This document shows, piece after piece, positions 1 through 64,000 of a stretch of 64,000 nucleotides of DNA. The DNA lies in the NCBI RefSeq assembly GCF_028583425.1, contig NC_072800.1, positions 90,224,501-90,288,500 on the forward strand, given 5' to 3'. Below the pieces are notes generated by a model. It did not search any database, was not told the origin of the DNA, and saw only the letters and a program-made list of their open reading frames with translations. Every line of letters starts with the position of its first letter. The stretch's first letter is position 1. The position numbers and the translations under genes were made by a program. Source of the DNA: Eublepharis macularius (Eukaryota; Chordata; Lepidosauria; Squamata; Eublepharidae).

Positions 1-565
1 ACCAGAAGCAAAGCTGGGGACTGGTGCTGTGGCTCACCTGATTATACTCCGCTGGAACGTTGGCGCTCCGTTGCCTCCTGCACTATGAGGAGTGGTGAAA
101 ATGAAGATAGTTTCATGCAGGTAGCTGTGTGGGTCTGCAACAGAGGAGCAAGTATCTGAGGGACGGAGCTTAAGTCTTGAAAGCTTATACTGTGGAAAAT
201 CTTGTTGGTCTTTAAGGAGCGACTGGACTTGAACCTTATGAAAATGAAAAAAATCTCTGAAGAAGGAGGAGGAACCTTTCCCCTCTTTCCCTAAGAGTGG
301 GTTGACTTGATTTATTTGTTTGCTTGTTTCATTTATCACCCACCTTTTTCACTGGTGACTCAAGGCCAGGAGCAGTCTTAGCCAATGGGCAAGAGGGACA
401 GCTGCCCTTGGCCCTGTGCTTAGCCAACCCCCCAAACGTGCCCACAGCCCACACCCTCAAATGAGGGGAGGAAAGAGGAACAGGCTCCCAACACCTGGGC
501 CATCTAGGGCTCAGGCAGCTGGGTTCTGGCAGCAGTGGGGGCTCTCAGACACTTCACATGGTACT
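1..565. other. No recognised gene
   Basis: Short open frames only, none with recognisable protein. An intron-like, unique-looking start up to about 350, then GC-rich sequence leading into the first AGGGTTGCCA-family repeat. Confidence 0.5.
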
Positions 566-781
566 AGGGTTGCCAGCTGCATGTTGGGAAATTCCTGGAA
601 ACTTTGGGGATGGAGCTTGGAGAGGGCAGGGTTTAGGGAGGGGAGGGAGCTCAGCAGGGTATAATACCATAGAGTCCACCCTCCAACACTGGCATTTTCT
701 CCAGGGGAGCTGATCTCTGTGGCCTGGAGATCAATTGTAATTCTGGGAGCTCTCCAGCCACCACCTGGAGGTTGGCAACAC
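566..781. repeat. AGGGTTGCCA-family repeat
   Basis: Begins AGGGTTGCCAGC, contains GGGAAATTCCTGGAAACTTTG and GGAGCTGATCTCTGTGGCCTG, and ends CCTGGAGGTTGGCAAC. The ends are inverted repeats, so it is probably a miniature DNA element. At least eight copies occur in the window. Confidence 0.7.
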
Positions 782-826
782 TGCATGGTACAAGACCCAT
801 TCCTTGCTTGGTCCCAGAACAGTGTG

Positions 827-1015
827 TAGGGTTGTCAAATACAAGTTGAGAAATTCCTGGAGATTTGGGAGTGTAGCCTGGGGAGGGCAGACTTTTGGGA
901 GGAGACGGAGTTCAGTAGAAAAGTGTGCCATAGTCTACCCTCCAAAGCAGCCATTTTCTCTAGGGGAACTGATCAATGTCATCTGGAGATCAGTTGTAAT
1001 TCCATGAGAACTCCA
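827..1015. repeat. AGGGTTGCCA-family repeat
   Basis: Same family and orientation as 566-781, starting AGGGTTGTCAAATAC, and lacking the last end piece. Confidence 0.6.
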
Positions 1016-1376
1016 TAGTATGATGTCAGTTCTGGGAAAAACCCACAAGTGGCATCATACCTCTCAAGGAATTGCCAGAAGTTCTCTGGTAAACCATAAA
1101 GTTTTTGGCACTTCCTAGAAAGGACTGACATCACTCCCCAAGGAAAACCCAGTGATGCCAGTCCTCTCTAGAAATCAATGAAAATGCTATGGTTTTACCA
1201 TGGAGCATCCAGAAGAGCCTAGAGAGGAGTGACATCACTTCCAGATATTTCCTGGAAGCAGGATATGGGGGGTTGCCAACAGTGTCCCCCATGTCCCCAG
1301 CCCCTTGGTCTCTTACTGGTTGTCAGGCTGGACGTGGCAACCCTCTCCCAGAATCATTAAGACCTCCTCTGCTCAA

Positions 1377-1677
1377 GGTGTCACATCCAGGTCAGCAAAT
1401 CATCACTTCCAGGCAAACAGAAGGCTACTTCCAGGCCAGCAGAAGGCCACTTCCGGGTCAGAAGAAGGTCTGCAGGAAGTCCATCCCGTTGCCTAGGAAA
1501 CTGATTGATTAGTGCCAGGCTGTCTGCAGTGATGAACCAAAAAAGAACCAAAAGAACCAGCCTAATGTTTGTGGCGGTTCATCAGAAATGGGCTCTAACG
1601 AACTGCCGGTTCACGAATCATGAACCGGCCCAGTTCGTCACAAACTTTGGTTCATATTTGGTTCGTGCCCATCTCTA
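1377..1677. mobile_element. Partial hAT-type miniature element, TAGAGATGGGCACGAAC family
   Basis: Shares internal sequence (GTCACATCCAGGTCAG, GGTCTGCAGGAAGTCCATCC) and the right end GGTTCGTGCCCATCTCTA with the complete element at 5976-6338. The left end is missing. Confidence 0.7.
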
Positions 1678-2234
1678 GTAGAAAATGCAGAACATTCGCT
1701 TCTGCAATGAAATAAGAATCCCACGACCCTATTCAGCCCTGAGGGTGGCAGTCCATTGTTCTGAATCTGTGAATGAAATCAGTTTCAGCATTCTCTCATA
1801 ATCGTCATCTCCCTTTAAAATTTCTCTAGGAGAACTGCCAGCAGTGGAATGGCTAGAAGATCAAACTGTTCTCCCTCTGGTTTCTGAGTATTGTGATTTT
1901 AAATGTGAGACGGATGTTTTGTGCAGGGACTGGCCTGTTTGTCTGATATAGAAAGGGAAAGGACATTGTTGACACTTGATGGCATATGTTATGATGGATT
2001 CTGGGCAACTAAATGAACCTGAGGTGGTGTGGCTGTGTTGTTAGGTCAGTGATTGTGTTATTAGAGTGTATTTGGGAACAAAGTTGGCCTCTTGATTTAT
2101 TACAGGCCCTACTTCCAGAGTATCTGAAGAAGTGAGCTGTGGCTCACGAAAGCTCCTACCTTACCACTAATTTTGTTAGTCTGATTGAGGCTACTGGATT
2201 CTTCCTCTTTTCCCCTGCTCCCAGAGTCAATGTT
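1678..2234. other. No recognised gene
   Basis: Unique-looking sequence followed by an AGAGTCCAGTAGCA-family piece near 2118-2200 (GAAGTGAGCTGTGGCTCACG). Confidence 0.45.
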
Positions 2235-2432
2235 AGGGTTGCCAACCTCCAGGTGGGCCTGGAGTGCTCGAATTATAACTGATCTCCAGACTACAGAGTT
2301 CAGTTTCCCTGGAGAAAATAGAAAGGGTTTTATGGCATCATATCCCTGCCGAACTCCACCCCCCAGACTTTGCTCTTCCCAGGTAATACCTTCAAACCTC
2401 CAAGAATTTCCCAACCCTGAGTTGTCAAACCT
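2235..2432. repeat. AGGGTTGCCA-family repeat, reverse
   Basis: Starts AGGGTTGCCAACCTCCAGG with GAGATCAG-like core and ends TTGTCAAACCT; opposite orientation to 566-781. Confidence 0.65.
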
Positions 2433-2972
2433 TGTCCATGTTAGGTAGTGCATTCGTGTAAATAACATGCTGTTTAAGGTTAAAGGGCATTTGCAATAGC
2501 TGGTGTTAATTCCTCAAAGTAACCATACATTTTCAATCCAGGTTCCATCCACACAGGCCAACACAGGTTTTCTGGCAATATATTCAAACTGATGTTTTTA
2601 AGCCATGTATGAGAGGAAAGTAGGAAGTTATAGGAAGAAGTTAAATTTGCAAGATTGCAAGGACAATAGAGATCCAAAATTGGTAAGACGTTCCACTATT
2701 AGTGTTTTGATTGCTGTAAAGAACACCAAATGAATAAAGAGGAGTGTTTTCTGTACATTGTTAAGAAGAAGGTACTGTCCCTGAGAGCAGGTAGGGTAAA
2801 AGAAAAACGGAAAGAATTCTGGAAATAAAAATAGTTCTGTATTGGGGTGCAGTTCTTGTACTGCATCGCAACCTTCATCTTCAGAATAAGAGAAACCATT
2901 AAAAGTCACATACCTCCGTAAATTCCTGAGACGGAGGTTGCAGTGTTGCAGAAGAAATATATTTAATTATTG
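2433..2972. other. No recognised gene
   Basis: AT-rich sequence with open frames of up to 93 codons that show no family signature. Confidence 0.45.
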
Positions 2973-2980
2973 GTAATAAT

Positions 2981-3313
2981 CAGGGCTTTTTTTCCAGCTG
3001 GAACGCGGTGGAATGGAGTTCCAACACCTCTTGAAAATGGTCACATGGATGGTGGCCCTGCCCCCTGATCTCCAGACAGAGGAGAGTTTAGATTGCCCTC
3101 CGTGCTGCTTCAGCAGCGTGGAGGGCAATCTAAACTCCCCTCTGTCTGGAGATCAGGGGGCGGGGCCACCAGCCATATGACCATTTTCGCAGAGGGCGAT
3201 TTAAACTTTAAAAAATTCCCCCCTTGTTCCAGCTGACCCAAAGTGACGTCATTGTGCAGTCCTGAGCTCCACCACTGAGTTCCACCACCTATTTTCCCAG
3301 AAAAAAAGCCCTG
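2981..3313. mobile_element. hAT-type miniature element, CAGGGCTTTTTTTC family
   Basis: Terminal inverted repeats CAGGGCTTTTTTTC and GAAAAAAAGCCCTG-like, and an exact 8-base target duplication GTAATAAT (2973-2980, 3314-3321), the hallmark of hAT transposition. An internal palindrome around GGAGATCAGGGGGCGGGGCC fills most of it. No coding capacity. Confidence 0.85.
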
Positions 3314-3644
3314 GTAATAATAAACATTAATTACAGTTTAAGGGCATCATACCTCTGTAGTTAGAGCAATATTTCTACAGATGGGGAAAGCGCCTAGAAG
3401 AAGAAAATTAGCTAGCATAACCAAAAACACTTCAGGCAGTTGCCATGAATGCGGATGCAGCTTTTCTTTTGCTAAAACTAATGGCCAGTGAGAAAAGAAC
3501 AAATTATTGATCTGTGTTGCTGTTGGGACCATATAGGCTGAGGCAGGAAACGAAGCAGGTGAAATGCTCGATCAGCTCTTTGTTGGCTCCTCTTTAGAAG
3601 GTCATTTGTCTTGCCAGTAGAACAGCTGGGCAAAGATAGCTGCA

Positions 3645-3778
3645 AGAGTTTCTGAAGAAGTGACCCGTGACTCACTAAAGCTCATTCCCTTCTGGAAATT
3701 TTGTTAGTCTTCTAGGTGCTACTGGACTCTTGCTCTTTTCTACTGCTACAGACAGACTAACACAGCTACCCATCTTGA
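3645..3778. repeat. AGAGTCCAGTAGCA-family repeat, partial
   Basis: GAAGAAGTGACCCGTGACTC, then GGTGCTACTGGACTCTTGCT and AGACTAACACAGCTACCC. Confidence 0.55.
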
Positions 3779-4017
3779 TCTGTCTCTAAGAGTTTTTGTC
3801 TTCGTCATATTCAAGGCAGAAGGGAAGAGCCAGACAGAAACGGATTAGCAGGGAGGAAACAAGGCAATTGAATATATTAAAAAAACAGGAAAGGAGGGCC
3901 ACTCCAATATGGAGTCCAGGAAAAAATGCAAAAAAACACTGGTGCAGTGGGGAAAATATTCAATTATAATTGTAGATTCCTACGTGTTAAGTATGCTGCT
4001 TTGTCAGGAGATCTTTG

Positions 4018-4189
4018 GGGGCCAAGCTAGAAGTGATGAATTACACTTGAATGGCCAGTGAACAGACTGACATGTGTTCCTCCCTGTTCACTTGTGCTCC
4101 ACTTGCACTCCACTCGATCACTAGGGAGGAATACATGTGGGTCTGTCCACTGGCCATTCAAGTGTAATTCGTCACTTCTAGCTTGGCCC
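4018..4189. repeat. Palindromic miniature element
   Basis: About 60-base inverted ends (GGGCCAAGCTAGAAGTGATG; reverse at 4130-4189) around a short centre. No coding capacity. A related end piece, GCCAAGCTACAAGTGACA, occurs at 28018. Confidence 0.7.
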
Positions 4190-4367
4190 TGAGATAGCCG
4201 TCTCCCTGTATGTTCCCACTGTGATAAAGTGATGAAAACCAAAACATATCGAGACTGATGAAATTGGATTGTCACAGGCTGTATTTCAAAGATCACAGGG
4301 GTGGTGGAGATAGTAAAAATCTAGATTGCTCCAGAGCTCAAGTCACTACCCTCTTGTTGAGATCCTT

Positions 4368-4403
4368 TAAAATAAATAAATAAATAAATAAATAAATAAA
4401 TAT
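4368..4403. repeat. (AAAT)n microsatellite
   Basis: Nine AAAT/TAAA units in a row. Confidence 0.9.
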
Positions 4404-5290
4404 TCTATTGTAAAGTTCCAGACTTTGCTTCTCTCTTATTTTTTAAATATTCTCTTTATTGTTAAATTACGTTCAATGCTGCATATAGCATTCCATCATT
4501 CCATCTTATCTTGATGGATCCTTCGGTTGTTCAGTTGTCCCAAACACACAGTCCAAGCCTTTGCCTGTTGACCCTTTTACAGCAAGTGTTTCTGGGTGAA
4601 TGAAAGGAATGCTGTTCTATTGACATTCATTAAAATCGTTTCTCAGGTTGCTAGGCAAGCAGCCAACTATTCAGGTTGGTACAGAAGTAATCAAAGGGCT
4701 CCCCAAAGCTTCCCTCGGTCACAGTAACCTTGTAAGTGATGGATGGAGGTAGCTCAGTGGCTGGTGATGAGACTGGCCAGGGGGCCAAACCTCTTGCTGA
4801 CCCTGTAGGATAGGGTTGCCAGTCCCCTGCTTACGTGGCCGGCAGGGGAGGCACGGGCCTCCCAGATGCACGCTCCTGCATGGCAAGCACACTCTCAAGG
4901 GCCCGAAGATCGGTACAGTGTGTGTGGGGGTGTTTTCTGCACCCCAGACCAGCAGTATAGGCCAGCGGTCACACAAGAGCTTGGTAGAGCAAGTCTCCTG
5001 CTATAACAGGAACTTTCCAGGGTGCACGTGTGATCACATAACCGGTTGATGACACTACTTCTGGTGCAACCTGGAAGCAGTGGCATCATGCCATGGCCAA
5101 TTGTTTAACACTCAACCATGCATAGTAGTAAGAGCTGGCCAAAAACTTAATATTTGAATCTTTTGCCATTGGGCTGCCCTCCAGCCTTTGACTGGCCACT
5201 GCTGGAAACAGGATGCTGGGCCAGTTATCTGATTTAGCTATTCACCTCTTAGGTTCTTACTGTCATGTACTGCCCACAGTCACATAGGGC
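4404..5290. other. No recognised gene
   Basis: 4420-4700 unrecognised; 4806-5100 is GC-rich and starts AGGGTTGCCAGTCCCC, resembling the GC-rich repeat family at 22018-22400. Confidence 0.4.
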
Positions 5291-5525
5291 AGTATCAGTT
5301 TGGTGTAGTGGTTAAGAGTGGCAGGACTCTAATTTGGAAAGCCAGGTTTGATTCCCCACTCCTCTGCTTGAAGCCAGCTGGGTGACTTTGGTTCAGTCAC
5401 AGCTCTCTCAGAACTCTCTCAACCCCATCCACCTCACAGGGTGATTGTCATGAAGATAAAATAGCACACTTTGTAAACTGCTCTGAGGGTGTTCTGAAGG
5501 GCGTTATAAATCGAATGTTATTATT
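5291..5525 (+). repeat. tRNA-derived SINE (Sauria type)
   Basis: Pol III A box in GTGTAGTGGTTAAGAG and B box in GGTTTGATTCC, then the conserved GCCAGCTGGGTGAC body and CACCTCACAGGGTG. Matches the known squamate Sauria SINE layout. Confidence 0.75.
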
Positions 5526-5975
5526 ATCACATATATGTTGTTCCAAGGGGATTGGTTCCTTTCAAAGGATAGATCTCTGGTGACTTTGATATTTGTGTAG
5601 CATTTGCTTTATTTACAAGTAGGGAACAGGTAGAGAACAAGGGAAGAAGATCCATTTGGAGACATCAAATTCCCAGAGAGAGAGAGGAAAGGAGGTCCTG
5701 CACCCCACAGATACTTCAGACAACTCTCAGCAGTCAGTCTTTCTGCATCTTTTGGGGCAGATAAGATCACTTTCTCAAAGTGCTAGGGGGTGCTTGAACT
5801 GAGGTATCTTGTCACAATTGGCCTCCCCAAGTGAACATCCACAATATTAGACTATTTGCATGCTGTTGTCACAGCCCCCTACTTCCACCAAAACCTTATG
5901 TACTGCTCAGAGGATAATTTTACGCCACCACCCTTTGCCCCCAAAAGGAAAGTACAGTCTCCCAAATATTGTAAG

Positions 5976-6338
5976 TAGAGATGGGCACGAACTGGAAAAA
6001 AAAGAACCATATGGTTTGTCAAATTTCACGAACCACGAACTTTCCCAAACCTGCCCCCAGTTTGCAAACTGGCTCATTTGGTTCGTGAAAATGTCACATC
6101 CAGGTCAGAAAATAGTCACTTCTGGGTCAGCAGAAGGTCTGCAGGAAGTCCATCCCCTGTTGCCTAAGAAACTGATTGATCGGCACCAGGTTGTCTGCCA
6201 TGACGAACCAAAAAATGGACCAAATGAATCAGCTGAAAGTTCGTGGCAGTTCTTCAGAAATGGGAACTGACGAACGGCTGGTTCGCGAACCATGAACTGT
6301 CCTGGTTCATCATGAATTTTGGTTTGTGCCCGTCTCTA
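5976..6338. mobile_element. hAT-type miniature element, TAGAGATGGGCACGAAC family
   Basis: Ends TAGAGATGGGCACGAAC and GTTTGTGCCCGTCTCTA, and an exact 8-base target duplication ATTGTAAG (5968-5975, 6339-6346). No coding capacity. Confidence 0.83.
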
Positions 6339-6498
6339 ATTGTAAGAGGTTTTCCCTTTCCTAGAAAAAAAAGGTTATGATTAATGCCTATGGTCAACAT
6401 ATTACCAAGGCATTTCACCATCACTACACCTTTCTCCTTTTAACTGTTCCCACTTGCAATTTCCATTTAACCCAGCATTGATTAGAGACAGAAAAGAG

Positions 6499-6704
6499 AT
6501 GGTTGCCAACTCCAGCCTGGGAAATCCATAAAGATTGGAGGGGAAGGGTTCCTTTGGAGGGTAGAATTTGGGGAGATAATCTGTGGTATACCAAAGAATT
6601 TGCTCTCTGGTTCTGCCATTTCCTCCAAGGGAACTGATCTCTGTAGCCTGGAGATTAGTTGTTACTCCTGGAGAATTCCAGGGTCCTCCTGGAGGTTGGC
6701 AACT
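6499..6704. repeat. AGGGTTGCCA-family repeat
   Basis: From ATGGTTGCCAACTCC to GGAGGTTGGCAACT with the family's GGGAACTGATCTCTGTAGCC core. Confidence 0.65.
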
Positions 6705-7249
6705 TTACAAAAAAATCTCTTATTGACTCAAAGTCTTGTCCCAGTCTCAGATACCTTCCTGGATGCATAACTGCTAAACACCCCAGCTTCTTTCTTAGGC
6801 ATTAAGCATTTCATCTTATTGACATTTGATTTCTGTAACACCCAGCTTTTTCAAATACTTTATGTAATGGTAGCAGCCGGTTTAAACAATTAAACCTTTT
6901 CCCCTATATCCACCCACAAATATGAACACATTAACCAGAACAAAACAATAAATTCAGCAATTACAACTTGTTGCAAAATCAATTATTTTTAATTCCCCCA
7001 AACATCTCCAGACAGACTTACTGTAAGAAAATTACTGAAACACTTAATCCCCCAAATAGTCCCCCCTTCCACAACAAAAATTCCACACAAGTTCTTTGTT
7101 GAGCTGTACTTCTCGTCTTGTCTTGAAACTAGGGGTATTCTTGATGATTATAAAAGAATACGCAAGTACGTTTATTGTCACTAGCAGAGTATTCTTGTTT
7201 GCCTTTGCCGGAAAAAAGATTAGGGCCAAGATTGCTTCTTCAGAAAACT
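6705..7249. other. No recognised gene
   Basis: AT-rich, no supported feature. Confidence 0.4.
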
Positions 7250-7490
7250 AATTTTCTCTGTAACTATTTGGTCTCATTTCAGATGCTTACAATTGTACTG
7301 TATTTTAATACTGGTCTGAACATTTGGATTGATTAAGGCTCTATTTTAATTGTATTTTATCTTGTTATTTTAATAACTGTATTTTATGCTTGTATGATCA
7401 ATTCCTACCTTTATTGTTTCGAACTCTGTATTGTGACGGCCTATGGCCATAAACAATTAAACCTTACCTTACCTTACCATAAGTACATTT
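7250..7490 (+). repeat. LINE 3' end with TTACC tail
   Basis: GTATTTTAATACTGG, GACGGCCTATGGCCATAAAC and the tail ACCTTACCTTACCTTACC. A similar end lies reversed at 31570-31660 (GACCATAATAATAAATTTGA on the minus strand). Confidence 0.55.
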
Positions 7491-7642
7491 ATATAAAGAG
7501 AAAGGAAAAGTTTCATTCAAAACGTCTCTTTGTGGCTAGTTGTACAAACAATCCTTCTATTTTCCTTTTGCTACTTGGGTTCCTGCGCTGATCCAAAACA
7601 TGCCTTGTTGCTAAGTCAAAACCTAACTCCCGCTAGAAGATA

Positions 7643-7831
7643 CAGTTGCCATCTCTGACTTAGGAAATTCCAGGAGATTTAGGGGCAGGGCCTGAGGAGT
7701 TGGGGAGGGGGATTTGTAGGGATGCCACACGCCAAAGCTGCCATTTCCTCCAGGGCAAACCAATCTCTGTAGTCTGGAGATCAGCTGAATTCCAGAAGAA
7801 ATCCAGGGCCATCCTGGAGGCTGGCAACCCT
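7643..7831. repeat. AGGGTTGCCA-family repeat
   Basis: From AGTTGCCATCTC to GGAGGCTGGCAACCCT, about 270 bases downstream of the stop of CYP8B copy A. Confidence 0.65.
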
Positions 7832-8098
7832 ACAAGTAAAAAGGGGCTGTTTCAAGGATGGTTGAACAGAGCCATCTTAGGCCAATTGAAGAAAGTGCAG
7901 GGGGACAGTTAGCAAAGGAAAATGGAAAAGTGAATGGGGACAGACGGAAATATTCCCCCCATAAAGTTTGCTCCTTTCTACCCTTGCCATTCCTTGTGGG
8001 TCCCAACATGCAATAACATAATGCAGGCGAAGGTGTTTTTCATTAGCTAAACTAAGGCTGGGGAGATGCATAGACATTCTATAACAACAAAAAAGCTT
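7832..8098. other. 3' flank of CYP8B copy A
   Basis: Probably holds the 3' UTR. No canonical AATAAA is present on the minus strand in this stretch. Confidence 0.4.
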
Positions 8099-9646
8099 CT
8101 ATTTTGTGCCTAACTGACAGCGTAGGCGGTATCTAAATTGGATGTCACGGACTGGCAGAATTGTTCCAAAGCCAAACTGGCTCTTATCAGCTGGAGGTAT
8201 TTCTTCTTCTCCATTAACCAATTCAATGTCAAAGTAGGCCAGCATAAGGAAAACGAACGTTTTTATTTCAGTCACGGCAAGGAAACGTCCAGGGCATTTG
8301 GATGGCCCCATTCCAAAGGGCATGTTATGGTATTTTAGTTTTTTTCCATTCTTGTAGAAGCTCTTTACAGATCCATCAAAGTTCAGAAATCGGTCATATT
8401 GGAAAGTCAGAGGCTCAGGGTAGACTTCTGGATCTATATGCATGGCCACATACGGGGAAAGCGCAATTCTGTCTCCCTTGCGGAGAGCATATTTCCTCCC
8501 ATTGTCCATCTTGAGGTCCATATCCTTTACCACAGCTCTCATCAGAATCGACTGCACTTTCAAGCGCAGGGTCTCTTCAATCACGCTCTCCAGAACTGGG
8601 CTCTTTGTTAACATCTTCCTAGTGAGATCCATCAACGGGTCACCTAATTTCACTTGCGGGCCGTTCTCTTTTAGCAGTCCATTTACTTCTTTCCTCGCTG
8701 CTTCCATGGCTTCAGGACATTTTAGCAGATGCACAAGAACCCAAAAAGAGGCCGGGCCAGTATTCGTCTGAACCGTCCAGAGAAGAAGAAAGAGGAATCT
8801 TGTTCTGATGTTTTCTGGCATCCCTTTTTCGGCCAACGTCCGTTCTTGTTCACTTACCCAGTTACTAACGTTGTATCTCTTATGTATCTTATTCACTGAT
8901 AGGATATCCCAGAAGAGATGGTATAGCTGCTGTGCTTCCTTTCTTTTCCCAGGAGCCAGTGTGTTATAGACCAGGCTGGGGACCAAGTGATCAAACTTCT
9001 GAAATTTTTCAAAGAGCATTTCAAACTGGCTAATTTCGTGATCTGTCAGTTTTGCTTTCTTTTCTGCGTGGTCATTTGACTCATGCCCAAAAAAACTAAG
9101 GAAAGAAGATTTGAAAATGGTGTTGCAGCTGTAGTGGTAGACTCCATCTTCTTGCCAGGAACTGTTCCCATCTTTGGAGCCCATTTTATGGAACATCACA
9201 GTTTGTAAGTTCTCAACCATGGCCTGATTCATAACGGCTAATCCATCTCCCATGAGATATTTTACACTTGATGCCTGAATGAGCTTATGGTCCTCTCCAG
9301 CAGGATGAAACCGAAACAAAGCCGAGACGAACTCTGATCCAAACATGTCAAAGTCCAGCTTACTTTTGGATTCTTTCACTATGGCTCCATAAGAATGAGG
9401 CTCCAGCACAAAAGTGATGAAGTGGCCTCCGATCAGAAGTGTGAAGATATCTCCATGCTTCTTTCGCATTCTTTGCAGAACTCCAAGACCGTCTTGCTTG
9501 AAATCTAGCGCATAACCCAGCCATGGAATGAAGCCTTTGTCCAAGGGAGGCTCCTTAGCTCTCCGCCTGCGGAACGCTCCCATCAAATAGAGTCCAGAAA
9601 ATAGGAACAGTAACAGAGAAAACAGCACTGTCTCCCAGGCTGCCAT
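8099..9646 (-). CDS. CYP8B1-like: CYP8B-type cytochrome P450, copy A (intact, single exon)
   Basis: The 515-residue single-exon reading frame matches the CYP8B family, whose known member adds the 12-alpha hydroxyl group to bile-acid precursors in the endoplasmic reticulum of liver cells. A hydrophobic N-terminal anchor covers about residues 4-22, followed by a basic stretch (RRRRAK) and the proline-containing hinge PPLDKGFIPWLG. The I-helix has the family's unusual TNTGPASFW in place of AGxDT. The ExxR motif is ETLR at 358-361 and the heme motif is PFGMGPSKCPGR with Cys451 as iron ligand. Length equals that of mammalian CYP8B1 within about 15 residues, and mammalian CYP8B1 is also intronless. 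The ATG at 9646 aligns with the usual family start and sits about 47 bases below a TATA box. It is clearly more distant from copies B and C than they are from each other. Family assignment is firm; orthology to CYP8B1 versus a reptile paralogue is not. Confidence 0.93.
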   Translation of the reverse strand: MAAWETVLFSLLLFLFSGLYLMGAFRRRRAKEPPLDKGFIPWLGYALDFKQDGLGVLQRMRKKHGDIFTLLIGGHFITFVLEPHSYGAIVKESKSKLDFDMFGSEFVSALFRFHPAGEDHKLIQASSVKYLMGDGLAVMNQAMVENLQTVMFHKMGSKDGNSSWQEDGVYHYSCNTIFKSSFLSFFGHESNDHAEKKAKLTDHEISQFEMLFEKFQKFDHLVPSLVYNTLAPGKRKEAQQLYHLFWDILSVNKIHKRYNVSNWVSEQERTLAEKGMPENIRTRFLFLLLWTVQTNTGPASFWVLVHLLKCPEAMEAARKEVNGLLKENGPQVKLGDPLMDLTRKMLTKSPVLESVIEETLRLKVQSILMRAVVKDMDLKMDNGRKYALRKGDRIALSPYVAMHIDPEVYPEPLTFQYDRFLNFDGSVKSFYKNGKKLKYHNMPFGMGPSKCPGRFLAVTEIKTFVFLMLAYFDIELVNGEEEIPPADKSQFGFGTILPVRDIQFRYRLRCQLGTK

Positions 9647-9692
9647 TCTTGCAGAGTTCAGGAGAAGAATGAGAGTTGCTGCCGGCTTTAGG

Positions 9693-9702
9693 CTTATAAA
9701 TA
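9693..9702 (-). promoter_or_regulatory. TATA box of CYP8B copy A
   Basis: The minus strand reads TATTTATAAG here, about 47 bases upstream of the ATG at 9646, which leaves room for a 15-20 base 5' UTR. Copies B and C have TATA boxes in the equivalent place. Function is inferred from position and sequence. Confidence 0.6.
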
Positions 9703-10375
9703 ATTTGTACCACAGCTTTGGGTGTGTTCATTTAATAGGCGCGTGTAGCAGAACAGGTCACAACAATGCATTGGCTGTTCTAAGTATCCATCAGTTTCTG
9801 GCAACTGATTGTTTGCCTGGGATTCTGTCGTCCCCAGTTGGAAGAATAGACAGAAAGTGCCAAGTCAAGCAAGATACTGTGCGTTACCAGAGTAGCAAAC
9901 TACACTTCTTCAACTCTCATTCGTAATTTAAAGACAATTTGGGGAAAGATGACTGGGCACCACCACAATATGGCTACTGCAGGGACTGGGGTATCTGAAG
10001 GATGGCCTGCTTCCATATGAACCTGTCCAACTGCTAAGATCCTCGTAAGAGGATCACCTTTGGTATCGGCTTGCCATACGCCTGCCGATGGTGGGTAAAC
10101 CTCTGCATTTAGCCCCAATCTCCTGCCCTCAAGAAACTGAGGAGCAGGGTCGGGGGCAGAAAATGGCCTCTGTAATCCCTCTGTAGGAATTTTCCCATGT
10201 TTCTATGGTCTTTACCACAGAGATTAGAGGAAATTCCCAGAGTGTCACCCAGAAGTGACATTACATCTTCTCCAAACTCCCCCCTCCCCAGGCACTATGC
10301 ACAAAATCTCCTAGCATTTCCTGAGGCATTAAGCATTAAGTTATTCAGCATACATATACTCCACCTTTCAACAGT
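9703..10375. other. Upstream flank of CYP8B copy A
   Basis: Unique-looking sequence that may hold enhancer or promoter-proximal elements. No gene seen. Confidence 0.4.
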
Positions 10376-10565
10376 TTTGTATAGTGGTTAGAGTGTTGGC
10401 CTAGGCTCAAGGAATGCACGGTTCAGATTCCCCACCTGCTGTGAAATGTATTGGGTGATCTTGGGCCACTCCAGTCATTCTCCCTCAGCCTAACCTACCT
10501 CATAGGTTTCTTATAAGGATAAAATGGAGGAGAAGAAAGTCATGTACATTTGTCTGAGTTCCTTA
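10376..10565 (+). repeat. Divergent tRNA-derived SINE
   Basis: GTATAGTGGTTAGAGTG and GTTCAGATTCC are weakened A and B boxes; the body TGGGTGATCTTGGGCCACTC follows. Confidence 0.6.
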
Positions 10566-10616
10566 GATAAAAATGCATTGAATATTAAATAAACAGTACA
10601 CAAACATTAAATAAAT

Positions 10617-10795
10617 AGAAAAGAGCAAGAGTCCAGTAGCATCTATAAGATTAACAACATTTGTGGTAGGGTAGGAGCTTTCGTGAGTCACAACTCACTT
10701 CTTCAGATCTGGCAACTGATGGTCTTATAGGTGCTACTGGACACTTGCTCTTTTAGCACTGCAACAGACAGACCAACGCAGCTACCCACCTTGAT
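10617..10795. repeat. AGAGTCCAGTAGCA-family repeat
   Basis: Palindromic: GAGCAAGAGTCCAGTAGCA at the left and TGCTACTGGACACTTGCTC at the right. Same family as 25548-26122. Partial copies lie near 2118-2200, 3645-3778 and 30585-30712. Confidence 0.65.
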
Positions 10796-11039
10796 TAAAT
10801 AAATATTTAGTACTCGTTATTTAGTATTCAAGGCAGCTTAAGAAAGTAAAAATGTGTAGTATGTATTAAAATAAAATAAATAAAAAGAGCAGCTTGATAA
10901 AACCAATAAACAACCGCACTGGCAAGACTCTGCTCAGGAGTATTCTACCAGTGTAAGAATCCGTAAGAACTCGTCTAATCCAAAAAGTCACCTGGAACAG
11001 GCAGGCTTCAACAGAGAGCGAGGCTAGTCAAGAAGGAAG

Positions 11040-11265
11040 AACATAAGAACAAAAGAGAAGCCATGTTGGAACAGGCCAATGGTCCATCCAGTCCAACACT
11101 CTGTGTCACGCAGTGGCCAAAAAAAACCCCTCAGGTGTCCTCAGGAGGTCTGCCAGTGGGGAAGGGACACAAGAAGCCCTCTCACTGATCCCCCCCCCCC
11201 AAACACCAAGTATACAGAGCATCACTGCCCCAGACAGAGAGTTCCATCTATACATGTTCTGGGGC
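11040..11265 (+). repeat. Interspersed repeat (AAGAGAAGCCATGTTGGA family)
   Basis: AACAAAAGAGAAGCCATGTT, GGCCAATGGTCCATCCAGTC, and GAGGTCTGCCAGTGGGG. Shared with 28778-29000. A common lepidosaur repeat; superfamily uncertain. Confidence 0.6.
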
Positions 11266-11739
11266 AAAATTGACGTCTTATCTCTGAGACAATAGCTTGA
11301 TGGCTTGTCCAGAGGTTGGGACAATGTTAGGAGAGGCTCAATGGTTAGACACAAGGAATAAATAGAACTTGATGACCTAGCAGTTGTTGGATGGGCAGAA
11401 CCATCAGGTTTATTCAATAGCTCTGGTTAGGAAAGGTGGGTCGAGGAACTGGGAGTTCTTGGGAGACCTCTTTGATCTTAGATACGTGTCCTTATCTGGG
11501 GCGTAGGGGCGTCAACTAGCCAGATTACCTATGACTCGCATTCTGGTAATTTTCCAGCTCTGGCTGGGCTGGGAACTGTTCTGCCTTGCTAGGTGGTCCC
11601 ATGTGCTCCTGACATATGAGGAAGGAGTTTATTATATTCCATATCCATAAACTGCACTTTTCAGCGTGAGGGAGGGGTTTAACTGCTAACACTCACAAAC
11701 GCTTTTTTTTGGTTTGTTTCATCCTTTTAAAACAATTAG
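11266..11739. other. No recognised gene; intron before first obscurin-like exon
   Basis: Contains no earlier kinase exon. Ends in a T-rich tract that serves as the acceptor's pyrimidine stretch. Confidence 0.4.
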
Positions 11740-11892
11740 CTTGACTTGCAAGTCTCCATTTGCTGGAGAAAATGACAGAGCCACCCTACTGAATATTCAA
11801 AACGGGACGATCTCATGGGACATTCCTGATTTTGTTCATCTGAGCGCAAATGGAAAGGATTTTATCAGAAAGATACTGCAACACTTGGCAGA
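11740..11892 (+). pseudogene. OBSCN-like: Obscurin-like gene remnant: end of first kinase domain
   Basis: A 153-base exon with a good acceptor (AACAATTAG) and donor (AGA|GTAAGT). It encodes LTCKSPFAGENDRATLLNIQ and continues to DFIRKILQHLAE. This is the kinase C-lobe segment around helices F-G that in obscurin reads as LTC-SPFAGE-DRATLLN, so the match is to obscurin rather than to SPEG or myosin light chain kinase. The exon begins with one base completing a codon and ends two bases into a codon, while the next recognised exon (16426) starts in phase 0. An exon of 3n+1 bases encoding the end of the kinase lobe should therefore lie between them, and I cannot find it. No earlier kinase exons are visible in 1-11700. 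Confidence 0.75.
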
Positions 11893-12214
11893 GTAAGTAC
11901 ACTGTTGTTTCCAGTGATGCTGTGCAAGCCGCGTGTGTGTGCGCACGCGCATGTGTGCACACATGCATTTGCGCACAGAGGGGAGAAAGCTGCCCTATCT
12001 CTTAGACCTACACTCACAAGTACCTGCAAAAATGTACTTACAGCCAAACACTACTCCAGCATCCCGAGACTCCATGCTGTGTCCAAGAGCTTAAAGAGTG
12101 CTTACTGTGTCATCTAGGCCAATGTGGGGAAGTAGTTAGATACCTGGACAAGACCTGGGAGACCTGCTTTCAGACCTCCATGCAATCAAGAAACTGATTA
12201 GATGACCCCAGGCC

Positions 12215-12655
12215 AGTTGTTCTGCATTGTGGTGCCCTCCTTATGGAATGGCCTACCTGATGAGGTCAGAAGGTCTCCCACTCTTGTGGCTTTCCAGCAA
12301 CATTGCAAAACTGAAATATTCAAGGCATGCCATCATCAAATGGTTCAAAAAGATACTTGACGAACAAGTTGAGGAGGACTGAAGTCTGTACTGCGGCATA
12401 TAATTTCTACAGTCTGTAGTTGTAAGTAGGCACCTATCGTGTAATTTTCATTTAACATGCCACATTAATACTTGTTGTTATGTTTCAATTCTGTTTATAT
12501 TTCTGGTTGGTTCCAGATTCCTACAATCCAAATTCTATTGCATTATCCATTGGTTGTCCCATTCTATTGACTGCCTTGACTTACCCTGTGTAATCTGCCT
12601 TGAGTTCCAATGAGAACGGCAGACTACAAATAAGTAAACTAAATAAATAAACTCT
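12215..12655 (+). repeat. LINE-like 3' region
   Basis: GTGGTGCCCTCCTTATGGAA and later CTGCCTTGAGTTCCAATGAG with an AAATAAATAAAC tail. The same layout appears at 22840-23085. Family not certain. Confidence 0.5.
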
Positions 12656-12699
12656 CAGCCTAACTTACCTTGCAGGCATTGGAGAGCAAGCAGGACTCA

Positions 12700-13010
12700 G
12701 AGTTAAACTACACGAGATGAATTGCACGAGGATGGTCAAGTGAAGGGAGATGCAGTGTTAGCCGGGAAGCATAGTTTGAATTTCAGCTCTCTCTACAGAA
12801 CCGGCAAAGATCTCTCCTCAGAGGGTTTGTTCATTTTACCTCTCTACAGAGCGGCAATGATCGCTTCTCAGAGGGTTTGTTAATAATTGACAGAGCCTTC
12901 TGGGAGGCAAAGAGGAAATTAACAAACCCTCTGAGGAGCAATCTTTGTCCGCTCTGTAGAGAGGTGAAATTAACAAACCCTCTGAGGAGAAATTGTCAGG
13001 GTCAACTTCA
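12700..13010. repeat. Fold-back repeat
   Basis: CAGAGGGTTTGTTAATAATT and related left-arm units are mirrored by AACAAACCCTCTGAGGAG twice on the right, around a short spacer near 12890. Looks like a miniature DNA element. Confidence 0.55.
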
Positions 13011-14399
13011 GCTTGATTTCACTCATCACTACTGGCTCCCTTGATCTCCTGTTAGCATTTTAAAGAAAACACTGCTTTCCCACTTTAAAATGCATGATTT
13101 TCATTGTATCTGTTTATGCTCTGGGGCCCTGGAGAGCCATAGGCAGTCCAAGGGAGGGGGCAGTAGTGAGCTCGGTGGACTACTAAGCGCTCGGTCTTGA
13201 TATAAGGCAACTTTGTATGTTTATATTTGCTCATAATTATCATTATTATTTTTAAATATATATTTTATTTGAAAAAAGAATATTTTATATGAAAAAAGAA
13301 GAGTAAACAGTAAGCAATACGTAGAAATAAAGAAATAAATAAAAACAAAATATATATCAAAGAACATAAACTACATAATCCCTGTGCTTACTTAAAATAT
13401 TTTACATTCAACATATGTTCAGCTATATGTTTTTTATTTATTTTATTTATTAAATAAATAAACGTAATCATCTGCCTCCCTATAAGTGCAGTCACCAGAT
13501 AAACTGTGGTCCCACCCCACCCCTTCTGTTCTACTTTGTTTTATACCATGATTGGAGAAATTGGAGGGGGCCCGCCATCCGAAATGCTAGTTTGTATGTA
13601 TTTCTGGTGTGTTTTTTTAAAAATGTATCTATATGTTTTAGTGCTCATTGAGCATTTTACTGAGCCCGTTTGCAGGGATGGTGGGCTAGAAATCAAATAC
13701 ATAAATGAACGAACGACCAAACGAATAAATAAATTTATATTCCGCTCTCCCCACAAGCAATTGTTGTGAGGATAAAGAGAGAAACCATGTATGCTACCTT
13801 TTAAGTGCCTTTGAAGAAGGGCAGAGTAAAAAAAGTAATAAATACATACTGTTTGCTTATCATTTATTAATCTAAAGAACATTTTCATTGGCAATGCCCA
13901 GAGCAATAGTGATACTACTGTAGGAACTCTCAGGGTGTGATGGGAAGCAGAATCAGATGGTGGGGGGAACTGAGGGGAGTAGATGAGGGAGAAAGACGAG
14001 GGAAAGGTTGACGGCTGCAACACCTGTGCACCACAGCATTCCAGGTTTACCAGCTTCCCCCTTATTAAAAAGATGCAGTGGAGCATGTGGGATTTTCCAG
14101 TATGGTGATATCTTCATCTGAATGATGCCGGGATACACATTTATTCTGTAAATTAACAAGTTGCCGCACATTTCTCTGTGTTCACAGGGCAAGACCGAGT
14201 GCCAGGGAATGCCTCTCCCACAGATGGTTTGTGGTAAGTTTTGGAAGTGGTGTGACAAAGAGAAAGGTCCACCCTTTAAGACTAGTTAGATATCTTATAC
14301 AAGGAGGATCCATGAAGACTAGCAGGGATGGTAAATCCATTCCCTCACTGCTTTCCTTCCTAGTGCTCTGTCTGTTTGGGCACCCTCCGTAGGCTCCCA
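13011..14399. other. No recognised gene; intron-like
   Basis: AT-rich with TTTATT repeats near 13420-13460 and a 181-codon minus frame (13541-14086) without family features, which I do not accept as a gene. Confidence 0.45.
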
Positions 14400-14712
14400 T
14401 TCTCCCCTTCAGTCACTCACTTTCCCAACGGGTTCCCAGTTGCCCACCAGTGGTGGGCAATCTCCCAGGGGTTTGCCTCCCAGGAGTGATCAGTGGGATG
14501 TGGCAAGTCCCCCACCCCCGGAGAATGCCCACCACTGGCAGGTACCCTGGAAACATGTGTGGCATGTGTGCTCCCAGCAGATGTGATGACATCACTTCCA
14601 AAAGTGATGTCATTATGCTGGTCGTGAGAGTGCTCCTGCACTTCACTTGGGGCCAATTCTCAGAGAAGACACACACACTATAGGCACAAGGTAAGTGCCA
14701 GCTCCCCTCCCT
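14400..14712. repeat. GC-rich repeat with TGATGTCAT motifs
   Basis: GATGACATCACTTCCAAAAG followed by GTGATGTCATTATGC, within a GC-rich repeat also present at 18555-18725, 22018-22400 and 26740-27105. Confidence 0.5.
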
Positions 14713-14720
14713 CCCACCGG

Positions 14721-14722
14721 TA

Positions 14723-14766
<44 letters not shown>

Positions 14767-15365
14767 AGATTAGATTAGATTAGATTAGATTAGATTAGAT
14801 TAGATTAGATTAGATTAGATTTTTAGCCCGCCCTCCCCACAAGCAGGCTCAGGGCGGGTTACAATCTTAAATAAGGTACAATAGCTAAAACCAATAAAAT
14901 AACATCTCAATGCAAACATGGATATCAGCATTCTAGATGGGGCACCATTCCTCCTTTCCCTGCCCACTGTACACAAGGGAAGAAAAGGGTGGAGGTGTGG
15001 GTTGGTGAAACGCTTAACTCCTCAAGCATGGGGGGGGGGAGATGGATCATCTGCTCCTCCCCCCCCCAACTCACAGGAAACCAGCAGGGAGGCGGTAATT
15101 AGATGGATCCAGTGCTGGTCTCAACCATATGCCTGGTGGAACATCTCCGTCTTACAGGCCCGCCAAAAAGATACAAGATCTTGGTGGGCCCGAGTGTCTT
15201 CCAACAGAGAGTTCCACCAGGTTGGGGCCAGGATAGAAAATGCCTTGGCCCTGGTTGAGGCCAGCTGAGCCTCCCTGGGGCCAGCGACCACCAGTAGGTG
15301 TTTACCTGCAGATCTAAGAGCTCTCTGAAGTACATACAGGGAGAGGCGGTCTCTCACGTATGCTG
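14721..15365 (-). repeat. LINE-like 3' region with GATT/AGATT microsatellite tail
   Basis: Plus-strand positions 14721-14822 are (ATTG)n then (AGATT)n. The adjoining 14823-15365 reads on the minus strand as a LINE-like 3' region with AACCCGCCCTGAGCCTGCTT and GGAACTCTCTGTTGGAAGAC. Confidence 0.55.
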
Positions 15366-15974
15366 GTCAGGGGTATAGGGTCCTGGCAATCCTATTCCCA
15401 ACATTTTTTCTCCTCGTCTCCTCACCCTACCATGTACTCACTGTCCCTCCCCACTGGGTTGCCAGGCTGGAGTGGGGCAAAGAAAGGGTGGGAGGTGACA
15501 CTGGCTTTGTTGCAACATAACTTCCGGGTTTCCCAGGAAGTGACATCACACTCACAGTGTAACCAAGATAGCAGGGTTTTGTTTGTTTAATTTTTAATTT
15601 TTTCCCCACCACTGCTCAGAAGGGTGGTAGGCAAATGAGGCTGCTGATTGGAGGACTGATAGCTCTGTCCCCCTCACTTACTCCACCTGCTCTCTTCTCC
15701 CCTCACTGGCCGCCATCACTGCACAGTCCCGTGCTGGACACTCAATCAGTAAGAACAGAGCAAAACCCCAGTCAGGAAACCCAGAATCAGGTTTAAAGCC
15801 TTAACTGTGTTAAACTTGACTTTATCTTTTAAAAGGAAAAGTTTATTTCTGTCTCCTAATGAAGCCTCATCATAACAGATAAAGATTGACAAGACTATCT
15901 AGAGAAGGTCAAAGCTGGCAAACCAATATGAAAATAGGCCATTACAATAGACTAGCTGATTATGATGGAATAGA
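15366..15974. other. No recognised gene; intron-like
   Basis: GC-rich piece near 15460-15560 with GGAAGTGACATCACACTC of the GC-rich repeat family; the rest unrecognised. Confidence 0.4.
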
Positions 15975-16108
15975 GAGCCAGTTTGGTGTAGTGGTTAAGA
16001 GCACAGGACTCTAATCTGGAGAACTGGGTTTGATTCCTCACTCCTCCACCTGAAGCCAGCTGGGTGACCTTGGGTCAGTCACAGCTCTCTCAGAGCTCTC
16101 TCTATACT
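15975..16108 (+). repeat. tRNA-derived SINE (Sauria type), 3' truncated
   Basis: GCCAGTTTGGTGTAGTGGTT head and GGTGACCTTGGGTCAGTCAC body, ending in CAGAGCTCTCTC. About 320 bases before the large obscurin-like exon. Confidence 0.75.
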
Positions 16109-16425
16109 TACAGAAGTACATTTTTTAAATGTTAGAGGTACTCCTGAAAAACAGAATGTGCAAAGAGATGTTAGATGTCAGCGATTAGAGTTTGTTTCCT
16201 GATGGCCATGGATTCACTGTTCGGTTTCCATAGTTGCTAAGAAACGATTTTAAAAAATTGCAGATGTTTAGGGTAGTGTGTACGGATTAAAAATTCTGTT
16301 TCCAACAGCAGAGTATTTTTTCAAGGCTCTTTATAATGGCAGTGGTGTTTTTTTTTAAAAAACCCTGTATCTGCTTCCCTATATCTGTTTTCAAATATCT
16401 AATCTGTATTTTCTTCAATGCTTAG

Positions 16426-18015
16426 CGTTCTCTTATGAGCTATAAATCTGTGCTGGTAATGAGACCCATCCCAGACATCCTGGAGAAAACTCAGAAAAAC
16501 ACTTCTCTTGGCATCTCTCGAAACCTGGTGGAAGACAGCAGTTCAACGAGCAGCAGCGGTTCATCTTCAGACAACGAGTTTTCAGCACCTCCGGGGAAAA
16601 GACACTTCGGTCCCGTTCCAGAACGTCATTTGTCTGTGCTAGATGGGTCAAATTATCCAGAATTCCCGCAACACCCAGCAGAAACTAAATACCCCGAAGC
16701 CTCACTTCTGCCAGCACTCAAGCCTCCAATACACAAACCAGTGATGGGGGAACTGGGCGATAAGCGATTGCACGGAAGTGAAGAACCACTCATCAGTTCT
16801 TTTGTTCAAGAGGTGGAGGGAATCTGTCCGGAGCGAAAAGAAGTGCAAAGGGGCCATTCCTTGGAAAAAGGCGACAAGAGAGCTTTACAGCCAGAGGCAG
16901 GCTCTGCAGAAGTGTTTCACCCACCATCTCCATAGGAAAAAGACAGTTTGTTGCTACCTGAAGAAGGTAAAAAAGCTGAAGTAGGAAGGTCCCCTGGGTG
17001 CGTTCCCAGACACAGCGTCATAAAAAGCACATTCTACAGCCAGCCGTCAGAGAGCCTTGCAAACGTACCTTCTTCTCCAGGCAAAGAACATCGGAAACAT
17101 TTAGAAAGAGCCAAGAGAACCTATAGGAAAGCAGGATATTCCAAGTCCTCTCTAAGCGGTCTGCGTGAACCTCTTCTGGAGCAGTTTCAGTTGGGGGAAG
17201 GAGGAGGAGGATTATCCGGCGAAGAGGAAACTGGAAGGTGCAGAGAAGGGGGAATTGGCCCCTTGACCAAATCAGCTTCCTTTGATATCGCCCAGAAATC
17301 GCCACGAGTTACTTTTGAGGTTTCCACCAGAAGCCGCTCTCTGGACGATTATAGGATACGAGCGGCGAGCTTTGCCGAGGAGCAATACATCGAAGAGGAA
17401 GATTCTGAACTGATTCCCCAGGGCAGCCCCACGGAAGCAGCTCGTCAGCCTCACCTTTCCGAAGGTGGCTTTGGAAAGACTTCTGCAAAGGACAGCTCAA
17501 AAATAACTACGAAGGAGCAACCGGTATTGTTGGCGCAGCGGGGTGGAAAGCAAAGTTCAGTCGTGGACGTTCAGCCGCAAGAGAAAGCTGTGATTTCAAC
17601 ACAGCAACCTGGAAAAGAGGAAAGCTCACTTGAGAAACCTAAGCCACCTCTTTCTACTAAGATGGGAACAGCGGTTCTAGGAGGAGAAGGCATGATTCTA
17701 ACTACTGAACCATCAGATTCCCCCTTGGCATCAGCTGAAAAGAAGGCAAGTGAGGAACAGTTACAGCAGACATCCAAAGAATCCGTTTTCAGGGGTGCAG
17801 TACCTGTTTCTTTCAAGGGAGAGAGCTCACAATCAGAGACAGCCCCATTGGTTTCCCACGATGCTGAGGGAACAAGACATCTCCCTCATGAGGCAAAACC
17901 CACTTCTCTCCAGGGCTCCCAATCTAGGCCAGGAACAGAATGGTGGGAGGTTAGCATAGAAAACCATAAAACTGCACTCCTCCCAAAAGTGAAAGAACCC
18001 CAGGCCTTGGAATTG
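16426..18015 (+). pseudogene. OBSCN-like: Obscurin-like gene remnant: large inter-kinase exon
   Basis: One frame of 530 codons between an acceptor (CAATGCTTAG) and a donor (GGAATTG|GTGTGAG). It opens with RSLMSYKSVLVMRPIPDIL, then a serine-rich SSSTSSSGSSSDNE tract, then GCVPRHSVIKSTFYSQ, GLREPLLE and a KSASFD phosphosite-like motif. This order is that of the spacer between the two obscurin kinase domains. A single in-frame TAG lies at 16933-16935. It is preceded by a pyrimidine-rich CCATCTCCATAG, so a short intron ending there could remove it, but the sequence before it reads like the same coding region. The segment is shorter than the mammalian spacer, and the immunoglobulin domain expected next is not visible. 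Reading it as a decayed gene is inference; a base error in an active gene is the alternative. Confidence 0.75.
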
Positions 18016-18063
18016 GTGTGAGCCTGTGTAAACAGAGTAAAACATGCAAGCAGTGTGGCCAAT

Positions 18064-18292
18064 GTATTGTCGAAGGCTTTCACGGCCGGAGAACGATGGT
18101 TGTTGGGGGTTTTCCGGGCTGTATTGCCGTGGTCTTGGCATTGTAGTTCCTGACGTTTCGCCAGCAGCTGTGGCTGGCATCTTCCGAGGTGTAGCACCAA
18201 AAGACAGAGATCTCTGAGAGTGAAACGGGTGAAACGTCAGGAACTACAATGCCAAGACCACGGCAATACAGCCCGGAAAACCCACAACAACC
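18064..18292. mobile_element. Penelope-like short element with inverted arms
   Basis: Flanked by a 12-base target duplication AGTGTGGCCAAT (18052-18063 and 18293-18304), inside an intron of the obscurin remnant. The two arms contain the sequence CCACGGCAATACAGCCCGG in opposite orientation, and the outer part GTATTGTCGAAGGCTTTC. These motifs are familiar from vertebrate Penelope-type retroelement termini. The assignment to Penelope is from memory of the sequence, not a search. Confidence 0.6.
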
Positions 18293-18554
18293 AGTGTGGC
18301 CAATCTTCCAGATAAATGCACTAATCCATGTTGGCCTTGCCTTCCGCTAATATGTTGCTTCCCACACGCAGGAAGGTTTTGCCAAGATGTAACCATCCCT
18401 CAACCTCATGAAGCTGTGAAGTCAGTCAGGAACTGCCCTTCACCCCACTTTGGAATATGGGGCACCAGAAAACTCATTGGCTCACATGCTGTATCTGGAA
18501 TTTTCCTCCTCACATAAAGAGAAGCAGGAAGCTACCTGGAGAGTGACCCATTAC

Positions 18555-18725
18555 AGGTTTGCCAGGTTGAGCCTGGCACCTGGTGGGGAGACTTACTATC
18601 AGGGCGTGGGCTCACTGGCAATGTAACGATGTCACTGGCAGCACACTGGTGTCACTTCCAGGCATACAGGAAGTGATGTCAGCACATCAGGATTCTGCCC
18701 ACTCCCCCCCCCCCAATTTTGCCAT
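18555..18725. repeat. GC-rich repeat with TGATGTCA motifs
   Basis: GTTTGCCAGGTTGAGCCTGG, GTGTCACTTCCAGGCATAC, AGGAAGTGATGTCAGC. Confidence 0.5.
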
Positions 18726-18857
18726 CATTTTCCTTCCACCATTCGGTGAGAAGCACTTGTTGGTGGTTTGGGACCCTTTGCTACAGGTGGGAATGTCCAA
18801 ACTAAAGGAGCACCCCTCAGAGAGAGAACCTAGAAAAAGCCGGAAGCAGAGGGCAAT

Positions 18858-18938
18858 TCTTCAGTAATCAAAATATTTTCTTTATCTTTCTTTTGTTTTT
18901 TTTAATATTTAAAGAAAATATTTTGATTATTGAAGAAT
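18858..18938. repeat. AT-rich short palindrome
   Basis: TAATCAAAATATTTTCTTTA is mirrored by AAAGAAAATATTTTGATTA with a T-rich loop. Function unknown. Confidence 0.5.
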
Positions 18939-19331
18939 TATTCCTTTTAAGTACTTACCTGTTACTTACCTGTTTTCTATGCTGGCTTTACACAGCACCT
19001 GCGATGGAAATTAACAGTGTATTGTAATTGCCGCTGACTTGTGGACATTTTGTAAATTTTGTACTCTGTTATATTTATATTTAGAAATATAATAATACTG
19101 TATTTGAGCTTATATTATGTTTTTGTAGCACCTTGAACTTTATATATTGATAGTAACACTTTTTGTAATACAATCTCTTTAATCTCTTTAATTCTTTTCA
19201 TTGGTATTGCCCTCTGGGTCCGGCTTTTACAGATGGGAATGTGGCAGCCCTCTCCCTGTGCACTTCCAGATTATTCAAAATAATCTGGAATATAATAGTT
19301 CCATCCTTTGCGTGGGAACGAGGCAGAAACA

Positions 19332-19440
19332 GTAGCTGATTCTGCACACGTTGGATAATGCACTTTCAATGCAGATTATCAATCGTTTGAGGTGGATTTT
19401 TTGTTCTGCACACAAAAATGATTTATTTCGCAAGCCCTTG
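19332..19440. repeat. Partial miniature element (GATTCTGCACACGTTGG family)
   Basis: GCTGATTCTGCACACGTTGG, GCACTTTCAATGCAGATTAT and a TTCTGCACACAAAAATG end resemble a palindromic squamate miniature element, of which half is kept. Confidence 0.45.
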
Positions 19441-19641
19441 GAATGTTGGCTGTTAGCTATTGCAGATCAAAGTATTGACTGACGCAACAAGCATTCATAG
19501 ATAGCAGTTTCAAACCACTAATAACAGGAGGTAAACTAGCCACAAGTTGAATAATTAGTAATTAATAAATGATTGGCCTAATTTGAAGAGCCTGCTTTTC
19601 CAGTTAGCTTTCCCAAGCGACTGATCTTCCCATACTGATTT

Positions 19642-21188
19642 TTTTTGTTATATTTTTTATTTTTTTTTAATATCTAACATAGAAAACTACAAAAAACTAC
19701 AAAAATACGAGGGGAAGAAAGAGGGGGGGAAAAGGGGAGGGGAGCTGGGAAAAGGGGAAAAGCAACATACAAACAATAAACACTACACTACATCTCTTGT
19801 ATTCCCTTCATGTTGCAATTTTTCTTAAAAGTTAACTTTCTAACATGCGATCAGATTAGTAGATCTTATACAGTACAAGCCATATTCAGGATCAGATCTT
19901 CTTCCCCCCCCCCCCCTTGCGTCTCGGTCTCAATTCTTTCTGCACAGCTGGAGCAGCTGTGCCCTCTCTCTCCTCCCCCTCACTTTCCCCTTCAGACTTT
20001 GGACGTTCATCTTGGTGGAACTCCTGATGGTTGAACAAAAAGTCTGTCAGCTGGGCTTCCGATGTAATCTTATAAGTTTGATCCTTATAACTAAACAAAA
20101 CGCCTTCTGGAAACAACCATTTATATTTCACATCACATTTCCTCAAGAAAGCCGCAAGTCCTTTATACTTGAATCTTCTTTTACGAGCCAAAAATGGAAC
20201 ATCCTTCAAAATTTTAACCTTGTTGCCCAAATAATCCAAGTCCACATTGTACGAATTATATAAAATGGTGTCCCGAGTCTTCCTAGATGAAAAGAAAATA
20301 ATAATCTCGTGAGGCAGCTGCCGCTTCATTACATACTTTGAAGATGTCCGCCGGACCTCCAAGATGTCGCTTTTTAACTCTTCTTTAGTTGCCTCTGCGA
20401 ATGTCGCCAAAAGTCCAGACACCACATCTTTTAAATTTTCATTTTCCTCCTCTTTTACGTTCTGAAGACGCAGTACCGTTTGGGCACGGTCCACTTGCAA
20501 TCCTATTAATTGATTCTCCAAAAGCTTCACTTCCTTACTTGTTGCTTTCATGAGTACTGCGTTCTCGTGCGCAGACTGCTCTGCTCCGGTCGCTGTTTCT
20601 TTAATGGCTTTCACCTTGCTCTCCACTGAATCAACCTTTTGCCCCATTTCATTCAGTTTCGCTACAAAGGGCTGCACAGCATCGAAAACTGCTCATCTCA
20701 CCAACTCTTCCAAAGTTTCCCCCTTCCCCTGTAGCGTCGCCATCACCGATTTGCTCATTGCTGGGCTCTGCTTTTTCGTCGCCATCTTTGGGGGGGGACG
20801 CCAACTGAGTTCCGAAACTCGGTAAAGGGGGAAGAAATCCATGCCTTCTTAGCTTCAGCTCCCACCAATCCTTCGCATACGCTTAAAAATCAGAAGGGAT
20901 TCGCTTACTTACAGGCTTTCACCTTAAATCTGCTTATTGCCATTCTCCATGGCCCGGCAGCACGCGAGGCACTGCGCCAGTCTGCTGGCCTCCGTTGGAG
21001 CAAACGGGCAATTTACCCCCTGCATTGCATTCAGGGGGCTCTTCCCGCAGCGCTCCGGACTCCTCGCTCCCTCACTGGGAGTCCTGGGGGTTCACCCTCG
21101 TGGGTCAACCGCCCGGTCAGGCTGCTCAGACGTTTCCTCCCAGACCTGCTGAGAGGAGCATCCGACATGGCCGGGAAAACGAAACTGA
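19642..21188 (-). mobile_element. ORF1-only L1-like LINE (HAL1-like), copy 1
   Basis: A 1.55 kb element flanked by an 18-base target duplication ATCTTCCCATACTGATTT (19624-19641 and 21189-21206). It has an A-rich tail at the low end and a GC-rich 5' end at the high end with the start also seen in the two other copies (TTCAGTTTCGTTTTC). Its only coding region is one L1 ORF1-type protein: coiled-coil N-terminal part, then an RRM/CTD region with LRLQNVKEEENEN, RQLPHEIIIFFSS, and KYKWLFPEGVLFSYKD. The open frame 19892-20677 covers 261 residues, and the first part of ORF1 lies upstream in broken frames to about 20785. No reverse transcriptase is present. Confidence 0.85.
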
Positions 21189-21379
21189 ATCTTCCCATAC
21201 TGATTTATATCCACAGCCAAGATTTGTGTTCTAGAAACCTCCACTAACTGGGAAATTAACCTGGTGCCTTATTTGAGTGTTTAGGAGTGTATGCGCCACT
21301 TCAACCATAGAAGAATCTTTATCACAAGTAAACAGAAAAGCATCACCTAAAATTAAACACAGCAGACTGTAATAATAAC

Positions 21380-21799
21380 CAGGGCTTTTTTTCTGAGAAA
21401 AGAGGTGGTGGAACCCAGTGGGTTGCCAGCACAGGGGGGAAACTCTTGGTGGGAGGTAGTGCCCCTGGTACCACATGTGTGTGCACAAAGAGTGTGCATG
21501 CTCCCAGGACTGCACAATGATGTCACTTGGGGTCAGCTGGAACAAGGGGGGAACAAGTCAGCTGGAACAAGTTTTTTAAAGTTTAAGTCACTTTTGGTGA
21601 AAATGGTCACATGGCTGGTGGCCCCGCCCCCTGATCTCCAGAGAGAGGGGAGGTTAGATTGCCCTCCACACAGTGGCGTGAAGGGCAATCTCAACTCCCC
21701 TCTGTCTGGAGATCAGGGGTTGGGGCCACCAGCCATGTGACCATTTTCAAGAGGTGCCGGAACTCCATTCCACCGCGTTCCAGCTGAAAAAAAGCCCTG
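21380..21799. mobile_element. hAT-type miniature element, CAGGGCTTTTTTTC family
   Basis: Same family as 2981-3313, in the opposite orientation, with an exact 8-base target duplication ATAATAAC (21372-21379, 21800-21807). Lies in an intron of the obscurin remnant. Confidence 0.85.
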
Positions 21800-21807
21800 A
21801 TAATAAC

Positions 21808-22017
21808 ATAATCAAGCCCCAGCCCTATACAGAAACATCAAATGCTCAAAATCCACGCCCCATTAAAATTCGACTTTTTTCTGCTTCTTGCCTTGAATCC
21901 TGTCTAATCTTCTCTCTGCCTAATCCCTTCTTGTCTTGATTTAGTTTGCCTGTACAAATCTATTGCCTTTCTCTGGAATCAAACTAGGTTTCCTGCGCCC
22001 CAGTCAAATGCCTGATA
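21808..22017. other. No recognised gene
   Basis: Unrecognised intron-like sequence. Confidence 0.35.
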
Positions 22018-22400
22018 TAGGGTTGCCAGCTCCCCTTATCCTCCTGGTGGTGGTGGGGGGGGGGTGTTCACCTTCTCTTCCAGTGTGAGAAGTCCCCCCC
22101 GTGATGACATCACTTCTGAAAAGTGATGTCATCGTGCAGGCGCAGGGTCGCACAAGTGCTTCTTAGAGGATCAATTTGGGCCTCAAATGGACCCAACTGA
22201 GACCATGGGAGTGCTCTCAGTTTGGGACAGTGATGTCACTCATGAGTGACATCATCTCACCACCCCAGGAGCACACACCTGGGAGGCCCGTTCCCCCCAA
22301 CTTTCCACCCCTGCTGGCCTGGTGAGTGATGGAGGGGGCAGAGGGTAAGAGCAAGGGATCCGCCACCCCTACCAGGGGACCTGGGATCCCTACCCTGATA
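22018..22400. repeat. GC-rich repeat with TGATGTCAT motifs
   Basis: AGGGTTGCCAGCTCCCC, GATGACATCACTTCTG, AAAGTGATGTCATCGTGC, and a second ACATCA pair near 22240. Confidence 0.5.
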
Positions 22401-22839
22401 CAATCGCAGGAAAGCTGTATCACATGTTGATTCTGAATGTATGCATCTCATTCTCAAGTTTTGGTGAGTCTCCGGAATAGAAAGAGTTAACACACAGCTG
22501 TGGAGCCGCCATCAAAAAGATCTCTCTTGGCATGCTTTTGCTTTGTTACAAACTTGGTGCACAAATGAATCAAACTACACAATGGCTGATCTGAGTCAGT
22601 GGGGAAAAAGAGCAGAAAGCTTTCTTGTACGGCTTTTCCACACTACTGGCATAAACCAATTTTATAACATCTCTATTTTTCCATTAAATCCTGGAAGCTT
22701 TAGGAAAAGAAACTCTAGTTGGGATTTCCCAGCGCCTTGTCCCAGCACCAGGGTACTTTGTGGGAAGCCATGCCTGCTATATAAACCTACCCATTCACTC
22801 TGGTCATCTTCATAGGCCCTGCTTCGGGTTCCCTCACCA
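22401..22839. other. No recognised gene; intron-like
   Basis: A 90-codon frame at 22543-22815 shows no domain. No Ig fold pattern. Confidence 0.4.
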
Positions 22840-23085
22840 TCTGATGCTAGATAGCTGCCAACCTGAGAAAGGGCCTTCTTGGTTGTGGCACCAAAACTTT
22901 GAAGACTTTTTTGTTTGGTTTGGAGTATCCCCAGTAACTCGTATTGGCTCTCCTCCCTCGTAGTATTGTTTTTTGTGTTTGTGTGATTATATGTTTTACT
23001 GAATTTTTTACCACCTTAGGAACCCGATTTGGGTGGAAAAGCAGTGAAGAAAGAAATGTTTTAAATAAATAAACCAGTCTAAATC
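22840..23085 (+). repeat. LINE-like 3' region
   Basis: GAAAGGGCCTTCTTGGTTGTGG, and ends GTGGAAAAGCAGTGAAG with TTTTAAATAAATAAACC. It ends about 58 bases before the first FN3 exon. Confidence 0.5.
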
Positions 23086-23142
23086 TGAAGTGTAGACAAG
23101 GTCTTATTCCTGCAGTAACAGATTTTGCATCCATTCTGACAG

Positions 23143-23265
23143 AGGCTCCGTCCAACCCTCCATCTCCTGATATCGTAGAGATCCTTGAGGATGGAGTGCA
23201 GCTGGCCTGGAAGCCGGTGGAACTCCACACCCCTGTGACTTACACTGTTCTGTGCAGGAAGGAAG
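23143..23265 (+). pseudogene. OBSCN-like: Obscurin-like gene remnant: first half of FN3 domain
   Basis: A 123-base exon with acceptor TTCTGACAG and donor GGAAG|GTAACG. It encodes PSPDIVEILEDGVQLAWKPV followed by TYTVLCRKE, the A-C strands of a fibronectin type III domain. Obscurin has the same split FN3 domain just before its last kinase. The exon needs one base from the previous exon, but the large exon ends in phase 0 at 18015, so at least one intervening exon (the expected Ig domain) is absent or not recognisable. Confidence 0.72.
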
Positions 23266-23785
23266 GTAACGGGGAACTCGGATGTGTGTAGTCGCTATGA
23301 GCTTGAATGAGCTGCGATCCAGGAGGCATCTCGTTCAGATCTTGCCCCTGCCATGAACTCACTGACTGGCCACACTCACTCAGGCAAGCCCCCTCAACCC
23401 CCGCTCCACTATGAAGTATTAATACTGGCCTAATTCATAGCGTTGTTGTCAGGATTACTGTGATCTTGTTGTTGAGAAGCTTTAAAAACGTCAGGAATAA
23501 TTCTTCTCGTCATTCAAATTCTATTGCTGAAATTGACCCACTGCAGCGTAATGTTACGCTCTACCCTGTATTTGATCTATGCTTTCGAAGACTTATCGTC
23601 ACCCGACCCCAGGGTTGTCAACATCCAGGTGGGGCAGCGCAGCGGACTTGGGGCTTCCATGCGGCTGACTTCCCCATGTGGGTTTCACTGGCTCTGTATT
23701 AAATAATTAAATAATTTACATTTAACGTTAGTAAACTTTTTCCCTTTTTTAAAACTGGCAATTTAATCTCTTTGTATGGTATATA
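23266..23785. other. Intron between the FN3 half-exons, first part
   Basis: Holds no feature I recognise before the 5S-derived SINE. Confidence 0.4.
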
Positions 23786-23950
23786 ACGTTAGGTGCGTGT
23801 ACAGTTCTGACAAGTTGCAGCTGACTCACGGTGATCCTTTCGGCTTTGCAAGGCAAGAGACATTCAGAGGCGGTTTGCCACTGCCTGCCTCTGTTTAGCA
23901 ACCCTGGGTTTCCTTGATGTTCTTGCATCCAAGTGCTAACCACGGCCAGC
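23786..23950 (-). repeat. 5S rRNA-derived SINE, diverged
   Basis: GGCAGGCAGTGGCAAACCGC and TCTCTTGCCTTGCAAAGC body on the minus strand, with a degraded 5S-like head. Confidence 0.6.
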
Positions 23951-24138
23951 TCCGCTTCGCTTCCAAAATCTCAAAAGAAAAAATTGGCCGTGAAAAACTA
24001 ACTACAAGTACATTACTTATCCAAAAGCTTGAGGCATTTTATATAACAAAATTCATTTTATAAAGTGCATTTTTATACAGTTTCCAAAGTGGTACAACTG
24101 AAAAATTATTCTTGTCTCCCTTTTTTCCCCAAAACGTG

Positions 24139-24320
24139 GGCCGTTTTCACACTGCTTACCAGCCACAGAACATTGCGCTGAGCTCTCAGAACGACAGCGT
24201 CTTCCTGGTGCAATTTCACACGAGAAGGGTAGTTCTCATGCGAAATCACGCCTGGAAGACGCTGTCATTCCGGGAGCTCAGCATGATGTGCTATGGCTGG
24301 TAAGCAGTGTGAAAATGGCC
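24139..24320. repeat. Palindromic miniature element
   Basis: Inverted ends GGCCGTTTTCACACTGCTTA and its near-complement at 24301-24320; arms of about 85 bases with GAACGACAGCGTCTTCC repeated in reverse. Inside the intron between the two FN3 exons. Confidence 0.7.
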
Positions 24321-24997
24321 ATGGAAGAACATTAACTATAGTCCCACTGTAAATCAGAGAAATCTCCCACTTGAAATTACATCCAGTTAGGCAATAACCA
24401 CTTGCCAGAGGAAATTTATTTAACATATTTACACTGTTACTAGTTTTCTGATACAAAATTAATTATAAGTTGGAAACAGGATGTATTATACCTGTGAATG
24501 AGCTGTGGTTTAGATGACGTTACGGCTTCGTTCCCCCAACAGGGAGCCGGCTTGTAGCCGCAGAGTGATAACATCACATCTGATTGCGCAAGCATGAAAA
24601 TAATTTTGAAAGTGTATGCTGGCCCCACCCCTCTCTCGGGGGTCCAGTATTTTTACGGACCCCGTCTGGCCGTTGGAGATGAGTGATCCCTGACCGCAGT
24701 GTTGAGGGGAAGCAGGGGAGAAAAACACTTCCCAACAGCACCTAACCCGTATGTATGGAAACGGCCTATATCTGGAACTTCGTTTGGACGTCCCATTCCA
24801 AATAGCAACTCTGCCTAAAATACTGATAAAACATCTCCGAAATAGTCCACACACTGCTCCAAATAGAGTTTCCCTTTTCTGGAAACTGTTGACTAAACGC
24901 ATTCTGCTGCATCATTTATCCGTAAAAGATGGCATGGATAGACGCAGTCTCACATGGTTCTGAATACTTGCCCTTCCTCTTGTTCTCATGGGCCTAG

Positions 24998-25150
24998 ACG
25001 GAGAGTGGAAGACGCTGGCCAGTGATATCTCCAACTGCTGCTACACTGCCAGGAATCTGCCCTGGGGTTTGGTCTGCTCCTTCCGGATCGCCTGCGTCAG
25101 CAAAGCCGGCGTGGGGCCTTACAGCAACCCCTCTGCCAAAGTGAAAATCA
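24998..25150 (+). pseudogene. OBSCN-like: Obscurin-like gene remnant: second half of FN3 domain
   Basis: Acceptor GGGCCTAG then an open frame encoding GEWKTLASDISNCCY and IACVSKAGVGPYSNPSAKV, the D-G strands of the FN3 domain. Its phase fits exactly with the donor at 23265. The 3' end is uncertain: CAGTAGAGAGCC occurs twice in tandem, giving possible donors after 25150 or 25163; without splicing the frame ends at a TAG at 25174. No exons of the second kinase domain are visible downstream. A reverse-oriented LINE fragment begins about 100 bases later. Confidence 0.72.
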
Positions 25151-25269
25151 GTAGAGAGCCACAGTAGAGAGCCGCTGTGCTTTCTCCTCCCGCAATATGA
25201 AATCCGATTAACATCACTTTCTTTTCCTTTTCTTTCAAGCACCTTTGATCCAATGATCTTGAGCAGTGG

Positions 25270-25525
25270 ATAAGGAGTCTTTATTTCTTTAAAGAAAGTA
25301 TGGTGGAGAGATACTGGGCCACAGCCAGTGTAGTCCTTGGGTCTGTATCCACCAACTGATAGGAGACTATATTATCTTTTGATAGAGTGGGAGGAAGTTT
25401 AGTTAAAATAGGGGCAATCCACAAGTCGTGATAAAAGTTATAATAAGGGCATTCCAAAATCATATGGGACAGGGAATCAATCTTTTTCAAGTTACAATGA
25501 CAAAGTCTATCAGAATAAGGCAAGT
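25270..25525 (-). repeat. LINE ORF2 C-terminal fragment
   Basis: Minus-strand frame of 80 codons with CHCNLKKIDSLSHMILECPY, a CCHC knuckle as found at the C-terminus of several non-LTR retrotransposon ORF2 proteins, followed by a hydrophobic end TLAVAQYLSTIL. Lies just after the last obscurin-like exon. Confidence 0.65.
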
Positions 25526-25547
25526 TGCGGCATCTCTCATATATCCA

Positions 25548-26122
25548 GAGGAGTTAGCCGTGTTCGTCTGTAGTAGTAAAATCAAAGAGTCCAGTAGCAC
25601 CTTTAAGACTAACCAATTTTATTGTAGCATAAGCTTTCGAGAATCACAGTTCTCTTCGTCAGATGCATGGAGGGCCAAAAGAAACTGGTCAGATATAGAG
25701 GAGGAGAAGGGAGGGCGGGGTAAATGCAAACATCTCCTTCTGATATGGAGATTAGTTTGCTTCTGTAAAGGTTCAGAGGAGTTAGCCGTGAGAGCTGTGG
25801 TTCTCGAAGGCTTGTGCTGCAGTGGAATTGGATGGTCTTGGAGGTGCTGCTGGACTCTTTTTGATTTTGATACTACAGACTAACACGGCTAACTCCTCTG
25901 AACCTTTACAGAAGCAAACTGATCTCCATATCAGAAGGAGCTGTTTGCATTTGCATATCAGAAGATGTTTGCATCTACCCCGCCCTCTCCTCTCCTCCTC
26001 TATATCTGACCAGTTTCTTTTGGCCCTCCATGCATCTGACAAAGAGAACTGTGATTCTCGAAAGCTTATGTTACAATAAAATTGGTTAGTCTTAAAGGTG
26101 CTACTGGACTCTTTGATCTCTC
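25548..26122. repeat. Long palindromic repeat with hairpin arms
   Basis: Contains AAGAGTCCAGTAGCACCTTT and GCTTTCGAGAATCACAGTTC on the left and their complements at the right end, with GAGGAGTTAGCCGTG and GATATGGAGAT pieces in between, also inverted. A frequent reptile interspersed repeat; family name not known to me. Confidence 0.65.
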
Positions 26123-26360
26123 ATATAGAAGTCAATTAACATCCAACTTTGAGAAATACCACTTCTAACCCCATGGACTTTGTTTTAACGTAGTTCTTTC
26201 TGTCACACATGAGGCTGCCTCCTATGGAGTCATGCCATTGGTCTATCAAAATCACTCTTGTCTATTCTCCCCAGCCCCACATTTTCCCATCACCTGTTAC
26301 CTGATCTGTTCAACTAGAACGTGGGACCTTCTGAATAACAAACTAGTGCTCTACCACTGT

Positions 26361-26534
26361 GCCTGGAGATCTCCCAGAATTACAACTGATCTCCAGACTA
26401 CAGAGATCAGTTCCCCTGAAGAAAATGGCTGCTTTGGAGGGTGGGCTCTATGGCTTCAAAGTCTGCTGAAGTCCCTCCCGTCTCCAGGCTCAGCTCTGCC
26501 CCCAAATCTCCAGAATTTCCTAACCTTGAACCCT
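26361..26534. repeat. AGGGTTGCCA-family repeat, reverse
   Basis: Core TTACAACTGATCTCCAGACT and CCAGAATTTCCTAACC; opposite orientation. Confidence 0.6.
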
Positions 26535-26739
26535 AGCCTTGGTCCAACTTTTCCATTAGGCCTGGTATTCCTCCTCCTCCCTTTTTCTCCTTTGTTCTGT
26601 TAAGGAAGGGAACTTTCAAAGCAACCTTGCTGAGTTAGGAGAGAGGTCTGAAGGGTACTAACATTTAGTCAAGAGTCCAAAGCAGTTGCTCGTGAGCTCA
26701 TGCTCCCCCACCTTTTTCATTCTTACTGCATAAGGTTCC

Positions 26740-27105
26740 CAGGCCCCTTCACTCTCCCGGTGGGAGACTGGGATGCTGCCTCTTACCTCCCTTCCTTCTA
26801 CACACAGAAGGAGGGGAAGTGACGTCATCATGTGGACATCCGGGAAGTGATGTCATCACGTGGGTCAAAGGGTGGCCCAAGAGTGCGCCTCCACTTGCCA
26901 AAGGGCTGGATCGTCCCCCCCCCCACGGGGCCCAATTTGGCCTAAAACAGGCCCACTGCAAGGCATGGGGGGGCGCTGAGCCACTGGGGGGGCACCCTAG
27001 GTGGCGCACCCCCACAGCTGGCCAGTTAAGTGGTGGCGGGGAGGAGGAGGTGGGAGTAGGGGATCCCCCACCCAGGGCGGGGGAATGGCAAACCTATTAC
27101 TGCAG
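26740..27105. repeat. GC-rich repeat with TGATGTCAT motifs
   Basis: GAAGTGACGTCATCATGTGG, GGAAGTGATGTCATCACG, and GGATCCCCCACCCAGG. Confidence 0.5.
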
Positions 27106-27403
27106 CATCTGTTGCTGCATTAGAAACCGAGCCCAAAAGTTTCTGGAGCAGCCATTCAGGAAGCAGGAAGAAGCTACAGAAGAAAGCATGGCTCAGAATC
27201 CCCTAACAGGTGGACAGAAATTCCTGTGACTGTGTCTGCTACTCTGTCGATCCTAACATTAAAACGGTAACCCCTCCTCTGTGAAATCCCTCATGACCTG
27301 CTGTCAGACCTACCACTCTGGCGTGGCTGTCATTGGCGTTCTTTGTGCCTGGCTATTGAGTAACTGGAGGGCTCAAACAGGTCACATGTCTCCTGATCTT
27401 CCG

Positions 27404-27631
27404 GGTTGCTGACCCTGGGTTGGGAAATTCCTGGATATTTGGGGGAAGAGCCTGGGGAGGGCAGAGTTTGGGAAGAGGGAGCTCAGCAGAGATCTGTTGC
27501 CATAGATTCCACCCTCTGAAACTGTCATATTCTCCAGGGCAATTAATCTCTGTAGTCTAGAGATCAGTTGTAATCAGTTGTAATTCTGGGAGAACTCTAG
27601 CTCCCCTTCCCCTTGAGGTTTGCAACCCTAC
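27404..27631. repeat. AGGGTTGCCA-family repeat
   Basis: From GGGTTGCTGACCCTGG to TGAGGTTTGCAACCCT with an internal duplication of ATCAGTTGTA. Confidence 0.6.
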
Positions 27632-28777
27632 TTTCTTTTGAAAAAATGCAAATTAGAAGCTGATGCAACCTCTGTTTGCTCATGGCCACATGAGAAAGAA
27701 AGAGGAGTTTCATTTGTTCGATCTCCACTCCCTTATGCAGTTCAAAACTGTTGGCAGAGTGGTAACTAAGCAGTGGTAGTTACGCAGTACTGATTTAAGG
27801 TGTAAAAAGAGTTTATTCAGGAACTACATATCTGATAGTAAAGAGTAGAGATAGAGATAGATGCTATATAACTACATAGCAGAGAGAGTGGATTCAGGAG
27901 AGAGAAGAAGGAGGAGGAGGATCTTGCCCTGTTTAGCCCAATAGGAGACAAGACAAGGAAATGACTCTTAGCAGAGAAGAGAGGCGCTGGGCGCTGCCCT
28001 CACATTCCTATCTAAGAGCCAAGCTACAAGTGACACCTTACACAGGTTGGACTAGAGTTTGAGGGTGGGGGGAGGGCTCAGAATTTCTGGCCGCACTTCC
28101 CACGCTTGCCAGCAGAGGGCTCCATTAATCCATGAATTAAGACCGCAGCCCTCTGGTGTTAAGACTCGCAGGTGTATCCTGTTCTCTAAGAAAATAAAAT
28201 ATTTTCATGGGAAAGTTTCTTTTGCTTCCCCCCCCCCTCTCTTTTTCTGTTCATTTCTATTTATTTTGTTTCTCTCTGGGAGGATCCATTCTCCACAGGC
28301 TGGAACTGGAGGCGGGCATCCGCCCCTCCTACCCCAGATGCTGTCCTGAGATGAAGTAAAGCGATGCTGTGCAGGTTTTTTGGTTTTGTTTTGTTTTAAT
28401 CTGCTTATTTCTCAAAGCTTTTTACTGCTTTTAATAGTTTCTCAATGTGTGGCCCTTGCTTTCCTTCCTCTTAATCCACTGAAGCCAGGCGTAGGTTCTT
28501 GGGAGGAGTCACAACGGGCATCTTCTGTTGCGCATGCCAAAACTGTACTCTCGCAGCTGTCACCAACCATATACTTAAAAAGTTCTCCCTGTTCTTTTGT
28601 AATATTACTGGATAGGATATTTAATAGAGTTATTGCAGTCATAAAATGAGGAAGGAGAGAGTCACCCACCTCAGAGCTCTTTGGAAGAAGGGTGAAACTA
28701 AACATGTTTGGGAAGGATGAGAAGGCAGCAGACATACAAACATACATACACACACACACACAACACTGCAGTGGTAT
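27632..28777. other. No recognised gene; possible LTR-like piece
   Basis: 27780-28010 has AATAAA on the minus strand near 27815 and looks like part of a solo LTR, but ends cannot be set. 28015-28170 holds a GCCAAGCTACAAGTGACA element end. The rest is unrecognised. Confidence 0.35.
28733..28763. repeat. (ACAT)/(CA)n microsatellite
   Basis: ACATACAAACATACATACAC followed by CA units. Confidence 0.85.
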
Positions 28778-29000
28778 CCATAAGAACATAAGAGAAGCCA
28801 TGTTGGATCAGGCCAATGGCCCATCCAGTCCAACACTGTGTCACACAGTGGCCAAAAAACCAGGTGTCCTTGGGAGGTCTGCCAGTGGGGAAGGGACACT
28901 AGGAGCCCTCCCACTGATTGTCCCCCTAAACACCAAGAATACAGAGCCTCACTGCCCTAGTTAGAGAGTTCCATCTATACCTTGTGGCTAAGAGCCACTG
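28778..29000 (+). repeat. Interspersed repeat (AAGAGAAGCCATGTTGGA family)
   Basis: Second copy with ATAAGAGAAGCCATGTTGGA and TGTGTCACACAGTGGCC. Confidence 0.6.
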
Positions 29001-29106
29001 ATGGACCTCTGCTTCCTGTTTATCGGGGGGGGGGGCAAACAGATCTCAGGAGGTGAAGAATTTCATTGCTTGGATGGCTGAGAAGTTCCTGTTCTCACAT
29101 TAGTGC

Positions 29107-29325
29107 AGGGCTGCCAACTCTGGGTTGGGAAATTTCTGGATATCTGGGGGTAAAGCTGTGGGGGGGGGCTTGGGGAAGGACGGGACCTCAGTGGGATTTA
29201 ATGCCATAGAGTGCACCCTCCAAAAGAGCCACTTTCTCCAGGGGGAACTGATCTCTGTAGTTTTAAGATTAGTTTTAATTTCGGGTGATTTGCAGCCCCC
29301 CCCCCCCCGGAGGCTGGCAACTGTA
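29107..29325. repeat. AGGGTTGCCA-family repeat
   Basis: From AGGGCTGCCAACTCTGG to GGAGGCTGGCAACT. Confidence 0.6.
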
Positions 29326-29797
29326 TGTCAGTGGCTCATTAGCTGATTCTACACATTGATTTTCCCTTATGTAAATCACAGAATGTGCTCTCACTTGTGT
29401 GTGTGTGTGTGTGGGGGTGGGGAGCTTCCTCACAAGGTTGGTTGCCGGCCTCCTGGTGGCGGTAACAAGGCGGAGGGGAACTCCACTGTGATTATCTAAC
29501 TACAAGCAATAAGAAACTTGATCACACGACATCTTATTCGCAAATCACAGTTCAAAGGCAGAACTATACAATTGTTAATATTTATCTAAGAGCTTAAAAG
29601 TTTCCATAATAGTCAACCTCCATAAATATTCCTCAAATGCTAATTTAAAGTGCTCAGTGAATAAATATATTGATGCATCCATAAATACATAAATAGGCAA
29701 TAAGAGGTTAAATACGTATAAAAGACATTATTCACATGGACCTGATATGGTGCATTCAAATCACCATTAGTAATCAATTGATATAGTTACCATAGAT
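29326..29797. other. No recognised gene
   Basis: A GT microsatellite near 29395-29412, otherwise unrecognised AT-rich sequence. Confidence 0.4.
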
Positions 29798-30018
29798 GGT
29801 GGTGGTGGACAGTGCCCTCAAGTCATAGCTGACATATGGCGACTCCTGCTGGGGTTTTCATGGCAAGAGACTAACAGAGGTGGTGTGCCATTGCCTGCCT
29901 CTGCAGCCCTGGTCTTCCTTGGAGGTCTCCCATCCAATTACTAACCAAGGCTGACCCTGCTTAGCTTCTGAGATCTGATGAGATCAGGCTCACCTGGACT
30001 ATCCAGATCAGGGTAGTT
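29798..30018 (-). repeat. 5S rRNA-derived SINE
   Basis: Minus strand carries GATCTCAGAAGCTAAGCAGG and GGATGGGAGACC, the internal control region of 5S rRNA, then AGGCAGGCAATGGCA and a tail. A SINE, not a functional 5S gene: the 5' and 3' ends of 5S are replaced. Confidence 0.78.
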
Positions 30019-30584
30019 ATCATAGGTAAGTACATAAATAATCAATACTGCAAGAGTTTAGTCCTTCTTGCTTTTTGTTTTCTTTTCCAAAAGAAAACAC
30101 GTAGTCCCTAACATCGCCCAACAAAGAGCTGGCTTCCTCATTATGAGGAACCAGTGTTTGGAGAATCAATGCTAAGGAATACACCTATGGGAGACTTGAT
30201 GAAATTTGCGGCAAGCTCTTGATAAAGGGCTTGAAACAAAGGAGCGATCCGGCTCTTTGTTGGTCAGAGCCATGGGGACGACATATTTTCTCCTGGAAAA
30301 GAAAACACATGGAATGATGAGATTGGACTAGCCTGACCAACCTCACTTCAACTGACAATGAAGCTTAATGCCTCCACCTGGATTGAATCAAGACCTAGGC
30401 TTCCTGTCTCATACCAATGTTGATTTCTCCACAGCTGCCACCCCTCTGCATACCCCACCCTATCCAATCATGCCTGCTATTGTCATTCATTGGCTTTTGT
30501 CACTTACCTGCTATTGTCATTCAGCTTCTGTAATCACTCCACTCTCCAAGATACAAGGACAGATAGACTCACATTCTAGCTGTA
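30019..30584. other. No recognised gene
   Basis: Unrecognised sequence before an AGAGTCCAGTAGCA-family piece. Confidence 0.4.
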
Positions 30585-30712
30585 TCTGAAGAAGCGAGCT
30601 GTGACTCACAAAAGCTCATACCCTACCACAAATATTGTTAGTCTTCTAGGTGCTACTGGACTCTTGCACTTTTCTACTGCTACAGACAGACTAACATGGC
30701 TACCTATCTTGA
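30585..30712. repeat. AGAGTCCAGTAGCA-family repeat, partial
   Basis: GAAGAAGCGAGCTGTGACTC, then GGTGCTACTGGACTCTTGCA and AGACTAACATGGCTACC. Confidence 0.55.
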
Positions 30713-30924
30713 TCCAACTTCACATATACACATGAGATTGGAGCTAGCAATGGCAGACCAAGTAGGGATCTTGGGGTGGGAGTGGATATTATTGGGTCCC
30801 ACTGATTTGTTAGTTTGCAATTTGCCTATAAGATCTAGAACTTCCTCCCTTGTCACCACTATTTATCCCAGTTCCTAGTCCTCCCTTCCTGAAAACATCC
30901 GTTCAGGAATACATATTGCTTTGC

Positions 30925-31056
30925 CATCTTCTGGGCATGGAGCAGGGGTCACTGGGGCCGTCGGGGTGGGGTAGTTGTGAATTTCCTGCATTATGCAGGG
31001 GGTTGGACTAGACAACTCTGGAGGTCCCTTCCAACTCTAGGATTCTATGATTCAAT
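30925..31056 (+). repeat. CR1-type LINE 3' terminus
   Basis: CATCTTCTGGGCATGGAGC through GGAGGTCCCTTCCAACTCTA and ends GATTCTATGATTC, the short terminal repeat typical of CR1. Confidence 0.78.
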
Positions 31057-31266
31057 CTGCCCTATATTGTCAGCAGTGAAGACAGAGAAGACTTGATTTA
31101 GCTTCTCAGCAATCAACCTATCCTCCTTTAGTACTCCTCTAATTCCATTTTTCTTCAATGATCTAACCACTTTCCTAACCAGTTTCTCCTCTTACTCCCT
31201 GGCTGCTGAAACACAGTCAGACAGGAATCTGGAGTAACAGATCAGTGCAATAAAAGATTAAGTCCC

Positions 31267-31566
31267 CAAAAAGTAGAGGTAGTCCCCTGTGCAAGCACTG
31301 AGTCATTACTGACTCACAGGGGGGACATCGCACCATGACGTTTTCTTGGCAGACTTTTGTTACGGGGTGGTTTGCCATTGCCTTCCCCAGTCATCTACAC
31401 TTTACTCCCAGGAAACTGGGTCCTCATTTTACCGACCTCGGAAGGATGGAAGGCTGAGTCAACCTTGAGCCAGTTACCTGAACCTGGCTTCCGCCAGGAT
31501 CGAACTCAGGTTGTGAGCAGAGCTTGGACTGCAGTATTGCAGTTTACCCCTCTGCGTCATGGAGCT
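31267..31566 (-). repeat. tRNA-derived SINE, second type
   Basis: Read on the minus strand: GAGTTCGATCCTGGCGG (B box), then GACTCAGCCTTCCATCC and GGCAATGGCAAACCACC, ending near TCAGTAATGACTCAG. A different SINE family from the Sauria type. Confidence 0.65.
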
Positions 31567-31659
31567 CAAATGATGGTCAAATCAAATCAAATTTATTATT
31601 ATGGTCCTAGACCAGCAATGACGGTCAATTTATACAGGAGTAGAGGATCCAAATGAACT

Positions 31660-32278
31660 GGGCATGGGATAAAAGTTACTCTTCTTGCCAAATGCATGTT
31701 CCTATCAGTGGATCTGGTGCACCTTTGCCATGATAGGCAAGCATCAGATTAAAAGATGTGCATTTCACATCTCCGTGTTTTTCAGACGGTGCTATCTCAG
31801 AGGCACCAAAACAGTGGGAATCTTGGGAGCCTCCATGACACCTGCAATTTAACATGGAGCCCAAAGTGGATCAAATATTATCAGTTTTATCTGTAAAGTG
31901 CTTTGCAAATTTATCACCACCATCTAAAAGGTGGTAGGAACATTAAAGCAGCCTGTAAGTGAAGCTCTAGCAAAAGTTGTTCTCTCAGCTGCGGCAACAA
32001 GTCTTCTTCCACTGTCACAGTAACCATTCCCTCCCACACACACACAAGTTTCCAAGGGTTGAATGTGGCTATATTTGTGGGAAAGGACACAGAGGAGCAA
32101 TCATGTTCATAATCTCAGTCACCTCTACGTTCCACAGTTCACTCAGAGTCTCAACAGAACTGTCAGCCATGTCCGTAGAAAATTCCCTGACTTGAATCCA
32201 CCATTCTTTGAAGGTGTACCTTTTTAGTAGGTCACCCTCCTGGCCGCAGAAGTTCTGAATATCCATAAATGAACAACG
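31660..32278. other. No recognised gene
   Basis: Unique-looking sequence; short frames only. Confidence 0.4.
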
Positions 32279-32882
32279 ATCAGTCCGTTACAACAAGATT
32301 ATTTTCAGTTGCTGCCTTTACTACACTAAGTATTTTTTACAAGCTTCCTCAAGGCCAGGGTATAAATATTTCAGATAAATAAATCTGCCTGTTAGTAATT
32401 ATAATCCATGTGCTGAATTCACCCAAAGACAATTTCAGTGATCACTTGCTTAGATGTGTGTTGTTTAGAGGTGGGTACGAATCCTAATACAAACCAAAAA
32501 AATGCACGAACCAGGCCGGTTCGTGGTTTGTGAAAACACGGTTCATGGGGCCGCGTTTTCCACGAACACCATGACTTTTTTTGCCTGGTTCGCGAGAGTC
32601 ACCTGTCTGTTTCACACACCCCGCACCGCCTTCAGCCGATCAGCTGAACCCAGCGCAGGGTGTGTGAAAGTGACAGCCCCCTTCTCCTGCTACCCGCAAG
32701 CGATCAGTCCATTGCAACAAGGTTATTTTCAGTTGCTGCCTTTACTACCCTAAGTATTTTTTACAAACTTCCTCAGGGCCAGGGTATAAATATTTCAGAC
32801 AAATAAATCTGCCTGCTAATAATTATAATCCATGTGCTGAATTCACCCAAAGACAGTTTCAGTGATCGCTTGCTTAGATGTG
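32279..32882. repeat. Direct duplication flanking a partial miniature element
   Basis: Positions 32279-32462 recur at 32700-32882 with about ten differences (ATTTTCAGTTGCTGCCTTTA and so on). Between them (32463-32699) is a piece with GTACGAATCC and GGTTCGTGG like the TAGAGATGGGCACGAAC family. A tandem duplication that captured or was caught by the element explains the layout. Confidence 0.7.
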
Positions 32883-34220
32883 TATTTAAAAACAAGGCGT
32901 GAGCACCACCTGCAGGCCACACGTGAAATGCTTTTGTTTGCTTTTCTTACCTTGGAATCCTCAGCAGACAACAGCCTCTTGACACATTACGCAGTACCTA
33001 GGGATATTCACGAGAACTTCATTTCAAGTGTTCACCCCTCCAACTCCCTCGCACAGTCACACTTCAGTTTGTGCTGTGTGAATACATTCATCCTTTCACT
33101 GCTAGAAGTATCCCAGTTTCCCCCACCTCCCACATCCATACATTGAAATGCAGATCTTGACATTTTCTCACACCTTAAAGAAATGCAAATTGGCAAGTCA
33201 AAGGAACCTACGGTGTTTGTTCTGGCAGCGAAAACAGAGCTGAATTGGTGCTCTGCCCTCCGGACACACTTGCAGATGCAGTCACACAAAGGGAGCTCCC
33301 GTGAAAGTAGCATTCACGTGTACCGAGCAAGAACAGCTAGCACGTGAACCACACATAAAATCCTGCGCTTGAGTGTCCCCAGGTAATTCACAACATGTAG
33401 AGAGACTGAGAGTTACAGACTTCTAAGGCCTTTTCTGCATGGACAATTGTCATCGGTTCTGGCCTCATACCGCTTCAGGTTGTCTTCTGAATTCCACATG
33501 CTTCAGATTTCAATGCAGTGTTTTCGAAGTTTATTTTAGAATTTTCTACCTGCGCTTATTCCCCGATGTTTTTCTCAATGTGTTTTTGAGTCGGTTTTTC
33601 AATAGTGCAGAATTTTTGTTTTGGTTCTCCCGTACTCTCCCCACTTTCTTAAAATGTGCCTTTTTGTGTGAAGGAAACTTAATGACATTATAATGCCACA
33701 ATGTCATTGTTATTGAATTGTATCATTCCCACCCACCCCACCCGTTTCCTGCCTCTGCCTCCCAGTTCTGGATCACCCTGGACAGGAAAAGAGATCATAA
33801 ACCTTAAACAAAAAAGGTCTACATGGCTGTCATGTATTGGGGATTTTTTTAAAAAGTCCAGATAACATTAATGGGCAAGGTAGAAATGGAACTAAGTATG
33901 CAGCGTAGTGGTTACAGCGTTTGACTCTTTTGGCCTAGCCTGCCCTGCAGTGTTGTTGTCAATCTTGTGAAGATTGTGTTGGTTACTCTGAACTCATTGG
34001 AGGAAGAGTGGAATGTACAAGTAATACATTTCCTAGTAATTAAATTAACTCATTGTCATCCCTCTACAAGCTACCTTTTCTTATCCTTTCCCCCTTTCTT
34101 CACCTTCTCTCCAATGTTCTGTTTCTTATCTGACCATGAAATAGTTGGGCACTTTTATCTAATATTGTTGCAAGAAGTCTTAAATGAGCATGCCAAGGTA
34201 AATCAAAATCATGTTTTCAG
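32883..34220. other. No recognised gene
   Basis: Unique-looking sequence with a GCCTTTTCTGCATGG start near 33429 that resembles a miniature element end. Short frames without domains. Confidence 0.4.
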
Positions 34221-34475
34221 GAGAGCCAGTTTGGTGTAGTGGTTAAGAGCGCGGGACTCTAATCTGGAGAACCGGGTTTGATTCCTCGCTCCTCCACTTG
34301 AAGCCAGCTGGGTGACCTTGGGCTAGTCACAGCTTCTAGCTCTCTGAGCCTCACCCACCTCACAGGGTGTTTTGTTGTAGGGATAATAACAACATACTTT
34401 GTAAACCAGTCTGAGTGGGTGTTAAGTTGACCTGAAGGCCGGTATATACATAGAATGTTATAATTATTATTATTA
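34221..34475 (+). repeat. tRNA-derived SINE (Sauria type)
   Basis: GCCAGTTTGGTGTAGTGGTT, GGTTTGATTCCTCGC and CACCTCACAGGGTG with a short ATT-rich tail. Confidence 0.75.
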
Positions 34476-34669
34476 CATAAACAGAAGCAATAGATGGTGT
34501 GTACATCTATGGATGAGCATCTTGCACCCGTAGTCATAAATATTGTGATTATCAGGACTTAAGGATGTGGGACGGAGGGGGTTTGTTTATTCATTTATAT
34601 TATTTATATTCCACCTCTCATGAAGAGTTAAGGTGGATTACATAGAATACATTTACAAACAACTAGAAA

Positions 34670-35465
34670 CCAAGCCTGTTGTATGAAAAAATACAACGGG
34701 CTCTAGCAAACAGTTGATCATTTTTTTATTTTTCATGAAACATAACAATCAATCATCAACGTTAAAAGATTTCTTTGTATACAATTTTTTTTGGTAAAGA
34801 ATTTTGTCAGAATATTATGTTGAGAGCAAGAGGGAAGAAAGCAGTGGAGTGGGGGGGATCCCAAAGAAGGTCGACTTGGACGTAAGGCCCGTGCTATTCA
34901 ATAGAGCTTGCTCTGAGAAAATTGCTTTCAGGCTTCTTTAGGGAGGGGAGAATAAGCTCCACGGGATCCAGCAGGGATCCCTCCCAGGCAACCACGAATA
35001 GGTGTCCAGTGCCACCAGGGCTTCTGCCTTCTCCTTAGTGACCCTCAGGTGAAGCATGGGGAAGAGTGTTTAGGCCGTCAATTCAGCGTGCCCCCTCCCA
35101 GCAATGCGCCTGCATGAAGATTAATTTGTATTCTGCTCTTCTTCCCCTCAGCAGCCCCCCACTCTATCCTGGGGGCCACTGCGAAGCGCCCGCTTGCCAC
35201 TGGGAGGGGGCTTGGCGAACTGGTGGCCTGATTACTCCTCCCAGCAGCAACCGGATGCTTCACAGCGGCCTGGAGGCCAAAGCAGGAGGGCGTTGATGGG
35301 AGGCATGGGGAGGAGTGCTTAGGCTGTCGATTCAGTGAGCCCTTTCTCGGCGGCAAGTGGGCGCTTCACAGCGGCCTTGAGGTTAGAGTCATCAGCAGTG
35401 CGGCTGAGCGAGGCTAAAAAGTGAGCTGTCGACAATATAACTTGCCTTTTATATATATTGGATAC
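34670..35465. repeat. Unclassified repeat at the duplication's left edge
   Basis: Begins near CAAGCCTGTTGTATG and ends near TTGCCTTTTATATATATTGG, with a partly duplicated internal GC-rich part (GGGAAGAGTGTTTAGGCCGT and GGGAGGAGTGCTTAGGCTGT). Block 2 keeps it from 47090 on but lacks the first 70 bases. Confidence 0.45.
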
Positions 35466-37683
35466 CATTGGGTAAGGACAGCTGTGCATAATCAGTGTGG
35501 TACAATCAGAACATAAATATAGATTGCCTTCATAATCTAGTGCTTGTAGGTTGTTATTCCAACTCAGCTTGTTATTCCAACTCAGCTGCTAAACTAAAGC
35601 ATGACTTACTTCCTACTGAACAACTGGGCAGAATCCTGCGTACGTTTTTTGTCGTATTTCCACAAATAGAAAAAGGCAAGAAACTAAAATTATGAAAAAA
35701 GAATGAAATACAGAAATTCAGTGAAGATGCTCAACGTTTCTCTGGAAGGGCCAGGGCCTCTCAGTCCCCTTTCTGTGATTTCCATCCAGTAAGTAAGGTT
35801 GATTACAATTAGACGAGGCGTATGAGTGAATGGCATCCACAGAGATGTTACTGTGGTTAAGGATATACTTATCTGCTTATCACGTTCCACTGCATTTCAC
35901 CATGTGAAACGTCAGTGTTCTTGGTAAGATCTGATGTGTTAATCCGATGTTGCCTACCGATCCGCAATTGGGAGCAGTTCTCTCCGACACTGGTTCTTCG
36001 AATGTGGGTTGGTTATTCATTTGACTGGAACATTTCACTCACCTTTCTCTTGTTTGTAGCCTTAGGCCTATTGAATATACACTTGATGTGATTTGATCAA
36101 GTGACCCTGATTTACAATAATTTATGCTGGAATAAATTTTTGTTCTGTTGCGGCCCCATTTCATGTTTGCCGCAACAGATTCACAAACTGGAATTTTCAT
36201 TGTGTGTTGGGTTCACAGTTGCACTGAACATGTTAACTATAGAAAAGACTAAGGAAGATGAAATGACACTATAAACCTGGGAGAGCAATACAGCATCCCA
36301 AACTCCTGAGTCAGGTTACAACTAAATGCTGTCATTTGGCAGTAGCCATATTCTACAACAGGTCACATTCTCTGTAGTCAAAGTATAGAGGGGCTGAAGC
36401 TCCTATATCACTGTCTCCAGGGCCCTAGCGGTTTGAAAACTTCAGCAAGCCTCATTTTGCGAAGTTGTCCCTCATATCAGAAACCAGGAGATTTCCCTGA
36501 ACTCTTTCCAAAGCAACTGGCTCAGGGAAGCAATGCTACACGGTGATCAATGAGACACATTGGAAAGAGACACACCATCACTTGCCAGGAATGGAAGACA
36601 GAGCCGAACTTTATTAAACAGATTGGCTTAATTTATGGGGCCCCTTTTAATGCTTATTACAAAGCTATACTCTATCATCCAGTGTTTACCTCCAATATTC
36701 ATTCCTAGGTCAGCTGTCAGCTATCAGAATCCGAAATATTAATGCCGTGCTTAATTTGAAGAATGTAATTATGATGATGATGGTTTGCAGATGTTTGAAG
36801 CCAATCAGCTCTCAAGAAGGCAATATCTTTGCGCAAAGGAAAGGCATCTAGGTAAATGGTTCGTAGAATGAAAAGGCTGGGTGGGACCAGATAAGGGTTG
36901 TCAAATTTAATTCCAGATTGCAAGGAATGATCCTCCACAGATCAAACCCCCCTCACAATCTATAATTCCACATGGCTGTGAGACTCATTTAAATGTGATA
37001 GTAAACACATGGTTGCTGCTGAAACCGGCAGTTATGAATCTCGTTCCCCACCCCTTCTGTATCATCAAGTAGAAATTACCTCCCAGACGGGTTCTGCGGC
37101 ACTATATCCTTCTCATTGTTGAATGCTGAATGTTGCGATGACATGTGACAAGTTCTAGTTAGGGTTGAGTTTGGCAATGGTGGGGGGGCAGAGACATGGT
37201 GGAGGGTAGCATTGACAAACTGATGTAAAACCATAGAGTTTCCAGCAATTCCTAGAGCTACCCATCATCACTGCTCTGTTTTCTCCAGAAGTGATGTTGT
37301 AATGTTGGCACTGGTGCCATATTTACCACCACCCCCATCTCCTCTTGCAGTGGCATCAGGCAATGAGAGCTTGTATTGAGGCATCCCCTACCCCCTTCTG
37401 GGAGCTTGGCTGACCAAGTTATAGCTGATGGCGCAAGGTGTGTGTGTGGGGGGGGGGGGGCGGGATTGAATAAATTACAGGTGCCATTTTTTGCAGCAAT
37501 TGCTTATTTATGGAAATGTCTAAATTGGCCTTCAGCCTATGGCTCCATGTCCATAACCTAGATCAGCTGGTTGTAGTATCTTCTACAACTGTATTGTATT
37601 AAATGCTAAAATCCAAGCTGTTGTACTGCTTTCGCTTTTATCTCCTAGGGATTTAGGAAGAGACCAGTTTTTGCATAAATGAC
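35466..37683. other. Unique-looking duplicated sequence, block 1
   Basis: No gene recognised. Nearly identical to 47819-50299 apart from the 264-base difference. Confidence 0.5.
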
Positions 37684-37700
37684 AAAACACCCATAGTCTT

Positions 37701-40286
37701 TTTTTTAGCATTTTTTATTTTTTATTAACTACATTGACTAACAATACAAAGGGAAGACAGGGATCAAGGGGAAAAAGGGAAAAATACCACAACAACTACA
37801 ACATGTAACAACTATACTACACAAAATGTTTTCCCTTCATACTGCCATTATTCAAAAGTTAAAGCTTTATATTATATTGATGGAGTGGTTGACCTTACTA
37901 AATGCAAATTACAATTTAATTTCAAGTTAAATTTTTCTTCCCCTCCTGGGTCCCGGACGCAGTTCTCTCTGAGCAACTGCAGCCGCAGTGCTCGTTTCCT
38001 CCCCCTCCCCCTCAGACTTCTCCTTTTCGTCTTGCTTGGTGCACTGGAATTCTGGGTTCCTGTCCTCAAAATCCCTTAGTTGATCTTCTGATAATATCTT
38101 AAAGGCTTGATCTTTATGGCTGAACCAGATTCCTTTCGGGAATAACCATTTGTACTTTATTCCACGTTCTCTCAGAAGAGCTGCAAACTTTTTATACTTA
38201 AAACGTCTTTTCCGAACTAGAAATGGGACGTCTTTCAATATCTTAATTTTGTTGCCCAAGAAGTCCAGATCCGCATTGTATGAATTGTATAGGATAGTGT
38301 CCCGGATCCTCTTAGATGAAAAATCGATGATGATCACGCGCGGCAACTGACGCTTCATTGCATATTTTGAAGTAGCCCGACGGGCTTCCAAAATGGCGCT
38401 TTTTACTTCTTCTTTAGTTGCCCTCGCGGGTGTCGCCAGTAGTTCCAAGACAAGACCCCGTAAATCCTCGTTTTCCTCCTCTTTCACATTCTGGAGGCGC
38501 AAAATTGTCTGTGTTCGTTCCACTTGTAGCCCAATCAACTGATTCTCCACCAGTTTAAGCTCTTTATTCGTAGCCTCCACGAGTGACGCACTTTCCCGAG
38601 CAGACTTCTCTGCCCCCCCCCCGCTGCTTCCTTAATGGTTTTCACTTCGCTCTCAATTAAGCCTACCCTTTGATCTGTTTCATTCAGCTTGTCAACAAAG
38701 GGTTTTATAGCTTCACCAACCGCCCTCCGTACTATTTCCTCCAGCGATTCTCCCTTTAAGGCAGCCGAAACTGACTTGCCAAGGGCAGGACTTTGTTTTT
38801 TTGTTGCCATTTTGGGGGGGGGCACCAACCAAATCTTGAAACTCAGCAAAGGGGAAGAGTGAGCCTTCTTAGCTTCAGATCTCACCTCTCCTTCACGTAC
38901 GCTTGTAATAACAGAAGGAATTCGCTTACTTGTAGGCTCTCGCCTAGTTCTGCTCTTTGCCGTTTCCCATGGCCCAAACCAAAAGAGGCTATCAAAGATG
39001 CTCACCCACCCAAACTTGCCAAAAAACACAAATGAGCACTGATGCAGTGAACTAAATTCTTCACACAATGTTCACAAAAATAATTTAGTGAATTTGAAAG
39101 TAATATACAAGAGTGAATACAACATGTGAAATTCTAAAACATCATAATCACTATAATATCATCACAATCAATCACACACAGCAAGGTGTTACAACACCGA
39201 GTAGCATGTGTATCCTCAGAAAAGGGAAGAATCCCAAGAGTTCTCTTATGAGCTGTCTTCAGTCAGTACACTGAGGATTCCCGCTGAAACCGCGGGGGCA
39301 GATGAAAAGTCCCTCCGGACAAAGTGGAAAGGAGCTGGAAGACTGGGAGGAGAATGGAATGTGCAGGTGGAGAACAGCAACCGGGAGCCCCCGAGGGGGA
39401 CCTCCCCGCCCGACAAGCCTCCGGGTATCTCAAGCTTGTTTCATGAGCACTTCCTCACGGGGCGTGGTTTCTCCTACCACGATGGTATTTCTCCGACTCT
39501 CCCACAAACTCTTTCACGTGCTGAAACTCTGCGCACTTCCAGGGTCCCTGGAAGTGTGCAGAGTTTCAGCACGTGAAAGAGTTTGTGGGAGAGTCGGAGA
39601 AATACCATCGTGGTAGGAGAAACCACGCCCCGTAAGGAAGTGCTCATGAAACAAGCTTGAGATACCCGGAGGCTTGTCGGGCGGGGAGGTCCCCCTCGGG
39701 GGCTCCCGGTTGCTGTTCTCCACCTGCACATTCCATTCTCCTCCCAGTCTTCCAGCTCCTTTCCACTTTGTCCGGAGGGACTTTTCATCTGCCCCCGCGG
39801 TTTCAGCGGGAATCCTCAGTGTACTGACTGAAGACAGCTCATAAGAGAACTCTTGGGATTCTTCCCTTTTCTGAGGATACACATGCTACTCGGTGTTGTA
39901 ACACCTTGCTGTGTGTGATTGATTGTGATGATATTATAGTGATTATGATGTTTTAGAATTTCACATGTTGTATTCACTCTTGTATATTACTTTCAAATTC
40001 ACTAAATTATTTTTGTGAACATTGTGTGAAGAATTTTGTTTCCCATGGCCCGGCAGCACTCAAGGCGCCGCGCACGTCTGCCGGCCTCCGTAGGGACAAA
40101 CGGGCAATTAACCCCCCGCATTGATTCCAGGGGGCTCTTCCCGCAGCGTCCCGGACCCAGCCTCCCTCACTGGGAGTTTTGGGGGCTAATCTTCGCAGAT
40201 CAGCCGCCCGGACAGGGTGCTCGGCCGCTTCCTCTCGAGCCAGAGAAGAGGAGCGTCCGACATGGCTGAGAAAACGAAACCGAATC
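37701..40286 (-). mobile_element. ORF1-only L1-like LINE (HAL1-like), copy 2, with nested fold-back
   Basis: Target duplication AAAACACCC(A/G)TA(G/A)TCTT at 37684-37700 and 40287-40303; block 2 of the segmental duplication has the empty site near 50300. The ORF1 frame runs from about 38812 down to 37927 and is broken at a run of ten C (plus strand) near 38622-38631. The larger part, 37927-38580, is a 217-residue frame with LRLQNVKEEENEDL, RQLPRVIIIDFSS and IKYKWLFPKGIWF. A 1.06 kb palindromic insert (38976-40037) splits the 5' UTR. Minus-strand insertion after the duplication. Confidence 0.87.
38976..40037. repeat. Near-perfect long inverted repeat (fold-back), 490 bp arms
   Basis: Arms 39055-39544 and 39546-40035 are reverse complements with only a few mismatches and no spacer (centre at 39545, within CTTCCAGGGTCCCTGGAAG). 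A non-palindromic 79-base piece (38976-39054) precedes the left arm. The whole insert has a 14-base target duplication GTTTCCCATGGCCC at 38962-38975 and 40038-40051, splitting the 5' UTR of an L1-like element. Open frames of 104 and 122 codons appear twice, mirrored, and are a by-product of the palindrome. Confidence 0.85.
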
Positions 40287-40852
40287 AAAACACCCGTAAT
40301 CTTAGAGTATACCTCCTTTAACATGAGTCCAAATGGTTATAAAAACAAATTGGCATCGTTTCAACTGTTTCTTGGTAGTCAGCACGACAGTACTTATTGC
40401 ATATAATCCTTATGTATTACATAAATAGAAAATAACCACAACAAATCATGTGATCCCCGACCACAAATTTAGAAAGGTTCCATCCTTGTGAAATAGTGGA
40501 ACAGCTTTTGCAATAAGTAGAAGTAAGATGCACATCTAGATGTAATCGCATTTCGTAGCAGACCTTCCTCAGAAGTAATACGTAAAAATTGCTGGCTTTT
40601 CGTTAATTGTGTCTTTTTACAACGTAATCCCGGTTTGTTTTTTTCAGTACTAAATGCAGGCATACATTGCAGAGATACTACATCTATTTTAATGATTTAC
40701 TTGTTCGTGTATTTAGAACATGTATATGCCACCTCCTCGAGGCAGCTTATGATAAAATCATAACACAGCATAAAAGTCATGAAAACAAACTGTTAATGAT
40801 ACTTCAAGTATCCTGACCCCAAGCTATTTGGTATCCTGACTCCAAGCTATTT

Positions 40853-41010
40853 GGTGATGGGACGTGCCATCAAGTTGCCAGTGACTTTTGACAACTCCTT
40901 TGGGTTTCAAAGGCAAGAGACCAACAGTGGCGCATAGAAGCTTCGGTGCATAGAGGTCAGCTTTGCTTAGTAGCGAAGACCTGACAAGATCTGGTTTGTC
41001 CGGACAGTGA
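40853..41010 (-). repeat. 5S rRNA-derived SINE, diverged (block 1)
   Basis: Minus strand GATCTTGTCAGGTCTTCGCT head, then TCTCTTGCCTTTGAAACCC. Shared with block 2. Confidence 0.6.
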
Positions 41011-41144
41011 AAGTCGGGGCTTTAAAAACCATTTAGGGATTTAAAATTAAGAACCCACAGTTTTGGGTACCGCAATTTAAGAAGGATATAGGTAAGCTGG
41101 AATGTGTCCAGAGGAGGGCAATGAAGATGGTGAGGGGTCTGGAG

Positions 41145-42374
41145 TAGACATGGGCATGAATGGGGGAAAAAAACCCGAACACCCTGTTTATCATTCGGTG
41201 CCATCCACGAACAACGAACATGGACGAACATAAATGTTCCTGGACGTGTTTGTTCTTTGTTGTTCATGGGAGCCAGAACCCACCCCCACTTATCCCCCCT
41301 CCCCTCAAACACACTTACTTGGCCCTTTAAAGATCCCTTTAAACTATCAGCTGGCAGGCGGCAGGGGGGAATTCCCCCTGCTGACTGCCAGCTGACAGTT
41401 TAAAGGGCCGGGAGAGCAGTCGCACAGCCAGGCTGCTTGCCCAGTGCGAGAGAGGTGGGGAGATTCTCCCCATCTTCCCAATGTCCAATACCCTCCAAAT
41501 TTGCAGGGGTATAGTCCCCACTGTCCCCTAAGGTCTCCCCCCCCCCCCCGATTTCAGAGAGATTGAACCCCGGGAAAGGCATGATCCATGGCTCTCCCCC
41601 TTTAGTCCTCTCTATCTTCTGAAGACCCCCGTCCCCCAGTTTCAGAGAGATTGCACCCTGGAAAAGCATGATCAATGGCTCTCCCCCTTTGGTCCTCTCT
41701 GTCCTCTGAAGACCCCCGTCCCCCAGTTTCAGAGAGATTGCACCCCGGAAAAGCATGATCCATGGGTCTTCCCCTTTAGTCCCCACAGTCCTCTGAAGAC
41801 CCACCAAGTTTCAGAGAGATTGCTCCCCAGGAAAGGCATGATCCATGTGTCCCCCCCCCCCTTTGCTGTCATTTTTTGTTCACAGTGGCAAAAATGGAAC
41901 TGCCTGTTGGAAGGCAGCTCCTTTGAGGGGTTACAAACTGACCTTCTCAATGTCCATTACCCACCAAATTTGCAGGGGACATAGTCCTCACTGTCTTCCG
42001 AAGATCTCCCCACGTTTCAGAGAGATTGCACCCCGGGAAAGTCATGACGCGTCTCCCCCTTTGTTGTCATTTTCTCTTCACAGTGGCTAAAATGGGACTC
42101 ACGGCTGGAAGTTCTTTGAAGGGTTAAAGCCAGAAGGAAAGCCAGAAGGAGTTCAGACAGAGTTCAGTCCCTTTCTCTCCGGTTGCCAAGGGGATTGATT
42201 GCAGCAGGCTCCAGACTGTCTGGCTTGCCTAACGGCTGCCAAAGGCAGCAAACGAGGCTTTTAACGACCACCTGTTCGTTTAGAATGGAGCACCACGAAC
42301 AGCTTGCTCGCAAACAGCAGATTGGGTTATTTGTGGGTTTTTTCTGTTTGTAATGCTGTTCGTGCCCAAGTCTA
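41145..42374. mobile_element. 1.2 kb non-autonomous hAT-like element nested in CR1, block 1
   Basis: Ends TAGACATGGGCATGAA and TTCGTGCCCAAGTCTA, exact 8-base target duplication GTCTGGAG (41137-41144, 42375-42382). Inside are four or five imperfect 80-90 base units built around TTTCAGAGAGATTGCACCCC. No transposase. Present at the same site in block 2, so it predates the duplication. Confidence 0.83.
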
Positions 42375-42550
42375 GTCTGGAGACCAAGTCCTATGAGGAG
42401 GTAACGTGATATGATAGCCATCTTCAAGTACTTGAAACGCTGTCATATAGAGGATGGTACAGAGTTGTTTTCCTCTACCAATGGATCAAAATTAAATCAA
42501 ATGAGTTTTTCAGCTAAACATTAGGAAGAACTTCCAAACACTTAGAGCAA

Positions 42551-42776
42551 ACAGGATGACTCAGCTCAACCCCACCCCTCCTGAGTATATACAAATAACC
42601 TACATCTTTTCCACACTGTGACACTGAGAGATCTCTGTCTTTTGGTGTTATACCTCTGAAGATACCAGCCACAGCTGCTGGCGAAACGTCAGGAACTACA
42701 ATGCCAAGACCATGGCAATACAGCCCGTAAAACCCACAACAACCATAGTTCTCCGGCCGTGAAAGCCTTCGACAAT
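42551..42776 (+). mobile_element. Penelope-like short element, block-1 specific
   Basis: Target duplication ACTTAGAGCAA at 42540-42550 and 42777-42787. The matching place in block 2 (about 54430) is an empty site. Contains CTGAAGA (42656-42662), a GC hairpin, and GAAACGTC (42683-42690), then CAATACAGCCCG and CTTCGACAATA at the end. Confidence 0.65.
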
Positions 42777-43120
42777 ACTTAGAGCAATCCCTCAGTGGAA
42801 CAGGCTTCCTCAGGGGGTGGTGGGCTCTCCTTCTTTGGAATATTGTAAGCAGAGGCTGTATGGCCATCTGACAACAATGCTGATTTTGTGAACCTACGCA
42901 GGTCATGAGAGGGAGGGCAGGAAGGGTTACATCAGTGCTCAATTCTTGTGGCCCCTTTTTACATGCCCAGGGTAATGACAATCAACACTTTGAGGTCAGG
43001 AAGTAATTTTCCTCAGGTCAGTTCAGCTTTGGATCCTGCCATCTTCTGGGCAAGGAGCAGGGGTCACTTGGGGTGTGGGAGGGATGTAATTGTGAATTCC
43101 CTGCACGATGCAGGGGGTAA

Positions 43121-43595
43121 AAAAAGGAAAAGAGGGACGGGAACAAATATTACAATTAAAAGAAAAATAAAGTTACACATCACAAGGACAATCAAAATGC
43201 AATAATCATACAAGATTTATTATATAGCTTCCAGGTAAATAACACTACACAATATTTCCTCTCTCCATCTTGATAAACCAACTATATACTAACTATAAAA
43301 TATTTAGCATTATTAATTAAAATACTTTAACATAGCTATACTTTGTTTGCTGATAAACAATATATTTTAGAATATTTACAAAAGATATATTTAATAAACT
43401 TCCTACATCTAAGACTAATTATATATAGGATATTATATCATGAAAAGTTGTTAGTACTGATTATGTTATGTTATATTGATCAAATTAAATAGCATAGATT
43501 TCTATACACTATATTAAAAATGTAAAGCAAACATCATTACTATAACATCTGCAAATGAAAACTCAGAAAGGAATTTGCAAAATGAATCTGTATCA
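43121..43595. other. AT-rich 3' flank of CYP8B copy B
   Basis: Very AT-rich, shared with 54776-55320 in block 2. No gene. Confidence 0.5.
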
Positions 43596-43601
43596 TTTAT
43601 T
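43596..43601 (-). terminator. Candidate polyadenylation signal of CYP8B copy B
   Basis: AATAAA on the minus strand about 275 bases after the stop codon. The matching place in copy C reads AATAAG. No transcript evidence is available, so this is only a candidate. Confidence 0.35.
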
Positions 43602-43875
43602 TCCTATCACTATCCATAATAGAAGTAATAAGTTTCCCATTTTTTCCCAAATACTTTAAACAGTCTGTTATTTATATAATCCGTTATTTTTACCCTTACA
43701 GCATATTCTGCCAACAAACATTCCCTTACTTCTGGACTTTGGAACTTTTGTAACTGCACCAATTCAAGAGACCTTCAGGGAAATTTATGGTCATTTTACA
43801 GATTTCTCCGCAGGATGGAACAGAATAAAGGACTGTGAGCTAATAAGCAACAGGGTTATGGAAACAACTTTCCTC

Positions 43876-45417
43876 TTAGATTCTCTGTCGATACCTAAAC
43901 TGGATATCATGAGAAGGATGTGAGGTTCCAATCCCACAGCGGCTTGCAACTACCGGTGGTATCTTCTCTTCCCTGTTAACTAGTTCCATGTCAAAGTACA
44001 TGACCATCAACATCACAAAGATCTTCATTTCATTAACAGCAAAGAATCGCCCAGGGCACATGGAAGGTCCACCCCCCCATGGCATGATGGGATACTTTAA
44101 CTTTTCCCCATTCTTATAAAACTCTTTTTTCGTGCCGTCTGGGTTCAAGAATCTGTCATATTTGAAATTCTGGGGATCAGGGTAGATTTCAGGATCCATG
44201 TGCAGGCCAACGAATGGGGAAAGAATGAGCTGGTCTCCTTTCCGCAAGCTGTATTCTCTCCCATCTGCCATTGCAAGGTCCATATCCTCCATTATGCTTC
44301 TGAACAGAAACGGACTTACATTCAAGCGCAGAGTTTCCTGTATTGCGCTGTCCAGAACTGGCGTCTTTATTGTTTCCAAGGATACATTGATCAAGGGGCT
44401 GCCTGGCTTGACCTCCTGATCAGTTTCCTTCAGGATTCGGTCTACTTCTTCCTTCACTGCCTTCATCGCTTCTGGATGTTTCAGGAGATGCACAAAAACC
44501 CAGAAGATAGCTGGTCCGACGTTAGCTTGTGATGCCCAGAACAGCGGAAACATGAATTGGGTCCGCATCTTTTCCTTCATCCCAGTTTCACACATCTGCC
44601 TGTCAATCTCAGCTACCCATTTGCTGATATTATCTTTCTGTGATAGCTTTTCTACAGAAAGCACATCCCAGAAGAAGTTTCTCAGCCTCTCCATCTCCTT
44701 CTTGCTCAGGGGATCCATTATGCCAATGGTCATTTGGGGAAAATACTTGTCAAATTTCTGAAAATCTTCAAACCACTCTCCACACTGGGTTGCTGTATGA
44801 TCCTTAGAAATCTCTTTGCTACATCCACTTTGGGGGGGATCAGTTCCAAACAAAGTCATGAAAGAAGCTTGGAACATGGCTTTGTAGCTGAAGTGGAAGA
44901 CACCGTCCTGCTGCCACGGCCTTTCCCCATCACCTGAGCTCCGGCTTTTTAGCAACACAGTCTTCAAGTTCTCCATCATCACCTGGTTCAACTCAGCTAA
45001 GTTCTTACCTCTAAGATACTTCTTGCTAACTGTTTCCTTAATCTTGTGATGAGATTCACTGAGGTGGAAACCAAATACATTAAAAACAACTGTGGAAGCA
45101 AATGTATCAAAATCCAGCTTGTCCTTTGATTCCTTTATTATAGTCCCATAAGTGTGAGGGTCCATCACAAAATTTAAATAATTGCCACCAACCAGCACTG
45201 TGAAAATATCTCCGTGTTTCTTCTTCATCTTTTCCAGAAACTCCACAGGGTTCTTCTTGAAACTTAAGCCATGTCCGAGCCATGGAATGAGGCCTTTGTC
45301 CAATGGAGCTTCTTTGGGTCTCCTCTTGCGGAAGGCTCCTGCCGTGTAAAGCCCTCCCAGTATGGCAGAAAAGAGGGATGCTAGAAGAGCACAAAGCACA
45401 GACTCCCAGAAATGCAT
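43876..45417 (-). CDS. CYP8B1-like: CYP8B-type cytochrome P450, copy B (intact, single exon)
   Basis: A 513-residue intronless P450 of the CYP8B type. The membrane anchor is at about residues 3-24 (MHFWESVLCALLASLFSAIL), then the basic RKRRPKE and hinge APLDKGLIPWLG. The I-helix carries SQANVGPAIFW, ExxR is ETLR at 361-364, and the heme motif is PWGGGPSMCPGR with Cys454. The C-terminus HPSHDIQFRYRQ is the family's typical end. The open frame continues upstream to 45591, but I chose the ATG at 45417 because it aligns with the start of copy A and of mammalian CYP8B1, and because a TATA box at 45475-45482 lies inside the longer frame. A candidate AATAAA lies about 275 bases downstream (43596-43601). 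The gene lies near the right end of an 11 kb duplication whose other copy holds CYP8B copy C. Expected role: sterol 12-alpha-hydroxylation in bile-acid synthesis, inferred from family. Confidence 0.93.
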   Translation of the reverse strand: MHFWESVLCALLASLFSAILGGLYTAGAFRKRRPKEAPLDKGLIPWLGHGLSFKKNPVEFLEKMKKKHGDIFTVLVGGNYLNFVMDPHTYGTIIKESKDKLDFDTFASTVVFNVFGFHLSESHHKIKETVSKKYLRGKNLAELNQVMMENLKTVLLKSRSSGDGERPWQQDGVFHFSYKAMFQASFMTLFGTDPPQSGCSKEISKDHTATQCGEWFEDFQKFDKYFPQMTIGIMDPLSKKEMERLRNFFWDVLSVEKLSQKDNISKWVAEIDRQMCETGMKEKMRTQFMFPLFWASQANVGPAIFWVFVHLLKHPEAMKAVKEEVDRILKETDQEVKPGSPLINVSLETIKTPVLDSAIQETLRLNVSPFLFRSIMEDMDLAMADGREYSLRKGDQLILSPFVGLHMDPEIYPDPQNFKYDRFLNPDGTKKEFYKNGEKLKYPIMPWGGGPSMCPGRFFAVNEMKIFVMLMVMYFDMELVNREEKIPPVVASRCGIGTSHPSHDIQFRYRQRI

Positions 45418-45474
45418 CACTGGTGTGCAGGGTGGAAATGCTTTAGTCAAAGGAAATGGAAATCCACAGCTCAT

Positions 45475-45482
45475 CTTATATA
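45475..45482 (-). promoter_or_regulatory. TATA box of CYP8B copy B
   Basis: The minus strand reads TATATAAG, 58 bases upstream of the chosen ATG at 45417. It is conserved exactly in copy C. It argues against the longer upstream reading frame being translated. Confidence 0.65.
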
Positions 45483-45894
45483 GCATTGAATCAGTGGGCA
45501 GATGAGGGTTGGCCTGCCTAATTCTATGTTTGAAACAATCAAACACACAATCAATAAGTAAAGTGCAACATGCTCGTATATTCACACACAACTAGTACCA
45601 ATTCTGCCAGTACAATTCATAAGTATACAACAGGTTGTGTATGAATGCTTCCCATAATAATTTATAAACTTTCCAATGACCGTGTCTGTATACTTTAAAT
45701 ATTCTGAAAGCAAGCAATCCTCTGGCATGAGCCTCACTCAGAGAGACTCCGGGACCGAGTCAAGGTAAGTTTTTAGTTCCTTTCATTAATGGGTGTTTTC
45801 TTTCTTTTTCTTCAACAGATGTTTTGATGAAAAGGTGGAGGTCCGAATGCTGCGCCCGAACTGGGGCTGGCTATCATTCACACAGATTTTCGTC

Positions 45895-46114
45895 TTGCAG
45901 ACTTCCTCAGGGGCATACAGTCGTCCACTCTAGATATCACAAAGTATGCATTTGTAAGTGATTTATGAATGAACTGTAACATACACAGGTAAGCTGCTTG
46001 TTGTATAGATAAAAAAAATCTTTATTAATTTTTGTAAAAGGGTTTGTTTTGAAGCCATATTTTGTGATATCTAGAGTGGACAACTGTATGCCCCTGAGGA
46101 AGTCCACAAGATGA
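45895..46114. repeat. Inverted repeat in inter-block sequence
   Basis: CAGACTTCCTCAGGGGCATA at 45897-45916 is mirrored by ATGCCCCTGAGGAAGTCCAC near 46090-46110, with GTGATATCTAGAGTGGAC also paired. Probably a miniature element between the duplication blocks. Confidence 0.5.
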
Positions 46115-46459
46115 AAGGCTGGTGCTTACTGAATTCAGACTAAACTTCTTTTACTGTTCTGTCTTTCGTTTAAAATTACTTGCTTTCATGTTAGAAGAGG
46201 GAGGGGGAGTTCCCATTGCCCTGGGGGGAGAGCAGTTGATTTGCTTGTGACCTGTACCCCCTGCAATTGTAACATGTTAATTGTTTTGCCTTTGGAGTGG
46301 TAGCAAATGAGTTTTGCCCTGTCTCATACTGGGTTGCTGTAGTGAACCTTTGTTTGCTTCAGGATTCTCTCTTTCTGGCCAACGTAGTCCCCTTAGGATG
46401 CTTGCCAGTTTGATAGTTTGAGAAATGTCTTTCTCCAGGGCTGGAAGTGGCAACTTGCG

Positions 46460-47000
46460 TTTTTGCTCTTAGGGAGACTTTATGAACAAACTGTTCAGGA
46501 CATTCTCGTAAATTGAGTTTAAAGCTTTATGTCTTGCAACTTCCTTTTCAATTTGTATGGCTGTTTTTCGAAAATTTATTTTTCCCTTCATTTCAAGTTG
46601 GGAGATTACTGGCAGAAATGTATGGCCTAGAGATTTAAGCAAAGCTCCAACCTTGACAGAATCATCTTTTTCTTCCCCTGCTTGGGCATACTGAAAGAAC
46701 AGGTCCAGTAGCTCCCTCACGTGACTTTTAAAACTTTGCCCATTTGAACGTCTTAACGCTTGCAATTGATCTTGCAAAAGTGACCTGGTTGCCCAATCAT
46801 CTCTCATATGCTCTTTAAGTATAAGGTCATACATCTGCTTAGCTGTTTCACAGCCCTGAATCAATTCTAGATAATGGGTAGAGATAGAATTTACAATGAA
46901 TGCTTGTGCTATATTATTTTCCTGGTTCCACTTCACTCTCTCGTCACCCTCAGCTGATGGGCCTTTTGTGAGGTGTTTCTCCAGGTGCTTTTTCTTGAGA
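46460..47000 (-). mobile_element. Ty1/copia-like LTR retroelement fossil, gag region
   Basis: Minus-strand coding remnant of 155 codons with KQMYDLILKEHMRDDWATRS, the UBN2-type gag pattern of copia-like elements. Broken, with only part of gag recognised. It lies in the spacer between the duplication blocks, and a matching shorter fossil lies at 58930-59290. A shared non-coding segment (45752-45853 and 58863-58973) sits beside both. Confidence 0.7.
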
Positions 47001-49005
47001 TTGTAGGATGTACTCGAATGTGCCCCAAAAGTGTAGTAAGCAGAAACCCTTCAGGACATCTGAGAGGCATTTATGAGACACTAGATATAGAAACATTACA
47101 ATCAATCATCAACGTTAAAAGATTTCTTTGTATACAATTTTTTTTGGTAAAGAATTTTGTCAGAATATTATGTTGAGACCAAGAGGGAAGAAAGCAGTGG
47201 AGTGGGGGGGATCCCAAAGAAGGTCTACTTGGACGTAAGGCCCGTGCTATTCAATAGAGCTTGCTCTGAGAAAATTGCTTTCAGGCTTCTTTAGGGAGGG
47301 GAGAATAAGCTCCACGGGATCCAGCAGGGATCCCTCCCAGGCAACCACGAATAGGGGTCCAGTGCCACCAGGGCTTCTGCCTTCTCCTTAGTGACCCTCA
47401 GGTGAAGCATGGGGAAGAGTGTTTAGGCCGTCAATTCAGCGTGCCCCCTCCCAGCAATGCACCTGCATGAAGATTAATTTGTATTCTGCTCTTCTTCCCC
47501 TCAGCACCCCCCCACTCTGTCCTGGGAGCCACTGCGAAGCGCCCGCTTGTCGCCCGAAGGGGGCTTGGTGAATTGGTGGCCTGAGTACTCCTCCCAGCAG
47601 CAACCGGATGCTTCACAGCGGCCTGGAGGCCAAAGCAGGAGGGCGTTGATGGGAGGCATGGGGAGGAGTGCTTAGGCTGTCGATTCGGTGAGCCCCTTCT
47701 CGGCGGCAAGTGGGCGCTTCATAGCGGCCTTGAGGTTAGAATCATCAACAGTGCGGCTGAGCGAGGCTAAAAAGTGAGCTGTCGACAATATAACTTGCCT
47801 TTTATATATATTGGATACCATTGGGTAAGGACAGCTGTGCATAATCAGTGTGGTACAATCAGAACATAAATATAGATTGCCTTCATAATCTAGTGCTTGT
47901 AGGTTGTTATTCCAACTCAGCTTGTTATTCCAACTCAGCTGCTAAACTAAAGCATGACTTACTTCCTACTGAAAAACTGGGCAGAATCCTGCGTACATTT
48001 TTTTATCGTATTTCTACAAATAGAAAAAGGCAAGAAACTAAAATTATGAAAAAAGAATGAAATACAGAAATTCAGTGAAGATGCTCAACGTTTCTCTGGA
48101 AGGGCCAGGGCCTCTCAGTCCCCTTTCTGTGATTTCCATCCAGTAAGTAAGGTTGATTACAATTAGACGAGGCGTATGAGTGAATGGCATCCACAGAGAT
48201 GTTACTGTGGTTAAGGATATACTTATCTGCTTATCACGTTCCACTGCATTTCACCATGTGAAACGTCAGTGTTCTTGGTAAGATCTGATGTGTTAATTCG
48301 ATGTTGCCTACCGATCCGCAATTGGGAGCCGTTCTCTCCGACACTGGTTCTTCGAATGTGGGTTGGTTATTCATTTGACTGGAACATTTCACTCACCTTT
48401 CTCTTGTTTGTAGCCTTAGGCCTATTGAATATACACTTGATGTGATTTGATCAAGTGACCCTGATTTACAATAATTTATGCTGGAATAAATTTTTGTTCT
48501 GTTGCGGCCCCATTTCATGTTTGCCGCAACAGATTCACAAACTGGAATTTTCATTGTGTGTTGGGTTCACAGTTGCACTGAACATGTTAACTATAGAAAA
48601 GACTAAGGAAGATGAAATGACACTATAAACCTGGGAGACCAATACAGCATCCCAAACTCCTGAGTCAGGTTAGAACTAAATGCTGTCATTTGGCAGTAGC
48701 CATATTCTACAACAGGTCAAGTTCTCTGTAGTCAAAGTATAGAGGGGCTGAAGCTCCTATATCACTGTCTCCAGGGCCCTAGCGGTTTGAAAACTTCAGC
48801 AAGCCTCATTTTGCGAAGTTGTCCCTCATATCAGAAACCAGGAGATTTCCCTCAACTCTTTCCAAAGCAACTGGCTCAGGGAAGCAATGCTACACGATGA
48901 TCAATGAGACACATTGGAAAGAGACACACCATCACTTGCCAGGAATGGAAGACAGAGCCAAACTTTATTAAACAGATTGGCTTAATTTATGGGGCCCCTT
49001 TTAAT

Positions 49006-49269
49006 GTATATTTCAAATGTGAAGTTTCTGTCTGGGTGAAAACCAGGCAGCCCTACTGCCATACTGAAGATTTTTTTTGAGAGAGAGTGAATCAGGAAGT
49101 AAGATGAGACAGAGAAGATAGGTGCTTGATAAAAAATTAAAAATGGGCCTATTGCTTCATTTTGAGGATTAAAGGTAGAACCTGGGCCTGAAAAGTTTGA
49201 AGTATTTCTATAAATGCATCACACCACGGGCAGAAGGTGGCTGCTTTCTACCAATGAAAGGCCCCTTAT
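49006..49269 (+). repeat. Block-2-specific 264 bp insertion or block-1 deletion
   Basis: Block 1 runs straight through GGCCCCTTTTAATG into CTTATTAC (36644-36668). Block 2 has about 264 extra bases at this point, bounded by GGCCCCTTTTAATG on the left and GGCCCCTTATG on the right. The short direct repeats fit either an insertion with target duplication or a deletion in block 1 between them. The inserted sequence itself is not recognised. Confidence 0.6.
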
Positions 49270-50574
49270 GCTTATCACAAAGCTATACTCTATCATCCAG
49301 TTTTTACCTCCACTATTCATTCCTAGGTCAGCTGTCAGCTATCAGAATCCGAAATATTAATGCCGTGCTTAATTTGAAGAATGTAATTATGATGATGATG
49401 GTTTGCAGATGTTTGAAGCCAATCAGCTCTCAAGGAGGCAATATCTTTGCGCAAAGGAAAGGCATCTAGGTAAATGGTTCGTAGAATGAAAAGGCTGGGT
49501 GGGACCAGATAAGTGTTGTCAAATTTAATTCCAGATTGCAAGGAATGATCCTCCACAGATCAAACCCCCCTCACAATCTATAATTCCACATGGCTGTGAG
49601 ACTCATTTAAATGTGATAGTAAACACATGGTTGCTGCTGAAACCGGCAGTTATGAATCTCGTTCCCCACCCCTTCTGTATCATCAAGTAGAAATTACCTC
49701 CCAGCCGGGTTCTGCGGCACTATATCCTTCTCATTGTTGAATGCTGAATGTTGCGATGACATGTGACAAGTTCTAGTTAGGGTTCAGTTTGGCAATGGTG
49801 GGGGGGCAGAGACATGGTGGAGGGTAGCATTGACAAACTGATGTAAAATTATAGAGTTTCCAGCAATTCCTAGAGCTACCCATCATCACTGGTCGTGTTT
49901 TCTCCAGAAGTGATGTTGTAATGTTGACACTGGTGCCATATTTACCACCACCCCCATGTCCTCTTGCAGTGGCATCTGGCAATGAGAGCTTGTATTGAGG
50001 CATCCCCTATCCCCTTCTGGGAGCTTGGCTGACCAAGTTATAGCTGATGGCGCAAGGTGTGTGTGTGGGGGGGGCGGGATTGAATAAATTACAGGTGCCA
50101 TTTTTTGCAGCAATTGCTTATTTATGGAAATGTCTAAATTGGCCTTCAGCCTATGGCTCCATGTCCATAACCTAGATCAGCTGGTTGTAGTATCTTCTAC
50201 AACTGTATTGTATTAAATGCTAAAATCCAAGCTGTTGTACTGCTTTCGCTTTTATCTCCTGGGGATTTAGGAAGAGACCAGTTTTTGCATAAATGACAAA
50301 ACACCCATAATCTTAAAGTATACCTCCTTTAACATGCGTCCGAATGGTTATAAAAACCATTGGCATCGTTTCAACTGTCTCTTGGTAGTCAGCACGACAG
50401 TACTTATTGCATATAATCCTTATGTATTACATAAATAGAAAATAACCACAACAAATCATGTGATCCCCGACCACAAATTTAGAATGGTTCCATCCTTGTG
50501 ATATAGTGGAACAGCTTTTGTAATAAGTAGAAGTAAGACGCACATCTAGATGTAATCACATTTTGTAGCAGACC

Positions 50575-52514
50575 ATTCGGTTTCGTTTTCGCAGCCATGT
50601 CGGACGCTCCTCTCGGCAGGTCCGAGAGGAAGCGGCTGAGCCGCCTGGCTGGGCGGCTGATCTGCAAAGGTTAGCCCCCAGACTCTCAGGCAGGGAGTCT
50701 GAGTCCGGGACGCGGCGGGAAGAGCCCTCTGACAGATCGAGACAGGGGGTAAATCGCCCGTTTGTCCCCATGGAGGCCGGCAGACGAGCGCAGCACCTAG
50801 TGTGCTGCCGGGCTATGGAAAACAGCAAGGAGCAGGATTAGGCGAAAGCCTGCAAGTAAGTGAATCCCTTCTGTTACTACAAGCGTATGTGAGGAGTGGT
50901 GGGGTCTGAAGGTTAGAAGACTCGGATTTTCCCCCCCTCATAGAGTCTCGGAAGATTGGCGGTCCCCCCCCCCTAAAATGGCAGCAAAAAAGCAGAGTCC
51001 TTCTCTTGGCAAGTCAGTTACGGCGGCCTTGCAGAGGGGTGAGACGCTTGAGGAACTGGTTAAAAGAGTGGTTATGGAATCCATAAAACCCTTTGTTGAC
51101 AAGCTGAATGAAACAGATCAAAGGGTGGGCTTAATTGAAAGCGATGTGAAAGCCATTAAAGAAGCAGCGGGGGGGGGCAGAGAAGTCTGCCCGGGAAAGT
51201 GCGTCACTTACGAGAGCAACGAACAGGGAATTAAAGTTGGTGGAAAACCAGCTGATCGGACTGCAAGTGGAGCGAACACAAACCATTTTGCGTCTCCAGA
51301 ATGTTAAAGAGGAGGAAAAAGAGGATTTATGGGATCTCGCCTCGGAACTTTTAGCGACACCCGCGAGGGCAACTAAAGAAGAAGTGAAAAGCGCCATTTT
51401 GGGAGTCCATTGAGCATCTTCAAAATATGCAACGAAGTGGCAGCTGCCTCGCGAGATTGTTATTGAGTTTTCATCTAGGAGGGTTCAGGACAGTATCCTA
51501 TATAATTCATACAATGCGGAATTGGACTTTCTGGGAAATAAAGTCAAGATATTGAAGGACGTTCCATTTTTAGTGCGGAAGAAAAGATTTAAGTACAAGA
51601 TGTTGGCAGCTCTTTTGAGGGAACGGGACATAAAGTACAAATGGCTACTCCCGGAAGGAATCGGGTTTAGTTATAAAGATAAAGCTTACAAGATTAATTC
51701 GGAAGATCAGCTAAGGGATTTTGTGGAGAAAAATTCAGAATTGGGATCAGACACCAAGCAAAAAGAAAAGGATCCGAAGCCTGAAGGGAGGGGGGAGGCA
51801 ATGGGCGCTCTGGCGGTAGCTGCGCAGAGGGAATTGCGCCCGAGGCCCAGGGGAGGGGAAAAGATTTAATTTGAACTGTAATTTGTAATTTGTATGATCA
51901 ACCACTCCGTCACTATGGTTGTTGTGGGTTTTCCGGGCTGTATTGCCGTGGTCTTGGCATTGTAGTTCCTGACGTTTCGCCAGCAGCTGTGGCTGGCATC
52001 TTCAGAGGTGTAGCACCAAAAGACGTATTGCCGTGGTCTTGGCATTGTAGTTCCTGACGTTTCGCCAGCAGCTGTGGCTGGCATCTTCAGAGGTGTAGCA
52101 CCAAAAGACAGAGATCTCTGTCTTTTGGTGCTACACCTCTGAAGATGCCAGCCACAGCTGCTGGCGAAACGTCAGGAACTACAATGCCAAGATCACGGCA
52201 ATACAGCCCGGAAAACGCACAACAACCATCGTTCTCCGGCCGTGAAAGCCTTCGACAATACACTCCGTCACTATTTTATTAAGCTATTTTTTTTACTATG
52301 GCAGTATGAAGGGAAAGCATTGAAATGTAGTGTTTAGTGTTTGTAGGTCGCCTTCCCCCTTTTTCCACCCCTCCCTCCCTTTTTCTTTTTTCTCCCTTTT
52401 TCCCCATCCCTTGTGTTATTGTAGTCATTTTTAGTTACTGTTTTGTAGGTTATGTATGTATGTAGTCGTTTTGCATGTTAGATATTGAAAAATAAAAAAT
52501 ATTATGAAAAAAAA
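50575..52514 (+). mobile_element. ORF1-only L1-like LINE (HAL1-like), copy 3, with nested Penelope-like piece
   Basis: Target duplication ACATTTTGTAGCAGACC at 50558-50574 and 52515-52531; block 1 has the empty site near 40560. About 400 bp of GC-rich 5' UTR starts ATTCGGTTTCGTTTTCGC. ORF1 starts at 50978 (MAAKKQSPSLGKSVTAALQ) and, over more than one frame, reaches a stop at 51869, with a frameshift at a run of nine G near 51169-51177. A 3' UTR of about 300 bp (without the nested insert 51917-52260) ends in AATAAAAAATATTATG and a run of A. No ORF2. Confidence 0.87.
51917..52260. mobile_element. Penelope-like short element with repeated inverted arms
   Basis: Target duplication CACTCCGTCACTAT at 51903-51916 and 52261-52274, inside the 3' UTR of an L1-like element. 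Two minus-oriented partial units (about 51917-52025 and 52026-52105) are followed by one plus-oriented unit (about 52108-52260). The plus unit holds CTGAAGA (52139-52145), hairpin GCCAGC/GCTGGC, and GAAACGTC (52166-52173). Confidence 0.65.
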
Positions 52515-52811
52515 ACATTTTGTAGCAGACCTTCCTCAGAAGTAATATGTAAAAATTGTTGGTTTTTTGTTAATTGTGTCTTTTTACAACGTGATCCTGG
52601 TTTGTTTTTTTCAGTACTAAATGCAGGCATACATTGCAGAGATACTACATCTATTTTAATGATTTACTTGTTTGTGTATTTAGAACATGTATATGCCACC
52701 TCGAGGCAGCTTATGATAAAATCATAACACAGCATAAAAGTCATGAAAACAAACTGTTAATGATAATTCAAGTATCCTGACCCCAAGCTATTTGGTATCC
52801 TGACTCCAAGC

Positions 52812-52977
52812 TATTTGGTGATGGGAAGTGCCATCAAGTTGCCAGTGACTTTTGACAACTCCTTTGGGTTTCCAAGGCAAGAGACCAACAGTGGTGCATA
52901 GAAGCCTCGGTGCATGGAGGTCAGCTTTGCTTAGTAGCGAAGACCTGACAAGATCTGGTTTGTCTGAACAGTGAAAG
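52812..52977 (-). repeat. 5S rRNA-derived SINE, diverged (block 2)
   Basis: Duplicate of the SINE at 40853-41010. Confidence 0.6.
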
Positions 52978-53014
52978 TCAGGGCTTTAAAAACCATTTAG
53001 GGATTTAAAATTAA

Positions 53015-54775
53015 GAACCCACAGTTTTGGGTACCACAATTTAAGAAGGATATAGGTAAGCTGGAATGTGTCCAGAGGAGGGCAATGAAGATGGTGAGGG
53101 GTCTGGTGTAGACATGGGCATGAATGGAAAAAAAAACCCTGAACACCCTGTTTGTCATTCAGTGCCATCCATGAACAACGAACATGGAGGAACGTGAACT
53201 GTTCCTGGACATGTTTGTTGTTTGTTGTTCATGGGAGCCAGAACCCACCCCCACTTATCCCCCCTCTCCTCAAACCCACTTACTTGGCCCTTTAAAGATC
53301 TCTTTAAACTATCAGCTGGCAGGCGGCAGGGGGGAATTCCCCCTGCTGACTGCCAGCTGATAGTTTAAAGGGCCAGGAGAGCAGTCGCACAGCCAGGCTG
53401 CTTGCCCAGTGCGAGAGAGGTGGGGAGATTCTCCCCATCCCTCTCACACCCGGGAGAATCTTCCCAATGTCCAATACCCTCCAAATTTGCAGGGGTATAG
53501 TCCCCATTGTTCTCTGAGGACTTCTCCCCCGCCCCCAATTTCAGAGAGATTGCACCCTGGGAAAGGCATGATCCATGGCTCTCCCCCTTTAGTCCTCTCT
53601 GTCCTCTGAAGACTCCCCCCCCCCCGTTTCAGAGAGATTGCATCCCGGAAAAGCATGATCCATGGGTCTTCCCCTTTAGTCCCCACAGTCCTCTGAAGAC
53701 CCACCAAGTTTCAGAGAGATTGCTCCCCAGGAAAGGCATGGTCCATGTGCCCCCCCCCTTGCTGTCATTTTCTGTTCACAGTGGCAAAAACGGAACTGCC
53801 TGTTGGAAGGCAGCTACTTTGAGGGGTTACAAACTGACCTTCCCAATGTCCAATACCCACCAAATTTGCAGGGGACATAGTCCTCACTGTCTTCCGAAGA
53901 TCTCCCCACGTTTCAGAGAGATTGCACCCCGGGAAAGTCATGACGCATGGGTCTCCCCCTTTGTTGTCATTTTCTCTTCACAGTGGCTAAAATGGGACTC
54001 ACTGCTGGAAGTTCTTTGAAGGGTTAAAGCCAGAAGGAGTTCAGACAGAGTTCAGTCCCTTTCTCTCCGGTTGCCAAGGGGATTGATTGCAGCAGGCTCC
54101 AGACTGTCTGGCTTGCCTAATGGCTGCCAAAGGCAGCAAAGGAGGCTTGCAACGACCACCTGTTCGTTTAGAATGGAGCACCACGAACAGCTTGCTCGCA
54201 AACAGCAGATTGGGTTATTTGTGGGTTTTTTCTGTTTGTAATGCTGTTCGTGCCCAAGTCTAGTCTGGAGACCAAGTCTTATGAGGAGGTAACGTGATAT
54301 GATAGCCATCTTCAAGTACTTGAAAGGCTGTCATACAGAGGATGGTACAGAGTTGTTTTCCGCTACCAATGGATCAAAATTAAATCAAATGAGTTTTTCA
54401 GCTAAACATTAGGAAGAACTTCCAAACACTTAGAGCAATCCCTCAGTGGAACAGGCTTCCTCAGGGGGTGGTGGGCTCTGCTTCTTTGGAGTTTTTTAAG
54501 CAAGAGGCTGTATGGCCATCTGACAACAATGCTGATTTTGTGAACCTAGGCAGGTCATGAGAGGGAGGGCAGGAAGGGTTACATCAGAGCTCAGTTCTTG
54601 TGGCCTCTTTTTACATGCCCAGGGTAATGACAATCAACACTTTGAGGTTAGGAAGTAATTTTCCTCAGGTCAGTTCAGCTATGGATCCTGCCATCTTCTG
54701 GGCATGGAGCAGGGGTCACTTGGGGTATGGGAGGTGTGTAATTGTGAATTCCCTGCACGATGCAGGGGGTAAAAA
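53015..54775 (+). repeat. CR1-type LINE 3' end, interrupted (block 2)
   Basis: Duplicate of 41011-43120 without the Penelope-like insertion. Confidence 0.7.
53109..54262. mobile_element. 1.2 kb non-autonomous hAT-like element nested in CR1, block 2
   Basis: Copy of the element at 41145-42374. Target duplication is GTCTGGTG / GTCTGGAG with one change. One internal unit fewer than block 1, so the internal array has changed since duplication. Confidence 0.82.
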
Positions 54776-54997
54776 AAGGAAAAGAGGGACGGGAACAAAT
54801 ATTACAATTAAAAGAAAAATAAAGTTACACATCACAAGGACAATCAAAATGCAATAATCATACAAGATTTATTATATAGCTTCCAGGTAAATAACACTAC
54901 ACAATATTTCCTCTCTCCATCTTGATAAACCAACTATATACCAACTATAAAATATTTAGTGTTATTAATTAAAATACTTTAACATAGCTATACTTTG

Positions 54998-55055
54998 GCT
55001 GTTGTGGGTTTTCCGGGCTGTATCTGATATCTCTCAGAGAAAGCCTTCGACAATC
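54998..55055. mobile_element. 58 bp miniature Penelope-like insertion
   Basis: Only 58 bp long, yet flanked by a 15-base target duplication CATAGCTATACTTTG (54983-54997 and 55056-55070). It consists of one terminus (GTTGTGGGTTTTCCGGGCTG) and the other (AAAGCCTTCGACAATC) with the middle missing. Block 1 (near 43335) is the empty site. Confidence 0.6.
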
Positions 55056-55599
55056 CATAGCTATACTTTGTTTGCTGATAAACAATATATTTTAGAATAT
55101 TTACAAAAGTTATACTTAATAAACTTCTTACATCTAAGACTAGTTATATATAGGATATGATATCATGAAAAGTTGTTAGTACTGATTATGTTATGTTATA
55201 TTGATCAAATTAAATAGCATAGATTTCTATACACTATATCAAAAATGTAAAGCAAACATCATTACTATAACATCTGCAAATGAAAACTCAGAAAGGAATT
55301 TGCAAAATGAATCTGTATCACTTATTTCCCATCACTATCCATAATAGGAGTAATAAGTTTCCCATTTTTCCCAAATACTTTAAACAGTCTGTTATTTATA
55401 TAATCCGTTATTTTTACCCTTACAGCATATTCTGCCAACAAACATTCCCTTACTTCTGGACTTTGGAACTTTTGTAACTGCACCAATTCAAGATACCTTC
55501 AGGGAAATTTATGGTCATTTTACAGATTTCTCCGCAGGATGGAACAGAATAAAGGACTGTGAGCTAATAAGCAACAGGGTTATGGAAACAACTTTCCTC

Positions 55600-57138
55600 T
55601 TAGATTCTCTGTCGATACCTAAACTGGATATCATGAGAAGGATGTGAGGTTCCAAATCCACAGTGGCTTGCATCTACCGGCGGTATCTTCTCCTCCCTGT
55701 TAACCAGTTCCATGTCAAAGTACGTGACCATCAACATCACAAAAATTTTCATTTCATTAACAGCAAAGAATCGCCCAGGGCACATGGAAGGTCCACCTCC
55801 CCATGGCATGATGTGATACTTTAGCTTTTCCCCATTCTTATAAAACTCTTTTTTCGTGCCGTCTTGGTTCAAGAATCTGTCATATTTGAAATTCTGGGGA
55901 TCAGGGTAGATTTCAGGATCCATCTGCAGGCCAACGAATGGGAAAAGAATGAGCTGGTCTCCTTTCCGCAAGCTGTATTCTCTCCCATCTGCCATTGCAA
56001 GGTCCATATCCTCCATTATGCTTCTGAACAGAAACGGACTTACATTCAAGCGCAGAGTTTCCTGTATTGCGCTGTCCAGAACTGGCGTCTTTATTGTTTC
56101 CAAGGACACATTGATCAAGGGGCTGCCTGGCTTGACCTCCTGATCAGTTTCCTTCAGGATTCAGTCTACTTCTTCCTTCACTGCCTTCATCGCTTCTGGA
56201 TGTTTCAGGAGATGCACAAAAACCCAGAAGGTAGCTGGTCCGGTGTTAGCTTGTGATGTCCAGAACAGCACAAACATGAATTTGGTCCGCATCTTTTCCG
56301 TCATCCCAGTTTCACACATCTGCCTGTCAACCTCAGCTACCCACTTGCTGATACTTTCTTTCTGTGATAGCTTTTCTACAGACAGCACATCCCAGAAGAA
56401 GTTTCTCAGCCTCTCTGTCTCCTTCTTGCTCAGGGGATCCATTATGCCAATGATCATTTGGGGGAGGTACTTGTCAAATTTCTGAAAACCTTCAAACCAC
56501 TCTCCACACTGGGTTGCTATATGATCCTTAGAAGTTTCTTTGCTATCTCCACTTTGGGTGGGATCGGTTCCAAACAAAGTCATGAAAGCAGCTTGGAACA
56601 TGGCTTTGTAGCTGAAGTGGAGGACACCATCCTGCTGCCACGGCCTTTCCCCATCACCTGAGCCCAGACCGCAAAATATCACAGTCTTCAAGTTCTCCAT
56701 CATCACCTGGTTCAACTCAGCTAAATTCTTACCTCTAAGATACTTCTTAACTGTTTCCTTAATCTTGTGATGAGATTCACTTGGGCGGAAACCAAATACA
56801 TTAAAAGCAACTGTGGAAGCAAATGTATCAAAATCCAGCTTGTCCTTTGATTCCTTTATTATAGTCCCATAAGTGTGAGGGTCCATCACAAAATTTAAAT
56901 AATTGCCACCAACCAGCACTGTGAAAATATCTCCGTGTTTCTTCTTCATCTTTTCCAGAAGCTCCACAGGGTTCTTCTTGAAACTTAAGCCATGTCCGAG
57001 CCATGGAATGAGGCCTTTGTCCAATGGAGCTTCTTTGGGTCTCCTCTTGCGGAAGGCTCCTGCCGTGTAAAGCCCTCCCAGTATGGCAGAAAAGAGGGAT
57101 GCTAGAAGAGCACAAAGCACAGACTCCCAGAAATGCAT
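55600..57138 (-). pseudogene. CYP8B1-like: CYP8B-type cytochrome P450, copy C, with one nonsense codon
   Basis: Duplicate of copy B, 512 codons before the normal stop, same ATG and TATA context. All P450 landmarks are present in one frame: N-terminal anchor, hinge APLDKGLIPWLG, I-helix SQANTGPATFW, ETLR, and PWGGGPSMCPGR. A single in-frame TGA at 56161-56163 (codon 326) replaces the CGA arginine codon seen in copy B (44437-44439), the classic result of deamination of a methylated CpG. Translation would stop before ExxR and the heme cysteine, so the product could not bind heme. Apart from this the frame is fully open, and one codon is missing relative to B at the KETV-KKYL junction. This points to very recent loss, a polymorphic null allele, or a base-call error. 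A central block (residues about 152-301) differs from B much more than the flanks do. Confidence 0.88.
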
Positions 57139-57195
57139 CACTGGTGTGCAGGGTGGAAATGCTTTAGTCAAAAGAAATGGAAATCCACAGCTCAT

Positions 57196-57203
57196 CTTAT
57201 ATA
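57196..57203 (-). promoter_or_regulatory. TATA box of CYP8B copy C
   Basis: Minus strand TATATAAG, 58 bases upstream of the ATG at 57138, identical in sequence and spacing to copy B. Confidence 0.6.
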
Positions 57204-57466
57204 GCATTGAATCAGTGGGCAGATGAGGGTTGGCCTGCCTAATTCTATGTTTGAAACAATCAAACACACAATAAGTAAAGTGCAACATGCTCATATATTC
57301 ACATACATCTAGTACCAATTCTGCCAGTACAATTCATAAGTATACAACAGGTTGTGTATGAATGCTTCCAACAATAATTTATGAACTTTCCTATGACCGT
57401 GTCTGTATACTTTAAATATTCTGAAAGCAAGCAATCCTCTGGCATGAGCCTCACTCAGAGAGACTC

Positions 57467-58862
57467 TGGTGTTACCAGAACTGCTTTTTTATAATGGGGA
57501 AATTAGCTTAGTAGTCTGGAACTAAAATTAGCGCGGATCTAACCAATGTTTACGGAGGTCCCGATTCCAGACACTCTAGTGACAAAGAGGCAGACTACAA
57601 ATAGGTTCAATAAATACGTGTATTTACTAATAGTGTGGCGTAAGCCTGAACTTGCACATACATACAAGAGAGCATACAAGGACTAGGAAATGCAGAGTAA
57701 GAAGTATAGAGACGGTCACTTGAGCAGGTACCCACGATGATAAGGGAAATACAATCCTGAAGCGGAGCAGAGACATGACAGCGAGGTGGTCCAATGCCAG
57801 CAATGGATCCACGGACAGACATCAAGGGGTGGCATACGCAACATGCGGAATGGCATACGCAACATGCGGTCTGAGGGACCAGCTTAAATACCCCAAAACG
57901 TACCCTGGGGCTGGTGCTGTACTTGGTGGTTCTCACAGATTAAAACAAAGGCTTTAATGGCCTACTGAATGGCTTAGATGGGCCACTTTAGGAATCTGAT
58001 CGTGATAAGTGACACCTCAGGAAGAGGGGACAAAGGAGGGAGGGAGAAATCCGAGTGGGCTGAATGGATGTTTCAGCGAACAGGGCTTGCCCTGATGTCA
58101 TCAGCTCTGGAATGCAGAGGTTTCTTTGAGATGCATTCTCTAAGTGCTTGGGATGGTCGGCACTTAGCTTGTTCTCCGGGGCTGCTCCTAAGATATGCAG
58201 AGCGGTGCGAGGTTCTCTCGCTGTGGACGTGGTGTGTCCATTTCACCGAAATGGCTTCTCAAAGCAGGCTTCTTCCCTCAGTCTTCTGGCTGCCTAAGAA
58301 CATGGTCGCCGGCTGGGCATGGCGGAGGCTTGTTAGCAGGTTGCCCGGTAGCGAGGGCCAGCTCGGGGACTGGCCCGTGGGAGGCTCCAGGCGGGAACTG
58401 ACCAGGGAGCGCCTAGCCAGGCCCGCTGGAGGTTTCCCCGGCAGGCACCTGGTTGCTAACAGCGGCTTGGGCACAGATGAGGCAGGCTTCCATGGAGGCA
58501 GGGGGAACAGCACGTAAAACACAGTCCATAGCAAGGAACAGGCGCGGTCCGTGGCGGATGGCAGCGCAGGCACAGGGCACACTTGTAATAAAGGCGAAAC
58601 ACACACTGGGAGGTCCAGATATAGGTCTGGGCAGGGTTGCCCGGGAAGAAAGTTCTTTGTGCAGTTATCCAGGCATGGTGTCAGGAAACTAACACAGTCT
58701 ATTGCAGCAGCAAGGTATTTAACAAGCAGGCAGGAAATTGACACGTGTATCAGAGCACACACGTGCAGGGCAATCTTGGTGTAGCAGTAAAGCAGCAATG
58801 CAGGAAACTTTAACACAGTCCATGGCAGGCCTTAAAGCAGGAGAGGGGGCCTACTTGGAAAC
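57467..58862. other. Extra sequence after block 2, no recognised gene
   Basis: It separates the end of block 2 from the segment (58863 on) that follows block 1 directly at 45750. It contains AATAAA on the minus strand near 57609 and GC-rich sequence at 58270-58560, and may be an LTR-type or other insertion. Open frames of up to 185 codons show no domain. Confidence 0.4.
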
Positions 58863-58929
58863 ACCGGGACTGAGTCAAGGTAAGTTTTTAGTTCCTTTTA
58901 TTAATGGGTGTTTTCTTTCTTTTTCTTCA

Positions 58930-59290
58930 ACAGATGTTTTGATGAAAAGGTGGAGGTCCGAATGCTGTGCCCGCTTGCAATTGATCTTGCAAAAGTGACC
59001 TGGTTGCCCAATCATCTGTCACATGCTCTTTAAGTATAAGGTCATACATCTGCTTAGCTGTTTCACAGTCCTGAATCAATTCTAGATCATTGGTAGAGAT
59101 AGAACTTACAATGAACGCTTGTGCTACATCATCTTCCTGGTTCCACTTCACTCTCTCATCACCCTCTGCTGGTTGGCCTGCTGTGAGGTGTTTCTCCAGG
59201 TGCTTTTTCTTGAGATTAAACTTCAGCCTTATTTTCCATTCAGCAAAGTTATTGTCCTTAATAACAAAGACGTGTGTCTTCATCCTTTAT
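58930..59290 (-). mobile_element. Ty1/copia-like LTR retroelement fossil, gag N-terminal region
   Basis: Second fossil of the same family as 46460-47000, covering the start of gag (MKTHVFVIKDNNFAEWKIRL). Broken and short; it lies about 1.4 kb after the end of duplication block 2. Confidence 0.7.
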
Positions 59291-59383
59291 AGTAGGAACG
59301 TTTATGCCTTATACTTTCTTTTTCTCTGTCCACAGTTTTGAGGATCTACTTGGTTAATCAGAGCTGAAATAGTATGTTCTGAT

Positions 59384-60444
59384 TAGACATGGGCACGATT
59401 GGAATTACGGTCTGAAAATTGCCCCAATTTTAGCGTTTGCACCATCGGGACTGGGCTGATTGGTTCCGTCCACGACTCCTGGTTCAGCGGTCGGGTGGGG
59501 CACTCTATCGGTTCTCGATCAGATCGATCGGTTTACGTTCGGGATTGCAGTCTGCAGACAGTCTGGCGCCAGCCATCTGTTCCCGAGGGAACAGAGCCCC
59601 ATGGAAAAGGAGCCTGGGGAATGCCGGAGCTGTTTGCCCTTCTTCTGTCGCCCTGGAAACACGAATGGAAGCCCAGCTTTCCTTGATCAGCAGGGCTTCC
59701 TTCCTACCACGAAGCAGCCAGAAAAGCGCGCACCCGTCTCGTCCATTTGGGAGAAGAGAGGGGAGGGCGGGGGAAGGGGGTGTTCTTCTGTAGCCATGGG
59801 CACTCGAATCTCATCCCTGCAAAGCCTGAGAGGCAGCTCTTACGGCCAAACACAGCCCTCCTGCGTAGCAGACCCAGGCTTTATAAATAGCCATGTGCTG
59901 CGCAACAAAGTTTCACTTTCCGCTTGCGGGTGGAGTGGGACAGAGGCAAGCTCTCGCTTGTTGCTTTTGGAAAGAGAAAGCGCAAGAGAGAGGGGGGGAG
60001 CTTTAGCTTTGGGCTTCAGCGGATAGGGAATTAGGGAATAGGGAGCTATCTCCTCTGGTTTCAGGGCTGCCGCCTAGCTCGGGGGCCAAGCTCAGTGGGC
60101 ACCTTGGTTGAGGGCTCAGGTCTGGGGGGGAGTGTTGCAGCTGGGGTTGGGCTCTATTCCTATTCTCTCTCTCTGCTTCCAGGGCTGCCGTCTAGCTCTG
60201 GGGCCAAGCTCAGTGGGCACCTCCTTGGCTGAGGGCTCACACAGTATTACACACTCTAGTGCCCGGTCACTCTGGTCTGGGGGAGTGTTGGTGGTGGGGT
60301 GCCCTCCCGCGTTGGCCTTCCCGATTCCCGATTCTGTATCGGAAATGGGACTTGATCGGTAAGGTTCGGGTACCTGGGTTCGGCGCCACCGCGGAATCAC
60401 GATCAGCTAAATTGGGATTATTTTTTGGATCCTGCCCATGTCTA
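59384..60444. mobile_element. 1.06 kb GC-rich element with TAGACATGGGC ends
   Basis: Starts TAGACATGGGCACGAT and ends ATCCTGCCCATGTCTA, the same end class as the hAT-like elements above, but the flanking 8-mers (GTTCTGAT, TTAACTTG) do not match. The inside is rich in CpG and contains a repeated piece around GGGGCCAAGCTCAGTGGGCACC (two copies, near 60080 and 60200). Open frames of 118 and 188 codons here have no recognisable protein. Confidence 0.6.
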
Positions 60445-60749
60445 TTAACTTGGTGAGGCTGGGCCCATAACCATTTTTAGGTTTTAGTTAAGGCATATTA
60501 ACTAAACAAACTACACACAGAAAGCTCTCATCCAAGTTAGAGAACAAATAACTGTTTATTTATCTAAAGAAATATATTTACAAAAGTTTAGTTGAGAGAA
60601 AGAACTGGTAACTGATAGAAAGTAGGCCATCTCACTCAGGAGGAGACACCATGCTGCCTCTCCTGGTGCATGCAGGGAAGAAGAGAGAGAGAGGAGGGGG
60701 AGAGAAGGGAGGGAAGTTCTCCCGGCAGGAAGGAGACTGATAGCAGCCT
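60445..60749. other. No recognised gene; possible LTR-like piece
   Basis: Minus strand has AATAAACAGTTATTTG near 60551 and a G+A-rich low end. Not enough to name an element. Confidence 0.35.
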
Positions 60750-61180
60750 ATCTATCTGACTAACTTTATGGTTGTTGCCTTCCTTCTTCTCTGCTTGCAG
60801 TCATAAAGGACTGAGCAAGAGACATTGCCAGTCCCTTCTTCTAGCAAAGAGATCATTGGTACCAGCCCCTCGCCTAAAACTGGCCTGTTCCCTCCCCAGA
60901 ATTTTATTAGTTTCCAACAAGTCCATAAGTTAGTAGGGCCTAGAAAGCTAATTGGCTTATAGTTGGACGGGTCTGCTCTGTCTCCAAACAGATGGCATAA
61001 TTCCTGTCGCATTTATCTGAGTGAAAACAGTTGCTAATATATCCTTCCACCAAGAGATACTGGCTTTGAAAAATTCTGGAGAAATTAGATCTGCACTTGG
61101 GTCCTTCCCGTTCTTCATTTGATAAATTAAAAAAACTGATTTTGGATGATCAAAGAGGGGGCTACTCCAGCAGTTCAACT
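60750..61180 (-). repeat. LINE reverse transcriptase fragment
   Basis: Minus strand encodes MKNGKDPSADLISPEFFKA, WWKDILATVFTQINATGIMP and DPSNYKPISFL, the first conserved blocks of a non-LTR reverse transcriptase (KAPGPDGIP...PSNYRPISLL). Broken over more than one frame. A different family from the L1-like ORF1 elements. Confidence 0.72.
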
Positions 61181-61555
61181 AAATTCCAGTTGCTTTGATA
61201 ATCATAGTTACAATGAGAACTAGTAAAAACATAAGCAAAATGTTCTTCCCAAATATGAGAAGAAATATGGAATTAGAATGGAATCCTAAGATATAAAACA
61301 GAACTAACCAATTTTCCAGAATTCACTAGGTGTTCTATTATTTCTAGCTGCTCTGACTAGATTTTACCAGTTATTAAGACAATCTTCTTTACTCCTAGGT
61401 ATAGCTTGTTGCCACAAACCCAGGTCCAACTCAGGCTTAGGTTGACCTTCCCCTACCCTGAGGTAAAACTTCTCCTCTTTAAGCCTGTGAAGCTGTATAC
61501 TAGGCTGGTAAGCCTCTGGTAGCGTGGTTGATGTTAAGCTTCAACTTTCCTTCTT
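61181..61555. other. No recognised gene
   Basis: Unrecognised sequence between the LINE fragment and the probable LTR. Confidence 0.35.
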
Positions 61556-62304
61556 GTTCCACCCTTAAGAAATATTAAAAATGGTTACCCAGCCAAGTCT
61601 TAGTAGGGGACAGATCAGGGGTTTGCGCTTCCCTTTGGCAGAAACTGGCACACGAGGCTTGGGAAGGTTCAAAAGGTAACAGAAGGTTTATTTACAGTAG
61701 GTAAAGTCAGAGGGCAGGTGGGCAGATGTTTGAACTGACGTAACAAAGGTTTTTGTACTGGAACTTCACTGGTATGAGGCACAAAACACTTGGTCTAACA
61801 CTAGGTTGCTGGCTTCTTTCAGAGGTTGACACTGCTTCACAAATGTTTCCCTTTTAAAGCACAGACACAGCACAACGTTCCCTCCACACCAGACTTAAGG
61901 GTGCCCCACTGAGACAAACCCTTCCTACATACTGGGCAGGTGTTATAGTGATGAGCTGTAACGCTGTTCCTGGCACTGAAGGGGAGACTCCTCTCTACCC
62001 ACTCTTTACCCACTCTCTCAAGTCTAAGCAGCAGTTAGTGCTGGTTTTCCCCACTTTAGTCCTAGGACTAACAGTGCTTCACAAACATTATTTCCTTCTC
62101 ACAGAGGATTCTCTGGCTGACCCTCTCTGGTCTAAAGCCAGATCCCAACTCTCTTTCACTCTCTTGTTTACTCTCCAACTCCAACTGACAGCTTCCCCAA
62201 CATACCATCCCCAACTGCCATTTCAGGCTAGCCACATGGGGGGAAACATATCAATCATAGCTCACTGACTGGAAATCTCAGCCTCTGAAGCTGAGTCCAT
62301 CACA
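61556..62304 (-). mobile_element. Probable LTR of a Ty3/gypsy-like fossil
   Basis: On the minus strand it begins TGTGATGGACTCAGCTTC just after a purine-rich AAGGGTGGGACA, and ends near AAGGGTGGAACA, with an AATAAA near 61690. A gypsy-type RNase H fragment lies just upstream in the same orientation. Length about 750 bp. LTR limits are inferred from one copy only. Confidence 0.5.
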
Positions 62305-62589
62305 TGTCCCACCCTTAGAGACCATTGCAATTAGGAGTGGTTCTACAAACCTCTCCGATGCTATGTGGTGAGCCATGTGTGAAACCAAAGTTATTAACAA
62401 TTAAACAACATTAACACTAATATAAACCAAAACATTCATGCAGTATAATCAAATTTAACCCTTATCACCTATTTGTAGACATATTTACAATGTTTGGTTA
62501 TTCATAACCTTAGACATTCAAGTAACATTTCTAGAGAGAGCATCAGCTATTACATTTTCTTTTCCTTGCACATGAACGATGTTAAAAAT

Positions 62590-62900
62590 TACAGTTCTGT
62601 AGTTGCAAGTTCCATCAAATTAGCTTGCTATTTGTGCTTTTAACTTGATTCAACCACCGCAAGGGCAAATGGTTTGTGCACAATGTAAACTTTCTTCCCC
62701 ATAAGTAGGGTTTTAGTTTCACTATAGCCCACACACTAGCCAGGCATTCCCTTTCAATGACAGAAAGATGTTGCTCTCTGTCTACGACTTTTTGACTAAG
62801 GTAAAGGATGGGGTGTGGCTTTATACATTTCACCCCGTCTGATAACAGACCCTGTATCTCTGCCTCCTGAGATACGCTTGTTTTCTTAGTGCTTAATTTT
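62590..62900 (-). mobile_element. Ty3/gypsy-like pol fossil, RNase H region
   Basis: Minus strand reads PILYLSQKVVDREQHLSVIE and WAIVKLKPYLWGRKFTLC, the conserved RNase H block of gypsy-type pol. A broken fragment next to the probable LTR. Confidence 0.7.
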
Positions 62901-63019
62901 GGTTTCTGAATTTTGAATCTGATCCATTACTACAACCCTTTGAATGATTGGTTAGCTGACTTGTACCGTTTACATCTTTTGGATGTTCAGTATGAAACAG
63001 GTAGCAGACTATTTCCATG

Positions 63020-63829
63020 ACAGATATTCTAATGCCATTCTAATGCTACAAAAGATAGACCTCAGTAGGTAGATATCCAGTAGCTGTCTGTTAAGGATCT
63101 CACAACATTCCCCACTGAAGTGTGAGAATTCCATAATCCCATTGTTAAGCCTAGCCTTCCTTTCGCTGACCAATTGCCAATGCACATTAAGACAGCATGT
63201 AGCAGCCTGTGATTCCATTTTGATAAGCTAAAGACCGAAATGTGTCCCAAGTCATGCTGGAACTATTTCATTTGGCACTGAGCAATAGCAAATAATGCAA
63301 CACATATGAAGAATGGTACCAAACATGTTCCAAAGTACTATACAGTAAGCCAGGTAGCAACATTTAATATCACACTATAATGGAAAATCAGAAAAAAGAA
63401 GAGGATATTGGGCTTCTGGAGTTCTGTCTTCTCAACAGGGAATCGCAGCTTCGGAAAGTTCTCGGTTATCAATTGATTTTTGTTGGACTCAGAGTTAGGT
63501 TGATCTGGTGCCAGCTCCACATTCAGAAATGTTCTCACGTTTTTGCTCTCCTGATTTTTATCAAGGTGGAATGCTGGAAATGCATCTGTGGTGTCTTGAT
63601 TGGCATAGTGCCTGATCACCTGGGTGCCTCCCGGGTGTCTCTTGTAGAAGTGGTTGACATTGTAGTCTTTCCTATTGCTCACCAGCCAGTGCTCCTCATG
63701 AGGTTGGATTCATCCTGGGTGCAGCTCGACTTCTTCCCCCATGAAGAAATGGTTGGGTCTGTTCCTGCCGCTGCTCACAGCGTCCTTCTTCCTTATAAGC
63801 GCATCACGGTTCAGCTGTGGGGTAGTCAT
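63020..63829 (-). pseudogene. FADS2-like: Fatty acid desaturase (FADS1/2-type) processed pseudogene
   Basis: Minus-strand sequence reads as the N-terminal part of a front-end fatty acid desaturase without introns. From an ATG at 63829 it runs through a cytochrome b5 domain with the heme motif HPGG (YKRHPGGTQVIRHYANQDTT), the linker FLNVELAPDQP, a membrane segment (FFFLIFHYSVILNVATWLTV), and the first histidine box QHDLGHISVF, ending in a weakened NWWNHRH-like region. In known FADS genes an intron splits the b5 domain and others follow, so the continuous run shows a retrocopy. It has at least three in-frame stops (one before the b5 heme motif, two around the first His box) and is truncated before the later His boxes. 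It lies between fossil gypsy-like fragments. The desaturase family is firm; FADS1 versus FADS2 is not decided. Confidence 0.8.
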
Positions 63830-63889
63830 CTGTGCCAGGTCAGATCACCCACCTTCTATCTTTCCTCAGCCACCCCTCTCTCTGATCTT

Positions 63890-64000
63890 GTTGATGCCTA
63901 AATGTCTGGCCCTGGATGTTTCATGGGCCAGCTGTAATACTTGCAGCGGGTACCGTCTGGAAACCACCAATTGTTTGCTCTTTTCCAGACAAAAGCACAT
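63890..64000 (-). mobile_element. Ty3/gypsy-like pol fossil, integrase N-terminal region
   Basis: Minus strand reads QLVVSRRYPLQVLQLAHETS followed by a GHLGxNK-like RHLGINK, the zinc-binding start of gypsy-type integrase. It runs off the window edge. Its order relative to the RNase H fragment shows these are not one colinear element. Confidence 0.6.

Follow-up and report, generated by a model that had tools for sequence, protein, structure and literature searches.

A block of high divergence in the middle of two tandemly duplicated CYP8B-like genes, copies B and C, is very probably a mosaic, formed as tandem CYP8B-like genes exchanged short tracts through interlocus gene conversion. Throughout, the window denotes the whole stretch of DNA that was analysed, 64,000 nucleotides in length (C11:90224501-90288500), which belongs to an assembly of 2.24 Gb in 72 contigs.

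Searching the 64-kb window and 170 kb of adjoining sequence by tblastn, we find nine single-exon CYP8B-like genes spread across approximately 205 kb. Only copies A, B and C lie inside the window; beyond it, D, E, F and G are on the same strand as these three, and H and I are on the opposite strand. The genes in the window, together with a premature stop in one of them, are the following.

8099..9646, minus strand: copy A, an older intact CYP8B-like paralogue, 53% identical to B.
43876..45417 (including the stop codon), minus strand: copy B, an intact single-exon CYP8B-like gene with ETLR and CPGR motifs and a Pfam p450 match.
55600..57138, minus strand: copy C, a tandem duplicate of B with a premature stop, 92.7% identical to B in protein.
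56161..56163, minus strand: premature TGA at codon 326 of copy C, where B has CGA; a CpG-type change.

The frame is open in seven of the nine genes (A, B, E, F, G, H and I) and interrupted in C and D. Copies B to G form one group, with protein identities of 84-93%, and A shares approximately 51-55% with each of them, the figure for H and I being 52-56%. ETLR is present in all nine copies, and the CPGR motif can be read in all nine translations. The closest solved structure to copy B is CYP8B1 (PDB 7lyx, E 1.6e-140), which is the top match for all three copies searched, with bit scores of 542 for H, 472 for B and 435 for A. Judged by their sequence features, that is, by CYP8B1 as closest relative, a single exon, the ExxR motif and the haem cysteine, these genes appear to belong to CYP8B, the sterol 12-alpha-hydroxylase subfamily. 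Since H has the highest 7lyx score among A, B and H, it appears, along with its near twin I, to be a standard CYP8B1 gene, and A and B-G appear to be divergent extras. Genome-wide there are at least 96 Pfam P450 matches; the strongest among the matches listed (on C2) is CYP1B1-like.

Some other features of the region may be recorded here. Copy D (C11:90295166-90296695) has premature stops at codons 265 and 438 and a two-codon deletion; though broken, it has identity tracts with C and G. Within the window, a Copia-type gag fragment (PF14223) lies between B and C at 46469-46936, positions 39050-40040 are a near-perfect palindrome without a spacer, which has 4 mismatches between its two 496-base arms and could stem from a mobile element or an assembly fold-back, and the plus strand of 16435-18021 holds two adjoining long open frames (166 and 357 amino acids) without a Pfam match.

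Copies B and C lie in a duplicated unit of roughly 11 kb, whose alignable flanks are approximately 2% diverged. Measured over gene-spanning BLAST pieces, the flank identity is 96.2% for B-C, 94.6% for B-E, 91.2% for B-G, 89.9% for B-D and 89.7% for B-F. We aligned B and C over window positions 43331-45752 (2414 columns) and located the block by the best two-breakpoint fit of a change-point model.

44507..44955, minus strand: high-divergence block in copy B, with 41 differences in 449 positions versus 43 in 1965 outside.
56231..56679, minus strand: high-divergence block in copy C, from the same B/C fit.

The fitted block, 9.1% diverged inside versus 2.2% outside, corresponds closely to the sharp block of approximately 9% that the original prediction had placed at 44515-44960. 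Nor is the divergence profile along the alignment uniform: the densest 450-base stretch contains 41 differences, a number reached in none of 20000 shuffles, whose maximum was 34. The surrounding divergence had been put at approximately 2% for the first part of the gene, 3% for the last and 1% for non-coding sequence. The second figure is reproduced (18 of the last 616 bases, or 2.9%), but the first is somewhat lower, at 6 differences in 457 (1.3%) over the first 460 coding columns, plus one codon missing in C, and the third is higher, at 1.4-3.1% in the six stretches of flanks and duplicated unit that we measured. Because the non-coding DNA of the unit is diverged to this extent, the background divergence of B and C reflects their duplication, and the block is the exception to it.

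The differences in the block comprise 31 nonsynonymous and 10 synonymous changes (NG86), so that most of them do change amino acids, as had been claimed, but dN/dS between B and C is 0.72, which is below neutral. The synonymous rate is raised alongside the nonsynonymous one, with dS of 0.122 in the block versus 0.021 and 0.075. Both bases of a B/C difference occur in other copies in 27 of the 41 cases inside the block, compared with 11 of 24 outside, an excess that is not significant (Fisher p 0.13). The block is moreover composite: columns 461-785 and columns 786-920 behave differently.

Segment trees and AU tests reveal how the closest relatives of B and C change along the gene. At columns 1-460 the two copies group together (support 93/97.8), while C+D (p 5e-5) and B+E (p 0.020) are both rejected. 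At columns 461-785, which contain 29 B/C differences in 325 positions, B groups with E (100/100) and C is placed with D, F and G; here B+C is rejected (AU p 0.009) and C+D is not (p 0.45). Further along, C+D is rejected again, both at columns 786-920 (p 0.00016), where B+C is not rejected, and from column 921 to the end (p 0.016). In this last segment B+C itself is weakly supported (64/43), and B+E is not rejected (p 0.39); it is the rejection of C+D that demonstrates the return on the 3' side. The closest relative thus switches locally and returns on the other side, which is a mark of interlocus conversion, in tests whose clades were chosen after the alignment was seen and whose data come from one genome. 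Counted site by site, E sides with B, and D and G with C, at 16 of the 29 differences in columns 461-785, at none of the 12 in columns 786-920, and at 5 of the 24 outside.

Even within columns 461-785 the exchange is not continuous. Sites 495, 586 and 597 still carry the same base in B and C, against D=G, and the exchange is therefore patchy, consisting of at least two short patches.

44940..44955 (columns 463-478), minus strand: exchange patch 1 in copy B, of E type, KTVLLKSRSS.
56664..56679, minus strand: exchange patch 1 in copy C, of D/F/G type, KTVIFCGLGS.
44659..44743 (columns 675-759), minus strand: exchange patch 2 in copy B, within the B-E identity tract 669-841.
56383..56467, minus strand: exchange patch 2 in copy C, within the C-D identity tract 669-783.

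Patch 1 concentrates 11 B/C differences in 16 bases. Sites 426 and 495, on either side of it, have one base in B and C and another in D and G, and the patch spans at most columns 427-494; patch 2, flanked by the native sites 597 and 807, spans at most 598-806.

We assessed identity tracts by permutation of 258 polymorphic columns among the six copies B-G. Four tracts stand out in their global P: C-D at 669-783 (0.0004), B-E at 669-841 (0.0014), and D-G at 386-495 (0.0004) and 625-725 (0.0076). Once the cluster at 463-478 is removed, C-D (P 0.0002), B-E (0.0008) and D-G 625-725 (0.0032) are still significant. All four tracts also persist when one site per codon is used (P 0.0 to 0.024), with weaker values for D-G and B-E (0.023-0.024). 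Among the 66 silent sites alone, neither C-D 630-783 (P 0.70) nor B-E 669-816 (P 0.99) is significant, and the sole global P below 0.05 is that of D-F 783-1248 (0.030). With all polymorphic columns, then, the identity tracts exceed the permutation expectation, as interlocus conversion predicts.

The original prediction of conversion from a third paralogue is accordingly supported as regards conversion, with D/G-type partners for C and E-type partners for B, but not as regards copy A. The greater resemblance of C to A that had been noted is marginal, with 131 differences in 325 for C-A and 137 for B-A at columns 461-785, and D-A also at 131. C has no raised similarity to A specific to the block, and A is ruled out as a donor.

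As to the direction of exchange, E is the next closest copy by its flanks, and the ancestor of B and C should therefore have resembled E; in that case C would be the recipient of D/G-type sequence. However, B and E are identical over columns 669-841 versus approximately 4% different outside the block, which suggests an exchange between B and E as well. Both the B-E and the C-D tracts are unexpectedly identical, so either copy may be the recipient in each patch. Comparison with A, H and I as outgroups does not polarise patch 1, where these copies match sometimes one type and sometimes the other.

A separate tract was seen in copy G (C11:90375102-90376637), which is intact and lies outside the window. 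At columns 757-900 it differs by approximately 24-30% from B, C, D, E and F, versus 4.5-6.8% from B-F elsewhere, and the tract shows no particular closeness to A, H or I either. By its sequence, it was likely imported from an unsampled or lost CYP8B lineage.

The remaining part of the block is of another character.

44498..44632 (columns 786-920, 135 bases), minus strand: 3' third of the block in copy B, with excess divergence and no clear donor.

Here B and C differ at 12 of 135 positions, versus 2.2% outside (Poisson 6e-5); five of these changes occur in C alone and one in B alone. The dN/dS over six copies is 1.00 (against 1, p 0.995), compared with 0.42-0.58 in the other segments. We read this third as a region of weak net constraint, possibly with small exchanges added.

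The principal alternative to conversion is that diversifying selection or relaxed constraint in the F-G to I-helix region produced fast amino-acid change without any exchange. Singletons in B and C lend it some weight, with 10 nonsynonymous to 1 synonymous in the block and 4 to 8 outside (Fisher p 0.009, a post hoc comparison), as do those in B alone (5:0 versus 0:4) and the value of 1.00 in the 3' third. Against it, the singletons of all six copies are distributed alike (38:19 versus 56:35, p 0.60), dS is likewise raised, and other copies carry the same changes in phase. Six-copy dN/dS at columns 461-785 is 0.42, and in no segment or branch tested is dN/dS significantly above 1. Among 24 tests with a single foreground branch, none shows a significantly raised value, and the one p below 0.05 reflects a lower value on F. 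These tests were made with our own codon-model code on trees fixed by hand, with some estimates at a bound; foreground values at the upper bound (54.6) merely indicate a branch without synonymous change, and the fit with C as foreground fixed at 1 for columns 460-785 did not converge (LRT 132) and was left out.

The strong selection for a new substrate that had been proposed for the block lacks support on several of these counts, and on one more that the original prediction overlooked, namely the premature stop in C. The frame of C is open apart from the TGA at codon 326, which sits upstream of ETLR and the haem motif. Because the stop precedes both motifs, copy C as assembled cannot make a complete P450, and for the same reason a new substrate for it is unlikely. 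The codon tests do not demonstrate positive selection on the substrate-recognition sites. Weaker selection or relaxed constraint may have acted in the block, on account of the 10:1 excess among changes private to B and C. All told, we hold the purely selective account to be improbable: selection may add to the 3' third, and it does not explain columns 461-785.

Two further accounts fare worse. An assembly or polishing error might have placed paralogue sequence in one copy, near-identical tandem copies being prone to such errors, but the block is no clean copy of a known paralogue: columns 461-785 contain three differences private to C and five private to B, and it is broken up by sites 495, 586 and 597, at which B and C keep their native shared base. 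Similar mosaics occur in D, E and G, moreover, and the window lies within a 95.9-Mb contig, all of which makes such an error very improbable. Nor is there much in favour of denying that B and C are true sisters and supposing that the block keeps their original divergence, the rest having been homogenised by the conversion that is frequent in this array; the unit's non-coding DNA, at up to approximately 10 kb from the block, is where measured as little diverged as the gene ends, which marks the low divergence as that of a duplication and renders this last account hardly credible.

Under conversion among neighbouring copies, the history would run as follows. B and C stem from a recent duplication of the roughly 11-kb unit. 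Pieces of the middle of the gene would afterwards have been overwritten by neighbouring paralogues, giving columns 463-478 and columns 675-759 an E-type sequence in B and a D/G-type sequence in C. Private changes are also present in the two copies, both between the patches and downstream of them, and the last 135 bases of the block appear to evolve with little net constraint. Overwriting between neighbouring gene copies is an ordinary process in gene clusters, and we infer that the exchanges arose by conversion and not by double crossover or some other route.

A bolder proposal, to which we assign little probability, is that the array acts as a cassette system, with the copies preferentially shuffling the mid-gene segment that runs from the D/E-helix region to where the I helix begins. 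Broken copies, D for instance, could then serve as sources, as could lost lineages (the tract at 757-900 of copy G). If this were true, the pocket of the working copies would be diversified, much as donor pseudogenes diversify immune genes.

To place the patches in the fold we rely on sequence alignment to 7lyx and on general P450 anatomy, since structure prediction from a two-row alignment gave a model of B too poor for use (mean pLDDT of 30.5). On this basis, we take patch 1 to lie approximately in the D/E-helix region, away from the classic recognition sites; for patch 2 the F-G region (SRS2/3) is the presumed location, and the 3' third presumably extends into the I helix (SRS4). The locus offers a clean worked case in which conversion makes a young duplicate appear fast-evolving in its active-site region, and such cases are a trap for selection scans based on pairwise dN or local divergence. 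The array itself, with nine CYP8B-like genes of which seven are open, may be of consequence for the diversity of bile salts in this lineage; CYP8B1 is named as the 12-alpha-hydroxylase in work on reptile bile salts (PMC2886068). In the open-licence literature we found no description of 8B copy number in reptiles, and from titles and the opening of abstracts we recognised no account of this array.

The mechanism is already known, and this locus is a further case of it. Short tracts are exchanged between a P450 gene and its neighbouring pseudogene at CYP21A2/CYP21A1P and CYP2D6/CYP2D7; those, however, are human medical loci, whereas ours is a vertebrate gene array. Like human CYP8B1 (7lyx), the best solved relative of B, A and H, the genes of the array have a single exon. 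Duplicated P450 paralogues are likewise shaped by conversion in the CYP6B genes of Helicoverpa zea, an insect detoxification family for which 5'-polar conversion is described (PMC7830528). The closest parallel in form is mammalian CYP1A1/CYP1A2, where conversion is described as limited to parts of the genes that overlap substrate-recognition sites, the rest staying diverged (PMC3199271). There, as here, partial conversion between P450 paralogues touches recognition sites; but CYP1A1 and CYP1A2 are two head-to-head genes in which conversion lowers divergence at SRS1 and SRS5 (PMC3199271), whereas the CYP8B array has nine genes and exchange raises the mid-gene divergence of a young pair.
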